Notes under the pieces: generated by a model | Databases searched by the model: none | Seen by the model: only the letters and a program-made list of their open reading frames with translations | Told to the model about the DNA's origin: nothing | Made by a program: the position numbers and the translations under genes | Source of the DNA: Leptolyngbya sp. FACHB-261 | GTDB taxonomy: Bacteria; Cyanobacteriota; Cyanobacteriia; FACHB-261 | Assembly: GCF_014696065.1 (NCBI RefSeq) | Contig: NZ_JACJPL010000031.1 | Span: 62,001 to 126,000 of the forward strand | Length of the DNA stretch: 64,000 bases | Direction of reading: 5' to 3' | In this document: positions 1 through 64,000 of the stretch, piece after piece | How the letters are laid out: every line of letters begins with the position of its first letter | How positions within the stretch are numbered: the stretch's first letter is position 1

Positions 1-524
1 AAGGTTCCAGTCACTGGATTGCGCAGATCGTGGGAAACCGCATGCAGCAAAACCCGTAACGCTTCCTCTATGCGCTTACGCTCGTTAATTTCCTGCTGTA
101 GCGAATCATTATTTGCCTGAAGGCATTGCTTCAAGTTTTCAATCGTTATATGTGTGTTAATCCGAGCTAAGACTTCCTCATGTTCAATGGGTTTAGTAAC
201 ATAATCAACAGCGCCTACTTCAAAGCCTTTCACCTTGTCCATAGTTTGAGATAGGGCCGTCATGAAAATGATCGGAATATCTCGGGTTGAATCACTGGCT
301 TTGAGCCGACGGCAAGTCTCAAAACCGTCGATACCCGGCATAATCACATCTAACAGAATGATGTCAGGTTTGACATAACTGATCTGCTCAATAGCGCTCT
401 CGCCGTCTTGAGCCACCAGAATCTTAAAACCAGAATCACTTAAAAAATCGAAAAGCACTCCTAAATTTGTCGAGTTGTCATCGACAATCAGGATAATGCT
501 TTTATCGTCAGCTACGTTGCTCAT
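1..524 (-). CDS. Receiver-histidine kinase hybrid (partial, cut by window edge)
   Basis: The minus strand reads an N-terminal receiver domain of about 120 residues with the acidic pair VDDN, phosphoacceptor Asp in LLDVIMPG, the Thr of FMTA and the Lys of TKP. A short coiled segment follows (NDSLQQEINERKRIEEAL), then an H-box HAVSHDLRNPVTG of a HisKA dimerisation domain at the window edge. It is therefore a receiver-kinase hybrid whose ATPase domain lies outside the window. The ATG at 522-524 overlaps the TGA of the upstream kinase gene (ATGA), so the two are probably translationally coupled and act in one phosphorelay. The signal sensed is unknown. Confidence 0.85.
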   Translation of the reverse strand, partial: MSNVADDKSIILIVDDNSTNLGVLFDFLSDSGFKILVAQDGESAIEQISYVKPDIILLDVIMPGIDGFETCRRLKASDSTRDIPIIFMTALSQTMDKVKGFEVGAVDYVTKPIEHEEVLARINTHITIENLKQCLQANNDSLQQEINERKRIEEALRVLLHAVSHDLRNPVTGT

Positions 525-3316
525 TCTCCAACCGTTGAATATTTCTTGATAAATTCTTGGATTTTCTTGATTTGAAAGCTCTTAGCTAACTGACGTAACT
601 CCGTTGCAAAAGGCGCCAAGCCAGCGTCAAGTTGCTCAAGTTGGTCAACTTGCTCCAGAATGCCCCGAATATCGCCGATCATTGCTAGGCTCAGCAAAGT
701 GGCCGTAGTTTCCGGAGAAGGGGCAACCCATAGTCCAGCCTCAGCCACCGCTTTATCCTGAGACGGCTCCACATCATAGTTCCACTTCAGATTCAAATGG
801 AATTGCAAACGCTCTAGCAGTTCATCTGTGCGGACTGGTTTGGGAATAAAATCATTGCAACCCGCTTCTAAACTGCTCTGCTGGTCGTAGTCAAAGGCAC
901 TGGCAGACGTGGCAATCACAACCACTGTTTTAAAATCATCAGAGCTGCGTAACTGTTTGGTTGCCTCCAATCCGTTCATGCTTGGCATAATCAGATCCAT
1001 CAAAATGACGTCAGGCTTAAACACTGCTGCCTTAGTCAAGCAATCATGGCCGTCACTGGCCTCTTCTACCGCAAAACCCAAAGGTGTGAGAAAGTTAACT
1101 AGAACTGAGCGGTTCTCCCACTTATCATCAACTACCAGAATCTTGCGTTGGGGACCTTGAAATCCGATGATATTTGGCTCACGGTTGGCGGCAGTTGCGG
1201 ACCAATCAGCCACCTCTGGCAACTCTAGTTCTAGCCAAAACAAACTGCCCTGGCCTAAGTTACTCTTGACCTTAAGCTCACCTCCCATCATCTCAACTAA
1301 TTTTTTGCTAATTGGTAGACCTAGCCCCGTTCCCTCCGTTAAATGGCGCTGTTCACCCACCTGCTGGAAAGGTAGAAAGATTTCCGTCAGTTTGTCAGGG
1401 GCGATGCCAATGCCCGTATCTTCAACTTGAAAGCGAAGCTTGCTACCGTGATACCCCACTTTGAAGGCAACTCCCCCCTGATTTGTAAACTTAACAGCGT
1501 TACCAATCAGATTAATTAAAATCTGCCGCAAGCGCTGTTCATCACCCCGCACTGCCATTGGTAAAGGCGACAACACCTCATAGAGAAAACTAATACCTTT
1601 TTGTTCGGCTCGAACCCGGAAAATAGCAGCAATGCCTTGCAAAAATTCGCGAAAAGCAAACTCGCTCAGATGGAGTTCCATTCTCCGGGCTTCGATTTTG
1701 GAGAGGTCCAAAATATCGTTAATCAATACCAACAGGTGCTCCCCACACTGCTGAATAATGCCTAAGCCATCCTGCTGACGAGGCGTTAAGTTTCGCTCCC
1801 GTTTGAGAATTTGGGCGTAACCTAAAATGCCGTTAAGCGGGGTTCTCAGTTCATGGCTCATGTTGGCTAGAAATTCACTCTTGGCTCGATTAGCAGCCTC
1901 CGCAGTTTCCTTCGCTTGTTGCAGGGCCTCTTCGGCCTGCTGGCGCTCCGTAATCTCGACTTGCAGCTGTTGGTTAGACTCCCAGATTACAGCCGTACGA
2001 GCTGCCACTCGGCTCTCCAGCTCCTCATTGCGTTGCTCTAGAGCGACAAAGGATTCACGCAACTGCCCCGCCATGCGGTTGAACGCCCGAGCTAGCACCC
2101 CAAGTTCGTCTTCCCGTCTTAGAGGAACGGCTTGGTCCCAGTGCCCCTCAGACAGCGCCTCCGCCGCCACACTCAAACGCAGGATGGGCTGCACGATCCG
2201 TCGCGCGGTGAAGATGCCGAGTAGGGTTGCCAGGACTAGTGCTCCCAAGCACAGCAGAATCGTGGAGCGGGTATTGGCATTGATTCGCTCCATAAAATCT
2301 GATTCAGGCACGACTACAACGATCAGCCAGTCAATGCCCCGGCTATCTCGCAAGGGCGTCACCTGAAGAAACTGTTGCTCGTTGCCCAGCTTGAAGGTTA
2401 GCTGTTGGCTGTCCTTGATACGCTCCAGATTGCCGAAATACTGAGTCAGGTAGCGAGCCGTGTTCTGCACTAACGGGTTGCCACTGTCGGTCGCGGCCAA
2501 GCGCTTGGTCACCCCATTCTCAACGAGGGAGGGCTGCTCCAGAGTCGAGCTGGCGACCAGCAGACCTGAGCGTTCCACGATAAAGGTTTGTCCCGAGCGC
2601 CCAATCCGCAGGTTGTGCAGAAATTCGTTGATCTGTGACAGCACCAAGTCGGTGATCACAACTCCAAGCAATTTTCCCTGGCGGTCATAGACCGGTTGAC
2701 CTGCGGTAATCGTTAATCTAGGCTCTGCAAATACCGGGTAAACCGGGCTCCACGTCGGCTGACCTGCTTTCACTGCTGCTGTGTACCAGGGCCGAACCCG
2801 TGGGTCGTAGTTGCGATTGATCTGTACGATTCGGGTGCGATTACCCTGCCGGTCGGTGGCATAGTTATAGCCATCCCCGCGCGTAGACGCATCGGTCACA
2901 ACGACTCGCAAATCCCCCTGGGCGGCGCGTTCGATGCCAATGTATTCGCCCTGCTGGTTGCCCAGAGAGATGTAACTGACCGAGTCAAAGAGTTGAATCT
3001 GCTGCCAGAAGTGCTGCTGTAAGCCCCGGATGTCCCGTATATTCAGCTGTCCCAGCCGGATGGTATTGGCATTGAGTTGATTGATCGTGTGGGGTGTGCT
3101 CAGATAGGTTTGGAGCCGGTCCTGAATTCGGGCCGTCACTTCATGCCGTAACTGAGCCGCGACATCACTCACCGCCTGCTGCCCGTTGCGCAGCGAGAGC
3201 CAACCGGTCAGACCTACCGCAGCAAAAGTTTGAAGGACAAAAGGTACCACCAGGACGAACCGGATTGGCATCTTCCGGGAATCCTTCGCAACCCGCAGCA
3301 GAGAGTTCAACACCAT
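521..3316 (-). CDS. Transmembrane hybrid sensor histidine kinase (dCACHE-HAMP-HisKA-HATPase-REC)
   Basis: This is a membrane sensor kinase of about 931 aa from the ATG at 3316. The frame stays open to an ATG at 3370 (949 aa), but the first hydrophobic helix starts close to the 3316 site. Order: TM helix; periplasmic double-CACHE-type ligand domain (motif RPWYTAAV); second TM (LLCLGALVLATLLGIF); HAMP; coiled coil; HisKA H-box MSHELRTPLNG (near residue 505 of the long form); HATPase with N-box LINLIGNAVKF and G-boxes DTGIGI and GTGLGL; C-terminal receiver with phosphoacceptor Asp in LMDLIMPS. CACHE domains usually bind small metabolites; the ligand here is unknown. The stop overlaps the start of the next receiver-kinase gene. 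Neither start has a strong Shine-Dalgarno. Confidence 0.9.
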   Translation of the reverse strand: MVLNSLLRVAKDSRKMPIRFVLVVPFVLQTFAAVGLTGWLSLRNGQQAVSDVAAQLRHEVTARIQDRLQTYLSTPHTINQLNANTIRLGQLNIRDIRGLQQHFWQQIQLFDSVSYISLGNQQGEYIGIERAAQGDLRVVVTDASTRGDGYNYATDRQGNRTRIVQINRNYDPRVRPWYTAAVKAGQPTWSPVYPVFAEPRLTITAGQPVYDRQGKLLGVVITDLVLSQINEFLHNLRIGRSGQTFIVERSGLLVASSTLEQPSLVENGVTKRLAATDSGNPLVQNTARYLTQYFGNLERIKDSQQLTFKLGNEQQFLQVTPLRDSRGIDWLIVVVVPESDFMERINANTRSTILLCLGALVLATLLGIFTARRIVQPILRLSVAAEALSEGHWDQAVPLRREDELGVLARAFNRMAGQLRESFVALEQRNEELESRVAARTAVIWESNQQLQVEITERQQAEEALQQAKETAEAANRAKSEFLANMSHELRTPLNGILGYAQILKRERNLTPRQQDGLGIIQQCGEHLLVLINDILDLSKIEARRMELHLSEFAFREFLQGIAAIFRVRAEQKGISFLYEVLSPLPMAVRGDEQRLRQILINLIGNAVKFTNQGGVAFKVGYHGSKLRFQVEDTGIGIAPDKLTEIFLPFQQVGEQRHLTEGTGLGLPISKKLVEMMGGELKVKSNLGQGSLFWLELELPEVADWSATAANREPNIIGFQGPQRKILVVDDKWENRSVLVNFLTPLGFAVEEASDGHDCLTKAAVFKPDVILMDLIMPSMNGLEATKQLRSSDDFKTVVVIATSASAFDYDQQSSLEAGCNDFIPKPVRTDELLERLQFHLNLKWNYDVEPSQDKAVAEAGLWVAPSPETTATLLSLAMIGDIRGILEQVDQLEQLDAGLAPFATELRQLAKSFQIKKIQEFIKKYSTVGE

Positions 3317-3487
3317 AACAGGAGGCCAGTTCGTAGCGCAGCAAACGTCAGAAGCCGAGCAAACGGACATTGCTGCCTGCTCAACCTGGTGACTCGAGGC
3401 TAGAGGCAGTTGCTCCTAGCCTGCGAGTGTGCCCGTGGTTATATCTTGGCCTACAGACTGCAATCCTGTTGCAAGATTGGCACTGCT

Positions 3488-3793
3488 CTAGGTAATGAAC
3501 TGAACCAAGCGCACTGTGCCCGCAGGTTGAGCTGTGCCTGCAGGCTGAGCTTGGTATTCAAGCACCGCTTTTTCAATTCTGTCTAGTTGTGACATTGCAG
3601 CTGTGCAGTGCATCCCGTACTTCGCAAAAACACGCTGATCAGCAATTTTCAGTGAGGTTCGACTGCGTTCTAAAAAATCATCAAGGCTGTAATTCTTACC
3701 TTCTTCAAAATAGTCTTTGACAATCAAAGAAGGCGAGTAACAATTTTCCTGACGACCGTCGGGCCATTCCACGCGAAAGTGAATCTCGGGCAT
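3488..3793 (-). CDS. MSMEG_0570-family small protein of the Nit1C cluster
   Basis: A soluble protein of 101 aa starting MPEIHFRVEWPDG. I recognise it as the MSMEG_0570 family (called a nitrogen-starvation response family), which normally travels with nitrilase, radical SAM and flavoenzyme genes. Biochemical function is unknown. The start at 3793 is fixed by a consensus AGGAGG just upstream, located over the end of the glycosyltransferase gene; a longer frame to 3862 has no such site. Only one base separates it from that gene, so it is the last gene of a three-gene operon (5972 to 3488). Confidence 0.8.
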   Translation of the reverse strand: MPEIHFRVEWPDGRQENCYSPSLIVKDYFEEGKNYSLDDFLERSRTSLKIADQRVFAKYGMHCTAAMSQLDRIEKAVLEYQAQPAGTAQPAGTVRLVQFIT

Positions 3794-3794
3794 A

Positions 3795-4982
3795 TTACCT
3801 CCTAACTGGAACTGGTTCTTGATCTGCCTGGGACTGCAAAAACTGGTGATAGACTTCAGCATGCGCTAAGGCCGAACGTGCCCAGCTATAGTCAGCGCTA
3901 CGTCGCAACCCTGCCTCACTAAGCTTTTGGGCAATTAGAGGATTAGGCAGCTTAGCCATCTCTGTTGCCAGTGCCTGCGGATCGTTAGGATCAACCAATA
4001 ACGCCTCCTGAGCAGTCAAGAACTCTGTGAACGGAGGTTGATCAGCAACCAGCACTGGCAGGCCACTGGCCATTGCTTCTAGCACAACTAAGCCCCAGCC
4101 TTCTTTTAAGGAGGGAAACACAAACGCGTCCGCCGAGCGATACAAAGCAGGCAGATCTGCATCAGTAATTACCCCGGGTAGAATCAGCGACTTGCCAATT
4201 TGTAAATTTGTCTGTTGCGCCACTGCAAAAAACTCTTGGCGATAAGCTTCGTAATCAAATAGAGTTGCGCCTCCCGCAATAACTAGCTGTGCTTGCGGAT
4301 ACTGTTGTCGCAGCTGGATAAAGGCATGCAGCAGAGTTAGAGAGTTTTTGCGTGGCTCAATACCGCCGACTGTGAGATAGATGGGCCAGCCACTTAATCC
4401 TAACCGAGTCTTCAATTCGCTTTCAAGGCCATCTGAGTGAGGCGAGAAGCGTTGATTGTCCACAGCATTGAATACTCTAGAGGCAGCAATCCCGTAACCC
4501 TCTTGTAGAGCAACCTGCCAATGCAAGCTTACACATAAACACCGATCAGCACGGCGAATAGATTGATCTTGGCAACGCTGTAGATAGGGACTATTAAAGT
4601 CTTCAATGTGATGAACGGTGCGCAAAAAATGAGGAATGCTTCCTTTCTCTTTCAAACTTAGAAGCGCATTAGCACTGATGCAATCCTGGGCGTGGTAACA
4701 ATCGTAAGTTGTGTTTATGTTAGCCAAAAAATCTACAAACTCTTGAATGCGCTGTTGAATTAAAGCATCAATGTTACCAGTTACGGGTTGAGCTGGGATG
4801 GTTTGATGAGGGCAACGCAGGCTTCGATAGAAACCACTACCGTCCTTATCGAGTGCATACACGCATACGTGGTGGCCCAAATCCTGAAGGGCTTCTGCGA
4901 GTTCCAGCGTATGAACCACACTGCCTCTAGGTTTAGTTGCATAGGTTAATAAGGCAATACGAAGTGGCGACAATGGTGTCAT
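3795..4982 (-). CDS. MSMEG_0565-family GT4 glycosyltransferase
   Basis: A 395-aa GT-B fold glycosyltransferase. The N-terminal donor-family signature is PRGSVVHTLELAEAL. The C-terminal half has the GT4 signature EGWGLVVLEAMASGLPVLVAD, with the conserved Glu that contacts the nucleotide sugar. Sequence and neighbours match the MSMEG_0565 family found in Nit1C gene clusters of cyanobacteria and actinobacteria. Its acceptor is unknown. It lies between the AIR-synthase-like gene (27-bp gap) and the MSMEG_0570 gene (1-bp gap). An ordinary GT4 would be the fallback call if the context were ignored. Confidence 0.82.
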   Translation of the reverse strand: MTPLSPLRIALLTYATKPRGSVVHTLELAEALQDLGHHVCVYALDKDGSGFYRSLRCPHQTIPAQPVTGNIDALIQQRIQEFVDFLANINTTYDCYHAQDCISANALLSLKEKGSIPHFLRTVHHIEDFNSPYLQRCQDQSIRRADRCLCVSLHWQVALQEGYGIAASRVFNAVDNQRFSPHSDGLESELKTRLGLSGWPIYLTVGGIEPRKNSLTLLHAFIQLRQQYPQAQLVIAGGATLFDYEAYRQEFFAVAQQTNLQIGKSLILPGVITDADLPALYRSADAFVFPSLKEGWGLVVLEAMASGLPVLVADQPPFTEFLTAQEALLVDPNDPQALATEMAKLPNPLIAQKLSEAGLRRSADYSWARSALAHAEVYHQFLQSQADQEPVPVRR

Positions 4983-5009
4983 TAGCGTAACCAGCTAGAT
5001 TATCTTCAG

Positions 5010-5972
5010 TTATTTGGGTGAGAAACCCATAAAGGGAACTTGGGCCAGATCCCAAAAAGTCATTTGTTCATCACCAGTTTGCAACACCAATTGCTGAGCC
5101 ATTTGGACTTGACCAATCGGCTCACACACCAGATCACGCTGTCGAAACTGCTCTTGAATGCGAGTCACCTGCTCAGGCCGAGCACTCAACAAGAAACCAT
5201 AGCTAGGAAAGCAGAGTAACCAGCGTTCTAGAGGCAGAGAGGCGGGCTTAGGCACCTGATCTAGATTCAAAACCGCTCCACAGCCAGAAGTTTCTAGCAA
5301 CATCAGCAGCGTGCCTAGAATGCCACCCATGCTAATGTCTTTGCCCGCATCGCACCAACCTGCTTCAGCAATCAGAGGCAATAGTTCTAAATCGGCTCGT
5401 AATCGGGCTGGTTCAACACCACGGCTGGCATTCCAAAAGGGGTGCTGGGGATGTGATTGTCCGCGCAGATCGACCGCAGCTAGCAAGGTATCTCCAGGCT
5501 GAGCATTGAAGCTAGTCAGCAGGCGAGAGGCTCGTCCCAAAATCGCAACGGCTAGAGCTTCATAGGGGCTGTGGAGGTTAGTATGCCCGCCCACAATTGG
5601 CACGCCATAAGTCTGAGCCGCAGCGATCATTCCCTTCAGAACGAGCTCAGCCGCGCTAGTGCTCTTGCTCCAAAGCGTATCGACAACGGCTAGGGGACGG
5701 CCACCCATGGCGTAGATGTCACTGACATTGACCTGAACCGAACACCAGCCGGCAAACCAAGGCTCTGTTTCTACCAGTAAAGGCCACATTCCTTCGGCAG
5801 CTAAAAGCAAATAGCCATCACCTTCAGGAATGGCAGCACAATCATCACCCAGCAAAATCTTGGCTTCGGTCTGGGGCACCATCTGTGCGAGACAATGCTC
5901 TACCTTCTGAATATCTTGCTTCTGTAAAAGCCCTAAGGCCCCCCGCCAATAATTAGCTAGTTCAAGCAGCAT
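5010..5972 (-). CDS. sll0787-family AIR synthase-like protein
   Basis: A 320-aa protein of the PurM/HypE/ThiL/SelD ATP-binding superfamily. The N-terminal half has the acidic GDDCAAIPEGDGYLLLAAEG segment, followed by NVSDIYAMGGRPLAVVD and GGHTNLHSP, typical of the ATP/metal binding half of AIR synthases. The C-terminal domain has DISMGGILGTLLMLLE. It resembles the sll0787 family, which co-occurs with nitrilase Nit1 (Synechocystis sll0784 cluster). The substrate is not known. It is the first gene of the short operon; upstream is 298 bp shared with the divergent PEP-CTERM gene. Confidence 0.8.
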   Translation of the reverse strand: MLLELANYWRGALGLLQKQDIQKVEHCLAQMVPQTEAKILLGDDCAAIPEGDGYLLLAAEGMWPLLVETEPWFAGWCSVQVNVSDIYAMGGRPLAVVDTLWSKSTSAAELVLKGMIAAAQTYGVPIVGGHTNLHSPYEALAVAILGRASRLLTSFNAQPGDTLLAAVDLRGQSHPQHPFWNASRGVEPARLRADLELLPLIAEAGWCDAGKDISMGGILGTLLMLLETSGCGAVLNLDQVPKPASLPLERWLLCFPSYGFLLSARPEQVTRIQEQFRQRDLVCEPIGQVQMAQQLVLQTGDEQMTFWDLAQVPFMGFSPK

Positions 5973-6270
5973 TAAAACCGACCTAAATCGCGAGCTTCCT
6001 TAAGGAATAGCCCATTGTTATCTCCCTATCTATCCACGGCAAGCCCCCTAAAAGCAAGGCTTGTCAAGCCAAACCGACCACTAATAACAGCTTCGAAAAC
6101 CTAGATCACTACCCACCCTTGTCTGAGCTGTGGGCAGATCAGAATCTATTGGCTTCCACTCTTCACGAAATCTTTACGTGTAGACTCCGGACTTTAGTGT
6201 GTACGGGGACAGTTTTCCCGCAAACTCTTGCTGAAAATGACGCTGTCCTCCGAGAAAATACTGACTTCTT

Positions 6271-7383
6271 ATGCGCAATTCACTACTTCTGCTGCGAGCT
6301 ACCCTCTTACTCGGCACCCTAGCAGCATTCAATCTAGAGGGACCCAAAGCGGAGGCAGCGCTTCTAATCGGTAACACCCGTGGTAACAACGTGGTGACTT
6401 TCAGCGAGCGCACCGGCCAGTTTCTGGGTGACTTTATTGCCCCTGGCAGTGGTGGCTTGGTTGATCCAGATGACCTAACCTTTGGTCCTGACGGCAACCT
6501 GTACGTGAGCAGTGGCAAAACAGCTGCTTCATCGGCAATCCTGCGTTTTAATGCCAAGACAGGCCAATTTATTGATGTGTTTGCCTCAGGTGGCGGCTTG
6601 TTTCGTCCCTACGGCTCTGCTTTTGGTCCCGATGGCAACCTGTATGTCAGTAGCTTTCTTTCCGATCAAATTTTGCGCTATGACGGCACCACTGGCGCTT
6701 TTCTAGATGTCTTTGCGGCGGGCAATGGGCTGGCTGGTGGCCTCAACGGTCCTAACGATTTGCTGTTTGGTTCAGATGGTAGCCTCTACGTCACGACTCA
6801 AGGCAGCATTGCTGTTAATGGAACTGCAACCTTTCCTGGCTTGCCCAGTCAAGTTTTGCGCTTTGATATCGCCACGAAGAACTCGACTGTCTTTATTGAA
6901 CAACCGTCACCGTCACCCGATAGTTTCGGGTTTGTCAGCTTTTTAGGTTTGGCCTTCGGTCCACGGGGCGACTTGTTTGTGAGCGACTTTGCCAACGACA
7001 TTCGCCGCTACGATTTATCGACCGCCAGTCTGGTAGATACCTTATCGACCAATTACACCAATACGATTCCCAGCAGCAATTTCGTAGGCAATTTAACCTT
7101 CGGTGCCAGCAATCTTCTCTACACCGTAGGCTTTGACAACTCACCAACTGGAGGGGAATTGGGGGCTATTTTGCGCTACGACAGCACAACAGGGGCACCT
7201 CTGCCGTCCTTGGGCAATGCTGGGCCGATTTTTGTGCCCACCAACGATAAACTGTTGCGTCCAATTGGCATTGCCTATCTACCAACCTCTGTCCCAGAAC
7301 CAGCCTCAATATTGGGCTTTCTGGTTCTGGGCGCTTTGGGCTTGTTTGCTGAACTCAAGCGCGAACGCAAACCAGCCGAGTAA
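6271..7383 (+). CDS. Secreted NHL/beta-propeller protein with PEP-CTERM sorting signal
   Basis: A 370-aa exported protein. An N-terminal signal peptide (LLLLRATLLLGTLAAF, then AEAA) is followed by repeating blades of the form FGPDGNLYVSS...ILRYD (about six), the pattern of NHL or SMP-30-like six-bladed propellers. The C-terminus is a PEP-CTERM signal: VPEPAS, hydrophobic helix ILGFLVLGALGLFAEL, then a basic tail KRERK. In exosortase systems this tail is cleaved during sorting to the surface. No exosortase is in the window. The adjacent polysaccharide locus fits the known link between PEP-CTERM proteins and exopolysaccharide. The start has no clear Shine-Dalgarno. Confidence 0.88.
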   Translation: MRNSLLLLRATLLLGTLAAFNLEGPKAEAALLIGNTRGNNVVTFSERTGQFLGDFIAPGSGGLVDPDDLTFGPDGNLYVSSGKTAASSAILRFNAKTGQFIDVFASGGGLFRPYGSAFGPDGNLYVSSFLSDQILRYDGTTGAFLDVFAAGNGLAGGLNGPNDLLFGSDGSLYVTTQGSIAVNGTATFPGLPSQVLRFDIATKNSTVFIEQPSPSPDSFGFVSFLGLAFGPRGDLFVSDFANDIRRYDLSTASLVDTLSTNYTNTIPSSNFVGNLTFGASNLLYTVGFDNSPTGGELGAILRYDSTTGAPLPSLGNAGPIFVPTNDKLLRPIGIAYLPTSVPEPASILGFLVLGALGLFAELKRERKPAE

Positions 7384-7427
7384 ACGGCAATGACTTTAAA
7401 CACTTGCGATTAACTAGCAAGCAAAAA

Positions 7428-7456
7428 TTGGGGGCTTGGCATTGCCAAGCCCCCAA
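7428..7456. terminator. Bidirectional hairpin terminator
   Basis: A perfect 13-bp stem (TTGGGGGCTTGGC with its complement) and a 3-nt loop sits between the convergent PEP-CTERM gene and the last glycosyltransferase gene of the glycan locus. A-rich sequence before it gives a T run on the minus strand. Confidence 0.85.
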
Positions 7457-7473
7457 CTTACAGATAGGAAAAT

Positions 7474-8496
7474 CTAGTCGCTTTCGTTAGACTCTGCCAC
7501 ACCTGACTCCACAACCTCGCGAACTCGGTAGATAGGACGGCCTTGAGATTCGTGATAGGTGCGGATGGAGAGTTCTGCCAGCAGACCAAAGCTGAAGAGC
7601 TGTACCCCAGCCAGGATCAGGACACCGGTGAGAATGAGCAAAGGGCGGTCGCCAATGCTCTGCCCCAGGCCAAATTTTAAGAAGGTCAAGTAAAGGCCCA
7701 GCACTGTACCTAGCGCCGTTGAAGCCAGCCCGAACAACCCAAAAACGTGCATGGGACGGGTAAGGAACGTCTTCATGAAGTAGATGGTCAGCAGATCCAT
7801 CAACACGCGGAAGGTCCGTCCCAAACCGTACTTGCTGTGGCCAAAGCGACGAGCATGGTGGAGCACTGGCAGCTCAGCAATTCTAGCCCCTTCAATAAAA
7901 GCCAAGGCTGGCAAGAAGCGGTGCAGCTCACCGTAAAGGTTCATGTCTGCCACTAACTCAGATCGATAAGCCTTGAGTGAGCAGCCGTAGTCGTGCAGCT
8001 GAACCCCAGTGACTCGCCCGATCACCCAGTTAGCAATTTTAGAGGGCAACAGGCGAGTCAAGGCCGCGTCCTGACGCTCCTTGCGCCAGCCACTCACTAG
8101 GTCGTAGCCTTCATCGAGCTTTGCCAGCAGCCGGGGAATATCAACCGGGTCATTCTGCAGGTCGCCATCTAGAGTGATGATGACGCGTCCCTTGGCGTAG
8201 CGGAAACCAGCTGCCATTGCTGCCGTCTGACCATAATTACGGCGTAGCAGTACAGCCCGTAAGTCAGAGCGGCTTTGCGCCATATCCTTCAGCAACTCGA
8301 CTGAACCATCCCGCGATCCATCGTCCACGCAGATAATTTCGTAGCGGTACTGTCCTACCAGGGTGTTAGCAATTGTGTTGACTAGATGGGGCAAGCTCTC
8401 AACTTCGTTGTAAATGGGCACAACAATTGAGAGTTCTAGCTCAGGATTGGAGGATTGTAAGGTCCCAGGTAGGCCAGAGGATAGCAGGGTGTTCAT
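7474..8496 (-). CDS. GtrB/ArnC-type GT2 glycosyltransferase with two C-terminal TM helices
   Basis: About 340 aa. The N-terminal GT-A domain (LSIVVPIYNEVESL) carries DDGSRDGS and the catalytic DGDLQNDP motif typical of polyprenyl-phosphate glycosyltransferases of the GtrB/ArnC/DPM1 group. Two hydrophobic helices near the end (VFGLFGLASTALGTVLGLYL and LLILTGVLILAGVQLFSFGL) anchor it in the membrane. Such enzymes move a sugar from a nucleotide onto undecaprenyl or dolichyl phosphate, to be used later by GT-C enzymes such as the GT39 upstream. ATG 8496 is taken; an in-frame TTG at 8508 is possible. It is the last gene of the glycan locus. Confidence 0.85.
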   Translation of the reverse strand: MNTLLSSGLPGTLQSSNPELELSIVVPIYNEVESLPHLVNTIANTLVGQYRYEIICVDDGSRDGSVELLKDMAQSRSDLRAVLLRRNYGQTAAMAAGFRYAKGRVIITLDGDLQNDPVDIPRLLAKLDEGYDLVSGWRKERQDAALTRLLPSKIANWVIGRVTGVQLHDYGCSLKAYRSELVADMNLYGELHRFLPALAFIEGARIAELPVLHHARRFGHSKYGLGRTFRVLMDLLTIYFMKTFLTRPMHVFGLFGLASTALGTVLGLYLTFLKFGLGQSIGDRPLLILTGVLILAGVQLFSFGLLAELSIRTYHESQGRPIYRVREVVESGVAESNESD

Positions 8497-8804
8497 CGCG
8501 TTTTGCAATCAGGTTGAATGGGCACGAGCTGTTTAAGCTGACCTTTGGGCCAGAGAGAGTCCGCCATTCTCGGCAAATGGGTAAACCAAAAGCAGGGCGG
8601 TAAAGTGACAATCGGAAACCGCGCAGCTAAGAAGGATGTAAATACACCGGATCCACTATTTGCCAACAGTACATTTATAGAAGCTTAAGTCTGCTTCGTC
8701 TGTGTAAAATCTGTGAATCCGGCGCGGTAACCAATAAAGTTTTGTCTCCGTGATGTCAATGCCGAGTTGGCCGCTTGTACAAGGGCAACTTAGGCAACGA
8801 CAAC
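8497..8804. other. Intergenic 308 bp inside the glycan locus
   Basis: No convincing gene. An open minus-strand frame (8656-8850) is Cys/Arg-rich, partly overlaps the end of the epimerase gene and lacks features of a real protein. A short direct repeat, CTTAGGCAACGAC and CTCAGGCAACGAC, lies at the epimerase end. The gap could separate two transcription units. Confidence 0.5.
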
Positions 8805-9770
8805 TCAGGCAACGACGACAGGTGCATAGAGGGTCTGGATCCAGGCCCACTCCTGTGCCAACCCCTCTGCTAGGCCCACTTTCGGTTCATAGCCTAGCAG
8901 AGTACGGGCGCGGCTAATGTCAGCAGCCGTGTGGCGAGCATCACCCATCGCATTCTCTTGGTGACGACGTCGCAGGGGTTTACCGACAATTTGCTCGATA
9001 GTGTCGAGAACCTCGCTTAGTACAACTCGGCTACCGCCGCCAATATTGAAGACCTGTCCGACCGCCGCCGGCACACTGCCAGCTGCTAGGTTGCCAGCAA
9101 CCGCGTCACTGATGTAGGTGAAATCCCGAGTTTGTTGCCCATCTCCATAAATCGGGATTTCTTCATCCTTGAGCACTGCTCGGAAGAATTTGTGGAAGGC
9201 CATGTCGGGTCGTTGCCCCGGGCCGTATACCGTGAAGTAGCGCAACGCCGTTACTGGCACGCCAAAATTACGCTGATAAAGAAAACACAACCGCTCCGCT
9301 GCTAACTTAGTAATGCCGTAGGGTGAGACCGGCTGAGGGGCCACCTGTTCGGAGGTGGGGAAACATTCCGCATCACCGTAGACCGAAGAGGTTGAGGCAT
9401 AGACTAGCCGTTGCAGGTTGGGAGCTTGACGGGCTGCTTCTAGTAGAAGCTGGGTTGCCGTGATATTGCGCTCGGTATAGGCATGAAAGCCCTGTCCCCA
9501 ACTAGCCCGCACCCCTGCTTGAGCAGCTTGGTGATAAACCACATCTGTATCTGTAAGGAGGGGCTGCCAGTCGAACTGACTAAGATCAGCTTCAATCAGC
9601 TTGAATCCTGGATAGGCCAGTAGTGACTCGATATTTCGGCGCTTTAGTGAGGGATCGTAGTAGTCGTTGAAGTGGTCAATCCCAACCACTGTTTTGCCCT
9701 GTTCTAGGAGCGCTTTGCTGAGATTAGAGCCAATAAATCCAGCCGCACCGGTCACAACGCTGATCGTCAT
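8805..9770 (-). CDS. NAD-dependent nucleotide-sugar epimerase/dehydratase (extended SDR)
   Basis: A 321-aa extended short-chain dehydrogenase. The Rossmann motif TGAAGFIG is at residues 7-14, the catalytic Ser/Thr lies in YASTSSVYG and the Tyr-Lys pair in SPYGITK. HFNDYYDP after the second strand and RYFTVYGPGQRPDMA resemble UDP-glucuronate 4-epimerases and their cyanobacterial relatives. It would interconvert a nucleotide sugar for the neighbouring transferases; exact substrate cannot be read from sequence. GGAAGGAC precedes the ATG at 9770. Confidence 0.87.
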   Translation of the reverse strand: MTISVVTGAAGFIGSNLSKALLEQGKTVVGIDHFNDYYDPSLKRRNIESLLAYPGFKLIEADLSQFDWQPLLTDTDVVYHQAAQAGVRASWGQGFHAYTERNITATQLLLEAARQAPNLQRLVYASTSSVYGDAECFPTSEQVAPQPVSPYGITKLAAERLCFLYQRNFGVPVTALRYFTVYGPGQRPDMAFHKFFRAVLKDEEIPIYGDGQQTRDFTYISDAVAGNLAAGSVPAAVGQVFNIGGGSRVVLSEVLDTIEQIVGKPLRRRHQENAMGDARHTAADISRARTLLGYEPKVGLAEGLAQEWAWIQTLYAPVVVA

Positions 9771-9866
9771 ATTGTCCTTCCGTAGGTTCTCTGCATGCTT
9801 AAAAGATCGGGCTAAAGTAATGGCGAGATCAGATTCCCAAGCGGGCTAACCTGGTCCCGATTTCGC

Positions 9867-11111
9867 TTAGTCCTCTCGGGTAACTTCGGTAACTCGCCAG
9901 CTTAGGCGCGAGTTGATCCAGAAGTTCCAAATGGTGACTGCGGCAATAGCCAGCAGGTTTGCCACTAGGTAGTTGACCTTCAAACTGTTGAACAACACAT
10001 TGAGCAGCACCACATTTAAACCCAAACCAATCAGGCAGACTAAGTTAAATTTCAACAGCCGCTTGAATCGCTTGCGCCAGCCCCGTTGCTGACTAGAAAT
10101 ATCGCCAAAAGTCCAACGGTCGTTCCAAAGAAAGTTATTGATAATCGCGAACTCAGCAGCGATAATCTTGCTCCGGGTCAGTGCCCAACCCAACCCACTA
10201 GGGTCGTGAAGCAGGTAGAGCAACGTCGTATCTACAAATACCCCCGTCAAACCCACCAAACCGAAGCGCACAAATCGTCCTAACTGCCACTGAGATAGAG
10301 AGCGACGTATTCGTCCGACCCGCCCAAGTGATAGCCGTAGCCGCAGCAGATGGTGCAGATAGTCTACATACTGCCGCCAAGTCACTTTGCTCTCGCCTTC
10401 CTGGCGTTCGCGGAACACATAGCCAACTTCGGCAATAGTGTTCATGCGCCCCCGCCCAATCACCTCGATCAGAATCTTGTAGCCTACAGGACTAAGGGTT
10501 CGCCCAGCGATGGCACTACGGCGCAGCATAAAGTAGCCGCTCATAGGGTCAGACACCCGACCAATTACCCCCGGCAAGATGGTCAGCGCCAGAACTTGAG
10601 CCCCCCGCGATAGAATCCGCCGCGTCAGACTCCAAGAGCTCACCCCGCCGCCTTCGACGTGCCGACTTGCCACCACCAAGTCAGCCCCACCCTGCACCGA
10701 TTCCAGCATTTGCAGCAGCACCTCAGGTGGGTGCTGTAGGTCGCCGTCGATCACTCCTAAAATCTTGCCCGAAGCTGCTTGCCAACCGCGAATCACCGCT
10801 GTTGATAGTCCCCGCTCTCCCTGCCGGCGAATCACGCGTAGCTGGGGGTATTCAGGGGTCATGGCTTGCGCCAGTTCCCAGGTGCGGTCGGGGCTGTCAT
10901 CATCAACAATGATCAGCTCGTAATCATTAGGCAAAGCTTCGTCTAGCAAGTGACAGAGAATCGTCACAATAGCTCTGACGTTTTTGCCCTCGTTATAGGT
11001 GGGAACCACCAGAGAGAAACGTACAGCAGACGATGCTTGGTCAGTGATAGGACTTTTGGGAACCTGAAACGGACCAGTTTCAGCAACCAGAAGTGATTGG
11101 GGGTGGTTCAT
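9867..11111 (-). CDS. GT2 glycosyltransferase fused to GtrA-like membrane domain
   Basis: A 414-aa two-domain protein. Residues about 30-260 form a DPM1-like GT2 domain (FSLVVPTYNEGKNVRAIV, DDDSPDRTWEL, catalytic DGDLQHPPEVL). Residues about 280-405 form a four-helix GtrA domain (FVRFGLVGLTGVFVDTTLLY, AEFAIINNFLWNDRWTF, NFWINSRLSW), the type proposed to flip or position polyprenyl-linked sugars. The fusion is common in cyanobacteria. It probably makes the polyprenyl-phosphate-sugar donor for the GT39 enzyme of the same locus. A 74-bp gap separates it from the lyase gene. Confidence 0.9.
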   Translation of the reverse strand: MNHPQSLLVAETGPFQVPKSPITDQASSAVRFSLVVPTYNEGKNVRAIVTILCHLLDEALPNDYELIIVDDDSPDRTWELAQAMTPEYPQLRVIRRQGERGLSTAVIRGWQAASGKILGVIDGDLQHPPEVLLQMLESVQGGADLVVASRHVEGGGVSSWSLTRRILSRGAQVLALTILPGVIGRVSDPMSGYFMLRRSAIAGRTLSPVGYKILIEVIGRGRMNTIAEVGYVFRERQEGESKVTWRQYVDYLHHLLRLRLSLGRVGRIRRSLSQWQLGRFVRFGLVGLTGVFVDTTLLYLLHDPSGLGWALTRSKIIAAEFAIINNFLWNDRWTFGDISSQQRGWRKRFKRLLKFNLVCLIGLGLNVVLLNVLFNSLKVNYLVANLLAIAAVTIWNFWINSRLSWRVTEVTRED

Positions 11112-11185
11112 GGCTATAGGAGCGAGGGTGGGTACTTAGGAGGGGCAGACAAAATCAGGCTAGGTTGCCCGCTAAGCAGGGCTGT

Positions 11186-13231
11186 TTATCTCGATGCATT
11201 CTCTAGCCTCAAGGTCAAGTCCTCTAAACGAATTTGGAAACTACCGCCTTTACCTGACAGGGTCAGGACTTGGTAGGGTTTCTCAGTTCCTACCGTTTTC
11301 ACTTGAGCGGTGAAGGGCTCCGCCTCCGCCGATAGAACCCAAAGAAACTCTGCCTGTTCACCCTGAGCGGTGTAGCGCAGGGCAGCTGTGGGCTGAGTAT
11401 GCCCGGTCGAGTCGCGATACCAGCCACAAGGTTGAGGAGTCTGCTGACCCCGGCAGAGATTGCTGCCTACCCCTGCTTGTAGTTGCACGAAGCGAGCAAG
11501 GGTTTGTCCATTCTGTTGGGCGCTACCCGTACTGCCCTCAACCTGCATCTGCGCTTGGGGGCTGAAGTGAAAGGTCTGAGTGTAGTCGTGGCTTTCCTTG
11601 CCTTGTAGCCGGTCCCAAACCAAGAGATAGCGTGAGCCAATCCGAGCAACGCTGCGGATATGGGTCACATCGTCATAGGTGCGTTGCTCAGCGGTGACAT
11701 AGTCCAGACTGGGGCTACTACCAAAGGCCAAGACCTTGCCACCGTTGTCCACCGCTTTCTGTCGCAATGACAATTCATCTGCACCTAAACGGCGACGCTC
11801 TGCCAACAGCCAATCATCCAAGCCCAGCTTCTGCGCGGCACCCTGAAGCTTATTCCACTTCAGAAAGGACACCAATGGGCCCTGCGGTCCTTTGACTGTT
11901 GGCTTCTGCTCTAATTTGCCTACTTGCACAGTGTTGTGAGCTTGAGGCCCGAGGAAATAGTCATCACTTTTGGGCAAGTTGGCAGAGGGAATGACTAGGA
12001 GCGGTTGGTCGCCAAGCATGGCAGTGACCCCAAGTGCATCTTGGTGAGCATGGGGCGCATCCAGAATTCGCGTGTGAAAGACAATTTCTAAATCTTGAGC
12101 GGGACGAGCCTCAAAAAAACTGTAGCCGCCTTCTTTGTAGACGGCTAACCGTCGTTGTGTCTTGCCTTGTCTGACCTGCTCTAAGAGCCGCCGTCCAGGC
12201 GTATCAGGTCCTAGATCTAGCTCAGCCCAGTGCTTGAGGTAGTGATCGGTCAAGTTCTGGTCAGGCTCGCTGTAAGGTAAACCCTCCACCTTGCCATTGG
12301 ACCCTGCCATAAGAGCCGCAGCCCCCAGCATCTGATCGAGCTTTTGGCGATAGGCCAGCGACATGGGTCGTTCTAATGCTTCGGCGACGTGGGCAATTTC
12401 TAGAAATGTCCGCAGGGTGTAGAAGTGATAAACGCCTGACTGCTCTAACTGAATGCCATCTGGGGCGACGTTATCGCGCATCTGTTGCTCAGCCCGCTCC
12501 AGAGCCAGATCGACCCAGCCTCTGGACTCGGGTAGCTCCCGAAAGGTTGTGCCTAGAGCCAGGAGCGCCATGGCATTGTTGAGGCCGTGGTTGTGATCAG
12601 GCATGTAAATTTCGTTGCGGCTGAGTAATTGCCCTTGAGTCTCAGCTAAGTCGCTCAGCCGCTTCTGGAAATCTGGATCTGCCTGGGGAGCTTGTGCCGA
12701 AACCCGGTACAGATAGCTCAGAAGGATCGAGCGCCACGAGGTGGCGTGCTCCTCCCAGCCGTCCTTGTTATCTTTCCAGGTCCAGTCTGTCACTGCTCCC
12801 TTCAAGGGATTTTGGGCCTGCCAATCGAGGACGACCTGCTTGGCCTGGTCTAAAGCCTGAGTATCGCCTGTTTCACCTGCCTGAACCAAGCACTCCAGAA
12901 AGCGCAGGCTGTGCAAATTGAACATGAAGTACTTGGAACGCCCGGTCTGTGCTCTCCAATCGGGTTTCAGGCTGATGGTTGCAGTCGAATCCTTAGCCAG
13001 TGGTAATTGGCCTTCCCTCAAGAGGCGAACCGTAGTCTGACAGCTTGCTTCAGCGTTCTCTGGGTCATTGCCAATGTTTTCTGGATAAAACACAGCTACA
13101 GAAGCCACCGCTTTAGGGCGTAACAGGGTGCCGCGCAGCCACAATAGACTGCCCACCGAGATCAATAGCAGGCCAGCCACGGTTAGCACCCGTAAAGGTG
13201 ACATTCCGGTTTTCTTGAGAGCTAAGGGCAT
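11186..13231 (-). CDS. Heparinase II/III-family polysaccharide lyase, membrane-anchored
   Basis: A 681-aa protein with one N-terminal hydrophobic segment (VLTVAGLLLISVGSLLWL), so periplasmic or anchored. The helical N-terminal half contains MPDHNHGLNNAMALLALG and GIQLEQSGVYHFYTL. The C-terminal half has DAPHAHQDALGVTAMLGDQP and AHNTVQVG. The His/Tyr/Asn positions match alginate-lyase-like toroids followed by a heparinase II/III beta domain. The likely role is cleaving an acidic polysaccharide made by this locus, during export or turnover. Substrate unknown. An alternative start at the Met of MSPLRVL would shorten it by 9 residues. Confidence 0.82.
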   Translation of the reverse strand: MPLALKKTGMSPLRVLTVAGLLLISVGSLLWLRGTLLRPKAVASVAVFYPENIGNDPENAEASCQTTVRLLREGQLPLAKDSTATISLKPDWRAQTGRSKYFMFNLHSLRFLECLVQAGETGDTQALDQAKQVVLDWQAQNPLKGAVTDWTWKDNKDGWEEHATSWRSILLSYLYRVSAQAPQADPDFQKRLSDLAETQGQLLSRNEIYMPDHNHGLNNAMALLALGTTFRELPESRGWVDLALERAEQQMRDNVAPDGIQLEQSGVYHFYTLRTFLEIAHVAEALERPMSLAYRQKLDQMLGAAALMAGSNGKVEGLPYSEPDQNLTDHYLKHWAELDLGPDTPGRRLLEQVRQGKTQRRLAVYKEGGYSFFEARPAQDLEIVFHTRILDAPHAHQDALGVTAMLGDQPLLVIPSANLPKSDDYFLGPQAHNTVQVGKLEQKPTVKGPQGPLVSFLKWNKLQGAAQKLGLDDWLLAERRRLGADELSLRQKAVDNGGKVLAFGSSPSLDYVTAEQRTYDDVTHIRSVARIGSRYLLVWDRLQGKESHDYTQTFHFSPQAQMQVEGSTGSAQQNGQTLARFVQLQAGVGSNLCRGQQTPQPCGWYRDSTGHTQPTAALRYTAQGEQAEFLWVLSAEAEPFTAQVKTVGTEKPYQVLTLSGKGGSFQIRLEDLTLRLENASR

Positions 13232-13278
13232 GGGGAACCGGCCATGAGGGAGGGCAATCGAAACTGCATTGAGGATCC

Positions 13279-14967
13279 TCAGTTGAGCGGGCGGCTATAA
13301 AGGCTCATCTTGAATTCGTCTAGAGGCATGGTACCCGTCAGCATTTGACTCTGGACTGGCTGGAGCCCAGCCGCTTTGAGAATCTGCTGAACCTCCTGCT
13401 GCTCGGCCTCGGTCGCTGGCTGATCAAAGAATGAGGGCTTCACGCTATCGAGCCAAATAACGCGAGGATACTCAATTGCTGCGGTTCTAAGTGCACTCAC
13501 TACCTTCGGGGCAGCCTGGGCCAGCAACATGACGGGAGCTGATGGGTCGAGGTAATAGGCCAAACGCAAGATATGACCGCGTGCGCGTGAGCTCATGGCA
13601 ATCAGCGTGGGAGTGGTCGGCTCCTGGGCGATGACATCAGCCAGAACATGCATTCCTTGACGCTGTCTGAGGCTGAAGTCACCAACGCTAATTGTCAAGT
13701 ACAGCAGCACCAAAGCCAGTGCTACGGCCTCACGCCAACGTCCAGCCAATCGTTCTACGCTTAGGGTAATTAGCAGCAGACAGCCTGGCAGCATGAAGAT
13801 CATGGCCCGGCCCATGCCAAAGCCCAGGGTTGTCTTGCGTCCCAGTACGTCTACAGCCAAGGCTAGGCCCAGAGGTAGCAGTCCCAGCAACAGGGCCACG
13901 ATCAGCATTTGTCGCTCGCCCCGTTGCCAGAGACTCCAACTGACTATGAGGAACGCGCTCCCAACCAAGACGCCTGCCAAAGTCGTCATCCAGTCAGGCA
14001 GACTAGTCACCCAGTCCCCGACAAGCAGGTGAATGCCTAGAACCTGCGCGGTGTTTTGCAAATGCTCCAGGTTAGCAGCCCAGAATCCAGCCGGAGTTGA
14101 GAAGCGATCCACATCAGCATTGCGTAATTGCTTTACTGTTCCCCACAGCGCCCAGGGCACTGTTAGCAGTACCCCAGCCCCCAAACGCAAGCCGTGCTGC
14201 CACCAATGCCGTCGGTCTAGATAAAGCACAACTGCGGCTAGGGCAATGAGCCAGTAGGCAAACAGGTAAAGCGTTAACAAACCAGCCGCCACTGATCCTG
14301 CGAGCAGACCGCTCCAAAGGAGCTGCTGTGGCCAGCTGCTAAGTAAGGATGTCTGCTGGTGCTTAATGATATAGAGCAGCGCCCAAGCGCCGAGCGTTGC
14401 CCACAAGACAACCGGCGCATACATGCGCAGATTGAGTGAGTGGAAAAAGTAAAACGGATTAACTCCTAGCAGTGCCGCCAGCAACAAACCGCTGCGATGA
14501 CCGCTGACGACTCGGCCTAAGCCATAGGCACAGCCCATAGCAGCGATGCTGCACAAAGCGCTCAAGCTGCGAGTGGCAACCTCACTGTTGCCAAATAGGC
14601 GAAGCCAGAAGTGTTGGCTCAGAAAAAACAGCAGGGGATGAGGTTCGCCTCCTAGCAGACTCTTGAGCAGGCCGACTAGGGTTTTGACGCTATCCTTCAA
14701 GCTCGATTCCGCCGGCAATCCCAAAACTGTCAAGTAGTCTGACAAGGGCGTCGGGGCTGGAATCGCGCTAGGTCCGTCATAGGCACTGAGCTGGCCTGCC
14801 GCAATATTGAGCGAAACGACCTCGTCATACCAAAACTCGCGGGTGCCCAAGTTGAGCAGACGCAGGACAACGCCGATCACGATCGCCGCTACCAGCAGCA
14901 ATTCCAGCGACAGACGCACCCGGGAGCGGTTGAATTGCAAGCCAGCAGCCATAGCAGGTCGGGTCAT
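13279..14967 (-). CDS. GT39/PMT_2-type membrane glycosyltransferase
   Basis: A 562-aa polytopic protein with roughly 10-12 hydrophobic helices. The first periplasmic loop carries EFWYDEVVSL, the acidic catalytic motif of GT39/PMT_2 GT-C enzymes. Such enzymes use polyprenyl-phosphate sugars as donors on the outer face of the membrane, which fits the two polyprenyl-type GT2 genes downstream. Its ATG overlaps the stop of the upstream GT2 gene by 4 bp (14964-14967). The acceptor, glycan or protein, is unknown. Confidence 0.85.
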   Translation of the reverse strand: MTRPAMAAGLQFNRSRVRLSLELLLVAAIVIGVVLRLLNLGTREFWYDEVVSLNIAAGQLSAYDGPSAIPAPTPLSDYLTVLGLPAESSLKDSVKTLVGLLKSLLGGEPHPLLFFLSQHFWLRLFGNSEVATRSLSALCSIAAMGCAYGLGRVVSGHRSGLLLAALLGVNPFYFFHSLNLRMYAPVVLWATLGAWALLYIIKHQQTSLLSSWPQQLLWSGLLAGSVAAGLLTLYLFAYWLIALAAVVLYLDRRHWWQHGLRLGAGVLLTVPWALWGTVKQLRNADVDRFSTPAGFWAANLEHLQNTAQVLGIHLLVGDWVTSLPDWMTTLAGVLVGSAFLIVSWSLWQRGERQMLIVALLLGLLPLGLALAVDVLGRKTTLGFGMGRAMIFMLPGCLLLITLSVERLAGRWREAVALALVLLYLTISVGDFSLRQRQGMHVLADVIAQEPTTPTLIAMSSRARGHILRLAYYLDPSAPVMLLAQAAPKVVSALRTAAIEYPRVIWLDSVKPSFFDQPATEAEQQEVQQILKAAGLQPVQSQMLTGTMPLDEFKMSLYSRPLN

Positions 14968-15986
14968 GAGGAGAAGCTCAGAGGGTCGGCACGGAGCGTT
15001 GACTGGCGATCTGAAGCGGGGGGCAGGGCTAGCGATGGAATTTCGCGAGCATTATCTGGTAGTTGTGCTGTCTTCTGGCCGTAGGCCCGCGCTTGCCGTC
15101 CCACTAAATCGATAGGGGTGCCAAGCAGATCGACAACACCAGCCTGACCCCGTAGCAGCTTGAGGCTAGCCTGCGGCAGCTCTTTCAGCAACCAACGCAG
15201 TGTCCGGTAACTGTATTCCTGCAAAGTCGGCTCACGCTGTAACGGGATGCCATGCAAGCTGTGCAGGTAGCGATTGGAGCGTCCATACCGTCGCCACTGC
15301 TTGCGAAACTCCGATAGGGTAGTCCGATGCCGATGGCGTACCACAGCCTCAGGAGCCGCTTCTAGGCGCCATTGCCCACTGTTTTGCACCCGCCAGCACA
15401 GGTCTGCATCCCCGCCGGTAGTCAGATAGGGTCGAAACAGACCAGCCTCTAGCAACGCTTCTCGCCGCACTGCCAAGTTTGCAGTTTGTCCATAGGGTCC
15501 TTGCGGGTGGGCGAGCGTGTGTCGTTGCGATAGCACTTGCTGCCGCTCCGCGTATTGTTCGAGCAAGCCTTCACTGGCTACCGCCAAAATTTCTCCTGCC
15601 ACCAAGCCAACTGCCGGATCGACAAAGGGGGCAACCAAAGCCGAAAGCCAACCTGGCTCAGGCCGACAGTCGGCATCAGTAAAAGCCAAGATCTCACCTT
15701 GAGCAGCCCGAATGCCGGTGTTACGGGCAGCATAGGAGCTCTGGATCTCTGTTTCGCTCAACAGCTTGAAGTGAGGCCGTTGACGGCAATGTTCGGTGAC
15801 GAGCTCACGGCTGCTGTCATTGGAATTGTTATCGACTATGAGGACTTCCAACTGCTCCACTGGGTAGGACTGACGGTCTAGCCCTGCCAATAGCTCGGGC
15901 AGATCGACAGCCCCGTCAAATACCGGCACAATCACCGAGACGGCAGGTAGGGATGAGTTGGGGCAGTCAGAGGAAACAGACAGCAT
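14964..15986 (-). CDS. GT2 family glycosyltransferase
   Basis: A 340-aa GT-A enzyme: VSVIVPVFDGAVDLPEL at the N-terminus, then LIVDNNSNDSS, catalytic FTDADCRPEPGW and GGDADLCWR. No transmembrane helix is evident, so it is probably a peripheral cytoplasmic enzyme. It is the first gene of the minus-strand glycan locus and is translationally coupled to the GT39 gene through ATGA. Donor and acceptor are not predictable. Confidence 0.87.
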   Translation of the reverse strand: MLSVSSDCPNSSLPAVSVIVPVFDGAVDLPELLAGLDRQSYPVEQLEVLIVDNNSNDSSRELVTEHCRQRPHFKLLSETEIQSSYAARNTGIRAAQGEILAFTDADCRPEPGWLSALVAPFVDPAVGLVAGEILAVASEGLLEQYAERQQVLSQRHTLAHPQGPYGQTANLAVRREALLEAGLFRPYLTTGGDADLCWRVQNSGQWRLEAAPEAVVRHRHRTTLSEFRKQWRRYGRSNRYLHSLHGIPLQREPTLQEYSYRTLRWLLKELPQASLKLLRGQAGVVDLLGTPIDLVGRQARAYGQKTAQLPDNAREIPSLALPPASDRQSTLRADPLSFSS

Positions 15987-16998
15987 ACTGTGTCAACTAC
16001 CTAGCAGTCGATCGTTACTGTTATAGGAGACATCACTGGAAGGATATGTATAGACTCTGTGAAATCCTAGAGGCAAACTGAGAAGTTTTTGCTCACCCCA
16101 GGAACAAACCTGGAGGTTATGGCAAAATTTCAGACCGTTCAGACCTAGCGTGTGTCTTGCCATGGCAAATGAAGTCTCAGACAAAGACTTAAGATGAGGG
16201 TCATCAGTGCCAGACGGGCTCGTTGCCCGTAAAGTCGCTCCGACCGTTTGTCTGCCATCTTGTCTGCCGTCATTGATTGTGAGCTTGCCGCCTCTACGGT
16301 CTTGGAAGCTGCCCCTACCTTGTTCTGGCTGGATCTGAGAACTTTGCCTGACAGGCTAGAGTTGGCTCCAATCATAGGCTTATTGGTTGAAGCTCACACT
16401 TAGATGCAGCCCTGTTGAGTTAGAGATCATCCGCAACTGATCGCCAGTGCGACTAGTCAAGGTTACAGTGCCACGGCTGAGTTGACTGAGATCCAGCGCA
16501 CTCCGCTAGACCCTTTCCCAATTGCTGAGGTGTAGCCCGTTACAGCGGGTTGTATCACTCTCACTGCTGGCTGTTCAGCAATCAAATCTACAGCTCTTAA
16601 GAAGGGGCTATTATCTGGTAGTTGTAGGGAACTGAACCTACCGGGACATGAGTCAGGTAGTGGCCCTCAAGAGAAGGGGCAAGTGCATAGATGTCAGTTC
16701 TAAATCGTGATTAGCTGCCCTCCGATAGGGCAGAGGTAACAGGATACTTTGAGCTACTTTTCCCCGGCCCACCTCATCTTGCTTGGTCTGTTTTGATCAA
16801 TGGCTTGGGTGAATCAACCAACATTTTTCGGATGATTCCGGCTTTCAGTGCCTTGGATCCTCCTTGTGATTCCCTTAATCTATCTCGCAAGATTTAGGAA
16901 GCGGGAGTGGCAAACTGGTTATCTTGAGTACATTAAGAACGCTTTAAACCGTGTTCATGTTTTCCAAATCGTTTGTGGCTTTAAGGACATTAACTTCA
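15987..16998. other. Long intergenic region (about 1 kb)
   Basis: No gene I can support. A minus-strand frame at 16145-16375 (76 aa) has no recognisable domain. On the minus strand at 16378-16512 a 41-codon open stretch ends in VTLTSRTGDQLRMISN...SVSFNQ and a stop; it reads like the tail of a decayed gene. CCCGTTACAGCGGG at 16536-16549 is a small stem-loop. The region must hold the promoters of the divergent GT2 gene and the HMLTA-repeat gene, but no clear -35/-10 pair stands out. Confidence 0.5.
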
Positions 16999-17496
16999 AT
17001 GCAAATTACTTTCAAAACGCTTGCTTTTGCCGCTTTACTTGGCCTTGGCGCAGTCACTGTGAATCAAGGAATCCAACTAAGCGAAACTCCTTCCGTACGC
17101 CATATGCTGACGGCCTCAGATAGCGTTAGGTCTTCTAACCAGTCTGATAGTTCAAACTCCAGCAGAAATCACATGCTGACGGCTGATGCTGGCTCGATGA
17201 GCAAGAAGCACATGCTGACGGCTTCAAATGTGACCAATCCTAACCAGTCTGATAGTTCAAACTCCAGCAGGAATCACATGCTGACGGCTGATGCTGACTC
17301 GATGAGCAAGAAGCATATGCTGACGGCTTCAAGTGTGATTAACCCTTCTGACAATCAGTATGATGTACGTGGCTTGGGCAAGTCTGGCTCCAGCAGGAAT
17401 CACATGCTGACTGCTGATGCTAGCTCGATGAGCAGAGAACAAATGCTGACCTCCGATGCTCGGTCCATGATGCGGGATCATATGTTGTACTCTTAA
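16999..17496 (+). CDS. Secreted HMLTA-repeat protein, unknown function
   Basis: A 165-aa protein I do not recognise. ATG 16999 is preferred: AAGGA lies about 11 nt upstream and it opens directly into a signal peptide (MQITFKTLAFAALLGLGAV). A longer frame from 16951 lacks a site. After the signal the mature part is Ser/Asn/Lys-rich and carries eight copies of one motif: RHMLTAS, NHMLTAD, KHMLTAS, NHMLTAD, KHMLTAS, NHMLTAD, EQMLTSD, DHMLYS. Two central 35-residue units are a recent tandem duplication. There is no Cys, no TM after the signal and no sorting tail. Repeated His-Met pairs and M-x-x-x-H spacings would suit soft-metal binding; a repeated-core peptide precursor is another possibility. 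Both are inference. Confidence 0.75.
   Translation: MQITFKTLAFAALLGLGAVTVNQGIQLSETPSVRHMLTASDSVRSSNQSDSSNSSRNHMLTADAGSMSKKHMLTASNVTNPNQSDSSNSSRNHMLTADADSMSKKHMLTASSVINPSDNQYDVRGLGKSGSSRNHMLTADASSMSREQMLTSDARSMMRDHMLYS
17135..17344 (+). repeat. Two tandem 105-bp repeats inside the HMLTA gene
   Basis: Units 17135-17239 and 17240-17344 differ at seven positions by eye, about half of them silent. Each encodes 35 residues with one NHMLTAD and one KHMLTAS. A shorter degenerate copy follows at about 17387-17460. The length is a multiple of three, so copy number can change without breaking the frame. Confidence 0.9.
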
Positions 17497-17690
17497 TCAA
17501 CTTTGGTCGTGTCTTGATTTAACTTTGATCAAAATTCTGGCGGCAGAACAGAGCACTCGACCTTGGTTGGGAGGTGTGCCAAGCCGTCAGAATTTTGCGT
17601 ATCACACATATCAGTTGCTAAAGGCGCACAAAGCTAGTGTCACAGGTACATGTGAGATTGTGTACTTAAAAGGCAACTGAGGGTCGGTCC

Positions 17691-19070
17691 ATGAGCGTCT
17701 CTGCTGAATTTCTTCAGGCACTGCAAGATATTGTTCCGGTTGGAGCGATACTCACCGATTTCGGTAGCCTGGAGCGTTTATCCAAAGACTATTACTGGTA
17801 CAGCCCCTGGCTGAAAGAGCAATTGGCCGACAAGCGGGCCGATGTTGTGGTGCAATGCACCACAGAAGCGCAAATCGTCGCGCTGCTGCGCTTGACCTAT
17901 CAGCATCGAGTGCCGATCACTGCTCGAGGCTTGGGTACCGGCAATTACGGCCAGATTGTGCCTTTGTATGGCGGGGTTCTGCTCGATCTCAAGCCGATGA
18001 ACCAGATCCTGGCATTCAGTAACGGCGGCGTGATCGCTGAGCCAGGGGTCAAACTCAGCACGATTGAGCAGGAGGGGCGTCAGCAGGGTCTAGAACTGCG
18101 TATGTACCCCAGCACCATCGGTACAGCTAGTATTGGTGGCTTTGTGGCTGGTGGCAGTGGGGGCATTGGTAGTATTGCTCACGGTGTCCTGCGTGATCGA
18201 GGCAACCTGCGTGCGCTGCGTCTGATCACAGCTGAAGCCGAGCCGCAAATTCTGGAATTGCGGGGACCCGAGATCGACCAAGCCCTTCATGCCTATGGCA
18301 CCAACGGCATCATTACTCAAGTCGATATGCCTTTAGCCCCTCGGGTAGACTGGCAGCAGTTGGCAGCTGGGTTTGGCAGCTGGCAGGCGGCGCACGACTT
18401 CACCTGGGCTGTTGCCTGCGCCACTGGTATTCAAAAGCGCATGATTGCAGGCTTAGAGCAGCCGATCGTGGCCTATGAAAAGCCCATTGCTGGCTACGCC
18501 AACCCAGATTTGCACACTGTGCTGCTGCTGATCTCACCCACAGATCTGCCTGAAGCCAAGTTGCTAGTTGCTGAACATGGGGGGGAAGTGACCGGTGAAG
18601 CTCCCCTATATGGCAAAGGCAGCCCAACCTTTAGTGACGCAACCTGGAACCACACTACTTTATGGGCCAAAAAACAGGATGACGCCCTGACCTACTTGCA
18701 GTGTGGCTTCACCGCCAATCGCACAGGCAGTTTAGAGCAGATGCAATTGCTGAAGACCAAATTTGGCGATGAGTTCCTGCTACACAGTGAGATGGTGCGA
18801 TTTCAGGGCAACGTGCAGTGCTGGGCGCTGCCGATTATCCGCTACAGCACTCGGGAACGACTTCAAGAAATGATCGATTACTGCGAGTCAATCGGTGTCT
18901 TTGTCTACAATCCGCACACTTACATCCTTGAAGACGGGGGGCATGATGCCGGCAATCCAGTTCAACTATCCTTCAAGCATCGAACGGACCCACGCGGTAT
19001 CTTAAACCCCGGCAAAATGCGCTTATTTCAGCAACCCGACCTCTACGGCTCTCCTGTTTTAGTTGAATAG
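17691..19070 (+). CDS. FAD-binding (PCMH/GlcD-type) oxidoreductase
   Basis: A 459-aa flavoenzyme of the FAD_binding_4/GlcD group. The N-terminal FAD domain has VPITARGLGTGNYGQ (pyrophosphate loop) and STIGTASIGGFVAGGSGGIG. The C-terminal part ends with HRTDPRGILNPGKM, the usual FAD-oxidase C-terminal signature. Such enzymes oxidise 2-hydroxyacids, sugars or alcohols; the substrate is unknown. GAGGGT lies 8 nt before the ATG. It is the first of five plus-strand metabolic genes that include a sulfonate-type transporter, though gaps of several hundred bases mean they are not all one transcript. Confidence 0.85.
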   Translation: MSVSAEFLQALQDIVPVGAILTDFGSLERLSKDYYWYSPWLKEQLADKRADVVVQCTTEAQIVALLRLTYQHRVPITARGLGTGNYGQIVPLYGGVLLDLKPMNQILAFSNGGVIAEPGVKLSTIEQEGRQQGLELRMYPSTIGTASIGGFVAGGSGGIGSIAHGVLRDRGNLRALRLITAEAEPQILELRGPEIDQALHAYGTNGIITQVDMPLAPRVDWQQLAAGFGSWQAAHDFTWAVACATGIQKRMIAGLEQPIVAYEKPIAGYANPDLHTVLLLISPTDLPEAKLLVAEHGGEVTGEAPLYGKGSPTFSDATWNHTTLWAKKQDDALTYLQCGFTANRTGSLEQMQLLKTKFGDEFLLHSEMVRFQGNVQCWALPIIRYSTRERLQEMIDYCESIGVFVYNPHTYILEDGGHDAGNPVQLSFKHRTDPRGILNPGKMRLFQQPDLYGSPVLVE

Positions 19071-19346
19071 CCAAGGCTTTAACTCGGGTCCATCGACTCT
19101 GACTGCTCCTTAGGCGCAAGAAGCTTGAGGCTTTGCAGTTGGAGTCCTCTACCTATAGGCCCATACTGCTTCTTACTGAGGTTTGAGTTCTAGCTGAGTT
19201 GGTTGATACGAGGGGGACAACGGCTAGCCCTTAAGTTCTATGCCGCCGCTAAATCCCCCTAAAGGCCAATGTAAAGAATTGTAAAACTTGTTGCTATACT
19301 ACTAGCTTGATAGGGCTTGTCAATACAAGAGATCTTGGAGTGTGTC

Positions 19347-20165
19347 ATGAGCCAATCATTGGTCAACTGCGATTTCAGCGCTAGAGACCTCGTTAAGGTC
19401 CGTGGTGCAATTGATGAGACACAAGTACTCACTACCTGGACAGGTTCTCTCTACGCTCTGGTTCCTGGCGAAGCCCGAAAGCATCTCTTCAACATTGTTG
19501 GCATGAACGTGGGGCGCTGCATTGAGAATCAGGATGGCACCTGGAATTTTGTATCGCGAGAGCTAACTTATTACACTGATATTCACACAGGCGAAATTGT
19601 ACGGAACTGGCAAAATCCCTGGACCGATGAGTGGCTACCAGTCGTGCATGTTGCCAACAATCCGGTACAGATTTGTCTCCAGGGAAACTACCCAGCAACA
19701 GTGGCAGGTGATGCGACCACTTTTATTTTCGATATGTTTTTAGATTATCCCAATCCCCTGGCTGGGGATGAGCGCTTCTCGGAGTACAGCCCAGAATCAA
19801 ACTATAAAGCTGCAGAGTTTTTTAAACTAACAGTACCGACTCAAGAGCTTTTAGATCCTCAGACAATTTCAATTAAGAACGTTTCAATCTCCTGGCATCG
19901 GCTCGGCCCCTGGTTGCCCTGGATGAAAATGGGAGCTAGACAGGGACAACTAATTTATAGTGCCTGCGGCAGCAAAGTCGAAAAATTCACCGATCTACCT
20001 CAGGTAATACAGGAAGAAATTGACACGCGCATTCCTCTGTATCGCAATGCGCCAGAGCTACGTTTAGCGCAGAAAAATATGACGTCGTGGTTCTATTTTA
20101 AGCGTCATTTCAAGGCTTACCTACGCGGCGAAACCTTCCCTGTTCCGGAATTGGCTCCTGCTTAA
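19347..20165 (+). CDS. DUF1838 family protein
   Basis: A 272-aa protein of the DUF1838 family. Conserved-looking stretches are RELTYYTDIHTGEIVRNW, NPWTDEWLPVVHVANNPV, LDYPNPLAGD and MTSWFYFKRHFKAYLRG. No signal peptide or membrane helix. Function is unestablished. The ATG at 19347 has GGAG 7 nt upstream; a TTG at 19317 is also in frame but less likely. TATACT at 19298-19303 could be its -10 element. It lies between the FAD oxidase and the ABC transporter, which suggests a role in the same substrate pathway. Confidence 0.85.
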   Translation: MSQSLVNCDFSARDLVKVRGAIDETQVLTTWTGSLYALVPGEARKHLFNIVGMNVGRCIENQDGTWNFVSRELTYYTDIHTGEIVRNWQNPWTDEWLPVVHVANNPVQICLQGNYPATVAGDATTFIFDMFLDYPNPLAGDERFSEYSPESNYKAAEFFKLTVPTQELLDPQTISIKNVSISWHRLGPWLPWMKMGARQGQLIYSACGSKVEKFTDLPQVIQEEIDTRIPLYRNAPELRLAQKNMTSWFYFKRHFKAYLRGETFPVPELAPA

Positions 20166-20844
20166 GCAATCTCGATTGGGAGAATTCTGGAAGCTAAACG
20201 TCAACTCATTAGAATTACAGCTTAACGGGCGAATTATGCCCTTGTGGCTTGAGAAAACCCTGTTGGGACAATCTCTCGGGTTTGCCCCAATTTTTGGCGC
20301 AAGGACTTCCGCTACAGAATCCACATCCTGTTATTGCCCAGCACTTCTACATTTATATAGGCGGCTGTAAATGGACCTAGAGCCAATTCTGGCCGCTGAA
20401 CGGTCACTCAGCCGGTAATTCGGGCCAACAATTCAGTTCGAGTATAACTCTCACTTGCTTTTTGCCCCGGCCTGTGAGAAACTGCCGCTTGACCCTGCGA
20501 TAAGCACGGTATTTCGCCCATATTACCGTAGATTATCCTCCGCCCCACAGGTATTACACATCTGCAGAGGGGGGCGCTACTGGCACAGTTTTTCTCATTT
20601 GTGGGGCGACGATGACGACGGCTAGCAAAACCTACGCCACTGGGCCCAGCAGTAAGGGCAGCATGAGGGACCAATCCTTGAGTTCTGCTCCTGCAAAATA
20701 TCTTGTTCTAGCTGGAGCGGTGAAAACCTAGAGGGGAGTGGTTGCAATAGCTTTGTAGCTCACCCCATTTCATGGGGAGCACGGACTGGATTTCGAAAAC
20801 CTGTTGAATGACCTGTTGAATCAAAATCTGTTGGACGTGAGACG
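20166..20844. other. Intergenic region (679 bp) before the sulfonate-type transporter
   Basis: No gene supported. Open frames here are Cys/Arg/Pro-rich shadows. The stretch ends in a stem-loop CCCCATTTCATGGGG (20762-20776) about 70 nt before the transporter ATG, which may be a leader structure, and TGTTGAATGACCTGTTGAATC (about 20800-20822) contains a short direct repeat. I do not recognise a known riboswitch. Confidence 0.45.
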
Positions 20845-21846
20845 ATGAGAAAGCTAATTTTGCCGATCAAGCGGCAATTCGTATGTCTATTTTTAGCGGC
20901 GGCGTTTGTATTCAGTGTAGTGAGTGGTTGCCGTAGTTCAACTGCCGATGCGCTAGCCACAGTTCGCGTAGACTATGCCTACTACAACCCGCTCAGCCTA
21001 GTTTTGAAAGAGAAGAAATGGCTGGAAGAGGAGTTTGCACAAGACGGCGTCAAAGTTGAGTGGGTCCTCAGTCAGGGCAGCAACAAAGCACTGGAGTTTC
21101 TCAACAGCAACAGTATTGATTTCGGTTCCACCGCTGGTGCCGCAGCTTTGATTGGCAAAGCGAATGGCAACCCGATCAAATCTGTTTATGTCTACTCCAA
21201 GCCGGAATGGACCGCGTTAGTTACTCAAGCCAATTCCAGCATTAACAAATTGGAAGACTTGAAAGGCAAACGGCTGGCAGCTACCCGTGGCACAGATCCC
21301 TATGTCTTCTTGCTGCGGGCCCTCGACAGTGTTGGCTTAAGTGAGAAAGATGTTGAGCTGATTCAGCTGCAGCATGCGGATGGCAGAGCCGCCTTAGAAA
21401 AAGGCGATGTGGATGCTTGGGCTGGTTTAGATCCGCATATGGCTAAGACGGAAGTTGAAAAAGGCTCTCGCCTGTTCTTCCGCAACCCGGATTGGAATAC
21501 TTACGGTGTACTCAATGTGCGAGAAGCATTCGCTAAAGAGCATCCAGAATCAGTCGAGCGGGTGATTCGAGCCTATGAGAAGGCACGCAAGTGGTCTCTA
21601 GAAAATCGCGCTGACCTCAAGGCAATTTGGGCCAGAGAGGCCAAGCTCAGCGACCCAGTTGCGACTAAGCAGCTCGAACGCGTTGGTTTAGACAACTCAA
21701 CAATTGGCGACACCCAGAAGCAGGCGATCAACGCGGCTGGTGATGTTCTGAAAAAGAGTGGAGTGATTCAAGCCTCCACAGACGTGCAAAAAACTGTGGA
21801 CGAGCTGATTGATCCGCAATATGTCACCAAAGTTTCTCAGCAATAA
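20845..21846 (+). CDS. ABC transporter substrate-binding lipoprotein, sulfonate type (SsuA-like)
   Basis: A 333-aa exported binding protein. The N-terminus is a lipoprotein signal ending in the lipobox VVSGC. The body is an NMT1/SsuA-like type II periplasmic fold: VDYAYYNPLSLVLKEKKWLEE, FLNSNSIDFGSTAGAAAL, LKGKRLAATRGTDPYVFLLRAL, LEKGDVDAWAGLDPHMA. This matches aliphatic-sulfonate binding proteins, though taurine, nitrate or thiamine-precursor relatives share the fold. Permease and ATPase genes follow directly. Confidence 0.88.
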   Translation: MRKLILPIKRQFVCLFLAAAFVFSVVSGCRSSTADALATVRVDYAYYNPLSLVLKEKKWLEEEFAQDGVKVEWVLSQGSNKALEFLNSNSIDFGSTAGAAALIGKANGNPIKSVYVYSKPEWTALVTQANSSINKLEDLKGKRLAATRGTDPYVFLLRALDSVGLSEKDVELIQLQHADGRAALEKGDVDAWAGLDPHMAKTEVEKGSRLFFRNPDWNTYGVLNVREAFAKEHPESVERVIRAYEKARKWSLENRADLKAIWAREAKLSDPVATKQLERVGLDNSTIGDTQKQAINAAGDVLKKSGVIQASTDVQKTVDELIDPQYVTKVSQQ

Positions 21847-21857
21847 GTGAACCGAGC

Positions 21858-22739
21858 ATGAGCAACTCCCGTAAATCAGCAGGATGGTTTTCAAGCCCGC
21901 GCCCAAGCAATACTGTTCTATCCAAGGCATCCAACCCATTACAACTATTGAGCAAACGCAAAGGCAGACAAAGCTCAAGGTTGAACTGGGCAACTGGGCT
22001 GATTGTGCCTGCCATCTTGCTGATCCTGTGGGAGATTCTGTCGCGAACTGGCGTGTTTGCAGCCAATTTACTGCCAGCTCCTTCGGTAGTGCTGCTAACT
22101 ATTGTTGACTTAGCAGTAGACGGCGATTTACTACACCACATTGGTGCTACTCTTTCTCGGCTCTTGCTAGGTTTTTTAGTGGGTGCGGGTTTGGCAACGA
22201 TTTTAGGCGCGCTAACTGGTTATTCGCACGCTGCGCGTCAGTTACTAGATCCTCTGTTGCAAGCCCTGCGCAATATCCCTTCGCTGGCCTGGGTGCCGCT
22301 GTTTATTCTATGGATGGGCATTTATGAAACTTCAAAAATAGCCTTGATTGCGGTGGGTGTTTTCTTTCCGATCTATCTCAATTTAATGAGCGGCATTCAG
22401 AATGTTGACCGCAAGCTAGTCGAGGTTGGCCGCATCTACCGCTTGAAGGGATTTCAGCTGGTTCGCCGTGTTTTTTTACCGGCAACACTGCCCGCTTACA
22501 TTCTCGGTTTGCGGGGCGGATTAGGGCTAGGTTGGATGTTCGTGGTTGCGGCAGAAATTATGGGGGCCAGTCAGGGTTTAGGTTTCCTGATGACTGATGG
22601 ACAAGCCACAGGCCGCCCCGCAATGATTCTGGCGAGCATTCTTCTGTTTGCTGTTTTTGGCAAATTGACCGATGCAGTTCTCGCGCATTTTGGACAGCGC
22701 CTGCTGAAGTGGCAAGACTCATACGGCTCACGCTCCTAA
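21858..22739 (+). CDS. ABC transporter permease, sulfonate type (SsuC-like)
   Basis: A 293-aa inner-membrane permease of the BPD_transp_1 family with about six TM helices after a 50-residue cytoplasmic N-terminus. The EAA loop reads VGRIYRLKGFQLVRRVFLPA. It starts 11 bp after the binding-protein gene and is clearly co-transcribed. SsuC-like permeases form a homodimer with the ATPase encoded next. Confidence 0.88.
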   Translation: MSNSRKSAGWFSSPRPSNTVLSKASNPLQLLSKRKGRQSSRLNWATGLIVPAILLILWEILSRTGVFAANLLPAPSVVLLTIVDLAVDGDLLHHIGATLSRLLLGFLVGAGLATILGALTGYSHAARQLLDPLLQALRNIPSLAWVPLFILWMGIYETSKIALIAVGVFFPIYLNLMSGIQNVDRKLVEVGRIYRLKGFQLVRRVFLPATLPAYILGLRGGLGLGWMFVVAAEIMGASQGLGFLMTDGQATGRPAMILASILLFAVFGKLTDAVLAHFGQRLLKWQDSYGSRS

Positions 22740-22800
22740 AATCCAGGGTCAATCAAGAGCTGGCAAACTAAAAAATTATGCAAAATTTGTTGAGAAATTT

Positions 22801-23553
22801 ATGCTGAGGCTGGACGAGATTCACAAACAATTTGACAACGGCTTCACTGCCTTGGCATCAATTAATCTGCGAGTCCAGCCTGGCGAAGTGGTCAGCTTAG
22901 TGGGAACAAGCGGCTGTGGCAAAAGCACCTTGCTGCGCATTATCTCAGGTCTGGACACGCCAACTTCAGGAGGAGTTTGGATTGGTAACCAAGCTATTAT
23001 TGAACCCCACCCTGAGATCGGCATTATTTTCCAAGAACCTCGGCTAATGCCCTGGTTAACGGTGCAAGAAAATGTAAAATTTGGTTTGAGAAAATTAGTC
23101 AAAGCTGAACAGGAAAGACTGGCTCACGAGGCAATTGCCAAGGTAGGCTTAGTCGAATTTGCCCAGGCCCTACCGCGTCAGCTGTCGGGTGGTATGGCCC
23201 AACGAGCTGCGATTGCCAGAGCTCTGGTAACTCAACCCTCGATTTTGCTACTGGATGAGCCTTTCAGCGCTCTGGATGCCTTTACTCGCATGAAGTTGCA
23301 GGAACATCTCTTAGAAATTTGGCAAGATGATCAGCCAACCATGATTCTAGTGACTCACGACATCGAAGAGGCTCTAGTTTTGAGCGATCGAGTTGTGGTT
23401 ATGCGAGGCAATCCAGGCCGAATCCATCAAGAGTTTGTGCCCAACCTTCCCAGGCCACGCAAGCGAACCGAGCTGAGTTTTCAGCATTGGAAGGAACGAC
23501 TACTGAGCGAATTAGATCTATCGTTTACTGATTCACCCTTGGCTGAGGTTTAG
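22801..23553 (+). CDS. ABC transporter ATP-binding protein, sulfonate type (SsuB-like)
   Basis: A 250-aa ABC ATPase. Walker A GTSGCGKS, Q-loop FQEPRLMPW, signature LSGGMAQR, Walker B ILLLDEP, D-loop SALD and H-loop THD are all intact. The FQEPRLMPW Q-loop and the length are typical of nitrate/sulfonate/taurine importers. It lies 61 bp after the permease gene and completes a full importer. Confidence 0.9.
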   Translation: MLRLDEIHKQFDNGFTALASINLRVQPGEVVSLVGTSGCGKSTLLRIISGLDTPTSGGVWIGNQAIIEPHPEIGIIFQEPRLMPWLTVQENVKFGLRKLVKAEQERLAHEAIAKVGLVEFAQALPRQLSGGMAQRAAIARALVTQPSILLLDEPFSALDAFTRMKLQEHLLEIWQDDQPTMILVTHDIEEALVLSDRVVVMRGNPGRIHQEFVPNLPRPRKRTELSFQHWKERLLSELDLSFTDSPLAEV

Positions 23554-23645
23554 CCAACCTCCACCTCCCAAACTCCAACGAAAGCCTATCTAAGTAGGAT
23601 GGTCTGGGCCCAAGCCGCCGCTGCACTCATAACCGTATTTTCAGT

Positions 23646-24827
23646 ATGCAACTAGCCACTCAAGAGTTAACAGATTACAACGCTGTGGCAAAAGCCTTAG
23701 CCCAGGAATTTGCCACAACAGCGGCAGAACGGGATGCCAAGGGAGGCACAGCCCAGCATGAACGCGATCAATTGCGCCAGAGCGGCCTACTGAAGCTCAT
23801 GGTTCCTCAAGAATATGGGGGGATAGGGACAACCTGGGTTCAAACCTTGGGCATCGTGCGGGAGTTTGCCAAGGTTGACAGTTCGATTGCTCATATTTTC
23901 TCCTACCATCACCTCAGCGTAGTGGTCCCCCACCTGTTTGGTACTCCCGAACAGAAAGAGCGCTACTACTTACAAACCACCCGCAATAATTGGTTTTGGT
24001 GCAATGCATTTAACCCTCTAGATCGGCGTGTGACTTTAACAGCAGAGGGAAAACAGTTTCGACTCAATGGGACCAAAAGCTTTTGCTCTGGCTCCAAAGA
24101 TTCCGATCTCATTCCAGTGTCAGCCGTGCGCGAGGGCGACACCAAATTGGCCGTTGTAGTTGTGCCTACGGCGCGTGCGGGTATCACAGTCCATGACGAC
24201 TGGGACAATATGGGTCAGCGCCAAACGGATAGTGGCAGCATTACATTCGACAACGTTTTAGTTGAAGCTAGCGAAATTTTGGGACCGCCCGGTCCCTTCG
24301 GCAGTCCTTTTGGCACTCTGCGCTCCTGCCTGACACAAATTACCTTCGCCAATATCTATTTAGGAATTGCTCAGGGTGCCTTTGCTGCGGCAAAGCAGTA
24401 CACTGCCAGCACCACGAGACCCTGGTTGACCTCAGGGGTCGAGCAGGCCACTGAAGATCCTTACATCCTGCAACACTACGGCGAGATGTGGACGAATCTG
24501 AGTGGAGCTGAAGCCTTAGTCGATAAAGCAACCCAGTTGGTACAAACGGCTTGGGAGCAGGGAGAGCAACTCACGGCTGAGCAGCGAGGAGAATGTGCCC
24601 TCGCGATCGCCATTGCTAAAATCTCAGCCACCCGCATTGGCCTGGACGTCACTAGCCGGATCTTTGAGGTCATGGGCAGCCGGTCCACGGCAGCTAAATA
24701 CCGATTTGATCGTTACTGGCGTAACCTGCGCACCTTCACCCTGCACGATCCTGTTGATTACAAAGTGCGGGATGTGGGCGATTGGGCTCTCAATGATCAG
24801 CTGCCCACGCCTAATTTTTACTCCTAG
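23646..24827 (+). CDS. Acyl-CoA dehydrogenase-fold flavoprotein, DszC/SfnB-like
   Basis: A 393-aa protein with the acyl-CoA dehydrogenase fold: N-terminal helices (GGIGTTWVQTLGIVREFAKVD), middle beta domain (FRLNGTKSFCSGS, DNMGQRQTDSGSITFDNVLV) and C-terminal helices ending RNLRTFTLHDPVDYKVRDVG. The motif NWFWCNAFNPLDRR and overall pattern are closer to the DszC/SfnB group of FMN-dependent sulfur monooxygenases than to true acyl-CoA dehydrogenases; the catalytic Glu of the latter is not evident. Next to a sulfonate-type importer, it may oxidise an organosulfur compound to release sulfur. Substrate and flavin reductase partner are unknown. Confidence 0.8.
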   Translation: MQLATQELTDYNAVAKALAQEFATTAAERDAKGGTAQHERDQLRQSGLLKLMVPQEYGGIGTTWVQTLGIVREFAKVDSSIAHIFSYHHLSVVVPHLFGTPEQKERYYLQTTRNNWFWCNAFNPLDRRVTLTAEGKQFRLNGTKSFCSGSKDSDLIPVSAVREGDTKLAVVVVPTARAGITVHDDWDNMGQRQTDSGSITFDNVLVEASEILGPPGPFGSPFGTLRSCLTQITFANIYLGIAQGAFAAAKQYTASTTRPWLTSGVEQATEDPYILQHYGEMWTNLSGAEALVDKATQLVQTAWEQGEQLTAEQRGECALAIAIAKISATRIGLDVTSRIFEVMGSRSTAAKYRFDRYWRNLRTFTLHDPVDYKVRDVGDWALNDQLPTPNFYS

Positions 24828-24892
24828 ATTTTCACTGCTGGCTATCCTACTTCCAGTTCACTGCCTTCCAGCCAATCAGGAAGGGAGCGCGA

Positions 24893-25588
24893 CTAAAGCC
24901 CAGATGGAAACGTAAAGGGCACTGGCTGCGTAATCGGTTTACCGTAAACCACAGTAATTTGCGCCTTCTCAGTCAAGGGAATCTCCCAAGGATTACCCTG
25001 ATAGAGGCTGCCATTGAGCCAAACTTGGCTGGGCTTTGCCGCAGCCACCACCGAACTCAGTAGGTTCTGGTCTACCGTGTTTGTGGAACGCCAAATATCC
25101 AGGAATTGGCCCAGAACAAACGAACGTTTCTGAGGAGCTTCGACATGGATAATGCCATCTGGGCTATGAGAATGTAACCAATAGAGGCAAGGTCCTTGCG
25201 GGTTGATTCCAACGTTGGCCGGCGCATAAACAGTCTTACCGTCCACCACAAAGTTCAAATATTGATGAGTGTGCTCGACTACCCCTTCGGCAGCATCACA
25301 AGTAATGCCATTAATTTCGGTGCCTAAGGGACGAGCGGAGGCATTACTGGCCCAAGCAGCTGGCCAATTGCGTTCAACCGGAGCATTCTCGCCAATCGCG
25401 TTTTGGGGTGTACTTTTAGATATCTCTTGCTGCTTCTGCAGCAGAACTCCCGCGCCCACGGCAACTAGAGCGGTAGAGATACCAGCAACACCCAAGGCAA
25501 TCAGCCGCTTACGGCGTGCTTTGGCCTGACGCATGCGAGCGGCTGTACCGCGAGCGCTTTTACTTTGTTCACTGTCTGCTGTACTCAT
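24893..25588 (-). CDS. Membrane-anchored His-motif protein, unknown function
   Basis: A 231-aa protein. A basic cytoplasmic N-terminus (ARMRQAKARRKR) leads to one TM helix (LIALGVAGISTALVAVGAGV), so the rest lies in the periplasm or lumen. The outer domain has GITCDAAEGVVEHTHQYLNF, then YWLHSHSPDGIIHVEAP and GQFLDIW. The clustered His (HTH, HSH, IIHVE) suggest a metal or ligand site. Similar H-rich domains occur as uncharacterised proteins in cyanobacteria, actinobacteria and archaea as far as I recall. It converges on the DszC-like gene with a 65-bp gap. Confidence 0.7.
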   Translation of the reverse strand: MSTADSEQSKSARGTAARMRQAKARRKRLIALGVAGISTALVAVGAGVLLQKQQEISKSTPQNAIGENAPVERNWPAAWASNASARPLGTEINGITCDAAEGVVEHTHQYLNFVVDGKTVYAPANVGINPQGPCLYWLHSHSPDGIIHVEAPQKRSFVLGQFLDIWRSTNTVDQNLLSSVVAAAKPSQVWLNGSLYQGNPWEIPLTEKAQITVVYGKPITQPVPFTFPSGL

Positions 25589-25736
25589 GCTGATGTGCTC
25601 GTCCGGGGCTAGCGATTGAGATTGAAAGATTGCTCTCCTCTCTCATCATGCTCCAGTCGTCTAGGCAACCTGAGTACTGATAGGTAGGCACCCAGGTTGG
25701 TTACCTGATTTAAGAAAGCAGGCTCCAACGGCACCG

Positions 25737-26672
25737 CTAAGACGCCTTAGTCGTTTGAGAGCGCAGCCAGGTCAGAAACTGTTCGCACTCTTGAGGACTG
25801 AGATCGCGGGCAGTCTTCCCTTGAAAGCGACGATTGAGAAATGCCCGCACTTCATCAATGCTGAGTCCTGCGCGGCGACGCTCTTGATTAAATAGCTCCA
25901 GCAGATCGGGTTCGACTGAGGCTAAAAGCTGGGAGTTAGGAGCTAGCTTGGCTGGCACGTCAACTCGATCTAGCCCCAAGCTTTTCCACAACGCTGCCCG
26001 ATTCTCTTCGGGTGTTCCTTGTAGAGTGCGTCCCAGGCGACCGGTTCGGTCTTTGGCAAAGGCCTCCTGACTAGGGCGGCTGATCAAGCTATAACGTCCG
26101 CTGCTTTCTGAGAGATACAGCACCACATCTGCCCAGCCTTCTAGCCACAAGCGCAGTTTTTCGCGCAGATCGACTCGATATTGACGCAACGGCTCGCGGC
26201 TGCCAGATCGACCCGGTACCACTACGCGCTGTACATGTGCACTCAGAGCTAGATGTACACCCAAGCCGCGCAATGTCTCCAAAGTCCCTTTAAAAGACGT
26301 GTACAAGCGCCCATGCTCTTGCCACTGGGGATCGTGACCTGCAAGCAAGACCCAGAGCGCATCCAACGTATCTAAGGCAACGGTTTCAAACGGGCAGTCT
26401 TGTTTCAGCGCCTCGACCAGGGCACAGAAATCAGCCCAATTGCGGACTTCCGCTACAGTCGCGCCTGGAGGGATCTGTTTGTGGTGGGTACTACCCTCCA
26501 CGTCGATGACGAGTGGACGAGGAAAACTCAACAGCAAGCTGCTCTTACCAGAGCCCGCTAATCCAGAAACAACCCAGGTTAAAGGGGCTGAACGGTTAGG
26601 GCTGACCACAAATCGCTTGAGAACAGAGCTGGCAGCAACTTCTTGCGCAGAGGTCGGAACAGGCTGAAACAT
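25737..26672 (-). CDS. RecA-fold ATPase (AAA_24/Sak4-like), second gene of a LexA-box operon
   Basis: A 311-aa P-loop NTPase. Walker A is SGLAGSGKSS; a Walker B-like strand FETVALDTLDALW follows; LALSAHVQRVVVPG resembles the sensor strand of RecA-like recombination NTPases such as phage Sak4. PLVIDVEGSTHHKQIP matches the AAA_24 pattern. The C-terminal part (FLNRRFQGKTARDLSPQECEQFL) looks like a separate small helical domain. The ATG at 26672 is preferred to a TTG at 26702. It lies 66 bp after an unknown gene and, through it, under a promoter overlapped by a cyanobacterial LexA box, which suggests a DNA repair or recombination role. Other P-loop functions remain possible. Confidence 0.75.
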   Translation of the reverse strand: MFQPVPTSAQEVAASSVLKRFVVSPNRSAPLTWVVSGLAGSGKSSLLLSFPRPLVIDVEGSTHHKQIPPGATVAEVRNWADFCALVEALKQDCPFETVALDTLDALWVLLAGHDPQWQEHGRLYTSFKGTLETLRGLGVHLALSAHVQRVVVPGRSGSREPLRQYRVDLREKLRLWLEGWADVVLYLSESSGRYSLISRPSQEAFAKDRTGRLGRTLQGTPEENRAALWKSLGLDRVDVPAKLAPNSQLLASVEPDLLELFNQERRRAGLSIDEVRAFLNRRFQGKTARDLSPQECEQFLTWLRSQTTKAS

Positions 26673-26738
26673 AGTGGGTACCAAGGGTAACAGAACCAAC
26701 AAACAACAGCCGTCCAGCCCACGCCAGGCGAGTGGCTG

Positions 26739-27221
26739 CTAGAAGCTCCGACCGGAGCTGGGATAGCTCAACCGGTTTTGGGGTGAGCGAGGGTGCAAAG
26801 CATTAGGCTTAAACCATTGCTGTAGACGCAGCATGAGCCGCTTTAGCTTACCGACCCGCTGCCGACGTCGCGGTGCTAATGGAGAGTCCCGTATCTGGCT
26901 CAACAAGCGTCGCTGAATTCTGTGAATGCGTCCGTTCAGACGTAAGTAAGTCGGGAGATCGCCACAGGTGAGTGCAGCACTGCGTTGCGCTTGCAACCTT
27001 GCTAAACGCTGCACCAGAAGTGACCACCCTTTGCCATCTATAGGCACAGCGCCAGGAATGAGCGGTACAGTCACCAGCGCTGTAGTCAGAGGAGACTGCT
27101 CCTGAAGGGCCAAGAGTGAAGAACTCGTAGCAGTAGTGGGAGATAGAGATTGCAAGACCGGTAGCCTAGGCAGAGAGGGCCTAGCAGCATTTGCCCTGGC
27201 TCTTGAAATGGCATAAAGCAT
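26739..27221 (-). CDS. Unknown basic protein, first gene of a LexA-box operon
   Basis: About 160 aa, not recognised. ATG 27221 has GAGGG about 7 nt upstream; a GTG at 27269 would add 16 residues. The N-terminal half is Ser/Pro/Leu-rich and probably disordered. The C-terminal half is helical and strongly basic (LVQRLARLQAQRSAAL, LRLNGRIHRIQRRLLSQI, RRRQRVGKLKRLMLRLQQWF), consistent with nucleic-acid binding. It is followed 66 bp later by the RecA-fold ATPase gene and preceded by a LexA-type operator 150 bp upstream. Confidence 0.6.
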   Translation of the reverse strand: MLYAISRARANAARPSLPRLPVLQSLSPTTATSSSLLALQEQSPLTTALVTVPLIPGAVPIDGKGWSLLVQRLARLQAQRSAALTCGDLPTYLRLNGRIHRIQRRLLSQIRDSPLAPRRRQRVGKLKRLMLRLQQWFKPNALHPRSPQNRLSYPSSGRSF

Positions 27222-27370
27222 TGAGCATCCCTCTACTGGTAGCGTCTCAAACAAAATCTCGAACAGCACCTCTCGAACAGCAGCTCATTTCTGTGCACCC
27301 AGAGCTCTGTGGACCTAATACCTATGGGAAGCTAGAGCAAACAAAATCTCGGTTCGAGCAAAGACCTTGT

Positions 27371-27386
27371 TAGTACATTTGTACTA
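27371..27386. promoter_or_regulatory. Cyanobacterial LexA (SOS) box
   Basis: The 16-bp perfect palindrome TAGTACATTTGTACTA fits the published cyanobacterial LexA consensus RGTACNNNDGTWCB at every position. It overlaps the -10 element of the predicted minus-strand promoter of the unknown gene plus RecA-fold ATPase operon, as expected for a repressor site. Match to the consensus is from memory of the Anabaena work; no binding data exist here. Confidence 0.75.
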
Positions 27387-27406
27387 TATTTGATAGATTT
27401 TGACAA
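27378..27406 (-). promoter_or_regulatory. Predicted sigma70-type promoter of the RecA-fold ATPase operon
   Basis: On the minus strand TTGTCA (27401-27406) and TACAAA (27378-27383) are separated by 17 bp. The -10 is inside the LexA palindrome. Transcription would begin near 27370, giving a leader of about 150 nt before the ATG at 27221. Confidence 0.55.
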
Positions 27407-27414
27407 GTCACGAT

Positions 27415-27438
27415 AAAAAAACCACCCGGTTGGGTGGT
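27415..27438 (-). terminator. Rho-independent terminator after the RodZ-like gene
   Basis: On the minus strand a 7-bp stem ACCACCC/GGGTGGT with a 4-nt loop is followed by a run of six or more T. It lies about 50 bp past the stop of the RodZ-like gene and just before the LexA-controlled promoter. Confidence 0.85.
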
Positions 27439-27489
27439 CAGTGAGGAGGACAAACTTAGACGGATAAGCTCAGGCAGATGAGAGCCTAT

Positions 27490-28374
27490 CTAGCCTAGGC
27501 GCAAGCGCTCTGGAGTAGAAGATTGAATAACCTCCGGTGCTGTAACACCCATAGCAGAAGGCTCTGAAGTATCTGGAGCCATGCTGGGTTGAGCAGGCAA
27601 CTGTTGTTGATGGCTGCCGTTATCGGAATTGGGTGTTGCTTCAATTTGGGCAAAATAGGGCACGCTCCCCAAGGCACCCACGGTCACAGCTACACAACAG
27701 GCGTAGGCATAGATCGAATAGTCAGCTTGAACCGATGGGTGGTGCCAGGAGGGAACAACGTTATAGACCGGGTCAGAATCGGGAATTTGTGCGGACAGCA
27801 TATTGCCGTCTAAGCCCAATAAAGGAGCGATCCGACGGATGAAGCCGCGCACATAGACAACTTCTGGTAGCTTTTCCACTTGTCCTGTTTCTAGCGACTC
27901 AAGGTGATAGAGGGGCACTAGCGTACGACTGTGTACCATCATCAAAGACAGCCCTTGAGCCAAACGGGCTTCGCGGAGCTGCTCACCTAGACGGCGCAGG
28001 GCCTCACTCTGGGTGGCTTGAATAGCTTCCCGGCTTTGATTGCGGCGGAGGCGAGGTTGTTGTGGGGGCTGAGGTTGAGGCTTAGCCTGAGCGGGTTTGG
28101 ATCTAACTTTGACTTTAGACATGGCATTAGACATGGGAGCGTGGGCCTGGGCCTGCGCCAGTCCTCGGTGAAAGCCTAACTGAGCAGAGGTTAGAGCGAC
28201 CTGTTCGAGCAACTCCTTGACTTCGGTGGTGGCACTGCCCAGTTGGGCCTGCAATTGCGTGACCGTTTGCTGGAAAACATCGGTCTGACAAACTTCATTA
28301 CAGGCCAATTCCAGCGAGGTTGTGTAGCCTCGCCCGAGGGAATGACTGGCAGACTCCAGACCCTGTGAGCGCAT
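27490..28374 (-). CDS. RodZ-like HTH membrane protein
   Basis: A 294-aa protein. A Cro/C1-like helix-turn-helix (LRRLGEQLREARLAQGLSL, LYHLESLETGQVEKLPE, YVRGFIRRIAPLLGLD) covers about residues 125-190, matching the HTH_25 domain of RodZ-type proteins. A single hydrophobic segment (YAYACCVAVTVGALGSVPYF) follows at about 220-240, then a short Pro/Ser-rich tail. RodZ links the membrane to MreB in rod-shaped bacteria; cyanobacterial relatives are less studied. The first 100 residues, Gln/Ala-rich with a coiled-coil look, are not part of usual RodZ. The true start could be the internal Met near residues 81-85. Confidence 0.7.
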   Translation of the reverse strand: MRSQGLESASHSLGRGYTTSLELACNEVCQTDVFQQTVTQLQAQLGSATTEVKELLEQVALTSAQLGFHRGLAQAQAHAPMSNAMSKVKVRSKPAQAKPQPQPPQQPRLRRNQSREAIQATQSEALRRLGEQLREARLAQGLSLMMVHSRTLVPLYHLESLETGQVEKLPEVVYVRGFIRRIAPLLGLDGNMLSAQIPDSDPVYNVVPSWHHPSVQADYSIYAYACCVAVTVGALGSVPYFAQIEATPNSDNGSHQQQLPAQPSMAPDTSEPSAMGVTAPEVIQSSTPERLRLG

Positions 28375-28515
28375 GTTCTTAAATCTCCATCACGAATATA
28401 GAAGCACGAATGCAAAGGCGAGCTAGGGCGCAGCCATCAAGGATATGGCCCAAGCAATGCCTGATCATTCAGGTAATTTGCGTCGCATCCGTATAGTTGA
28501 TTGAGAAATTCGAGC

Positions 28516-28962
28516 TCAGGCTTGCCCTTGCTGATCCAGACGAGGACGGACTCTGTAGTAGCGATAGCGCAAGTAATCTCGCAAAATCTGGCTATGATCA
28601 AAGCAGAGCTTGCTGGGAAGCTGCCAAGGTTCAAAGACTGCTAGGCTTTTAGCATCATCTGCTGCCTGAGGTTCGCCTACCGCAGTCGCCAGAAAAACAA
28701 CACTGATTGTATGTTGGCGAGGATCCCTCTCCGGCGCGGAGTAGACTTGAAACTGTTCCAACAGCTCCACCACGAGTGAGGTTTCCTCAAGAGCCTCGCG
28801 TCGAGCTGCTGCTTCTACGCTTTCACCGTAGTCTATAAAGCCACCAGGTATTGCCCAACCCAGTGGTTCATGTCGACGCTCGATTAGCACGAGTGGCCGA
28901 TGAGGTCGGTCGATCAGCTCAATGATGATATCTACAGTTGGAGCAGGGTTACGATAAGTCAC
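28516..28962 (-). CDS. NUDIX hydrolase
   Basis: A 148-aa Nudix protein. The Nudix box [20 protein letters not shown] keeps the metal-binding REAxEE glutamates, but the Gly normally following (EExG) is Ser (EETS). It starts [20 protein letters not shown] and has a [12 protein letters not shown] strand-loop as in ADP-ribose or dNTP pyrophosphatases. The substrate cannot be assigned. It appears monocistronic. Confidence 0.85.
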
Positions 28963-29536
28963 AGGACGAAAGTTAGTCTACAGAGGGCAAATACGCCAGT
29001 CAGTATAATCTTTACGCTTAATCTTGCATGAACTGAGCGAAAAGGATCATATTCTGACCCAATTGGATGATGTCCTTATCCTGATATTGCCTCTATAGAT
29101 TAGAAAAGTTGCTTAAGAGCAACGAGGGGGGAATGAAAAACTACGATCAAACCTATAGGCAATTGGAGTGTAGTGGCTGGTTCTAGTACTTCTTCAGGAT
29201 GAGTCGGAACAAAACAGTTACCCCAGCAGTCGCTGCCCCTTCAGGCAAGACTGTAAATTGCAGGACTCAGAGCCCAGGCTGTAGAGCAGGGCAAATCAGT
29301 ACCAGTGGCTGATTGAAGTCCAGACATCATAACAGTGTCTGTTCTATTTCTACCGAAGACCTGGTATAAAACCTTCAACTAGGCACCAGATGCCTAGAGA
29401 CCAAGCAGAAAATGCCTAGAGACTGCCTCAGGAAAACCGTATCTTAGGGTTTACTATGATAAAATCCTGGTTATAGGTAGTGAACAGCTCTCTTAAATTT
29501 GAGTGAACAGGAAATATTGAAGATAAGCCGGAGTCT
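28963..29536. other. Intergenic region (574 bp)
   Basis: No clear gene. GTTGCTTAAGAGCAAC (29109-29124) is a hairpin, followed by the strong ribosome site AGGGGGG and a 17-codon frame from ATG 29133 (MKNYDQTYRQLECSGWF). ATGCCTAGAGAC occurs twice (about 29390 and 29412). The rest is AT-richer than its surroundings. Confidence 0.45.
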
Positions 29537-30220
29537 ATGATTTGGAGCGTCCGTAAGAAGGATTCTGTCGATACTAGTAAATCTCGTCCTCATGCGGACT
29601 ATAAGCGGCGCAGAGAGGATAGAATTTCCGAAATCAAGAAAGAATATCGTACCCGGTTAGGAGAAGTCCTCCGTCAGATTGAGGCTGAGCAGAAGTCAAT
29701 TGAGCAGATCGAAAACTTTCGGGCTGACCTTGAATTAGAGGAGCAGTACCGCAGTTTAGTAGAGAACGAGCTAAAAATTAAGCGGCGGCTCTCTCAACTG
29801 CATGAAGAAGTTGTTGAAATCGTCAACATCGAGATGCCTCCCATACCGCTTGAGCGAACATCTGAACCGACAACGACAGAGCCTCGCTCTGGGCCAGTTC
29901 GAGGTGTGCCTAATCTCAACTACCACCGAGACTTGGCGGCCAAGATCCGCAAAGCGCTAACAGAGGCTACGGTGGTTTCGGAGGCATTCGCGCAAGCGAT
30001 TCCTTTATGGGAAAACCGAGTCGATCTCAAGCGTCTGAAGCGCCGTCCATCTGGACAGTCTGAGTTTGAGGCTTTGGCTCAGGAATTGGCCAATGCCCTT
30101 AACCGTTTGGAGTCCGACCGTAAGCGCAAGTTTGAAATCCGAGGTACAGCGGAAGGCTTCGTCAGCTTCATCTATGATCGAGCTAATGATCAGCAGGCTC
30201 GAGTGGGTAGTCCAGCCTAA
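29537..30220 (+). CDS. Coiled-coil protein of unknown function
   Basis: A 227-aa soluble, charged protein. Residues about 20-95 form a predicted coiled coil (RISEIKKEYRTRLGEVLRQI, IEAEQKSIEQIENFRADLEL). A Pro/Thr-rich linker (PPIPLERTSEPTTTEPRSGP) leads to a helical C-terminal part (AAKIRKALTEATVVSEAFAQ). No signal peptide, membrane helix or known domain. CCGGAG lies upstream of the ATG. Probably monocistronic; it may be lineage-specific. Confidence 0.65.
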   Translation: MIWSVRKKDSVDTSKSRPHADYKRRREDRISEIKKEYRTRLGEVLRQIEAEQKSIEQIENFRADLELEEQYRSLVENELKIKRRLSQLHEEVVEIVNIEMPPIPLERTSEPTTTEPRSGPVRGVPNLNYHRDLAAKIRKALTEATVVSEAFAQAIPLWENRVDLKRLKRRPSGQSEFEALAQELANALNRLESDRKRKFEIRGTAEGFVSFIYDRANDQQARVGSPA

Positions 30221-30326
30221 GAGAGGCTCTCTCTAGTGGCCTACGGGAGGAGTAAAATCTGTCTCGGAAAGTCAGTTTCTAATTTGCGCCTTTCTTTGCT
30301 AAGCTGAGATGCGTCATACACTGAAC

Positions 30327-30342
30327 ACCTTCTTAAGAAGGT
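30327..30342. repeat. 16-bp perfect palindrome before tRNA-Val
   Basis: ACCTTCTTAAGAAGGT is a perfect palindrome 23 bp before the tRNA-Val gene. It could be a terminator stem for the upstream coiled-coil gene or an operator; no T run follows. Confidence 0.4.
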
Positions 30343-30364
30343 TGTAAGAGTCAGTGTTGGCCAT

Positions 30365-30436
<72 letters not shown>

Positions 30437-30443
30437 TCTATGA

Positions 30444-30482
30444 AGCCCGATAATTTGGCCGTTCTGGTCAAGCTATCGGGCT
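30444..30482 (+). terminator. Hairpin after tRNA-Val
   Basis: AGCCCGATA pairs with TATCGGGCT around a 21-nt loop, starting 8 nt after the tRNA. A weak U-rich stretch follows (CTTCTTCT). Confidence 0.65.
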
Positions 30483-30559
30483 ACTAAATATCTTCTTCTA
30501 GACAAGGACAGCACACAGAAGCTGGGAAATTAACCCATTTGTTCCTTATATGCCAACAA

Positions 30560-30593
30560 AGAGGGGAGCTGATTGAATAATCAGCTCCCCTCT
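30560..30593 (-). terminator. Terminator after tRNA-His
   Basis: A perfect 15-bp stem (AGAGGGGAGCTGATT and complement) with loop of four lies downstream of tRNA-His on the minus strand, followed by TTTGTTG. It may also stop transcription from the other side. Confidence 0.75.
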
Positions 30594-30619
30594 TCCTATT
30601 AGCGATTTAACGCTTAGAG

Positions 30620-30693
30620 GGCGAGCGAGGGGACTTGAACCCCCGAATGGTGGAACCACAATCCACTGCCTTAACCACTTGGCTACGCCCGCC
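30620..30693 (-). tRNA. tRNA-His(GTG)
   Basis: The minus strand folds as tRNA-His: acceptor GCGGGCG with CGCTCGC (one G-T pair), anticodon stem GTGGA/TCCAC, loop TTGTGGT (anticodon GTG), T arm GGGGG TTCAAGT CCCCT. G-1 is encoded (30693) opposite C73 (30620), the histidine identity pair. Confidence 0.93.
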
Positions 30694-30874
30694 GCACCTT
30701 ACCCGAGTGACTCAAGAGGTTTCACTTGGAATAAGCGCTTGAAAAATCAGTCAACAGAAGACTGAGTTATCAAGACATTTCTGATACTAACACGGTATGA
30801 GCGCACTTGGTCAGCAGACTTGATGCAGTTATTTGAGTGCCCAGCCGCTAGACCAGGCCATCCCTACCTCAGGC

Positions 30875-32500
30875 TTAGGAAGCCTCAGCTTTAGGGGTTG
30901 GTTCAGCCTGAGGGGGCTGCCAATCGTCACCAACCCGAATTGTTACATCCGACTCGATATCGCCCGTGGACTGAACGCTCACCTTACCTAAACCCAAAAC
31001 CTTGCGGATTGCCTCGGCGCCTTGAACATCACCACGCTGGGCCAAAACCTCCGTTTCAGACTGTGCCTCAGGCCAATCAGGGGCAACTGAGACATTGTAA
31101 AACCCTTGCGAAGCCAGGTAATCAGCCAAGCTACGGGCAGCCTGAGGAGCTTTACTGGCGCTCTGAATGGCAATGCGCAACTCTTGAGGACGAACTTCTG
31201 ATTGGTCGCTGCCTGGTTCTACCTCAAAAAACTGTTTTACAACCCGGTCTCGAGCTGCTTCGTCCAGCAGCCAATAACTGGCTCCATAGGTTGCAGGAGA
31301 GCCAAACTCACCAGGCAGCATAACCATATTGATCTGTTCTGACTTTAGGGCAATGCCAAAGTAAGCCAGAGATAGCAACTCTTGAGCACTGAGATTGGTA
31401 TCGAGATACTTCGGCATCAACGAGAGTACCTGCGGAATACGGGCCAGCGTCGTTGGATCCGTTAACTTGGCACTCAGCGCTTTCAGTAGAACTTGCTGCC
31501 GTTGCACCCGACCAATATCGCCGTAGTCGTCCTGGCGGAAGCGGGCGAAGTGCATGGCCTGAGTCCCGTTCAGAGTCTGCCAACCCGGTTGCAGATCAAT
31601 ATTGAGCTTCTGGGTTTGATCCACATAGCGCATGCGCTTGGGGACATATACTCGTACCCCACCCAGGAGATCTACTAAGTCTACTAAAGCGCTAGTATCC
31701 AAACGCAAGTAGCGGTCAATCTGAACTCCGTTCAGGGTTTCACTAACCGTCTGCGCAGCTAGGGTAGGACCACCGGCCGCATTAGCCGAGTTAATCTTGC
31801 TAATACCGACCCCTGGGATATCGACCCTGGTATCGCGTGGAATTGACAGAAGATTAAGAACTGGCACACCTTTAGCGCTGGCATCAGGATTGGCTGGATC
31901 CAAACTCCCAGCTGGGTCAAAACGCAAGAGCAGCATCGTATCGCTGCGCCCGTTAAAAACCTCCTTAGAGCCAGCAGGTGCATCTGGGACTCGGTCAATG
32001 CCCATAACGAGCACAGTGACTGGACGCGACAGCTGGTAGCGGAAGCTGTTGCGTAGAAAATCTAAGGGGGATTGCGACCGCTGCTCCGGAGCACTCCAGG
32101 GCAGACCGCCTAATGGTTTAACCACCGCTAACAAAGTCCCAGCTCCAACCGAGAGCAGGGCAACCACACTCAGTAACAGCTTCCAATGCCACCAGTCAAG
32201 TAAGCGAGGCTTGGAGCTTGCAACCGACTGCGGCGGCTCAATTAATAAGGTTGGTATAGGCGTAGATATAGGCTCTGGAGCTGCGCTGGCTACAACAGCC
32301 TGTTCAACGGGTTCATTCTGTTCAACGACTGAAGGCTTAGACTTTACAGCTACCTCGGGGGCGGCCACAATCGTGTCTGACTCTGGAGCAAACCGTTCAC
32401 ACTGGGGAGGGGGCTGGTCGGACGCGAGTGGAGTGACGGTTGGCTCTGTTTGCGAAGCACTTTCAGTCGTGGAAATCTGCGAACTACCCAACTGTGTCAC
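30875..32500 (-). CDS. LytR-CpsA-Psr (LCP) family ligase with LytR_C domain
   Basis: A 541-aa envelope protein. A Pro/Thr/Ser-rich cytoplasmic N-terminus of about 105 residues precedes one TM helix (LLLSVVALLSVGAGTLLAVV). The LCP domain has VLVMGIDRVPD, GRSDTMLLLRFDP, LLSIPRDTRVDIPG and HFARFRQDDYGDIGRVQRQQ, including the Asp and Arg residues that hold the polyprenyl pyrophosphate. The C-terminal 100 residues are a LytR_C domain (LRIAIQSASKAPQAARSLAD). LCP enzymes transfer lipid-linked glycans to peptidoglycan or other acceptors. The start is odd: GTG 32500 directly abuts an AGAGGA site, whereas a TTG three codons later is ideally spaced. Confidence 0.88.
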   Translation of the reverse strand: MTQLGSSQISTTESASQTEPTVTPLASDQPPPQCERFAPESDTIVAAPEVAVKSKPSVVEQNEPVEQAVVASAAPEPISTPIPTLLIEPPQSVASSKPRLLDWWHWKLLLSVVALLSVGAGTLLAVVKPLGGLPWSAPEQRSQSPLDFLRNSFRYQLSRPVTVLVMGIDRVPDAPAGSKEVFNGRSDTMLLLRFDPAGSLDPANPDASAKGVPVLNLLSIPRDTRVDIPGVGISKINSANAAGGPTLAAQTVSETLNGVQIDRYLRLDTSALVDLVDLLGGVRVYVPKRMRYVDQTQKLNIDLQPGWQTLNGTQAMHFARFRQDDYGDIGRVQRQQVLLKALSAKLTDPTTLARIPQVLSLMPKYLDTNLSAQELLSLAYFGIALKSEQINMVMLPGEFGSPATYGASYWLLDEAARDRVVKQFFEVEPGSDQSEVRPQELRIAIQSASKAPQAARSLADYLASQGFYNVSVAPDWPEAQSETEVLAQRGDVQGAEAIRKVLGLGKVSVQSTGDIESDVTIRVGDDWQPPQAEPTPKAEAS

Positions 32501-32697
32501 TCCTCTGCTGTGTGTGTCCCCAGACCTTTATCGGCAACCTTAAATGGGTCACCGGGCCTTGCGCTTCGCCACAAGGGAATACCTGTATCCAGAACTACTA
32601 ACACTCCGTTTAAGTCTGCGGCGTAAGTAGTCCTATCTCCGGACACAAATGTATCATTCTGTATACTGAGCACAGACGATTATAGCCCGAGGGTTTT

Positions 32698-33645
32698 ATG
32701 CAAGCCGTCATCATTGCTGGGGGAAAAGGCACACGTCTGCGTCCCCTAACCTACGGCTGCCCCAAGCCGATGCTGCCCCTGCTGGGCCAGCCTTTTTTGG
32801 TGTGGATGGTCGAGCGCTGTCGCCAAGCGGGTATCACGGATATCCTGCTGAACGTGCAGTACCAAGCCCATCAAGTCAGTGACTATTTCGGCGATGGCAG
32901 TGCTTACGGTGTACGGATCCGATACGTTGAGGAAGCTGAGCCTTTAGATACTGCGGGTGCAATGAAGCTGGCGGAGCAATACTTCACTGGCGAATCACTG
33001 GTTGTTTTCAACGCTGACATTCTGACCGACTTAGATCTGAACGCCTTGATTCAGTTTCATAAGGCCAGCGGGGCCCAAGCCACCCTGACTTTATCTCGTG
33101 TAGAAGATCCGACGGCCTTTGGCTTAGTCGAGTTAACACCTGAGAATCGTGTTCTAGCCTTCCGCGAAAAACCAACCGCAGAAGAAGCTGCTGCCTTAGG
33201 CATCGACACGATTAATGCCGGAACTTATGTTCTAGAACCCGAGCTCTTTGCACCTTATGCAGTGGGTAAGCCCTTAAGTTTTGAGAAAACTGTCTTTCCA
33301 GAACTGTTGACTGGCAATGGCAAGATGATGGGCTTTGTTTGGGAAGGCTACTGGATGGATTTAGGCACCCCAGCCAAGTTCTATCAAGCTCAACTCGATA
33401 TCCTGACGGGCAACATGCCTTACGCCTTAACGGCTACTGCTCAGGAACGAGCCCCTGGAGTTTGGGTAGCGAATAGCGCCGAAGTTGATCCAGCAGCAAA
33501 ACTCGAAGGTCCCTGCTATGTAGGAGAACAGGCAAAATTGGGTCCCAAAGCACATTTACCCGCAGGTACCTTGATCGGTCCACAATCGTTGATCAATCGG
33601 CCTCTAAACCCCGGGGTTTATGCAGCAGGTACTCTAGCTGTGTAA
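32698..33645 (+). CDS. Nucleotidyltransferase (mannose-1-phosphate guanylyltransferase/glucose-1-phosphate thymidylyltransferase-like)
   Basis: A 315-aa NTP_transferase. The N-terminal signature AGGKGTRLRPLTYGCPKPML is complete and FNADILTDLDL supplies the metal-binding Asp. The C-terminal part (GVWVANSAEVDPAAKLEGPC) is a short left-handed beta-helix start, as in GMP-PP and ADP-glucose-type enzymes. It makes an NDP-sugar for glycan synthesis; the base and sugar are uncertain. GAGGG lies 6 nt before the ATG; TATACT at 32662-32667 is a possible -10. Confidence 0.85.
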   Translation: MQAVIIAGGKGTRLRPLTYGCPKPMLPLLGQPFLVWMVERCRQAGITDILLNVQYQAHQVSDYFGDGSAYGVRIRYVEEAEPLDTAGAMKLAEQYFTGESLVVFNADILTDLDLNALIQFHKASGAQATLTLSRVEDPTAFGLVELTPENRVLAFREKPTAEEAAALGIDTINAGTYVLEPELFAPYAVGKPLSFEKTVFPELLTGNGKMMGFVWEGYWMDLGTPAKFYQAQLDILTGNMPYALTATAQERAPGVWVANSAEVDPAAKLEGPCYVGEQAKLGPKAHLPAGTLIGPQSLINRPLNPGVYAAGTLAV

Positions 33646-33664
33646 GCCGCTGTTGTAAGGGAAA

Positions 33665-33744
33665 GGGTGAAGCCTTTAACTAGCATTTGACCCTCATTTC
33701 TGACGCCAGTTCAACTCGTTCAACTGGTTCCTGATGCTTCACCC
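33665..33744. terminator. Nested hairpin between convergent genes
   Basis: GGGTGAAGC (33665-33673) pairs with GCTTCACCC (33736-33744) and encloses CCAGTT/AACTGG (33706-33711 with 33722-33727). It sits between the nucleotidyltransferase gene and the convergent thioredoxin-like gene. Confidence 0.5.
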
Positions 33745-33783
33745 CCTACCTGCGTTTACTCACTTATCTTGACTCGGGTATAT

Positions 33784-34344
33784 TCACTTGCGCTTGTCGT
33801 CCGGGCGGGCCAACTCGCTATTGAATTCGTTGAAGGCCCGAGGCACTAAAGTCTCGTCCTGAGCATTGCGCTCCGGCAAGCTAAACACCTTGCGCAAAAC
33901 TGCATCAGTCTTCTCGTAAGGGACTTGGCCAACCTCATCAAGGAGGACTTGGCCTTCGCTGCCGATCAACACCGTCTGTGGCAGTTGACCTCGGTAGTAG
34001 TAGCCAGCATCTTGAGGCGTATAACGGCTGTGGTCAGGATCGATGGTGTCTGCGATCAGAGGCATAATGCTAACGGCGCGTCCGTAAAACGCCTGAAGCT
34101 GAGACACAACAATCGAATATTGTTTGCAATCGCGACTGTCGTCGGTATAAAAGACAAGCAGTGCTGGGCGTTGGCGTCGCAAAGATTCCGCGAGTGTCGT
34201 CCTCGGCGGCACCAAAGAGCCATTGCCAGCATAGAGCGGAAAGATGTTGCCATCGAAATGGTCATCAGCCAAGCTTGCCCAGGAAGGGCCAGCCGCCCAG
34301 AAGGTCAGGACAAGACTAAGACACAGAGCAAGCCAAAAGCGCAT
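33784..34344 (-). CDS. Thioredoxin-fold lumenal protein (possible thylakoid PSI accumulation factor)
   Basis: A 186-aa exported protein with a signal peptide (LALCLSLVLTFWAAGPSWAS). The body has PALLVFYTDDSRDCKQYSIV and YYRGQLPQTVLIGSEGQVLL, the pattern of a thioredoxin-like fold, but with a single Cys (DSRDC) instead of CxxC, so it is probably not a classical disulfide reductase. It resembles a cyanobacterial/plastid family annotated as a thylakoid photosystem I accumulation factor; that assignment is from memory and moderate. Location: thylakoid lumen or periplasm. Confidence 0.65.
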   Translation of the reverse strand: MRFWLALCLSLVLTFWAAGPSWASLADDHFDGNIFPLYAGNGSLVPPRTTLAESLRRQRPALLVFYTDDSRDCKQYSIVVSQLQAFYGRAVSIMPLIADTIDPDHSRYTPQDAGYYYRGQLPQTVLIGSEGQVLLDEVGQVPYEKTDAVLRKVFSLPERNAQDETLVPRAFNEFNSELARPDDKRK

Positions 34345-34375
34345 GAGACTGCAAGGGACGGCAATAAAACGCTTC

Positions 34376-35887
34376 TCATTGTACGTCTTGTGTCGCTGCA
34401 GGCGTGGCTGTTGGCGTGGCAGTAGAACTCTTGGCTCCCGGCGACTGGTTCAAGTAGGTGTAAATCGCAGCTGACATTTGACGAATCAGCTCATTAGCTC
34501 GCTGGTCATTATGAGGACGTTTGACCAGAGCTGTTGCCAAGTATTGCTTGCCATTGGGCATGTCGATCAGGCCAACGTCCCCGACCACCGAGCCGATATC
34601 TCCCGTTTTGTGGGCAATGATAGCGCCCTCACCTAAACCTGGACTCAACAAGGTATTGGTTACAGTCCGCCGCATAATTTCTAACATGCGGTCACGGCTG
34701 CGCAGGGATAGGAGATCGCCCTGATTGACTAAGTTCATCAGGGTTGCCAAGTCACGAGCGCTCGTGGTGTTGGTGCCTTCTAGATCAGGTAGGGGTTTGC
34801 GAATAGCTGTTGCAGCAAGGCCCCAAGAGGCAAAGCGTTCGTTGAGCTTAGCCATGCCACCCAAGCGGTCGATCAGCATATTAGTGGCAGTGTTATCGCT
34901 GACCGTGATCATTTTGTCTGCCACTTCCAGAGCCGTGAACTTGGTGCCTGGAGCTTCGTATTGCATATCTCCAGCCTCAGAGGCGATCAGGTCCGGTCGC
35001 ATTTCGAGAAGCTCATCCAGGCGGATCTTGCCCGCGTCCACGTCTTGAAGAAAGGCAACCAAAACCGGCACTTTGATCGTGCTAGCTGCGGAGAACGGCG
35101 TGGTAGCCGCTAGGTCAACGTAAGCTTTGGTATCCAAATCCAGCACAAACACGCTTGGGCTGAGATCAGGTTCAGCGGTGGCTAAAGTCTGAAGCTGCTG
35201 TTTGAGATCGCTCAATTCCTGCTGAGTTTCTAAGGGTGTTAAAACCTTTCCCGACTGCGATGTAGCCTGGGGATTAGGCTGATGGGAGTCCTGCGCTCTA
35301 GCATGCTGAGTGCCATCAGGATTCCAGATCGAAATCAGCGTGCCAACAATAGCACCCAGTCCAACACCGACCACCAACAGGCGTAGCGCTCGTAGCAGAG
35401 GGGGCACCGCCTGAACTTTGGTGCGTAGACGGGCTGGAGTGCGCGGCGCGGGAGCGACGGACGATGGCTGAGGCTTCCGGCTGCGCTGGCGCGAGTTAGA
35501 CCGCTCAGTTTCAGGGGTTACTTTATCGCGTGGTTTTGCCTCAGAACGAGTCCTTAAACGAGAGGAACGGGTCAGAGGCGGGCGGTTCTCGGGTGGGCGT
35601 GCTTCGTCTGCTTTCCGGGCTAGGTTGTTGGCAGCAACCCCTGAGTCAAGCGACCCCGACAACAGACTGCGACGCTCTCTGCGGCTGCGAGCCTGGGTTG
35701 TGCGTAGAGAGCGTTGGGGCACTGCCTCTGGAGACTTCTTCGCCTCTTTTGCCTCTTTGCCCTCTCTGGTGCGAGCTTGGAGCCGACGGCCCTGATTCTG
35801 AGTTGTGCTCTGGTCGGCCTCTGCACCTGCCCGCGCTACAGCACTGGCATTCCACTGAATTGGCCGTAGGGGGGATCTCTCAACCAA
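34376..35887 (-). CDS. Class A beta-lactamase-fold serine hydrolase with long basic N-terminus
   Basis: A 503-aa protein. Residues 1-160 are Arg/Ser/Pro-rich and look disordered; one TM helix follows (LLRALRLLVVGVGLGAIVGT). The catalytic domain has Ser-x-x-Lys in AASTIKVPVL, SDN in ITVSDNTATN and KTG in IAHKTGDIGSVVGD, so the active site is intact. Such enzymes include true beta-lactamases and cell-wall-related amidases; activity here is unknown. The start is TTG 35887, supported by GAGGA about 9 nt upstream and by the lack of any ATG before the TM. It begins 3 bp after the TrmJ stop. Confidence 0.82.
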   Translation of the reverse strand: MVERSPLRPIQWNASAVARAGAEADQSTTQNQGRRLQARTREGKEAKEAKKSPEAVPQRSLRTTQARSRRERRSLLSGSLDSGVAANNLARKADEARPPENRPPLTRSSRLRTRSEAKPRDKVTPETERSNSRQRSRKPQPSSVAPAPRTPARLRTKVQAVPPLLRALRLLVVGVGLGAIVGTLISIWNPDGTQHARAQDSHQPNPQATSQSGKVLTPLETQQELSDLKQQLQTLATAEPDLSPSVFVLDLDTKAYVDLAATTPFSAASTIKVPVLVAFLQDVDAGKIRLDELLEMRPDLIASEAGDMQYEAPGTKFTALEVADKMITVSDNTATNMLIDRLGGMAKLNERFASWGLAATAIRKPLPDLEGTNTTSARDLATLMNLVNQGDLLSLRSRDRMLEIMRRTVTNTLLSPGLGEGAIIAHKTGDIGSVVGDVGLIDMPNGKQYLATALVKRPHNDQRANELIRQMSAAIYTYLNQSPGAKSSTATPTATPAATQDVQ

Positions 35888-35890
35888 CGT

Positions 35891-36688
35891 TCATTCCTCA
35901 CGAGGCTCACGACTGCAATCGCCCAACTCAGTTGGGTGGGACAGCGCCCAATCCAGCTGACGCAGAATACCACGCAGCATGGTTACCTCCGTAGCGGTAG
36001 GATGGGCCCGGTTCAGCAAAGCCCGAAACTTGGCCATCCGGCTGCGGACAGTATGGGGGTAAAGATATCCGATTTTCAGCAAGGTTGTCTGCAACTCAGC
36101 GAAATAGTCTTCTAAAGCTGCGATCTCTGCTTGCTGCTGTTCAGGTACGTGTTGAGGTAGTTGGCCTGGCAACTGCTCAACGGCAGCTGATATCTGTACT
36201 GAGTTCTGGCTGAGGCGTTGCAACTCGTAGCAGCAGATAGCAACAGCCTGGGCCAGATTGAGCGAGGTATAAGCAGAACTGGTTGGAATGGTCACAAACC
36301 GTTGACAATAAGCTAGTTCATCCCGGCTCAAACCCCGGTCCTCAGGCCCAAACACTAAGCTAGTCTTCCCTGCATCAAGTTCTACTAGCCAGCCGAGACC
36401 TAGCTCTGGCGATTGAGGTGGCACAGGCAGTGGGTCCGAACGACCTGTCGTGCCAATAACCCGCTGGGAAGCGGACAGGGCTGCGGGTAGTGAGGTCACA
36501 ACCTGGATCTGGTCGAGAAGATCAGCCGCATGCACAGCCATCTGTCGAGCTTCTGGTCCCTGTGGGTCACAACGGGGATTGACAAGGACTAGGGACGAGA
36601 AACCCAGATTCTTCATTACCCGCGCTACTGAGCCAACGTTCAGCGGCCCAGCGGGTTCGACTAACACAACCTGTAGGTTCGAGATCAA
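35891..36688 (-). CDS. TrmJ-type tRNA/rRNA 2'-O-methyltransferase (SpoU family)
   Basis: A 265-aa SPOUT enzyme. Motif 1 VEPAGPLNVGSVARVMKN, motif 2 VFGPEDRGLSRDEL and motif 3 IPTSSAYTSLNLAQAV form the knotted SAM site. The C-terminal helical extension (LPQHVPEQQQAEIAALEDYF) is as in TrmJ, which methylates tRNA position 32. Length and motifs fit TrmJ better than TrmL or TrmH. It is followed immediately by the serine hydrolase gene. Confidence 0.85.
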   Translation of the reverse strand: MISNLQVVLVEPAGPLNVGSVARVMKNLGFSSLVLVNPRCDPQGPEARQMAVHAADLLDQIQVVTSLPAALSASQRVIGTTGRSDPLPVPPQSPELGLGWLVELDAGKTSLVFGPEDRGLSRDELAYCQRFVTIPTSSAYTSLNLAQAVAICCYELQRLSQNSVQISAAVEQLPGQLPQHVPEQQQAEIAALEDYFAELQTTLLKIGYLYPHTVRSRMAKFRALLNRAHPTATEVTMLRGILRQLDWALSHPTELGDCSREPREE

Positions 36689-36775
36689 CGCTAAATTATT
36701 AAGAAGGCTGAAGATTATGATGACAGTTCAAGGCTCTTGTGATTAGGTTGCAAATTCGGTTGCGAAAGGTAGCAT

Positions 36776-36940
36776 ATGGCGAAGCAACGGTTGAAGTCTG
36801 ACCTACCAACCAAAGTTTGTCCGGTCTGTAGCCGTCCCTTCACCTGGCGCAAGAAGTGGGAAAAGTGCTGGTCCGAGGTGAAATACTGCTCTGACCGCTG
36901 TCGCAACCGACGTTCGCAAGTTGATTCCCTGGAAGGATGA
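36776..36940 (+). CDS. DUF2256 small zinc-ribbon-like protein
   Basis: A 54-aa protein, [10 protein letters not shown] at the start, with four cysteines in [20 protein letters not shown] and [10 protein letters not shown]. This is the DUF2256 signature; Cys spacing suggests a treble-clef or zinc-ribbon site. Function is unknown. Its TGA overlaps the ATG of the next gene by 4 bp (36937-36940). GAAAGG lies about 7 nt upstream. Confidence 0.88.
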
Positions 36941-37443
36941 GGGCCATGCTGGGTGATGTCACTCCCTCCCTACGTCTCCAGCAGCTTTATCGCGACCAGC
37001 TTTCCCACGGGCAATTTGTGATGCCAGAGTTGCAGCGTTGGGAGAAGGGGGTTCCCTTCTGGGGAGAACTCTTCTATCTGTCACAGCCCGAGGCTGACTA
37101 TCTGCGCACCTTGTGTCCTCGGAGTAGTCATCTACCAGGGCCAGCACCCACTATAGGCATTCAGCTCTGTGCTAGCTCCCTTAAGTTGAGCGAACGTTTA
37201 GCAGTGCAGATCAACGAGACGGGTTACGGGGGCCTTGTGCAGTTTGAGGATCTGGCCGACCAAGACTGCTTCCTACGCATTGCCTTTGGTGCCAGCCTTT
37301 ACCCTGTAATCGTTATGCAATCTATGCTGCGGGAGTTCTGGTTACAGCTCACACTGAATGCTTGCCGCCATTCACTCACGGTGACCCAAGAAGACAGCTG
37401 CTTGGGCTACTGGGAGTCAGATTTACTCCTGCCACGCCTGTGA
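36937..37443 (+). CDS. Conserved hypothetical protein coupled to DUF2256
   Basis: A 168-aa soluble protein, not recognised. It starts by ATGA overlap with the DUF2256 gene, with GGAAGG just upstream; a second ATG three codons in is possible. Sequence is mixed alpha/beta with aromatic-rich stretches ([34 protein letters not shown]). No signal peptide or TM. The close coupling suggests a shared process. Confidence 0.7.
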
Positions 37444-37652
37444 GAGCCTCTCAATTTCAGAGCTAAGGCCAATAAGCTCTTAAAGCTTTTCGACCTTAGA
37501 GACACTCTTAGTTAAGGCATCTCTAAATTCATCAAGCCTGCAATGAGCTACTTCAGTTTTGATTCAAGAGCAACTCTGCCTTGAGAGGTTTGCGGAACTT
37601 AGGCTAGATCCAGGGACTCTTAAGAGATAATCCCTGTCTGCTCGAATTGATC

Positions 37653-38753
37653 ATGCAAAAGCTCTTACTGACGTTAACTGCCGCCTCCAGCCTGCTGCTT
37701 GCACCCTTGGCCTTACCGCCAGCAGCACTGGCGCAACGCGTGGTAGATGTCAGCCCAGATCTCAATAGCCAAAACGTCTCACCCAGCACCTCGATTTCGG
37801 GTCAGTTCAACTCCACTGATGGCGGTGCTGTGGATGTAAATTCGGTCCGGATCTTGGTTAACGATCGGGACGTCACCAACAATAGTGTGGTTACGCGGAA
37901 CTTCTTCAGCTACCGCCCCGACCAAGCCCTGCCTGCAGGACAGAACCGGGTTCGAGTGGAGTATGCCAGCGTTAATGGTCAGCGTCGCGTGGTGGAATGG
38001 TCATTTGCTGTGCAGCAGCCCCAGGCAGCAGTACGCATCACCTCAGTCACCCACAACGCCGCCAGCAATCCCTTAGGGCCAGGCTCAACTTTTCTAGCAA
38101 CCGTCAACGGTACACCCGGTGCACGGGGCTCGGTTCTCTTGATTCAGGATGGCCGTACTGTGCGTGAGCTGCCTGCTCAAGAAGTGTCTTCAGGTGTCTA
38201 TGTCGCGACCCTAAATGTTCAATCCAGTGACCGGGTCGCTGAGGGTGTCGTAGTCGGTCGTTTGCTACGCCAAAACCAAGTGACCTATGCAGCCGCTGCG
38301 CAACCCGTGGTCCTGAGTACCAGTGCTGGTGGCACTACTGAAGCGCCTCAGGTCGGTGGCTCAACTGGGGGCTCAACGGGAGGTTCGACCAGCCCTGGCA
38401 CCAGTACTGGCACTGGTTCAACCGGTAGCACAGCAGCACTGCAACCCCGCTTCACTAGTCACCAGGAAGGGGGCCAGGTGAGCGGTTCCTTTACCCTGGT
38501 AGGTCAAACCCGTCCCAACGCCAGAGTTAACGTTAATGTGAACTCTAGAGTGTCGGTCCTAGGCGGGCTGATCAACCTCGGCAGTCAAAGTCTGCTTAAT
38601 GAAGAAGTCACCGCTGATGCCAATGGTCGCTTTCAGGTTCAAGTCCCTCTGCCCAGCAGGCCTACGTCGGGTACGCAATACATCGTGCGAGCCACAGCTC
38701 GTACTGGTAACGAGGTGAGCAACCCAACTCAACTCACGCTGAGCCAACGCTAA
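37653..38753 (+). CDS. Secreted Ig-like-fold protein
   Basis: A 366-aa exported protein with signal peptide (LLTLTAASSLLLAPLALPPA, then ALAQ). Residues about 30-125 form a Big-type beta domain (VDVSPDLNSQNVSPSTSIS, SVRILVNDRDVTNNSVV). A second beta domain follows (VRITSVTHNAASNPLGPGS), then a Gly/Ser/Thr linker with GGSTGGST repeats, then a third beta domain (VSGSFTLVGQTRPNARVNV). No sorting motif or lipobox. Likely periplasmic or surface; function unknown. ATG 37653 is taken; a TTG six bases earlier is also open. Confidence 0.75.
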   Translation: MQKLLLTLTAASSLLLAPLALPPAALAQRVVDVSPDLNSQNVSPSTSISGQFNSTDGGAVDVNSVRILVNDRDVTNNSVVTRNFFSYRPDQALPAGQNRVRVEYASVNGQRRVVEWSFAVQQPQAAVRITSVTHNAASNPLGPGSTFLATVNGTPGARGSVLLIQDGRTVRELPAQEVSSGVYVATLNVQSSDRVAEGVVVGRLLRQNQVTYAAAAQPVVLSTSAGGTTEAPQVGGSTGGSTGGSTSPGTSTGTGSTGSTAALQPRFTSHQEGGQVSGSFTLVGQTRPNARVNVNVNSRVSVLGGLINLGSQSLLNEEVTADANGRFQVQVPLPSRPTSGTQYIVRATARTGNEVSNPTQLTLSQR

Positions 38754-38813
38754 GCTTCTAGCCGTTCTGAAATGGCTCTGGAACAGATCTAGAGTGACTT
38801 AGCAACAGAAAAT

Positions 38814-38865
38814 GGGGCTCATACCAGAGAGATGCCTGACTTGCCATCTCTCTGGTATGAGCCCC
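38814..38865. repeat. Perfect 21-bp stem inverted repeat
   Basis: A 21-nt arm (38814-38834, starting GGGGCTCATACC) is repeated exactly in inverse at 38845-38865 around a 10-nt loop. It lies between the convergent Ig-like and Hsp20 genes. Minus-strand transcripts would have ATTTTC after the stem, so a bidirectional terminator is the simplest reading. Confidence 0.75.
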
Positions 38866-38986
38866 AAGCGTTATGAGTGAGGTGGACTAACGTACAGGTG
38901 TCGCGTCAGTTTGCTTCAGTCTGTTTCAAGCAAGACCCCAAAAATTAGACCCGAAAGCTGAGACCCAGAAACTTAGACCCGAACCA

Positions 38987-39598
38987 TTAGGCCCAGATGT
39001 CTTGGATTTCAGCAGCTTTGGGTTGTTGGCTTTGAGCTTGAGCTTCCCAAGCAGAAACCTCGGTGGCAACAGGTGCAGGCGCTACAGAGACAGCAGGCTG
39101 TGTTTCAGTCGCAGGGGCTTCAGCGGCAACAGGCGCAGCAGGCTGAGCTTCAGGCTGAGCGTCTAGGAGGTTAACTTTGACAACGCGTGCAGCTTGAGCT
39201 TTGGGCAGACGCACGGTGAGCACACCGCCTTCATAAGCAGCTTGAACATCAGAGGTGCTTAGTGCCAACGGGAAGTCTAGGATGCGGCGGAAGTTGCCCT
39301 GACGAAACTCATTGATGTGGACCTTTGCATCATTAGCAGCAAGGTCTTGCACAAGCCCACTGAGGACGAGGCGCTCAACTGTCACCTCAATCTTTAGGCT
39401 GTCGCGATCAAGGTTCGGGACTAATGCCCGTACTTCGTAGGCCTTCTGGGTTTCGACTACCTGAATTGCAGGCTGCCAAGCTTCAGCTTGGGGCTGTTGA
39501 CGAGCAACAGTGCCAGAGAAGCTGTTAAACAAGCGATCCAGGTCGCGGCGCATCAGACCCAATTCAACGGAAGGGGTTAAGCGGATCAGAGTCATCAC
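38987..39598 (-). CDS. Small heat shock protein (Hsp20/alpha-crystallin)
   Basis: A 203-aa sHsp. The alpha-crystallin domain spans about residues 40-142: WQPAIQVVETQKAYEVRALV, GNFRRILDFPLALSTSDVQA and YEGGVLTVRLPKAQAARVVK. A final 55-residue Ala/Pro/Glu-rich tail (from about residue 148) is longer than the short tail of typical cyanobacterial HspA. It is an ATP-independent chaperone, possibly membrane-associated. No CIRCE element is visible upstream. Confidence 0.9.
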   Translation of the reverse strand: MMTLIRLTPSVELGLMRRDLDRLFNSFSGTVARQQPQAEAWQPAIQVVETQKAYEVRALVPNLDRDSLKIEVTVERLVLSGLVQDLAANDAKVHINEFRQGNFRRILDFPLALSTSDVQAAYEGGVLTVRLPKAQAARVVKVNLLDAQPEAQPAAPVAAEAPATETQPAVSVAPAPVATEVSAWEAQAQSQQPKAAEIQDIWA

Positions 39599-39718
39599 AG
39601 TTCTCCTGGCAAATCTTGAAATTCACTGGTGATGACTCAATCGTAGTGAGCAAGCTTCAAGCTTAGAGAGGGCAAAGCCGTACTGCTAAGAGCGTGATCA
39701 CCGAGCTTGCCTTACCTG

Positions 39719-40255
39719 CTATATCTCCCCGCTAACTGTACTATGGGCGTCTGGAAAGCGCTTAAGAACGTACCAGAAAATTAGGGCATTTATCGTCAAC
39801 AACCCTACCTTTGGCCAAGTTGCTTCTGCCCATAATTCATAAACTTCGACGGGGAGGCTAAGCCCTACAGCTACCAAGAGCAGCCAGCGTACCCAGGTTC
39901 GCTCTTGCCAAAGGCCAATAGCTTCGACCAAGCTCAGTAGTGCATACAGTCCTGCTGCGACAGAAGCAAACAGCAGTGTGTGTGGGCTCAGTTGAGCAAC
40001 GTGGACCAACACCCAATTGACAACTACTTGCTGACTCTCTAGTGGATAGTCTTCCAGGAGCAGAGCCATTTGACGAATCGTGCTGTGGTGAATACGCGCT
40101 AGTAGTAGCGCGATTGAGGCAAACGTCAGCAAAATCGCCTGCCCCAGCTTATAAGCAATCAGCACCAACAAGCCCGTGGGTCGCACGAGCTGAGGTGTCG
40201 GATTATGCCCCTGTTCAGAGTGCAGAGGGCGGTCGAAACGGTTTAGCTCAGCCAA
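39719..40255 (-). CDS. DUF2127 membrane protein
   Basis: A 178-aa membrane protein with about four helices: LLVLIAYKLGQAILLTFASI, TLLFASVAAGLYALLSLVEA, VRWLLLVAVGLSLPVEVYEL and VGLLTINALIFWYVLKRF. The pattern of EAIGLW, then VGLSLPVEVYEL, matches DUF2127. Function unknown. The frame opens with TTG 40255 and no ribosome site is obvious, so the exact start is uncertain. Confidence 0.78.
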   Translation of the reverse strand: MAELNRFDRPLHSEQGHNPTPQLVRPTGLLVLIAYKLGQAILLTFASIALLLARIHHSTIRQMALLLEDYPLESQQVVVNWVLVHVAQLSPHTLLFASVAAGLYALLSLVEAIGLWQERTWVRWLLLVAVGLSLPVEVYELWAEATWPKVGLLTINALIFWYVLKRFPDAHSTVSGEI

Positions 40256-40341
40256 ACAGTCAATGCCTCGGTCTGGATCAACCCACCCCCACAGTGTACG
40301 GCGCTAGCTGCCGGGCCTCCGCTGACGGAAGAGGTAATTTT

Positions 40342-40896
40342 TCAAGGCTGAGCTGGTGCGGGGGTATAAAACTGCCCGGGATTCTGCTCCAGTAAATTGG
40401 GTTGAAAACCTGGTTGTGGAGCAGGTTGCGCCCCAGGATTGAGGGGATCGGTGATGCCACCGCCGGATTGTGGCCCTGATTGTGCACCTGCTGGTGGGTT
40501 AGTAGCCAGCGCCACGCGGCTGCCACCCACAGCACGCAGAGTATCTAAAGCTGAGATTACCTGCTGGTAGCTCAGGCTACGGTCTGCGCTAAGCACCACT
40601 ACCCCCTGAGGATTAAGCGTCAAATAATCCAAGATTCTTTGCACCAGTTGCGGTTGGCTCACCTGGTCGCGGTCCACAAAGGTATTCCCCGAGGCATCCA
40701 AACTCACAACCAATGTCCTTTGGGTTTGAGAAGCGCTACTGCTGGACTGGGGGAGATTTAGGTTGATGCCCTGCTGTCGGGTCAACACAGTCGCGGCCAG
40801 CAGAAAAAAGGTCAGAATGCAGAAGATCACGTCGATTAGGGGAATCAGATCGATGCGAGCCTCTTCACCTGACATAAAAGGCAGATTAATCTTCAT
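40342..40896 (-). CDS. ExbD/TolR-type biopolymer transport protein
   Basis: A 184-aa protein with one N-terminal TM helix preceded by ARIDLIPLIDVIFCILTFFL; the Asp in PLIDVIF is the proton-carrying residue of ExbD/TolR. The periplasmic domain (LVVSLDASGNTFVDRDQVS, VVVLSADRSLSYQQVISALD) is normal; the last 45 residues are Gly/Pro/Gln-rich. It works with the ExbB-like channel encoded directly upstream, energising an outer-membrane process. Its ATG overlaps the ExbB stop (TGATG). No TonB is in the window. Confidence 0.9.
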   Translation of the reverse strand: MKINLPFMSGEEARIDLIPLIDVIFCILTFFLLAATVLTRQQGINLNLPQSSSSASQTQRTLVVSLDASGNTFVDRDQVSQPQLVQRILDYLTLNPQGVVVLSADRSLSYQQVISALDTLRAVGGSRVALATNPPAGAQSGPQSGGGITDPLNPGAQPAPQPGFQPNLLEQNPGQFYTPAPAQP

Positions 40897-41564
40897 CAGC
40901 TTTGAGCTTGTTTTTCGATTGGAGAACTGCGCCGCTCAGGGCCGTAAAACTGCTGCCAGTGTTGCCGGTAGAGTAGCTCCAGCTCATTGCCTGCTTTGCG
41001 GAACACTTTAATCTGATTGAACAGTAACCCCTGGAACAGGCGGTGAAATGACAGGGTTCCAATGGCCACAATTAAGCCCGTGGCCGTGGTAATCAGGGCC
41101 TCGGCAATACCGAGGGTTACTCCACCTGTGGCCGAGGTTCCCAAGTCGGCTAAGCGGATCGAACTCAAAGAGTTGATCAATCCCACGACTGTACCCAGCA
41201 GTCCTAACAGGGGAGACAGCGCCACAATTGCCTCCAGTAGCTTTTCACCACGACGCATTGCGCCCAGTTCGTCTTCTGCCGCACCCTCAAGTGCCAGGCT
41301 GAATAGTTCTGGGTTTGGGTTCTCCAGCTTCATTGGAGCCAGCAGAAAACGTCCCACCGGTTGGTTTTGATATTGACGGGCAATCTTGGCGGCAGCATCC
41401 CAGTCGCGTCGGGCTGCCTCTAGCACCCGTCCCATGACTTGGCCTTCGTTGAGCAACATATTGAACCAGAACCAAAGACGCTCCAGAATGGCGGCCAGTG
41501 CCAAAATCGACAAGACCAGCAGTGGCACCATGACCGGGCCACCCTTAGTGAATAGTTCACCCAT
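40896..41564 (-). CDS. MotA/TolQ/ExbB proton channel family protein
   Basis: A 222-aa inner-membrane protein with three TM helices: [40 protein letters not shown] and [33 protein letters not shown] and [17 protein letters not shown] are the conserved ExbB pore segments. It forms the motor complex with the downstream ExbD protein. Confidence 0.92.
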
Positions 41565-41662
41565 GCTTTACCGACGTTCTCCTGGTATCTAAGCTGGCGG
41601 GCCTCGCGCCCTTTATCTTGGCGTCAAAGGCTCCCTGATCATCATAGATGCCGGAGATACTC

Positions 41663-42142
41663 TCAGGATCCGGACGGTTTCTGGTCTAAACGGTAGCCTC
41701 TAGCAACGTAGTAGAAGTAAGGCTGGTAAGTATTGAACTCTGACTGTGGCGCCTGAGCCAGAAGGTTGTAGCGAATCCCCTGCTGCTGGATTGCCAGGCT
41801 CAGATAGATTGTCTGGGTCTGCGGCTCTGACTCCTGCTTGAGGTAGCCGCGTACCCCTTGGTCAGTCACAAAGTTAGACGGAGGCAATGCCTCAACGCTA
41901 GTCGCAACTTGAGCCGCCCAGCCCCGGATTTGAACCTCGGAAACTCGGGGGCTGATGAAGGCCTGTCCATCACCGTTACTGGGAGGAACTGCGGCGCGCC
42001 AGGTGCTGGGATAGGGAAAGGTGTAACCGTAGCGGTCGTTGTGATAAGTCTCCCAGGTCACCTGCTGCTTGCAACTGCTCAACGTGAGCAACAGCAGACC
42101 CGCTAAGCCGAGCAATCGGCTAGCGGCCGGGGTCCGAGGCAT
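41663..42142 (-). CDS. Lipoprotein, PsbP-like fold possible
   Basis: A 159-aa lipoprotein: ATG 42142, signal LLGLAGLLLLTLSSC with lipobox LSSC. The mature part opens WETYHNDRYGYTFPYPSTWR, the start pattern of PsbP/MOG1-fold proteins, and continues with alternating strands to YYVARGYRL. Function unknown; a photosystem II accessory role is only suggested by fold-like similarity. tRNA-Thr lies immediately upstream on the same strand. Confidence 0.72.
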   Translation of the reverse strand: MPRTPAASRLLGLAGLLLLTLSSCKQQVTWETYHNDRYGYTFPYPSTWRAAVPPSNGDGQAFISPRVSEVQIRGWAAQVATSVEALPPSNFVTDQGVRGYLKQESEPQTQTIYLSLAIQQQGIRYNLLAQAPQSEFNTYQPYFYYVARGYRLDQKPSGS

Positions 42143-42178
42143 AGTGATCCGATGCACCGCAGGACTCAATCTCTAGGA

Positions 42179-42251
42179 AGCTGGCGACAGGATTCGAACC
42201 TGCGACCGGCTGATTACAAATCAGCTGCTCTACCAGCTGAGCTACGCCAGC
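42179..42251 (-). tRNA. tRNA-Thr(TGT)
   Basis: On the minus strand GCTGGCG pairs with CGCCAGC; D arm GCTC/GAGC; anticodon stem-loop CTGATTTGTAATCAG with anticodon TGT; T arm GCAGG TTCGAAT CCTGT (with one wobble). Discriminator U. CCA not encoded. Confidence 0.93.
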
Positions 42252-42738
42252 GTTCAATTGATAATAGTAGCAAAGCCTGGGTCGTTTTGGCAGCTAGGTT
42301 AGGATCGGAGATGGAGCGCAGGACTCAGCATTCGTCAATTTGTCTTCAGTCAATATCTCAACGCTCGACTTTCTTGAGGTTTTTAGGTCTTAGGAGTTTC
42401 GTTGGCAACCTAGATCAACATATTCACTTAACTAAGCTCATCAAGCTTGTACCTGTCCCTAGCCAGCTCATCTCTAATTAAGAAGTGGAAATTAAGAACC
42501 AATCCAAGTAATAAAAACCTAGCTGTAAATTCACCAAAAGAATAGTTTAATCCTTCAGACAGATGCAGGTGTTGATAGCAACAGCATTAGTGATTAATGA
42601 GAATTTTCACAACTTGCAGTCTGAGAATCATTCCTGGCTCAGCGGGCTGATCTGGCCCTCTTCTGCCATTGGGTTGATGTCCTAAGGTTCGTAGCTTGCT
42701 CTGATAGAGGTACTGCGGAACCACGGAGATTCTAAATA
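42252..42738. other. Intergenic region (487 bp) upstream of dps
   Basis: No gene supported. Two TGAGAAT-containing sequences, AATGAGAATTTTCA (about 42596-42609) and CTGAGAATCATTCC (about 42621-42634), partly resemble Fur boxes. The rest is AT-rich without clear promoter motifs. Confidence 0.4.
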
Positions 42739-43281
42739 ATGCGTAAGTTAAATATTGGTCTGTCACCTGAGCAACGCGAAGGCGTGATCGGATTACTAAA
42801 TGCTGATCTGGCAGATACCTATTTACTGATTATTAAGACTAAGAAGCACCACTGGGACGTTGTTGGTCCACAGTTCCGTTCACTGCATGAACTGTGGGAA
42901 GAACAGTACCAGGCTATGTCTGAGAGTTCAGACAAAATTGCCGAGCGCGTTCGAGCTCTGGGTGGTTACCCTGTGGGCACAGCCAAAGGTTTCCTGGAGT
43001 ACGCCACTCTGGAAGAGCATCCCGGTGACATCCCAACTGCCTACGGCATGGTAGCTCGTTTGCTAGACGACCACGAGCAGGTCATCCGCAACTTGCGCGG
43101 CCATGTAGACCGTTGCTCTGAGGAATTTGGTGACGAAGGGACAGCTGACTTCCTAACCGGCATCATGGAAGCTCATGAAGACATGGCTTGGATGCTCCGC
43201 TCCTTTATCGAAGGTGTCTCCATTGAGCCCGATGGCGATAAACCCGGTTCAGAGCTGAAACTACCTGTCGAAATGAAGTAG
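42739..43281 (+). CDS. dps: Dps-family ferritin-like DNA protection protein
   Basis: A 180-aa ferritin-like protein. The Dps ferroxidase residues lie in KKHHWDVVGPQFRSLHELWE and YQAMSESSDKIAERVRALGG, the inter-subunit site of Dps. The C-terminal helix has AHEDMAWMLRSFIEG. Dps cages oxidise Fe(II) with peroxide and protect DNA. GGAGA lies 10 nt before the ATG. A sulfiredoxin gene converges downstream, so the spot is rich in peroxide-defence functions. Confidence 0.92.
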   Translation: MRKLNIGLSPEQREGVIGLLNADLADTYLLIIKTKKHHWDVVGPQFRSLHELWEEQYQAMSESSDKIAERVRALGGYPVGTAKGFLEYATLEEHPGDIPTAYGMVARLLDDHEQVIRNLRGHVDRCSEEFGDEGTADFLTGIMEAHEDMAWMLRSFIEGVSIEPDGDKPGSELKLPVEMK

Positions 43282-43333
43282 TCACGCTTGGGTTGGAGTC
43301 TCTATAAAAGGCTCAATAAGCAACTCAATATGT

Positions 43334-43365
43334 AAGAAAGAGGTAGGCTAGCCTACCTCTTTCTT
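43334..43365 (+). terminator. Terminator of dps
   Basis: AAGAAAGAGGTAGGC and its exact complement form a 15-bp stem with a 2-base centre (GCTAGC core); TTTCTTCGTGCTTTTT follows. It probably also terminates the convergent sulfiredoxin transcript. Confidence 0.85.
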
Positions 43366-43484
43366 CGTGCTTTTTAGCGATGCTTTTTATGGTCAATTGG
43401 AGCTGGTTCTTTCGGGCTGGTTCTCTTGAGGTAATTCTCTACTGCTTAATCAATCACTAATGCCGCTTTAGGCCGCTTCAGACA

Positions 43485-43748
43485 TCAAGCTAGATGCATC
43501 TGTAAAACCGAGCGAGGCGCACGTCGGACATTACAGCGAATAGTTTCATAACCCAGAAGGGTACAAGCCTCAAAGCGATGGCAACCTGAAAAGCCATAGT
43601 ATTGGCCTTCGACTTCTAGGATATCGATTGGCTCCTGCAAACCAATTTCTTGAATCGATTCCATCAAAGCAGCGACCTTGGCCTGATCGTTCTGCCGAAA
43701 TAGAGGACGACGGATCTGCCGGATTGGAATCTCCTGTACTCTTGCCAT
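43485..43748 (-). CDS. srx: Sulfiredoxin
   Basis: An 87-aa ParB-like-fold protein. FSGCHRFEA contains the catalytic Cys in the sulfiredoxin motif FSGCHR, which sets it apart from ParB. Srx uses ATP and thiols to reduce overoxidised 2-Cys peroxiredoxin. Length is normal for the cyanobacterial enzyme. It is monocistronic and convergent with dps. Confidence 0.92.
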   Translation of the reverse strand: MARVQEIPIRQIRRPLFRQNDQAKVAALMESIQEIGLQEPIDILEVEGQYYGFSGCHRFEACTLLGYETIRCNVRRAPRSVLQMHLA

Positions 43749-43859
43749 GTCACTACATTCTGTCTTAGGTCAACTACTCTAAATCATACTCATTACGACT
43801 ACGAATATTCAAGCGTTCTCGCCCATCTTCCTGCCAAACCTAGAGCATGCAGAACCCGA

Positions 43860-45395
43860 ATGACCTCGAATGACTTAAATGGCTTAGATGTTGTTGTGGT
43901 TGGTAGTGGCATCGGTGGGCTAGTTGCAGCTGCACTGCTCGCTCGCTATGGCAAACGGGTTCTGGTTTGCGAGAGCCACACGATTGCAGGAGGAGCAGCC
44001 CACAGCTTTTCACGCCAAGGCTTTCACTTCGACTCTGGACCTTCTTTCTACAGTGGCTTGAATAACCCACGTAGCTTGAACCCATTGCAGCAGGTGCTAA
44101 CAGTTCTAGGAGAATCGCTAGCGACAATCACCTATGACCCTTTAGGCCACTACCACTTTCCTGAAGGAAGCTTCCCAGTCTACAGTGATGCTCAGCGCTA
44201 CCAAGACGCCATTGCAGCAGTGAGCCCAACTGGGGCGCTTGAGTTTCAATGCTTTGAGCAACGCTTGTTGTCTCTCTACGAGGCCTTACGAGGCATTCCA
44301 ACCCTCGCTCTCCGAGCAGATCTAAATCTGCTGCCAGTTCTGCTCAGGCACTACTGGCCCTCACTACTGAAACTCTTGCCTCTAGTTGGCGTGGTTCAGG
44401 CTTCAGTCGGTCAACTCATGGATCGAGATGTACAGGATCCCTGGTTGCGACGACTGATCGACCTGGAATGCTTTCTACTCTCCGGTCTTAAGGCGCACAG
44501 CACAATCGCGCCTGAGGTTGCCTTCATGATGGGTGAGCGCTCTCGTATTGGCGTTGATTACCCTGTAGGCAGCAGTGGTGCAATTGTGCAAGCACTGGTG
44601 CGCGGTTTGGAGCGCTGGGGTGGGGAACTACGCCTGAGAGCCCATGTCGAGCAAATTTTGGTGGAGTCTAAGCGAGCAGTAGGGGTACGACTACAGAATG
44701 GTGGGGTAATTCGGGCTCCCATTGTCATCTCCAATGCTAGTCTCTGGGATACCTACACCAGACTGCTTAAGCCTGAAGACCTGCCTGCTCCCTACCGGCA
44801 AAACGCCCTCGCGACTCCCGCGGTCGAGAGCTTCATGCACCTGCATTTGGGTATCCGCGCCCAGGGCCTAGACCATCTCACCGGTCACCACGTCGTTATT
44901 CACAGCACTAAGCAGGACATCACAGCGCCCGGTAACACCTGCATGATTTCTATTCCCTCGGTTTGGGATGCCTCGCTTGCCCCGTCCGGTCACCATGTCA
45001 TCCATGCTTATACCTTAGAGCCGTATGCAGGCTGGCAGCGAGGCCCAGAGTATGAGGATCGCAAACGTGAGCGAGCGCAGCCTCTATATCGGGCTTTAGA
45101 GCGGATTATTCCCGACCTGCAAGCACGAATCACTTTAGAGCTGGTCGGCACACCCTTAACTCATGCTCACTACTTACGCCGCCATCAAGGTACTTATGGT
45201 CCTGCAATTGCAGCTGGACAGGGTTTATTTCCAGGACCTCGCACACCCATAGCAGGACTATATCGCGTTGGCGACAGCACCATGCCTGGTATTGGTGTTC
45301 CTGCAGTGGCTGGCTCTGGCATTCTGTGCGCCAATAGCTTAGTTAAGCCTGAACAAACAGCCGAATTGCTGAGGTTACTGAACTTTAGTTATTGA
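43860..45395 (+). CDS. FAD-dependent carotenoid isomerase/desaturase-like oxidoreductase
   Basis: A 511-aa flavoprotein of the CrtI/CrtISO superfamily. The dinucleotide fold VVVVGSGIGGLVAAALLARY and RVLVCESHTIAGGAAHSF is at the N-terminus, and the C-terminal motif GLYRVGDSTMPGIGVPAVAG closes the FAD site. GIGVPAVAGSG is typical of cyanobacterial CrtH-like prolycopene isomerases and their paralogues. Which reaction it performs, isomerisation, saturation or desaturation, cannot be told. Confidence 0.85.
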   Translation: MTSNDLNGLDVVVVGSGIGGLVAAALLARYGKRVLVCESHTIAGGAAHSFSRQGFHFDSGPSFYSGLNNPRSLNPLQQVLTVLGESLATITYDPLGHYHFPEGSFPVYSDAQRYQDAIAAVSPTGALEFQCFEQRLLSLYEALRGIPTLALRADLNLLPVLLRHYWPSLLKLLPLVGVVQASVGQLMDRDVQDPWLRRLIDLECFLLSGLKAHSTIAPEVAFMMGERSRIGVDYPVGSSGAIVQALVRGLERWGGELRLRAHVEQILVESKRAVGVRLQNGGVIRAPIVISNASLWDTYTRLLKPEDLPAPYRQNALATPAVESFMHLHLGIRAQGLDHLTGHHVVIHSTKQDITAPGNTCMISIPSVWDASLAPSGHHVIHAYTLEPYAGWQRGPEYEDRKRERAQPLYRALERIIPDLQARITLELVGTPLTHAHYLRRHQGTYGPAIAAGQGLFPGPRTPIAGLYRVGDSTMPGIGVPAVAGSGILCANSLVKPEQTAELLRLLNFSY

Positions 45396-45402
45396 GCAGC
45401 AA

Positions 45403-46299
45403 TTATTGAGCAGCTAAACCGTCCAGCTTCACTCTGGGGTGCAAAGCCATTAGGGCTCGTACTTGCTCAGCATGATAAGAGCTGCGCGTGAGGGGTGACG
45501 AAACCACTTGCAAGAAGCCAAGGGATTCGCCTAGAAGTCGCCATTGCTCAAACCGCTCTGGCGTCACAAACTCCTGTACACCTAGATGCTTGTTGCTCGG
45601 CTGAAGATATTGACCAATGGTGAGAATGTCGCAGTCAACAGAGCGCAAATCGCGCATTACCTGCTCGACTTCTTGATCAGTTTCCCCCAAGCCTGCCATA
45701 ATACCCGACTTGGTATAGACCCAAGGAGCGAGTTCACGGGCGCGCTGCAAAAGCTCCAATGAGCGCTCGTACTGAGCTTGCGGGCGCACGCGCTTATAAA
45801 GGCGTGGCACTGTCTCGGTGTTGTGATTAAGCACATCAGGCTGAGCACTCAGGATACCCGCTAGAGCCTGCCAATTGCCGCATAAGTCAGGGATCAACAC
45901 TTCGATCGTGGTTCCCGGCATCACAGTCCGCGTCTGCTCAATGCACTGCACAAATTGAGAGGCGCCCCCATCCGGCAAATCGTCCCGGTTGACAGAGGTA
46001 ATGACCACATGGTTCAGCCCCAATCGTCGAACCGCTTCGGCTAGTCGCTCAGGCTCGCTCGGGTCCAGCGCTTTGGGCTTCTTCTCAAAGTCAATATCAC
46101 AGTAGGGGCAAGCCCGCGTGCAGGCCGGTCCCATGATCAAAAAGGTGGCTGTTCCTGCCTGGAAACACTCGCCAATGTTGGGGCAGGACGCCTCTTCACA
46201 AACTGTGTTTAGGCTGAGATCCCGCAGGATATCCTTAACGTTGCCAACCCGCTCCCATTGAGGAGCTTTGACCCGTAACCATTCCGGTTTAACTGCCAT
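45403..46299 (-). CDS. lipA: Lipoyl synthase
   Basis: A 298-aa radical SAM enzyme. The auxiliary cluster ligands are in [11 protein letters not shown], the radical SAM triad in [12 protein letters not shown], and the C-terminal RSSYHAE supplies the serine ligand of the auxiliary cluster. It inserts sulfur into octanoylated carrier proteins of pyruvate dehydrogenase and glycine cleavage. ATG 46299 is used; a GTG two codons earlier is in frame. Confidence 0.95.
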
Positions 46300-46698
46300 G
46301 CCCACTTTGGCTCAACCTATCGGGTTGATCCTACTCTGTTTTCAGCCTAGAAGGGAAAAGACTAGCAGGCCGGTGAGCGCCGTAGTGTTAGCCAAGCTGG
46401 ACGAGTTGCAACCCAAGTGGACAGCTTTTGTCCAGCCCATTGCTGGAACAGCCGGTATAGGACGGATAGGTCCACCAGCGCCACAGCCAACAATGCAACA
46501 CCGCTTAGCGTGTGGACTCCATACAGGGGTACAAAGTCAAACACATCATCCGCAAAGCTGTCAGTAGGACGCTGGTGCATGGAACCTCGAAGAAGGGCGA
46601 CGGGGACAAAAACTCTACCCTGGCACGCACCTTAACCTTGCTGCCCAGTCACCGTAATCGGTAGGAGGACGGAAAGTTATGGTTTTGGATGTTGCTAA

Positions 46699-47619
46699 TC
46701 ATGAAGGATTGGCAGCCAGAGTGTGGTATCCAATCAGCTTGTAGACCAGTTTGGCACAAGTAAATTCAGATACAACTGAGTCGCCTAGTGGAGCTAGTTC
46801 CATCACGTCTGCGCCGATGACTTCGTGGCCTTCAAACAAGCGTCGTAGAAAGGTCAAGGTTTCGTACCAGCCTAAGCCACCGGGCTCCGGCGTCCCGACT
46901 CCAGGCATCAGGGCTGGATCTAGACCGTCCACATCAATAGTGATGAAGACTTTACGGGTGGGAATAGCTGCCAGAGCTTCGTCGATCCAATTAGCTGATT
47001 TGGCAAGTTCACGCGCCCGAAATACTGCTAAATTTTGCGTCCTGATCAGGTCGGCTTCCTCCTGACAAATGCTACGAATGCCGATTTGCAGTGTTGGTAG
47101 GCCCATATCGACAATGCGCCGCATCACACAGGCATGATTGTGAATCGATCCCTCATATTCATGGCGCAGGTCACCATGAGCGTCGATCTGAACCACGGTG
47201 AACGGCTCTGACGGGTTGCTTTGCACATAGGCTTCCACAATGGCACTGGTAATACTGTGCTCACCGCCAATACCAATCACAAACTTGCCATCGTCTGCAC
47301 AGCCTTTGACTGCCTCACGCACCTGCTGCAGCATAGTCTCAGCATTGGGCACATCACCACCGACTGCCGCGTGCGTATAGATGCCTACCGGCCAGACTTC
47401 ACGCTCTAGCTCTTCGTCGTAGTATTCAACCTGCTGCGAAGCAACCAAAAGTGAAGCGGGACCCTGAGCACAGCCTTTTCTGTAGGTTGTGGTGGCTTCG
47501 TAGGGGATTGGCAAAATCACCACTTGAGCCTGTTCGTAGGCAGCAGCAACGTCTGAGCCGAGAAAGGGCAGCAGTTCTGTGGCTAGCGGTTGAGTTGGAA
47601 GGGGCGATTGGGCAATCAT
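46699..47619 (-). CDS. speB: Agmatinase/ureohydrolase
   Basis: A 306-aa ureohydrolase. Manganese ligands are in GGEHSITSAIVE, DAHGDLRHEYEG and DVDGLDPALMPG. Length and motifs fit the SpeB agmatinase group, which splits agmatine to putrescine and urea; other guanidino substrates are possible in cyanobacterial SpeB homologues, some of which are guanidine hydrolases. Promoter region is shared with the divergent asparaginase gene. Confidence 0.87.
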   Translation of the reverse strand: MIAQSPLPTQPLATELLPFLGSDVAAAYEQAQVVILPIPYEATTTYRKGCAQGPASLLVASQQVEYYDEELEREVWPVGIYTHAAVGGDVPNAETMLQQVREAVKGCADDGKFVIGIGGEHSITSAIVEAYVQSNPSEPFTVVQIDAHGDLRHEYEGSIHNHACVMRRIVDMGLPTLQIGIRSICQEEADLIRTQNLAVFRARELAKSANWIDEALAAIPTRKVFITIDVDGLDPALMPGVGTPEPGGLGWYETLTFLRRLFEGHEVIGADVMELAPLGDSVVSEFTCAKLVYKLIGYHTLAANPS

Positions 47620-47721
47620 GGCGTGCAGTGTCCTTAAGCTGTGATGTCTTTGGCTGTTATGCAGCCTTCCATCTTAGCGATTGAGGCCAGGCGTCCCATC
47701 CAAGGTGTTACAGTTTTACGC

Positions 47722-48675
47722 ATGACTAGGGGAAAAAGAACTCAAACTGAGGAGCTAGAAATTCGGCTCCTGCGCGAAGGCATTGTTGAATCCAGCCATT
47801 ATGCTGAGGCAGTGGTTTGTGATACGCGGGGACGGGTCTTCTCAGTAGCCGGTAACCCAGAAACAGCTGCCTTCATCCGCTCTTCTTTGAAGCCAATTCA
47901 GGCCCTTGCTGTGGTTGCTTCCGGGACCAAAGAGCGCTTTAACTTATCCGACAAGGATCTAGCGGTCATCTGTAGCTCTCACCAGGGAACAGTGACCCAA
48001 TCTCGGCAAGTTTTCAATATTCTCTGGCGTTGCGATGTTGATCCCAGTCAATTGCGTTGTCCAATTCCTACAGGTCGACGCAGCCCACTGCAACATAATT
48101 GCTCTGGGAAGCATGCTGGCATGCTGGCAGTCTGTCAGAAATGTAATTGGTCTTTAGAGAGCTACTTGAGCAGCCGGCATCCAGTCCAGCAGCTCGTGCT
48201 TGAGAAGCTAGCTGACCTGCTACGGATCCCCACAGCTGAGTTCATCAGCGCCCGTGACGACTGTGGAGTTCCCACATATTTCCTGCAACTGAGTCAGATG
48301 GCAACGCTGTACGCTCATCTCGCCTCCGGTAGTCGTCTGGATCTTGAGTGTCTCGTGCGAGCGATGACCCGTTATCCAGAGATGGTGGCCGGGGATGGCG
48401 AATTCGACACCGAGCTGATGCGCCTCAGTGAAGGCGAATTGATCAGCAAGGCTGGAGCTGAAGGAGTTCAGTGTATTGGGCGAGTTGGGCAGGGCTTAGG
48501 GTTAGCGATCAAGGTCAAAGATGGTGCTAAGCGGGCCAAGCACGGTGCTGCAATCCACGCACTGCGGCAGCTCGGTTGGATTACCCCTAGTGCCGCTGAG
48601 AGGCTGGCTGAGCAATTCACGACTCTCAGTGACTATAAGCGGCTTGAAGTTCTAGGCGAATTGGCAATGCTATAG
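47722..48675 (+). CDS. Asparaginase (Rhizobium-type, AnsA/AspII family)
   Basis: A 317-aa protein of the Asparaginase_II family. Typical segments are EIRLLREGIVESSHYAEAVV, SSLKPIQALAVVASG, HNCSGKHAGMLAVC (Ser-x-x-Lys active-site region) and SKAGAEGVQCIG. It hydrolyses asparagine to aspartate and ammonia. The frame opens at 47641, but ATG 47722 matches the usual N-terminus (MTRGKRTQ). No good ribosome site for either. Confidence 0.85.
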   Translation: MTRGKRTQTEELEIRLLREGIVESSHYAEAVVCDTRGRVFSVAGNPETAAFIRSSLKPIQALAVVASGTKERFNLSDKDLAVICSSHQGTVTQSRQVFNILWRCDVDPSQLRCPIPTGRRSPLQHNCSGKHAGMLAVCQKCNWSLESYLSSRHPVQQLVLEKLADLLRIPTAEFISARDDCGVPTYFLQLSQMATLYAHLASGSRLDLECLVRAMTRYPEMVAGDGEFDTELMRLSEGELISKAGAEGVQCIGRVGQGLGLAIKVKDGAKRAKHGAAIHALRQLGWITPSAAERLAEQFTTLSDYKRLEVLGELAML

Positions 48676-48802
48676 AGATGGTCTATGGTATCCAGATTGC
48701 GCTGCCCATTAAGACTGTTTACTGGCCCTGCCAGTTTAATCTCCTAGTTTAATCGCTTGATTTAATCGCTAGGATGGTTCAGTTCTGTTGCCCTGAAATT
48801 CT

Positions 48803-49150
48803 GTGCCAACCTGGCAATGTGTCAAGCAATGTGGAGCCTGCTGCCACCTCGATCCGGCGGATCGCCCTGACTTGGCAGACTACCTTATCCCAGACGAACT
48901 CCAGCTCTACCTGAGTTTGGTCGGTGAGGGTGGTTGGTGCGTCAATTTTGATCACGAGAGCCGCACCTGCCGCATCTACACTGAGCGTCCTCGCTTCTGC
49001 CGGGTAACGCCCGAAGTCTTCAGCGACCTCTATGACGTTGGACCAGAAGACTTGGATGAGTTCGCCATTGAGTGCTGTCAGCAGCAGATCGAAGGCGTGT
49101 ACGGTAGCCCAAGCCCAGAGCTAGAGCAATTCACCCAAACTATTGGTTGA
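48803..49150 (+). CDS. YkgJ-family cysteine cluster protein
   Basis: A 115-aa protein starting with GTG 48803. Eight Cys occur in CVKQCGACCHLDP, CVNFDHESRTC and RFCRVTPEVF plus CCQQQ; the spacing of CxxCGACC and CxF...CxIY is the YkgJ/CxxCxxCC zinc- or iron-chelating family. Function unknown. No Shine-Dalgarno before the GTG. Confidence 0.85.
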   Translation: MPTWQCVKQCGACCHLDPADRPDLADYLIPDELQLYLSLVGEGGWCVNFDHESRTCRIYTERPRFCRVTPEVFSDLYDVGPEDLDEFAIECCQQQIEGVYGSPSPELEQFTQTIG

Positions 49151-49256
49151 CTATTGGTCAACTAATAGTCAACCTCTGTTGACTTGACGCTATTTTGTAC
49201 AGATGGCACGCTAAAAATGAAACGATAGTGAAAATAATAGAGGCCTAGCAGCGACG

Positions 49257-49649
49257 ATGCAGCTTCAAGAACCAACTCGCCCCTTGCCTCTGCATCCTCC
49301 TGAGACTCACTCTGAGCTTCACAGCCAAGCTACACCCAAGCAGGCTGCACCCAAGCAAGCTGTGTCCAAGTTAGATCCCAAGGTTGTGCTGGCAACCTTT
49401 TCCACGATTTTTCTAGCTGAAGTTGGCGATAAGACTCAGATTGCCACCCTGATGATGAGTGCTCAATCCCAGCAACCCTGGGTGGTGTTCTTGGGAGCAG
49501 CTCCGGCACTGGTTTTGACTAGTTTGCTGGGGGTGATGGCTGGGCAGTGGTTGTCCAAGAAATTCGCACCGCAAGTGCTGGACACCTTGGCTGGCTTAAG
49601 CTTTCTAGCCCTGGCAGTGGCATTACTTTGGGATGGGGTGCTGCGATGA
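49257..49649 (+). CDS. GDT1/TMEM165-family transporter, N-terminal half protein
   Basis: A 130-aa membrane protein with a 40-residue Pro/Lys/Thr-rich cytoplasmic N-terminus and three TM helices. It carries EVGDKTQIATLMM, the E-x-G-D-K/R-T/S motif of UPF0016/GDT1. This is one half of a cation transporter thought to move manganese or calcium. In cyanobacteria, manganese exporters of this family use two such three-helix modules. The second half starts by ATGA overlap. Confidence 0.88.
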   Translation: MQLQEPTRPLPLHPPETHSELHSQATPKQAAPKQAVSKLDPKVVLATFSTIFLAEVGDKTQIATLMMSAQSQQPWVVFLGAAPALVLTSLLGVMAGQWLSKKFAPQVLDTLAGLSFLALAVALLWDGVLR

Positions 49650-49942
49650 ACTGGCATTTACTGCTGCTAAGCTTCACAACCGTTTTTCTTTCCGAGCTGG
49701 GCGACAAAAGTCAATTAGCAGCTATGACCTTAGGCGGAAGCTCTCGTTCGCCCCGTGCAGTATTCTTGGGAGCTTCGGCGGCTCTGGTTTTAACTAGCTT
49801 GATTGGTGTATTGGCGGGAGAGGGAGCCGCACAGGTGTTGCCAACCGCCCTACTCAAAGGTGTCGCCGCGGCAGGCTTTGCCTTGATGGCAGTTCGCTTG
49901 CTATGGCCTAGACCCGCCGAGGTGCAAGACGAGGATAGGTAG
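49646..49942 (+). CDS. GDT1/TMEM165-family transporter, C-terminal half protein
   Basis: A 98-aa protein of three TM helices with ELGDKSQLAAMTLGG, the second E-x-G-D-K motif. ATG 49646 overlaps the preceding TGA. The pair probably forms a heterodimeric Mn(2+)/Ca(2+)-type transporter in the plasma or thylakoid membrane. A longer in-frame extension to 49547 lies inside the first gene and is not needed. Confidence 0.88.
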   Translation: MNWHLLLLSFTTVFLSELGDKSQLAAMTLGGSSRSPRAVFLGASAALVLTSLIGVLAGEGAAQVLPTALLKGVAAAGFALMAVRLLWPRPAEVQDEDR

Positions 49943-50097
49943 GGCAATTCCAACCCACCAAGTACGGTTGACTCTCTATGCTGACCTAGAAACTGCCAGT
50001 ATTGTTAAGAAGTAAATACGAAACACCGATAGGGCGGGTTAGGGTAACTTTTCACCACCCGCTGCAAAGTTTTTTCACAGCAGAGAGAGGAGTCGAT

Positions 50098-51099
50098 ATG
50101 GCAGTTGCCACTCTGAAGTCGGGCAGTGCCGCTGGCCTTCGGGAGCGCGATGCGGTAGGTCTGTTCTTACACAAGATGGGCAAGCACGAGTTGCTGACCC
50201 ACGAGGAGGAGATTCAGCTGGCCCGTCAGGTGCAGTTGATGATGCAGTGCCTCCATGCCAAGGATAACCTGACGGAGCAACTTCAGCGGGAGCCTAGCCT
50301 TGCAGAGATTGCTGAATCTTTAGACATTGATGTAGCTGAGGTAAACCAGCGCTTGGAGCAGGGCCAGAGAGCCAAGCAGCGCATGATTGAGGCAAACCTG
50401 CGCCTAGTGGTCTCAATTGCTCGTAAGTACCTCAATCGTGGCTTGGACCTGCTGGAGCTGATCCAGGAAGGCAGCCTGGGCCTAGAGAGGGGTGTCGAGA
50501 AGTTTGATCCCTCCAAGGGTTTCCGCTTCAGTACCTATGCTTACTGGTGGATCCGGCAGGGCATCACGCGTGCCTTGGCCACTCAAGGCCGCATGGTTCG
50601 GTTGCCAGTTCACATTGTTGAGAAGCTCAATAAGCTTAAAAAGTCTTTGCGTGAGTTGACTCAACGCCTAGGCCGTGGCCCTACTCAGCAAGAGCTAGCC
50701 GATTACACTGGTTTTGACCTGGAGACTCTGCGTTCACTGCGCAGCTCTTATCAGGCAGCTATTTCACTCAATACGCTCGTGGGCGATGACGAGAAGTCTG
50801 AGCTGGGCGATCTGTTGGAAGACAAGCTCAATGCTTCCCCAGAGGAGCATGTAGCTGAGCAGTTACGAGTGCAGCAAATCGAGCAAGTGCTCGAAGGAGT
50901 GCTGACTGAGCGTGAGGCGGAGGTCATTCGACTGCGCTATGGTTTCGACAGCGGCAAGCCCCTAACTCTGGCCGATGTCGGTAAGCAGCTCAATGTCTCA
51001 CGCGAACGAGTTCGCCAGCTTGAGACAACCGCAATGAAGAAATTGCGCCAGCCTGAAGTGCGGGAGCGCTTAGGCAACTGGTTAGGAGCTGCTGCTTAA
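50098..51099 (+). CDS. Group 2 RNA polymerase sigma factor (RpoD/SigA-like)
   Basis: A 333-aa sigma-70 protein. ATG 50098 has GGAG 7 nt upstream; an upstream open frame to 50002 is not typical. Region 1.2 (DAVGLFLHKMGKHELLTHEE), region 2 (YLNRGLDLLELIQEGSLGLE, FSTYAYWWIRQGITRALATQ), region 3 and region 4 (LTEREAEVIRLRYGF, TLADVGKQLNVSRERVRQLE) are intact. The short N-terminus without region 1.1 marks a non-essential group 2 factor used in stress or nutrient change, like SigB/C/D/E. Which one is not decided. Confidence 0.92.
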   Translation: MAVATLKSGSAAGLRERDAVGLFLHKMGKHELLTHEEEIQLARQVQLMMQCLHAKDNLTEQLQREPSLAEIAESLDIDVAEVNQRLEQGQRAKQRMIEANLRLVVSIARKYLNRGLDLLELIQEGSLGLERGVEKFDPSKGFRFSTYAYWWIRQGITRALATQGRMVRLPVHIVEKLNKLKKSLRELTQRLGRGPTQQELADYTGFDLETLRSLRSSYQAAISLNTLVGDDEKSELGDLLEDKLNASPEEHVAEQLRVQQIEQVLEGVLTEREAEVIRLRYGFDSGKPLTLADVGKQLNVSRERVRQLETTAMKKLRQPEVRERLGNWLGAAA

Positions 51100-51174
51100 T
51101 CAAGCTAGCCTTGGCCTTGGTCAAGTTAACCAGGATTCCCTGGGCCACAGCTCTGTGGGCAAGCTAGCCAGCAG

Positions 51175-51654
51175 CTAAGCATTGCTACTGTGAAGATCTC
51201 GATCCCGAGCGGCAACCGCTAGGAGTAGGCAGAGGGCCGACACTGCCTTCTGCCATTCCTGTCGGGTGCCGTTTTCTACATCGTCAAAAGCTGCGACCAA
51301 TTTAGGGATAGCTCGCTCCATCGCAGGCTGGGGAACTGGGCGGTGTAACTCAACCAGTCTCGCTAAGCTTTCCTGGTTGTTCAAGAAGTTCACAACCCAT
51401 TTAGTTGCATGGTCAGGTGTGTCTGGAACATTAGCCACACCTAATTCGGATTTGAGCCAGTTGTAAAAGGGTGGCAGTTGCCTGGCTAAGACTGACCCAG
51501 CGGTGGGTAGAGTCTGCCTGAGCAGCTCAACATCTAGGCTCTTCAAAAGAGCCTGCACACTACTCTGGCTGAGAAATTCTTGCACACTCAGTGAGAGCAG
51601 CTGTTCAGCTTGTTGGGGCGCGAGTTTGAGGTGATCGTTGTAAGTTGCGAACAT
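51175..51654 (-). CDS. Conserved hypothetical helical protein
   Basis: A 159-aa soluble protein, mostly helical (LKLAPQQAEQLLSLSVQEFL, WLKSELGVANVPDTP, WVVNFLNNQESLARLVELHR). It ends in a hydrophobic helix SALCLLLAVAARDRDLH. No known domain recognised. Upstream on the same strand is miaB (39-bp gap), so they may be co-transcribed. Confidence 0.65.
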   Translation of the reverse strand: MFATYNDHLKLAPQQAEQLLSLSVQEFLSQSSVQALLKSLDVELLRQTLPTAGSVLARQLPPFYNWLKSELGVANVPDTPDHATKWVVNFLNNQESLARLVELHRPVPQPAMERAIPKLVAAFDDVENGTRQEWQKAVSALCLLLAVAARDRDLHSSNA

Positions 51655-51693
51655 GAGAGGAAGAAATTAGAAGAAATTAGCGGTTATTGAGGA

Positions 51694-53037
51694 CTACCTA
51701 GGGTTCCCAACCACCTCTTCAACCAATGCCGTACCAGTCAGGCTAAAGGCTCGGGCCTCCGTGATCGCAACCTGAACCAGCTTGCCCTTAAGGTCATGAA
51801 TATTACCGTCGAAAAAGGTAAGACGGTTGCTGCGAGTACGGCCCATCACTTGTGCCGGATTTTTGGGATTTTGGTCCTCTACCAGCACTTCTTCAGTACG
51901 TCCTAAATACCGTAGGTTGCGTTCAGCTGCTTTCTGCCCTACCAAATGATTCAGGCGTTGCAAGCGGTCGCTTTTGATTTCTTCACTCAGTTGATCGGGC
52001 CAAAGCGCGGCTGGGGTATTAGGTCGAGGCGAATAAGCCGCAGTGTTGAGCTGGTCGAAGGCGATATCATCGACCAGTTTTAGTGTGTTTTGAAATTGTT
52101 CTTCGGTTTCGCCAGGGAAACCCACAATCGCATCAGCAGTGACTGACGCATCAGGCATGTAGCGGCGAAGGGTATCAATGATGCGGCGATACTTTTCGTG
52201 GGTATACCCCCGGGCCATAGCTTTCAAGATCTCGTTGTCGCCTGACTGAAAGGGGATGTGGAAGTGTTCACAAACCTTAGGCAACTCAGCACAGGCACGA
52301 ATTAGGCGCTCGGTGAAGTAGCGCGGGTGACTGGTAGCAAAGCGAATGCGCTCAAGCCCTGGAACATCGTGAATTTGATAGAGCAGGTCGGTGAAGGTTG
52401 TTTTGATGTCCCGACCGTAGGCATCAATGTTCTGGCCCAACAGCGTGATCTCTGTGTAGCCCTGACGCCCTAATTCTTCGATTTCGGCACGAATCGCTTG
52501 AGGCTCGCGCGATTGTTCAACGCCTCGCACACTGGGAACCACACAGTAGGTGCAGCGCTCATTGCAGCCGTAAATCACATTGACCCAAGCCGTGACCTTG
52601 CTATCGCGACGGGGTTTGGTGATGTCCTCGAAAATATGCACTGGCTCTGTGGCTACCACCTGGGAACCATTGAAGACTTGCTCTAGCAAATCGCTCAACC
52701 GGTTGGCGTGTTGCGGTCCCATTACCAGATCGAGTTCAGGTACCCGGCGTAGTAGAGCTTCGCCTTCCTGCTGAGCAACACAACCTGCCACAACCAGCGT
52801 TAGGTTTGGGTTTTGCTGCTTGCGTCTGGCCTGCCTGCCGATATAGGAATAGACTTTCTGCTCAGCGTTGTCCCGAATGGTGCAGGTGTTGTAGAGGACC
52901 AAGTCAGCGGCCTCTGGATCTTCCGTGAACTGAAAACCCATGCCCTCTAGAATGCCAGCCATCCGCTCGGAGTCCGCCTTGTTCATTTGGCAACCGAAGG
53001 TGGTGATGTGATAGCGGCGGTCGGCGGTCGAAGACAT
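51694..53037 (-). CDS. miaB: tRNA-2-methylthio-N6-dimethylallyladenosine synthase
   Basis: A 447-aa methylthiotransferase. N-terminal UPF0004 domain with three Cys ([38 protein letters not shown]), radical SAM triad in [17 protein letters not shown] and a C-terminal TRAM domain ([20 protein letters not shown]). It modifies A37 of tRNAs reading codons starting with U. Motifs match MiaB rather than RimO. Confidence 0.94.
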
Positions 53038-53397
53038 GGTTCAAAGTGGAGGGACTCGAAGATCTATCCTAGCGCTCCATTAAGCCACTCACGCCCGTCG
53101 CCTTGGGCAGCCCAGCGAGCTTTGCTCATTTACTTCCATCTCTCTTATCACCCCTGTCAGGCAAGCTTGACCTAATTGCCATACTGATTAGCCTCATTCG
53201 TCTGTAGGAGCTACTGAAGGCGCTACTGAGGCGCTCTACTCCTGAAATCGGCTCTTTGAGATCAGTTTGCCGAGAAAAGCCTCTCAAGCTTAAAAAATTA
53301 TTATTTCATGGCCGGAAGCTCTGGGAATATCCGGGTGCAGAAAGTAAGGGGTGAAATCTAGGATGTATTGAGCGCTCTTAGCAATAAGAGGATCATC
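53038..53397. other. Intergenic region (360 bp)
   Basis: Divergent promoters of miaB and the pentapeptide lipoprotein are expected here. GAGCTACTGAAGGCGCTACTG (about 53210-53230) contains a short direct repeat, GCTACTGA.GGCGCT. No clear gene or known motif. Confidence 0.4.
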
Positions 53398-54516
53398 ATG
53401 AAGCTGAAGAATCTGACCGCCTTAGTCTTACCAGGCCTATTATGCTTGGCTTGTTCGCTCCCTGAGGAACGTTCTCTGGCTGAAGGCCATAAAAAGTCCG
53501 CATTGCCCGAACGGCCAGGAACAAGCCGCTATTCTCCAGATTCTATTCAAGTCAAACAGCTATTAGAAACCAAGCAATGTCAAGGCTGTCATCTAAGCGG
53601 CGCCGACTTGAGTGGCGCTAATTTACAAGGTGCAAATGTCTATGGCGCCGACTTGCGCGGAGCGAAATTAGATCAAGCTAACTTAAAAGGTGCAAATCTA
53701 ATTCAAGCAGATTTACGAGAAGCAAATCTTAGCCAAACCAATCTTCAACAGGCCAATCTGACAGGAGCTCAACTCAGTTGGCAACACCAGCAATCTGGCT
53801 CAGGGGAGCCAATCCGAACTAATCTGCAACGAGCAAATTTGAGCGGAGCGACTCTCGTTACTGCCTATCTAAGTGGAGCAGATTTAACCGGCGCTAATCT
53901 TCAAGGGGCTTATCTGCATGGCGCCAATTTAACCGGGGCAATCCTCAGCAAAGTTGACCTGGGTAAAGCGGATTTACTAGGCGTAAAACTAAATGGCGCA
54001 GATTTGAGTGGCGCTGATCTTAGAAGAGCCAACTTTGCACTGGCAAGTTTGCTGAAGGCTAACCTCAGTGGGGCTAATCTTCAAAAGGCCTATTTACATG
54101 CAGCTGCCTTGAATGAAGCAGATTTGAACCAAGCCAATTTAAACCAGACAGACTTAAGTGCCGCAGATTTAAGTGGGGCGAACCTTAGTAGGGTTAATCT
54201 CAGTGGAGCTAATCTCAAGCGAGCAAGCTTGGCTAAGGCAAACCTAAGCGGAGGAATTCTTCACCGCATCATTCTCCAGGGGGCTGATCTTAGCGAAGCC
54301 AATCTCACAGGAGCAGACTTGCGACAGGCAGACCTGCGACAGGCGTATTTCAATGGAGCGGATTTGAATCAGGTCAATTTGGATCGGGCAGACTTACGAG
54401 GTGCCAAATTAAGTGGGGCGAATTTAGACGGGGCCAAACCGGAAAGTGCAGTGGGTTACAACCAACCATTACTCTTCCCAACAGCCCAGGCTTCGCCACC
54501 GCAGCACTCACACTAG
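53398..54516 (+). CDS. Pentapeptide-repeat lipoprotein
   Basis: A 372-aa protein from ATG 53398 (GAGG 6 nt before). Lipoprotein signal with lipobox LLCLAC, then KQCQGCHLSGADLSGANLQG, a Cys pair that starts many cyanobacterial pentapeptide proteins. About 300 residues of A(D/N)LxX repeats form a right-handed quadrilateral helix (for example ANLTGADLRQADLRQAYFNG). An insertion (WQHQQSGSGEPIRT) breaks the helix around residue 140. Function is unknown; cyanobacteria have many such proteins in lumen or periplasm. Confidence 0.9.
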   Translation: MKLKNLTALVLPGLLCLACSLPEERSLAEGHKKSALPERPGTSRYSPDSIQVKQLLETKQCQGCHLSGADLSGANLQGANVYGADLRGAKLDQANLKGANLIQADLREANLSQTNLQQANLTGAQLSWQHQQSGSGEPIRTNLQRANLSGATLVTAYLSGADLTGANLQGAYLHGANLTGAILSKVDLGKADLLGVKLNGADLSGADLRRANFALASLLKANLSGANLQKAYLHAAALNEADLNQANLNQTDLSAADLSGANLSRVNLSGANLKRASLAKANLSGGILHRIILQGADLSEANLTGADLRQADLRQAYFNGADLNQVNLDRADLRGAKLSGANLDGAKPESAVGYNQPLLFPTAQASPPQHSH

Positions 54517-54647
54517 CAACCTAAACTAGTCGTGAAGCTGATGCCCTAAGTTAGCTGATGCCCTGAGTCAGTTGAAAGCTGAGCTTCGAGCACATCAGGC
54601 ACAGGTTTGAACTACGGTTAACGGCTCTCGACCTCTACTAACCGGTT

Positions 54648-54755
54648 CTGATACAGGTTGGTTCTGAAGCAGGAACAGAAGCTTAGGACTATAGGGGTTA
54701 GGCCCTAATCCTAATCTCCTCGTCCCTGCTAGGGCTCAGAACCAACCTGTATCAG
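54648..54755. repeat. 20-bp perfect inverted repeat enclosing structured 68-bp core
   Basis: The arm CTGATACAGGTTGGTTCTGA (54648-54667) is repeated exactly in inverse at 54736-54755. Immediately inside, AGCAGG (54668-54673) pairs with CCTGCT (54725-54730), and GGTTAGG pairs with CCTAATCC in the core. It lies between the pentapeptide gene and ndhO. No transposase. It could be a mobile-type palindromic element (MITE/REP-like) or a structured RNA/terminator. Confidence 0.75.
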
Positions 54756-54791
54756 CCAAAACTAGACTCAGCTTGCGGCTGGTATCCAGCT

Positions 54792-55004
54792 TTAGACTGC
54801 TTCCAATTGGCCTTCCTGCAACCAAACGGGCGGCGTAGGCACTACACCGAATTTGACCAGAACATAATCGCCGCGAAGATCGAGAACCTCACCGCGCGAA
54901 TTGAAGAGGTAGGGAGGCCAACGAGGATCGCTAGCCTGAGCTTCTAGGCTGCCATCTAGCTTCTCGCGAACCGCTCGAACCATGTCACCTTTCTTAAACG
55001 CCAT
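54792..55004 (-). CDS. ndhO: NAD(P)H-quinone oxidoreductase subunit O
   Basis: A 70-aa protein, [16 protein letters not shown] to [30 protein letters not shown] matches NdhO, a small SH3-like peripheral subunit of cyanobacterial NDH-1 that tunes cyclic electron flow. It is the last gene of the psaE-mutM-ndhO run on the minus strand, 54 bp after mutM. Confidence 0.93.
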
Positions 55005-55058
55005 AGGAAGTGTCTGCGAGTTCTCTCATTGTCTTGCTTGCATTGTAGAGCTCAATCT

Positions 55059-55919
55059 CTAACGCTTCGTTCCAGCAGGGGCTTGGCAAGTCGGACAGAA
55101 GTGAGTGGAGCGACCAGCCAACTTAATTCGAGCGACTGGTGTACCACAGGTAGGGCAAGGGGCTCCGGTGCGCCGAAACACCTGAGCCCCGTCCAAGTAA
55201 TTGCCCAACACTCCCTGCACATTCTGAAAGTTGCTGAAGCTGCTGCCACCTGAATTGATGCCTGCCTGCAAAACTGAGCGCACCGCTTTCTGCAACCGAG
55301 CGGCTTGCTCAGGTGTAATCTGGCTTCCTGGTAGCGTAGGCGATAGTCCTGCCGTAAATAGCGCCTCGTCAGCGTAGATATTGCCAACTCCTGCCACCAA
55401 CTCCTGATCCAGCAGCGCACTTTTGAGCGGGCGCTGCCGCCGATGCAGGGCTGTGTACAAATAGTCAGAGGAAAATGCCTCGGAAAAGGGTTCGGGTCCC
55501 AACTTTTGCAACCCTGTGATCACCTTTTCTGGTGGACAATCTGGTGGTACTGCCCACATGCGCCCAAAAGTCCGTGTATCGCTAAAGCGCAGTTCGTCCC
55601 CTCCATCTAGAAACAAGCGGATACGAGTGTGAATCGAGGGCGGACCTTCGGGTTTGAACCACAAGCTACCGGTCATGCGCAGGTGGATTCCCAGCCAACC
55701 TGCTGCTACCTGCTCTCGGGCTAGCTGCCCCAGCAAGTACTTGCCCCGCCGCTGCCAATCGACAAGGGTCGTTCCACGCAAAGCCGTAACAAAATCGGTC
55801 GGAGACTCAGGGTAGGCTACCGAGCGCGCTAAAAGCACGTCTGCCCCTTGAATCTGCCGACCGTTTAGAGCGTGAGCTAAGCCACGCCGAACTGTTTCAA
55901 CTTCAGGAAGTTCAGGCAA
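55059..55919 (-). CDS. mutM: Formamidopyrimidine-DNA glycosylase
   Basis: A 286-aa Fpg protein. The N-terminal PELPEVETVRRGL provides the catalytic Pro-Glu. Lys in GKYLLGQL, and the C-terminal zinc finger CPTCGTPVARIKLAGRSTHF plus CPTCQ complete it. It removes 8-oxoguanine. Only 17 bp separate it from psaE upstream, so it is co-transcribed; psaE next to mutM recurs in cyanobacteria. Confidence 0.95.
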   Translation of the reverse strand: MPELPEVETVRRGLAHALNGRQIQGADVLLARSVAYPESPTDFVTALRGTTLVDWQRRGKYLLGQLAREQVAAGWLGIHLRMTGSLWFKPEGPPSIHTRIRLFLDGGDELRFSDTRTFGRMWAVPPDCPPEKVITGLQKLGPEPFSEAFSSDYLYTALHRRQRPLKSALLDQELVAGVGNIYADEALFTAGLSPTLPGSQITPEQAARLQKAVRSVLQAGINSGGSSFSNFQNVQGVLGNYLDGAQVFRRTGAPCPTCGTPVARIKLAGRSTHFCPTCQAPAGTKR

Positions 55920-55936
55920 GACCGAAAAGAGACAGT

Positions 55937-56308
55937 TTAGGTTTCAGTGCCCTGGTTAGGATTACCAGGCTTGGATTGATCGCCCCGCTGAGGCTGGCCC
56001 TCGGCTTGAGCGGTTTTCTTCATATCACTGGGGATGCCTGCACCCGTGGTACGAGTTCTCTCGTCGAGAGTGGTTTGTTTACCTTTCTCAACGTTGGAGA
56101 TCGCCTTTTTAGAGGGAGGAGCAACTTCTTCAACCTCAGCGAGGGCAAAGTTGTTGGTATTAACGCCAGCATAATTAACGTTGTCAAAGCGGACGATCAC
56201 GGGGTAAAGAATGCCGCTCTGGTCAACAGAAGCAACAATTCCAGTGCCCCGGTACCAGTAGGATTCCGGGCGCAGAACCCGGACCTTAGATCCACGTTGG
56301 ACAGCCAT
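55937..56308 (-). CDS. psaE: Photosystem I subunit IV (PsaE) with extended C-terminus
   Basis: A 123-aa protein. Residues 1-62 are canonical PsaE ([53 protein letters not shown]), an SH3-like stromal subunit that helps ferredoxin docking and cyclic flow. Typical PsaE ends near residue 65-75. Here about 60 hydrophilic residues follow (from [14 protein letters not shown] to NPNQGTET), rich in Lys, Thr, Gln, Gly and probably disordered. GAGGA lies 6 nt before the ATG. First gene of psaE-mutM-ndhO. Confidence 0.93.
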
Positions 56309-56775
56309 GCAATATCCTCGCTTTCGTTGAATTTTTCAGTATTGCAATCTGCTCCTCAGCCTACAGTCAGTTGATCAGGGCTGTCTATTGAAGCCCGATT
56401 AAGTTTTGTAGCCCAAAGCGTTTACGCCAGCTTTACACAAGCTTCATAAAGCTGATTGCAACTTCCGCAGCGGACTTAAGCAGGCTTTGGCCACGAATCA
56501 GTGATCCCCACGAAAACAGGTTTTTCCGTAAATGCTCTAGACCCGGTTGAGCCTTAGGGTTCAGCAAACGAATGCTGCTGCCTCTGTTTTTGCTCCCTGC
56601 ATAAAGCCAGAATACCGCTCCTTCATAGGAGCTAGGGCGAGTACGAAGATTTGGCGAAATCCACTGAGAACCCTACACGCTCCGTAGGTTACGCACCTAG
56701 TATTACGGATGGGTCATACGCATTTGTACTGAAAGTCTCTTCAAGTCCTACGTAGTCCCGGTTTGTCTAAGTGCC
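56309..56775. other. Intergenic region (467 bp) between psaE and sugar transferase
   Basis: No gene supported. Upstream of psaE, plus-strand GTTTACGCCAGCTTTACA (about 56419-56436) has two TTTAC elements 11 bp apart, loosely like the RpaB HLR1 site but with wrong spacing. The rest must carry divergent promoters. Confidence 0.35.
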
Positions 56776-57498
56776 ATGATGCTTTCATCCCAAGGTCTCA
56801 TCCAAAACCCTAAAGTTAAGCTAACTCAGGGGTCAGTAGGGTTCTCAAGCAACGACAACCGCTCGGTTGTTGTCGTGCCGGACCTCACTGCTCATCCCTC
56901 AGCCTACAGTCTGTTCAAGCGGGGGCTAGACATTGTCGGCTCGCTGGTCGGACTGCTGATTTTGGGCCTGGTCTTGATTCCTGTGGCGATTGCCATTCGC
57001 TTAGACAGCCCCGGTCCCATCTTCTTCGGCCAAGAGCGCTTCGGGCTCCAAGGTAAACCCTTTACCGTTTGGAAGCTGCGTTCAATGGTGCCTGAAGCTG
57101 ATGCTTTGAAGCACCAAGTCGAGAACCAGGCTAAAGGGTTGCTCTTCAAGAACGAGAATGACCCTCGTATTACTCGGGTGGGCCGCTTCCTGCGCCGTAC
57201 CAGCCTGGATGAGTTGCCCCAATTCTGGAATGTGCTGCGCGGTGACATGAGTTTAGTGGGCACTCGCCCGCCCACCCGTGACGAAGTGAGCCGCTACCAG
57301 CCCCATCACTGGCAGCGTCTGAACGTAAAGCCTGGGATTACTGGCGAATGGCAGGCCCACGGTCGCTCTTCCATCAAAGACTTTGAGGAAGTAGTGCGCT
57401 TAGACCTGCGCTATCAGCAGAACTGGCACCCGTTCTACGACGTCAGCCTACTGCTGAAGACGATTCAGGTGGTTCTTAACCGCAGCGGAGCCTGCTAG
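56776..57498 (+). CDS. Polyprenyl-phosphate sugar-1-phosphate transferase (WcaJ/EpsL-type)
   Basis: A 240-aa phosphoglycosyltransferase. One hydrophobic hairpin (DIVGSLVGLLILGLVLIPVA) anchors it; then DSPGPIFFGQERFGLQGKPF, WKLRSM, DPRITRVGRFLRRTSLDELP and LVGTRPP are the complete catalytic signature, including the Asp-Glu (DE) dyad in SLDELPQ. It starts glycan assembly by moving a sugar phosphate onto undecaprenyl phosphate. It may be the priming enzyme for the exopolysaccharide locus at 7-16 kb, although far away. Confidence 0.9.
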   Translation: MMLSSQGLIQNPKVKLTQGSVGFSSNDNRSVVVVPDLTAHPSAYSLFKRGLDIVGSLVGLLILGLVLIPVAIAIRLDSPGPIFFGQERFGLQGKPFTVWKLRSMVPEADALKHQVENQAKGLLFKNENDPRITRVGRFLRRTSLDELPQFWNVLRGDMSLVGTRPPTRDEVSRYQPHHWQRLNVKPGITGEWQAHGRSSIKDFEEVVRLDLRYQQNWHPFYDVSLLLKTIQVVLNRSGAC

Positions 57499-57510
57499 TT
57501 GGCTCAGCAG

Positions 57511-57539
57511 AGCGGCATGGGGGGCCACCCAATGCCGCT
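57511..57539. terminator. Hairpin after the sugar transferase gene
   Basis: AGCGGCAT (57511-57518) pairs with ATGCCGCT (57532-57539) with a G/C-rich inner pairing (GGGG/CCC). It sits between the convergent sugar transferase and HINT genes. Confidence 0.6.
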
Positions 57540-57553
57540 CAACCCAATGCTGC

Positions 57554-57937
<384 letters not shown>

Positions 57938-58024
57938 CTAGCGGCTCAGGCATGTGCAGATCGTGAAGAACCCGTACAATGGGCCATACAAAAAACCTGC
58001 ACGTCGTTTTGCGAGGAGCCATTA

Positions 58025-58771
58025 ATGCCCATCCATCCTGGCCTGCTAGCAGCTTTTGAGCGTCGTCAGGCGCTGAAGATTATCAGTGGTCTGAATAATT
58101 TCGATGCAGAGCGAGTTCGGGCCGTGGTCCGGGCTGCCGAACGCGGTGGAGCGACCTTCGTCGATATTGCCGCTGATCCAGCCTTGGTGCATTTAGCTCG
58201 AACTGAGACCCAGTTGCCGATTTGTATATCAGCAGTGGAACCGGAGCAGTTAGCCCAAGGCATTGCTGCCGGTGCCGACCTCGCTGAAATTGGCAACTTC
58301 GACTGCTTTTATGCCCAAGGTCGAACCTTCAGCGCTGCCGAAGTCCTTGACCTAACCCGTCGCAGCCGAGCACTGCTCGGCGCGCAGGTAACCCTCTCGG
58401 TCACCGTGCCCCACTTGCTACCCCTCGACCAGCAAGCTGACTTGGCTGAACAGCTCGCAGCAGCTGGCGCTGATCTAATCCAAACCGAAGGCGGCACTAG
58501 CAGCCAGCCGCTACACAGTGGCATTCTGGGCTTGATTGAGAAAGCAGCACCCACACTGGCAGCAGCCGCGGAGATTAGCCGCGCTGTCTCTGTTCCTGTC
58601 CTCTGCGCTTCTGGCCTGTCTAGCATTACCGCACCGATGGCCATTGCTGCTGGTGCCTCCGGGGTCGGCGTGGGTTCAGCCATCAACCAACTCGATAGCG
58701 AGCTGGCCATGATTGCCGTAGTGCGCAGCCTGGTAGAGTCGCTGGCGCATCCAGTCCAGGTTGTCCGCTAG
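58025..58771 (+). CDS. ycf23: DUF561/Ycf23 family protein
   Basis: A 248-aa TIM-barrel-like protein. ATG 58025 has GAGGAG upstream; a longer frame to 57917 is not needed. LKIISGLNNFDAERVRAVVR, GGATFVDIAADPALV, GADLAEIGNFDCFYAQG and GVGVGSAINQL match the cyanobacterial/plastid Ycf23 (DUF561) family. Function is unknown. Confidence 0.87.
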   Translation: MPIHPGLLAAFERRQALKIISGLNNFDAERVRAVVRAAERGGATFVDIAADPALVHLARTETQLPICISAVEPEQLAQGIAAGADLAEIGNFDCFYAQGRTFSAAEVLDLTRRSRALLGAQVTLSVTVPHLLPLDQQADLAEQLAAAGADLIQTEGGTSSQPLHSGILGLIEKAAPTLAAAAEISRAVSVPVLCASGLSSITAPMAIAAGASGVGVGSAINQLDSELAMIAVVRSLVESLAHPVQVVR

Positions 58772-58808
58772 TTCGCGGTAACTAACGTTCGGGCAACCGG
58801 TAGCAAAG

Positions 58809-58864
58809 AGCTTAATGAGGGGATAGGGGTGTCATATTTGCGGCCCTATCCCCTCTATTAAGCT
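58809..58864. terminator. Strong bidirectional hairpin between ycf23 and proA
   Basis: AGCTTAATGAGGGGATAGGG (58809-58828) pairs with its complement at 58844-58864 with one bulged base. It separates convergent ycf23 and proA. Confidence 0.85.
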
Positions 58865-58885
58865 GAGATTCAACTGAAGCCTCAT

Positions 58886-60169
58886 CTAATCCATGTTGCC
58901 GTTGCCTTGAACCAGTTGTTTGACCGTAGTTAACTCTTCCAAACCGATAGGACCTGCCTGGGTTGGCCGTCGCAGATTTGAGTTAGCACGACCTTTACGA
59001 CTAGCCATGCCCAGTCGTACTGTGCCCCCTGGTCCTGTGTTGCGCAAAAATCGAGGACTGGCATTCACCCAGACAGAGGCACTGTTCACCTCACTGGCGA
59101 AGCGCTGGCTCTCCCGATAGGAGTCGGTCACAATACTATCGGCATGGCCGTTGCTGTTGCGGTTGATCCAGGCGATGGCATCTCCTAGATCGGCTATGCA
59201 GCGAAAAGCGACAACTCGGTTCAAGTAGGGTTTATCCCATTCCCCATCTTCAACCAGCTTGACCCCTGGATAGCGCTCAGCAATGATTGGGCCACCACGC
59301 ACCTCAAGCCCTCGGCCCTCTAGTAAGCGTCGCAAATCGCTAAAGCCCACCTCTAGAGCCTGGGGATGAATGAGGACTTTCTCGATGGCATTGACTGGGT
59401 CAGGTTCGCTGCGGTAGCTATCCAGAATAATCTGGGCGGCCAATTGAATCGAGGCCGAAGCTGCAATGTAGAGATAGCAGTTGCCCAAGGCTGGCGTGAG
59501 AACGGGCACTGTGGCCTGCCGAGCCACTTGTTGTACTAAGCTAGGCCGACCGTAGGGGATCACCAAGTCCAGATAGCGGTCTTGCGTGGCTAGTTCCTGA
59601 ACCAATTCTCCTCGGTCAGAGGGGACCTGCTCCAGGCAACCCTCGGGCAGATTGGCACGGTCAAGCGCAGCCTGTATTGCCTGAACGATTGCTGTGCTGG
59701 AATGGCTAGTTTCGCTGCTGCCCTTCAGGACTAAGCTATTACCTGATTTGATACACAGCCCTGCTGCTACCACGATCAGATCAGGAAATGCCTCGTAAAC
59801 TAAACCTACTACGCCCAAGGGGATGCGCCGCTGACTGAGCAGATAACCCTCCGGGTGGGCCCGTCCTGCCTCAGTCCGCCCTAGCGGATCAACAGCTTCT
59901 ACCAAACGGTGCAAACACTCGACAGCCGCAGTTAAACGCTCCGGGGTCAACTTCAGCCAGTCGATCACCAACTCGGGAATAGCCAGTTCACGGCTGATTT
60001 CCAAATCCAGGGTGTTACATTCCAGAATCTCATTTTGGCGCTGCCGTAGGGTCTCAGCCATCAGGAGCAGTGCGTGATTACGCACTGCTCCTGATGCAGC
60101 TGCCAAATAAGAAGAAGCACGTTGGGCTTGGCGAACAGCAACGGTTAGATCGAAAGTGTCGGCACTCAT
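58886..60169 (-). CDS. proA: Glutamate-5-semialdehyde dehydrogenase
   Basis: A 427-aa aldehyde dehydrogenase-superfamily enzyme. RRIPLGVVGLVYEAFPDLIV, GNSLVLKGSSETSHSS, VIPYGRPSLVQQVA and VNASPRFL match gamma-glutamyl-phosphate reductase (ProA), second step of proline synthesis. In cyanobacterial ProA the usual catalytic Cys region appears as DPVNAIEKVLIH; the Cys is replaced by Val-Asn here (typical ProA has DSxCNAxE), which is worth checking. ATG 60169 is used; a TTG two codons earlier is in frame. Confidence 0.85.
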   Translation of the reverse strand: MSADTFDLTVAVRQAQRASSYLAAASGAVRNHALLLMAETLRQRQNEILECNTLDLEISRELAIPELVIDWLKLTPERLTAAVECLHRLVEAVDPLGRTEAGRAHPEGYLLSQRRIPLGVVGLVYEAFPDLIVVAAGLCIKSGNSLVLKGSSETSHSSTAIVQAIQAALDRANLPEGCLEQVPSDRGELVQELATQDRYLDLVIPYGRPSLVQQVARQATVPVLTPALGNCYLYIAASASIQLAAQIILDSYRSEPDPVNAIEKVLIHPQALEVGFSDLRRLLEGRGLEVRGGPIIAERYPGVKLVEDGEWDKPYLNRVVAFRCIADLGDAIAWINRNSNGHADSIVTDSYRESQRFASEVNSASVWVNASPRFLRNTGPGGTVRLGMASRKGRANSNLRRPTQAGPIGLEELTTVKQLVQGNGNMD

Positions 60170-60252
60170 AATCAATCAGGTCATGGCCCTCATTCACAGC
60201 CCAGGTCAAAGCCCAAGACACCAGGCTGCCGCTTAGGGGAGCCTAACTTAGA

Positions 60253-60669
60253 CTAACTGCGTCGTCGCAGGGCCAGCCAAACCATCACTACCAGGATGAC
60301 CACTAGCATCAGCGTGACCACGGACCACAAGATCATCTGTGGTTCCAGGGAAACCTGCAAGGCCAAAGTTAGCCATAACAGGAGCAGGGGCGCTAGCACG
60401 AAGGTCATGGCAAGGGTGAGATAGTTCTCACCCAAACCGCGATTGACTGCGCTCCATTGATGCCCAGTCCAATGCCAGGCCCGCTTGTAGGGATAGCTAG
60501 TAGACAGTTGCTCTAGGGAGTAACCTCCCTCTTCCACAACGAAGATTTGCTGACAACGCTCGCAGCCAAAGGCCTCTGTCAAGGCAATAGGCACGATTTG
60601 CCCACGCCGACGACAGGGGCAAGGATAGGACGTTGTCAGCTCTATTTTCTGGACCTTCTGAGGTTGCAC
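60253..60669 (-). CDS. Conserved zinc-ribbon membrane protein, unknown function
   Basis: A 138-aa protein starting GTG 60669. Four Cys in YPCPCRRRGQIVPIA and FGCERCQQIF form a zinc ribbon. Two TM helices follow (LAMTFVLAPLLLLWLTLALQ and MILWSVVTLMLVVILVVMVW). I recognise it as a cyanobacterial hypothetical without assigned function. Confidence 0.75.
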   Translation of the reverse strand: MQPQKVQKIELTTSYPCPCRRRGQIVPIALTEAFGCERCQQIFVVEEGGYSLEQLSTSYPYKRAWHWTGHQWSAVNRGLGENYLTLAMTFVLAPLLLLWLTLALQVSLEPQMILWSVVTLMLVVILVVMVWLALRRRS

Positions 60670-60830
60670 AAGCCAGATGGGGGGGTAGAGAGCGCAGACC
60701 TCTCATCTCTGAGAAACATGCTAGCGCCGAACTCTCTGTCTGAGCAGAATCTGTTTGAGCATAAGCTAAATGCCAAACAGCCTACAGAGGTTGAATACAC
60801 CTCTCATATAGATTCCAAGAATCTGAGAAT

Positions 60831-61154
60831 CTACAGATCGGGATTGGCTTCAGGACGGCGCTTGTGGATTTGCTCAGCCTCTGGGCAGTCATCAGAAACT
60901 AAGATTTCGTTGCCAGCCATGTTGCCCTTAGGAACAACTGAGAGTTTCTGGGTCACAGCGCCAATGCTCTCCAGGCGAACCATTTCCTCCCAGGCGCAGA
61001 TCTCTTCTTCGTCTTCAGTCTCATAGCGTAGGGTGACGACGTCGCCCTCAATATCCAGGATGCGAGCTCGCTCTAGCCAACGTCCTTGATCACGCAGGTA
61101 AATCCATACATCGCTCCCGTCGCGGCAGAGTTGATAAATCTTGCGGTGTAGCAT
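60831..61154 (-). CDS. DUF6679-type cyanobacterial protein
   Basis: A 107-aa soluble acidic protein. ATG 61154 has GAGGAG 8 nt upstream. LHRKIYQLCRDGSDVWIYLR, RARILDIEGDVVTLRYETED and WEEMVRLESIGAVTQKL are conserved in cyanobacteria. The beta-rich core resembles an SH3-like barrel. I believe this is DUF6679, from memory; function unknown. Confidence 0.72.
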   Translation of the reverse strand: MLHRKIYQLCRDGSDVWIYLRDQGRWLERARILDIEGDVVTLRYETEDEEEICAWEEMVRLESIGAVTQKLSVVPKGNMAGNEILVSDDCPEAEQIHKRRPEANPDL

Positions 61155-61484
61155 GCTCGCTGTCTCCTCTCGAATCAATCTCTGGACGGGCGGTCCTGCC
61201 TTCAGGAGCGCACTCTAGACGGGAACTTTGGCAAGGGATAAACAAACGAAAGTTCCCTCTTATTCAGTTTGTTCATCAATTCTAGCGATTGTTTCCTTCG
61301 GTTTACGGCCTTCTTCGGGATCTACGCAAGATGTCGTTCCTTCCTTTACAAAACCTTTGCTAACCAAAAGGGGTGACTACGCAGCTCTACTGTCAATTTG
61401 GCTCCCTTTGCGCCAAGTCTCTGGGCGGGATCGATTTCTGATAAGCTTTTAGCAAAAGTTAAGATTTCTATCACCATCCCTCCC
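61155..61484. other. Intergenic region (330 bp) before the Ycf39-like gene
   Basis: No gene. GGGAACTTT (61221-61229) pairs with AAAGTTCCC (61249-61257). The divergent promoters of the DUF6679 and Ycf39-like genes should be here; an ATG at 61398 upstream of the preferred start is probably not used. Confidence 0.45.
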
Positions 61485-62438
61485 ATGAGCTTATTAATTG
61501 TGGGTGCCACCGGCACGTTAGGAAGACAGGTAGCCCGTCGGGCTCTGGACGAGGGATATACCGTTCGCTGTCTGACCCGCAATGCGAAAAGGGCTGCTTT
61601 TTTGCGGGAGTGGGGAGCTGAGCTGGTCTATGGAGACCTTTGCAAGCCCGAAACGCTGAGCGAGGCACTGGAAGGGATTACTGCGGTAATTGATGCCGCT
61701 ACAGCTCGTGCCACCGATAGTCTCAGCATTCGCCAAGTGGATTGGGAGGGCAAGGTCGCTCTGATTAAAGCGGCAGCTGAGGCTAAAGTTGAGCGCTTCC
61801 TCTTTTTCTCGATTTTGGGTGCTGAGCTTTACCCCAATGTGCCTCTCATGGATATCAAAGCCTGCACCGAGAAATATCTGGCTCAGTCGGGCTTGAACTA
61901 CACAATTCTCAGCCCGTGTGGCTTTTTGCAAGGCTTAATCGGCCAGTACGCAATTCCTATTCTGGAGAATCAAACCGTCTGGGTAACTGGCGAAGCTTCT
62001 CCGATTGCCTACATGGATACTCAGGACATCGCCCGTTTCGCCATTACTGCCTTGGGAAGTCCCAATGCAGCGCATCAACGCCTGCCCTTAGCGGGGCCAA
62101 GGGCTTGGGGACCTTATGAGATTATTCGGCTATGCGAACGGCTTTCGGGCCGTCAAGCGCGCATTAGCCGAATGCCGGTCGGCCTGCTCCGCAGCGTCCG
62201 CAAAGTAGCTCGCTTCTTTCAATGGGGTTGGAACTTATCGGACCGGCTAGCATTCACAGAAGTTCTGGCGAGTGGCAAACCTCTGGACGCTGAGATGGCC
62301 ACGGTCTATGAGGTTCTAGATATTCCACCCGAGAGTGTTACGACCCTGGAGAGCTACTTGCAGGAATATTTTGCCCGCATCCTCAAAAAGCTCAAGGAGC
62401 TGGACTACAAAGAACCTGTCATCAAAACCAGTTTTTAG
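61485..62438 (+). CDS. ycf39: Ycf39/HCF244-like NAD(P)-binding assembly factor
   Basis: A 317-aa atypical SDR. ATG 61485 opens MSLLIVGATGTLGRQVARRA, the NAD(P) site GATGTLGRQ. DGYTVRCLTRN-like segment, FFSILGAELYPNVPLMDIKA, YTILSPCGFLQGLIGQYAIP and the extended C-terminus match the Ycf39 family. In Synechocystis Ycf39 works with Hlips in early photosystem II assembly and chlorophyll delivery. Paralogues exist, so orthology is likely but not certain. Confidence 0.85.
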   Translation: MSLLIVGATGTLGRQVARRALDEGYTVRCLTRNAKRAAFLREWGAELVYGDLCKPETLSEALEGITAVIDAATARATDSLSIRQVDWEGKVALIKAAAEAKVERFLFFSILGAELYPNVPLMDIKACTEKYLAQSGLNYTILSPCGFLQGLIGQYAIPILENQTVWVTGEASPIAYMDTQDIARFAITALGSPNAAHQRLPLAGPRAWGPYEIIRLCERLSGRQARISRMPVGLLRSVRKVARFFQWGWNLSDRLAFTEVLASGKPLDAEMATVYEVLDIPPESVTTLESYLQEYFARILKKLKELDYKEPVIKTSF

Positions 62439-62477
62439 AGAGGCGAGGCGCTGGGCTGTACCTTTTCGAGGGTGTTG

Positions 62478-63278
62478 CTAACGGCCCAGCAACTTCACCA
62501 AGCCAATTCCACTGAAGTAAAGACCGGTCACAGCTCCAGCCAGCAGACTTTGGGTCAGTGGATCAGTTGACGGCGTCAAGACGGCTCCAAGAATGGCAGC
62601 AGCAAGGATGACATAGCGCCAGCCTTGCAGCATTTGGGCTGAATTAACAATCCCTACCAGCCCTAACAACATCTGGATAACAGGAACCTGAAAAGCCAGC
62701 CCAGTGCTAAACATCAGCAACAGCACGAATTCAAAGTAACGGTCAATCGACCATAGCTGCTCAACAACGTCGGCACCGTAGCTGATGAAAAAGGTCAAAG
62801 CAGCTGGAATCAGGGCGACGTAGGCGAAGAATAAACCCGCCAGGAACAGTACAGTAGAGCCCAGCACGATCGGCCCCAGAAAACGGCGTTCGCGCACAGT
62901 TAGACCGGGCAGCACAAAGCGCACAATCTGATACACCACAAAAGGCGTTGCTGCCAAGATGCCGCTGTAAGCCGCAACCTTCAAAGAAACAAAGAAGTAT
63001 TCGCCAGGGGATTGCTGAATGAGTTTTGCGCCTCGGGCGGGACCTTCAAGAACCCGCACAATATCGTTAACGCGGAAGAAACTGATGACAATCCCTACGC
63101 CCATCGCAGCCAAGGCATAGAAAATCCGCAACCGCAGCTCTTCTAGATGGTCGAACAGAGACATTTCGACATCGTCTGGGGCGATATCTTCGGGATCGTC
63201 AATTTCAGGCTCATCTAGTGGGCCAGAGGACAGCTCCAGTTCAGAGGAGGCTAGCTCCGAGGACGATGATGAAGTCAT
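62478..63278 (-). CDS. tatC: Sec-independent protein translocase TatC
   Basis: A 266-aa inner-membrane protein with six TM helices after an acidic Ser/Glu-rich N-terminus of 38 residues. MSLFDHLEELRLRIFYALAA carries the conserved HLEELR, and FLGPIVLGSTVLFLAGLFFA and GLAFQVPVIQMLLGLVGIVN follow the family pattern. It is the receptor for twin-arginine substrates in thylakoid and plasma membranes. TatA/B are not in the window. Confidence 0.95.
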   Translation of the reverse strand: MTSSSSSELASSELELSSGPLDEPEIDDPEDIAPDDVEMSLFDHLEELRLRIFYALAAMGVGIVISFFRVNDIVRVLEGPARGAKLIQQSPGEYFFVSLKVAAYSGILAATPFVVYQIVRFVLPGLTVRERRFLGPIVLGSTVLFLAGLFFAYVALIPAALTFFISYGADVVEQLWSIDRYFEFVLLLMFSTGLAFQVPVIQMLLGLVGIVNSAQMLQGWRYVILAAAILGAVLTPSTDPLTQSLLAGAVTGLYFSGIGLVKLLGR

Positions 63279-63643
63279 AACGTTCGTTCTCTGGCTCTTG
63301 CTGCGAACAATAGATTGCTATGGCTGCATTTTACCGTGTGAGCTTCCAGCCCTGGAAGTGACCAGTCAGTTGGCGGGCTTTGCTGACTGACTGCTGACTG
63401 ATTGCTGACTGATTGTGGATCGTGCAGTTTAAGTCAGCCTTTGGGGGGTTGCAACTCGACTTAAAGCTTTTCTGGCTCTTTCGCAAGGTAATCTGAAAAA
63501 TTCCCAAGGCTAGAGGCTGCGGTGTGTGGAGGGTGTTAGCCTGGTTCGGGAAACGCTACAGCCTTGAGCTTGGCAGATTCCGTATACTGGTACATATACC
63601 CATTGTTCCAAAGCCGTAAACGAGCGGTCTTAACTGAGAAACC
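63279..63643. other. Intergenic region (365 bp) between tatC and cp12
   Basis: Carries three tandem copies of an 11-mer, TGCTGACTGA(C/T), at 63381-63413, within a larger C/T/G-rich stretch. TATACT (63583-63588), about 60 bp before the cp12 ATG, may be its -10. No gene. Confidence 0.5.
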
Positions 63644-63874
63644 ATGAGCGATATCCAGCAGAAGATTCAAGAAGAGCGTGATGCAGCCCGCACGGTTTGC
63701 GATGTCAATGGTGCGACCTCACCTGAGTGTGCAGTGGCTTGGGACGTAGTAGAAGAGCTTCAAGCTGAAGCTTCCCACCAGAAGCAGAAGCAGGCTCAAA
63801 CGCAGCGTACCTCCCTAGAGCGTTACTGCGATGACAACCCCAGCGCTGATGAGTGCCGAATCTACGAAGACTAG
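63644..63874 (+). CDS. cp12: CP12 Calvin-cycle regulatory protein
   Basis: A 76-aa intrinsically disordered protein. N-terminal Cys pair TVCDVNGATSPECAVAWD and C-terminal Cys pair YCDDNPSADECRIYED are both intact, as is the AWDVVEELQAEASH core. When oxidised in the dark it bridges GAPDH and phosphoribulokinase and shuts the Calvin cycle. Full-length and typical. Confidence 0.95.
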   Translation: MSDIQQKIQEERDAARTVCDVNGATSPECAVAWDVVEELQAEASHQKQKQAQTQRTSLERYCDDNPSADECRIYED

Positions 63875-63911
63875 ATCGACATTCTGCATCGGCAAGTCAA
63901 ATCCGAAGGTT

Positions 63912-63975
63912 AAAACTAACAACATTCCAGCAGCTGGCAGCCTCTCTGCCTGTTTCTGGGATGTTGTTGGTTTTA
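63912..63975 (+). terminator. Terminator hairpin after cp12
   Basis: AAAACTAACAACATTCCAG (63912-63930) pairs imperfectly with CTGGGATGTTGTTGGTTTT (63956-63974), followed by a U-rich run. Located 38 nt after the cp12 stop. Confidence 0.75.
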
Positions 63976-64000
63976 GATTTGATTCTTAAAGGGGGGCTGA

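Follow-up and report, generated by a model that had tools for sequence, protein, structure and literature searches.

The window analysed here, a 64,000-nucleotide stretch of the Leptolyngbya sp. FACHB-261 genome, carries a gene for a small repeat protein (positions 16999-17496), which almost certainly belongs, as its most divergent member, to a dispersed family of paralogues whose core copies are under constraint. The family comprises at least 14 small, Cys-free repeat proteins with a Sec-type signal peptide, as read from their open reading frames, and has so far been seen in the source genome only. Lineage-born and lineage-expanded gene families are rarely caught with such a copy number, strong purifying selection and a common promoter.

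The window gene and its repeats

All window features given below lie on the forward strand. The gene is an ATG-initiated open reading frame encoding 165 amino acids and is preceded by the likely ribosome-binding site AAGGA (16983-16987), which was read from the sequence 11 nt upstream of the ATG; an alternative GTG start at position 16951 would add 16 amino acids. The hydrophobic N-terminus MQITFKTLAFAALLGLGAVTVNQG (16999-17070) resembles a signal peptide by inspection; a canonical AxA cleavage site is absent from it, whereas inspection of the core paralogues reveals AQA. The protein contains no Cys, and its last 141 residues include 33 Ser and 13 Met. A hairpin 3' of the stop codon (AAAATTCTGGCGG ... 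CCGTCAGAATTTT, 17531-17596) is a possible terminator, and a gene for an FAD-binding oxidase (PF01565) starts at 17691, 194 bp downstream. The other neighbours are DUF1838 and an NMT1-type ABC system; genes for an NMT1-type substrate-binding protein, an ABC permease, an ATPase and an acyl-CoA-dehydrogenase-like protein occupy positions 20845-24827 and possibly form a sulfur-compound uptake cluster. A sequence-only reading of this DNA had described a Cys-free 165-residue repeat protein with a signal-peptide-like start, belonging to no recognised family and followed by an FAD oxidase 194 bp downstream, and all of this held. None of the Pfam and NCBIfam models scored above cut-off for the window protein, the best hit of a PDB sequence search had an E-value of only 0.35, Rfam gave no match at the gene, and HMLTA was not found in any paper in the literature. 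A single-sequence AlphaFold model had a mean pLDDT of 48 and was uninformative and unusable.

The window protein contains eight HMLTA-like motifs, six of which are exact (17101-17115, as RHMLTA; 17170-17184; 17209-17223; 17275-17289; 17314-17328; 17401-17415), followed by the degenerate versions QMLTS (17440-17454) and HMLYS (17479-17493). They are spaced by 23, 13, 22, 13, 29, 13 and 13 residues, and in the paralogues spacings of 13 prevail, interspersed with one or two of 29 or 32. The HMLTA unit constitutes the last part of a repeat of 13 residues; the same reading had counted eight heptapeptides, of which the number stands and the unit does not. The 13-residue register is preserved in the window protein although the IPxxV half of the repeat is now Ser-rich, and copy number and register together exclude chance as the origin of the motifs. 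Two 105-nt units of 35 codons each (17135-17239 and 17240-17344) are 93% identical, compared to 63% for a third stretch (17366-17470), and the 31 codons compared show four substitutions between them, of which two are silent and two are not (pS 0.107, pN 0.027), in agreement with the two near-identical 35-residue units and the roughly half silent changes reported before. Since only four substitutions separate the units, constraint is not provable from the window gene alone.

A family of dispersed paralogues

A search of the 6.95 Mb genome (36 contigs) with the window protein returned the protein itself (E 3.2e-98) and further loci, the next and best of them with an E-value of 4.8e-11, and a profile built from nine sequences raised the number of loci. 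The 14 members are the window gene on contig C31, two copies on C30, three on C16 and one each on C8, C10, C36, C33, C22, C23, C27 and C18, with the C33 member interrupted by a contig end. Each protein contains one to seven copies of the repeat [AE]IPxx[VIL]R[DEN][HR][MLF][LE]TA, and most also possess the segment GPSDxQYDVRxL and the short C-terminal tail DNGYYTGLIQQA. A typical member, C16a, starts with MKSTLRNAALATLFTLGLASAAQA and continues with AIPEKIRERFETA, AIPTQVRDHMLTA, EIPQQLRDRLLTA, SAGVIGPSDSQYDVRNLQA, AIPDKIRERFETA, AIPTQVRDHLLTA and SASPEDNGYYTGLIQQA; in several core proteins, repeat 1 begins directly after the expected signal-peptidase site (AQA/AIPEK). The family tree assigns the window gene the longest end branch (1.78).

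Conservation within the repeat is uneven. Over 67 repeats, T12 is kept in 66, A13 in 65 and R7 in 56. In the 59 repeats of the 13 paralogues, position 9 is occupied by His (38) or Arg (21), and position 10 by Met (22), Leu (19) or Phe (18). His-Met is thus frequently replaced by His-Leu, Arg-Leu or Arg-Phe in the paralogues, and nearly all-HM repeats are confined to the window protein (7/8 motifs) and the C23 copy (4/5 repeats). Several candidate assignments for the repeats were rejected: a DUF6374 match on the C22 paralogue (26.2 bits against a threshold of 25) extended over 13 residues with no single stretch passing and is attributed to chance on repeats, matches to DUF7750 and PPDK_N/PEP-synthase covered short stretches on repeats and were likewise judged chance, and an amphipathic-helix reading of the 13-mer failed because its hydrophobic moments did not exceed those of shuffles.

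Genes shared through segmental duplication aside, the 14 loci have no recurring neighbour. A comparison of copy number and neighbours, which had been suggested as a check, yielded variable repeat numbers and no recurring neighbourhood outside the shared segments. At loci L041, L043, L044 and L048, the family copies sit in duplicated segments (1.5-3.6 kb, 82-94% identical) next to a large open reading frame of 1126-1263 amino acids; Pfam gave no match to the 1126-residue version (L048) at E 0.001. At L042 on contig C36 (~12380-16500), a long direct-repeat array with a period of ~70 bp, probably a CRISPR array, lies ~4 kb downstream of a family member.

Selection and shared regulatory sequences

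Nei-Gojobori estimates from pairwise alignments gave dN/dS values of mostly 0.04-0.25 between core copies, with dS above 1 in many pairs, and up to 0.36 for pairs involving the divergent C18 copy. By these pairwise estimates, the core copies are under strong purifying selection. The sequence-only reading had regarded the peptide as constrained, which applies at the level of the family and does not follow from the window gene by itself; the Ka/Ks check for neutral drift of the repeats likewise came out in favour of constraint among the core paralogues. Values between the window gene and core copies are mostly 0.2-0.55, in one case 0.77, with dS saturated in most comparisons.

Most core copies share a TTGACA-17-TACATT promoter, followed by a leader of ~50 nt with a ribosome-binding site. 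GTTGA at the -35 position and TACATT at 17-bp spacing are present in 9 of the 11 core copies displayed, and C10 and C30b have TTAACA and TTAATA, respectively, at -35. The last 105 nt upstream of the core genes are ~0.69-0.93 identical, whereas the preceding 105 nt are mostly unalignable except in segmental duplicates; in the C8/C22 pair (dS 1.57), the corresponding values are 86% and 12%, the latter being unalignable. Allowing one mismatch, the promoter-box pattern matched 14 times in the genome, 12 of them at family genes, and the leader pattern, with three mismatches, matched 11 times, always at family genes; both reversed controls gave 0 matches. Judged from these alignments, the sharing of promoter and leader shows common descent and constraint. 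The core copies look individually transcribed, because they are strongly constrained and most have the same promoter and leader. The two promoter-box matches away from the family (C1:454262 and C15:101126, the latter between a TetR-like and a CDGSH-like gene) were rejected as a regulon, as their number is about that expected by chance (~0.6 estimated). Upstream of the window gene, the promoter scan gave 0 matches, and in comparison with the core copies, the family promoter, leader and C-tail are not recognisable in the window copy.

Upstream of position 8065 of C22 (L045), an 11-bp inverted repeat surrounds the promoter, with CTCAGACTGTT at -35 as one arm and AACAGTCTGAG in the leader as the other. 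The arms could represent paired operator sites, and other core copies have shorter versions of the repeat. Most core genes are followed by a GC-rich hairpin and T-rich sequence, and CACGACTTTGACGATTTCCTCAGAC is conserved between stop codon and terminator hairpin in most core copies; on the opposite strand, it could read MSEEIVKVV.

Module B and the DUF305 domain

The GPSD segment, here called module B, has the family consensus (I/V)GPSDxQYDVRxLxxAIP and resembles the start of cyanobacterial DUF305 domains, LGPADxxYDLRFIDAMIP. In the window protein, it corresponds to SVINPSDNQYDVRGLGKS (17317-17388), whose E-value of 6.8e-13 is circular, since the protein's own sequence was in the query alignment. 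A comparison of module B with the DUF305 start by hhalign gave an E-value of 3e-4 with a probability of just 39% (19 columns, 47% identity), and the ungapped profile score of 40.9 was reached by none of 5000 column shuffles (13.5 +/- 2.5). Module B is thus highly likely to be homologous to the DUF305 start, as judged by these profile comparisons. For the 13-mer itself, an origin from DUF305 helix 1 was not supported (P 0.06 and 0.79), and the supported relationship is limited to module B. Neither the window protein nor the core members tested matched PF03713 at the gathering cut-off, and at the HH position of DUF305 (LGPADxxYDLRFIDAMIPHH), the family copies compared have residues other than His.

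Three further proteins, on C20, C13 and C1, possess a GPSD segment but lack the repeats, those on C13 and C1 being of the secreted type. The C20 protein is a degenerate DUF305 protein (E 1.5e-9 against a profile of DUF305 sequences from other genomes; 25.1 against PF03713, below the cut-off of 27) and carries GPSDPQYDVRML, whose likeness to the family segment exceeds that of all 2000 shuffles; a substrate-binding-protein gene lies near this gene, too. To judge by the module-B proteins, the new repeat family may have evolved step by step from DUF305, a conserved secreted domain. The genome also encodes an ordinary, Met/His-rich two-domain DUF305 (CopM-like) protein at L051 (G000:C26, 1248-1971), with an OmpR-type response regulator gene upstream on the other strand. 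DUF305 domains contain a conserved HH motif, and CopM of Synechocystis PCC 6803, which consists of two such domains, binds copper in the periplasm and medium and is partly extracellular (PMC4335983).

Distribution beyond the source genome

No relative was found at E <= 0.001 when the window protein was compared with 58 other genomes of the class or profile A1 with 385 others from the phylum. With the limit relaxed to E <= 0.05, a search of 390 class genomes returned scattered weak matches only; those in 11 other class genomes (E 0.003-0.05) do not exceed the chance expectation for 390 genomes, and inspection of five weak-match loci revealed no similar small secreted open reading frame. Scans combining a pattern with tblastn across 84,980 species genomes and searches of plasmids, viral contigs and, with a core-protein query, phages likewise gave no relative. 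A survey for HMLTA-repeat homologues, proposed earlier, yielded at least 14 members in the source genome, the window protein included, and none in ~390 sampled class genomes or, by pattern search, in 84,980 species genomes. As the sampled relatives shared only the class, unsampled members of the same order may carry the family.

Possible functions of the family

The preferred, if tentative, prediction is that the family consists of multivalent secreted surface or matrix proteins. This reading is based on export, which was itself predicted from signal peptides by inspection, and on repeats, copy number and constraint; none of the sequence features is specific to a matrix or adhesion role. The 13-mers would act as weak, additive binding or assembly units on exported proteins, for instance in a surface coat, a matrix or adhesion, and their number would be free to vary. 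The DUF305-like segment may be left over from a CopM-like secreted ancestor as a docking remnant, and the window gene would have drifted or become re-specialised, retaining the motif and losing the rest. Taken as a whole, this explanation, a divergent member of a constrained family with a surface or matrix role and a CopM-like remnant, is plausible but falls short of an even chance.

It is rather unlikely, though conceivable under any explanation of the whole family, that the window copy is a paralogue in decay that now has little or no function and whose repeats were made uniform by recent 105-nt duplications. The near-identical motif codons point to recent amplification, and the poor signal-peptidase site, the longest branch, the missing promoter match, the loss of a recognisable family promoter, leader and C-tail, and dN/dS values to core copies of mostly 0.2-0.55 all fit decay; however, the 165-codon frame is open, the 13-residue register and module B are intact, and the gene has both a ribosome-binding site and a strong 3' hairpin. 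That the family as a whole spreads as a selfish or plasmid-linked cassette, not for host benefit, is very unlikely. Several copies do lie in the 1.5-3.6 kb duplicated segments (82-94% identity) beside the 1126-1263 residue open reading frame, whose 1126-residue version is without a Pfam match, and many are on contigs of 48-125 kb; yet purifying selection on the proteins is strong, contigs of 0.28-1.03 Mb carry three copies and the outlier, the homology of the other copies is confined to promoter, gene and terminator, and no adjoining transposase was found.

The sequence-only reading had suggested a soft-metal (Cu/Ag) buffer, in which the His-Met pair of each repeat would bind metal extracellularly. 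The DUF305-like segment found here would then be a trace of a CopM-like ancestor. HM in 7/8 window motifs and 4/5 C23 repeats, 13 Met among the last 141 window residues and the resemblance of module B to the start of a domain found in a copper-binding protein (PMC4335983) are consistent with it, and the DUF305 link lends a metal ancestry indirect support. Among the 59 paralogue repeats, however, Arg replaces His in 21 and Leu or Phe replaces Met in 37, the conserved HH of DUF305 is absent, no copper gene recurs next to the copies, and an ordinary DUF305 protein of two domains, adjoined by an OmpR-type regulator, is encoded in the genome. With His in 38 and Met in 22 of the 59 repeats and the HH absent, a metal sponge is not supported as a family-wide function and is quite improbable; a metal role for the HM-rich branch, the window protein and C23, is conceivable.

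Improbable, too, is the other suggestion of the sequence-only reading, a secreted-peptide precursor, whose repeats would be cut at TA/[AE]IP or around HMLTA to release a signal, antimicrobial or pheromone. It would accommodate a conserved unit in variable number, the near-invariance of T12 (66/67) and A13 (65/67) and the start of repeat 1 directly after the expected signal-peptidase site in several core proteins (AQA/AIPEK), but no protease, transporter, modification or maturation gene recurs next to the 14 loci, the window gene adjoins an FAD-binding oxidase, DUF1838 and an NMT1-type ABC system, Ser-rich linkers replace the IPxxV half in the window protein, and conservation extends beyond the repeat to the C-tail and module B. 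Quite doubtful, too, is the combined reading of a lineage-specific family of secreted 13-residue repeats that arose from a duplicated, eroded CopM-like (DUF305) protein and whose units, freed at TA/[AE]IP or displayed serially, act under one common promoter as peptides for recognition or signalling specific to the species.

Comparison with known systems

Like DUF305 proteins (PF03713) including CopM, the family proteins are of the secreted type, and the two share the start segment; the family differs in that it shares only ~19 residues, lacks the HH and the rest of the domain, and possesses 13-residue repeats not found in DUF305. SilE and PcoE are exported, small, His- and Met-containing and probably disordered, which the window protein resembles; unlike them, it has no family match, and its paralogues lack conserved His and Met. 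Repeated-core precursors, such as multi-core RiPPs and fungal Kex2-processed repeat proteins, similarly combine a signal peptide with a variable number of similar units, whereas the present family, which has no recurring maturation gene, consists of dispersed single genes with conserved non-repeat modules.
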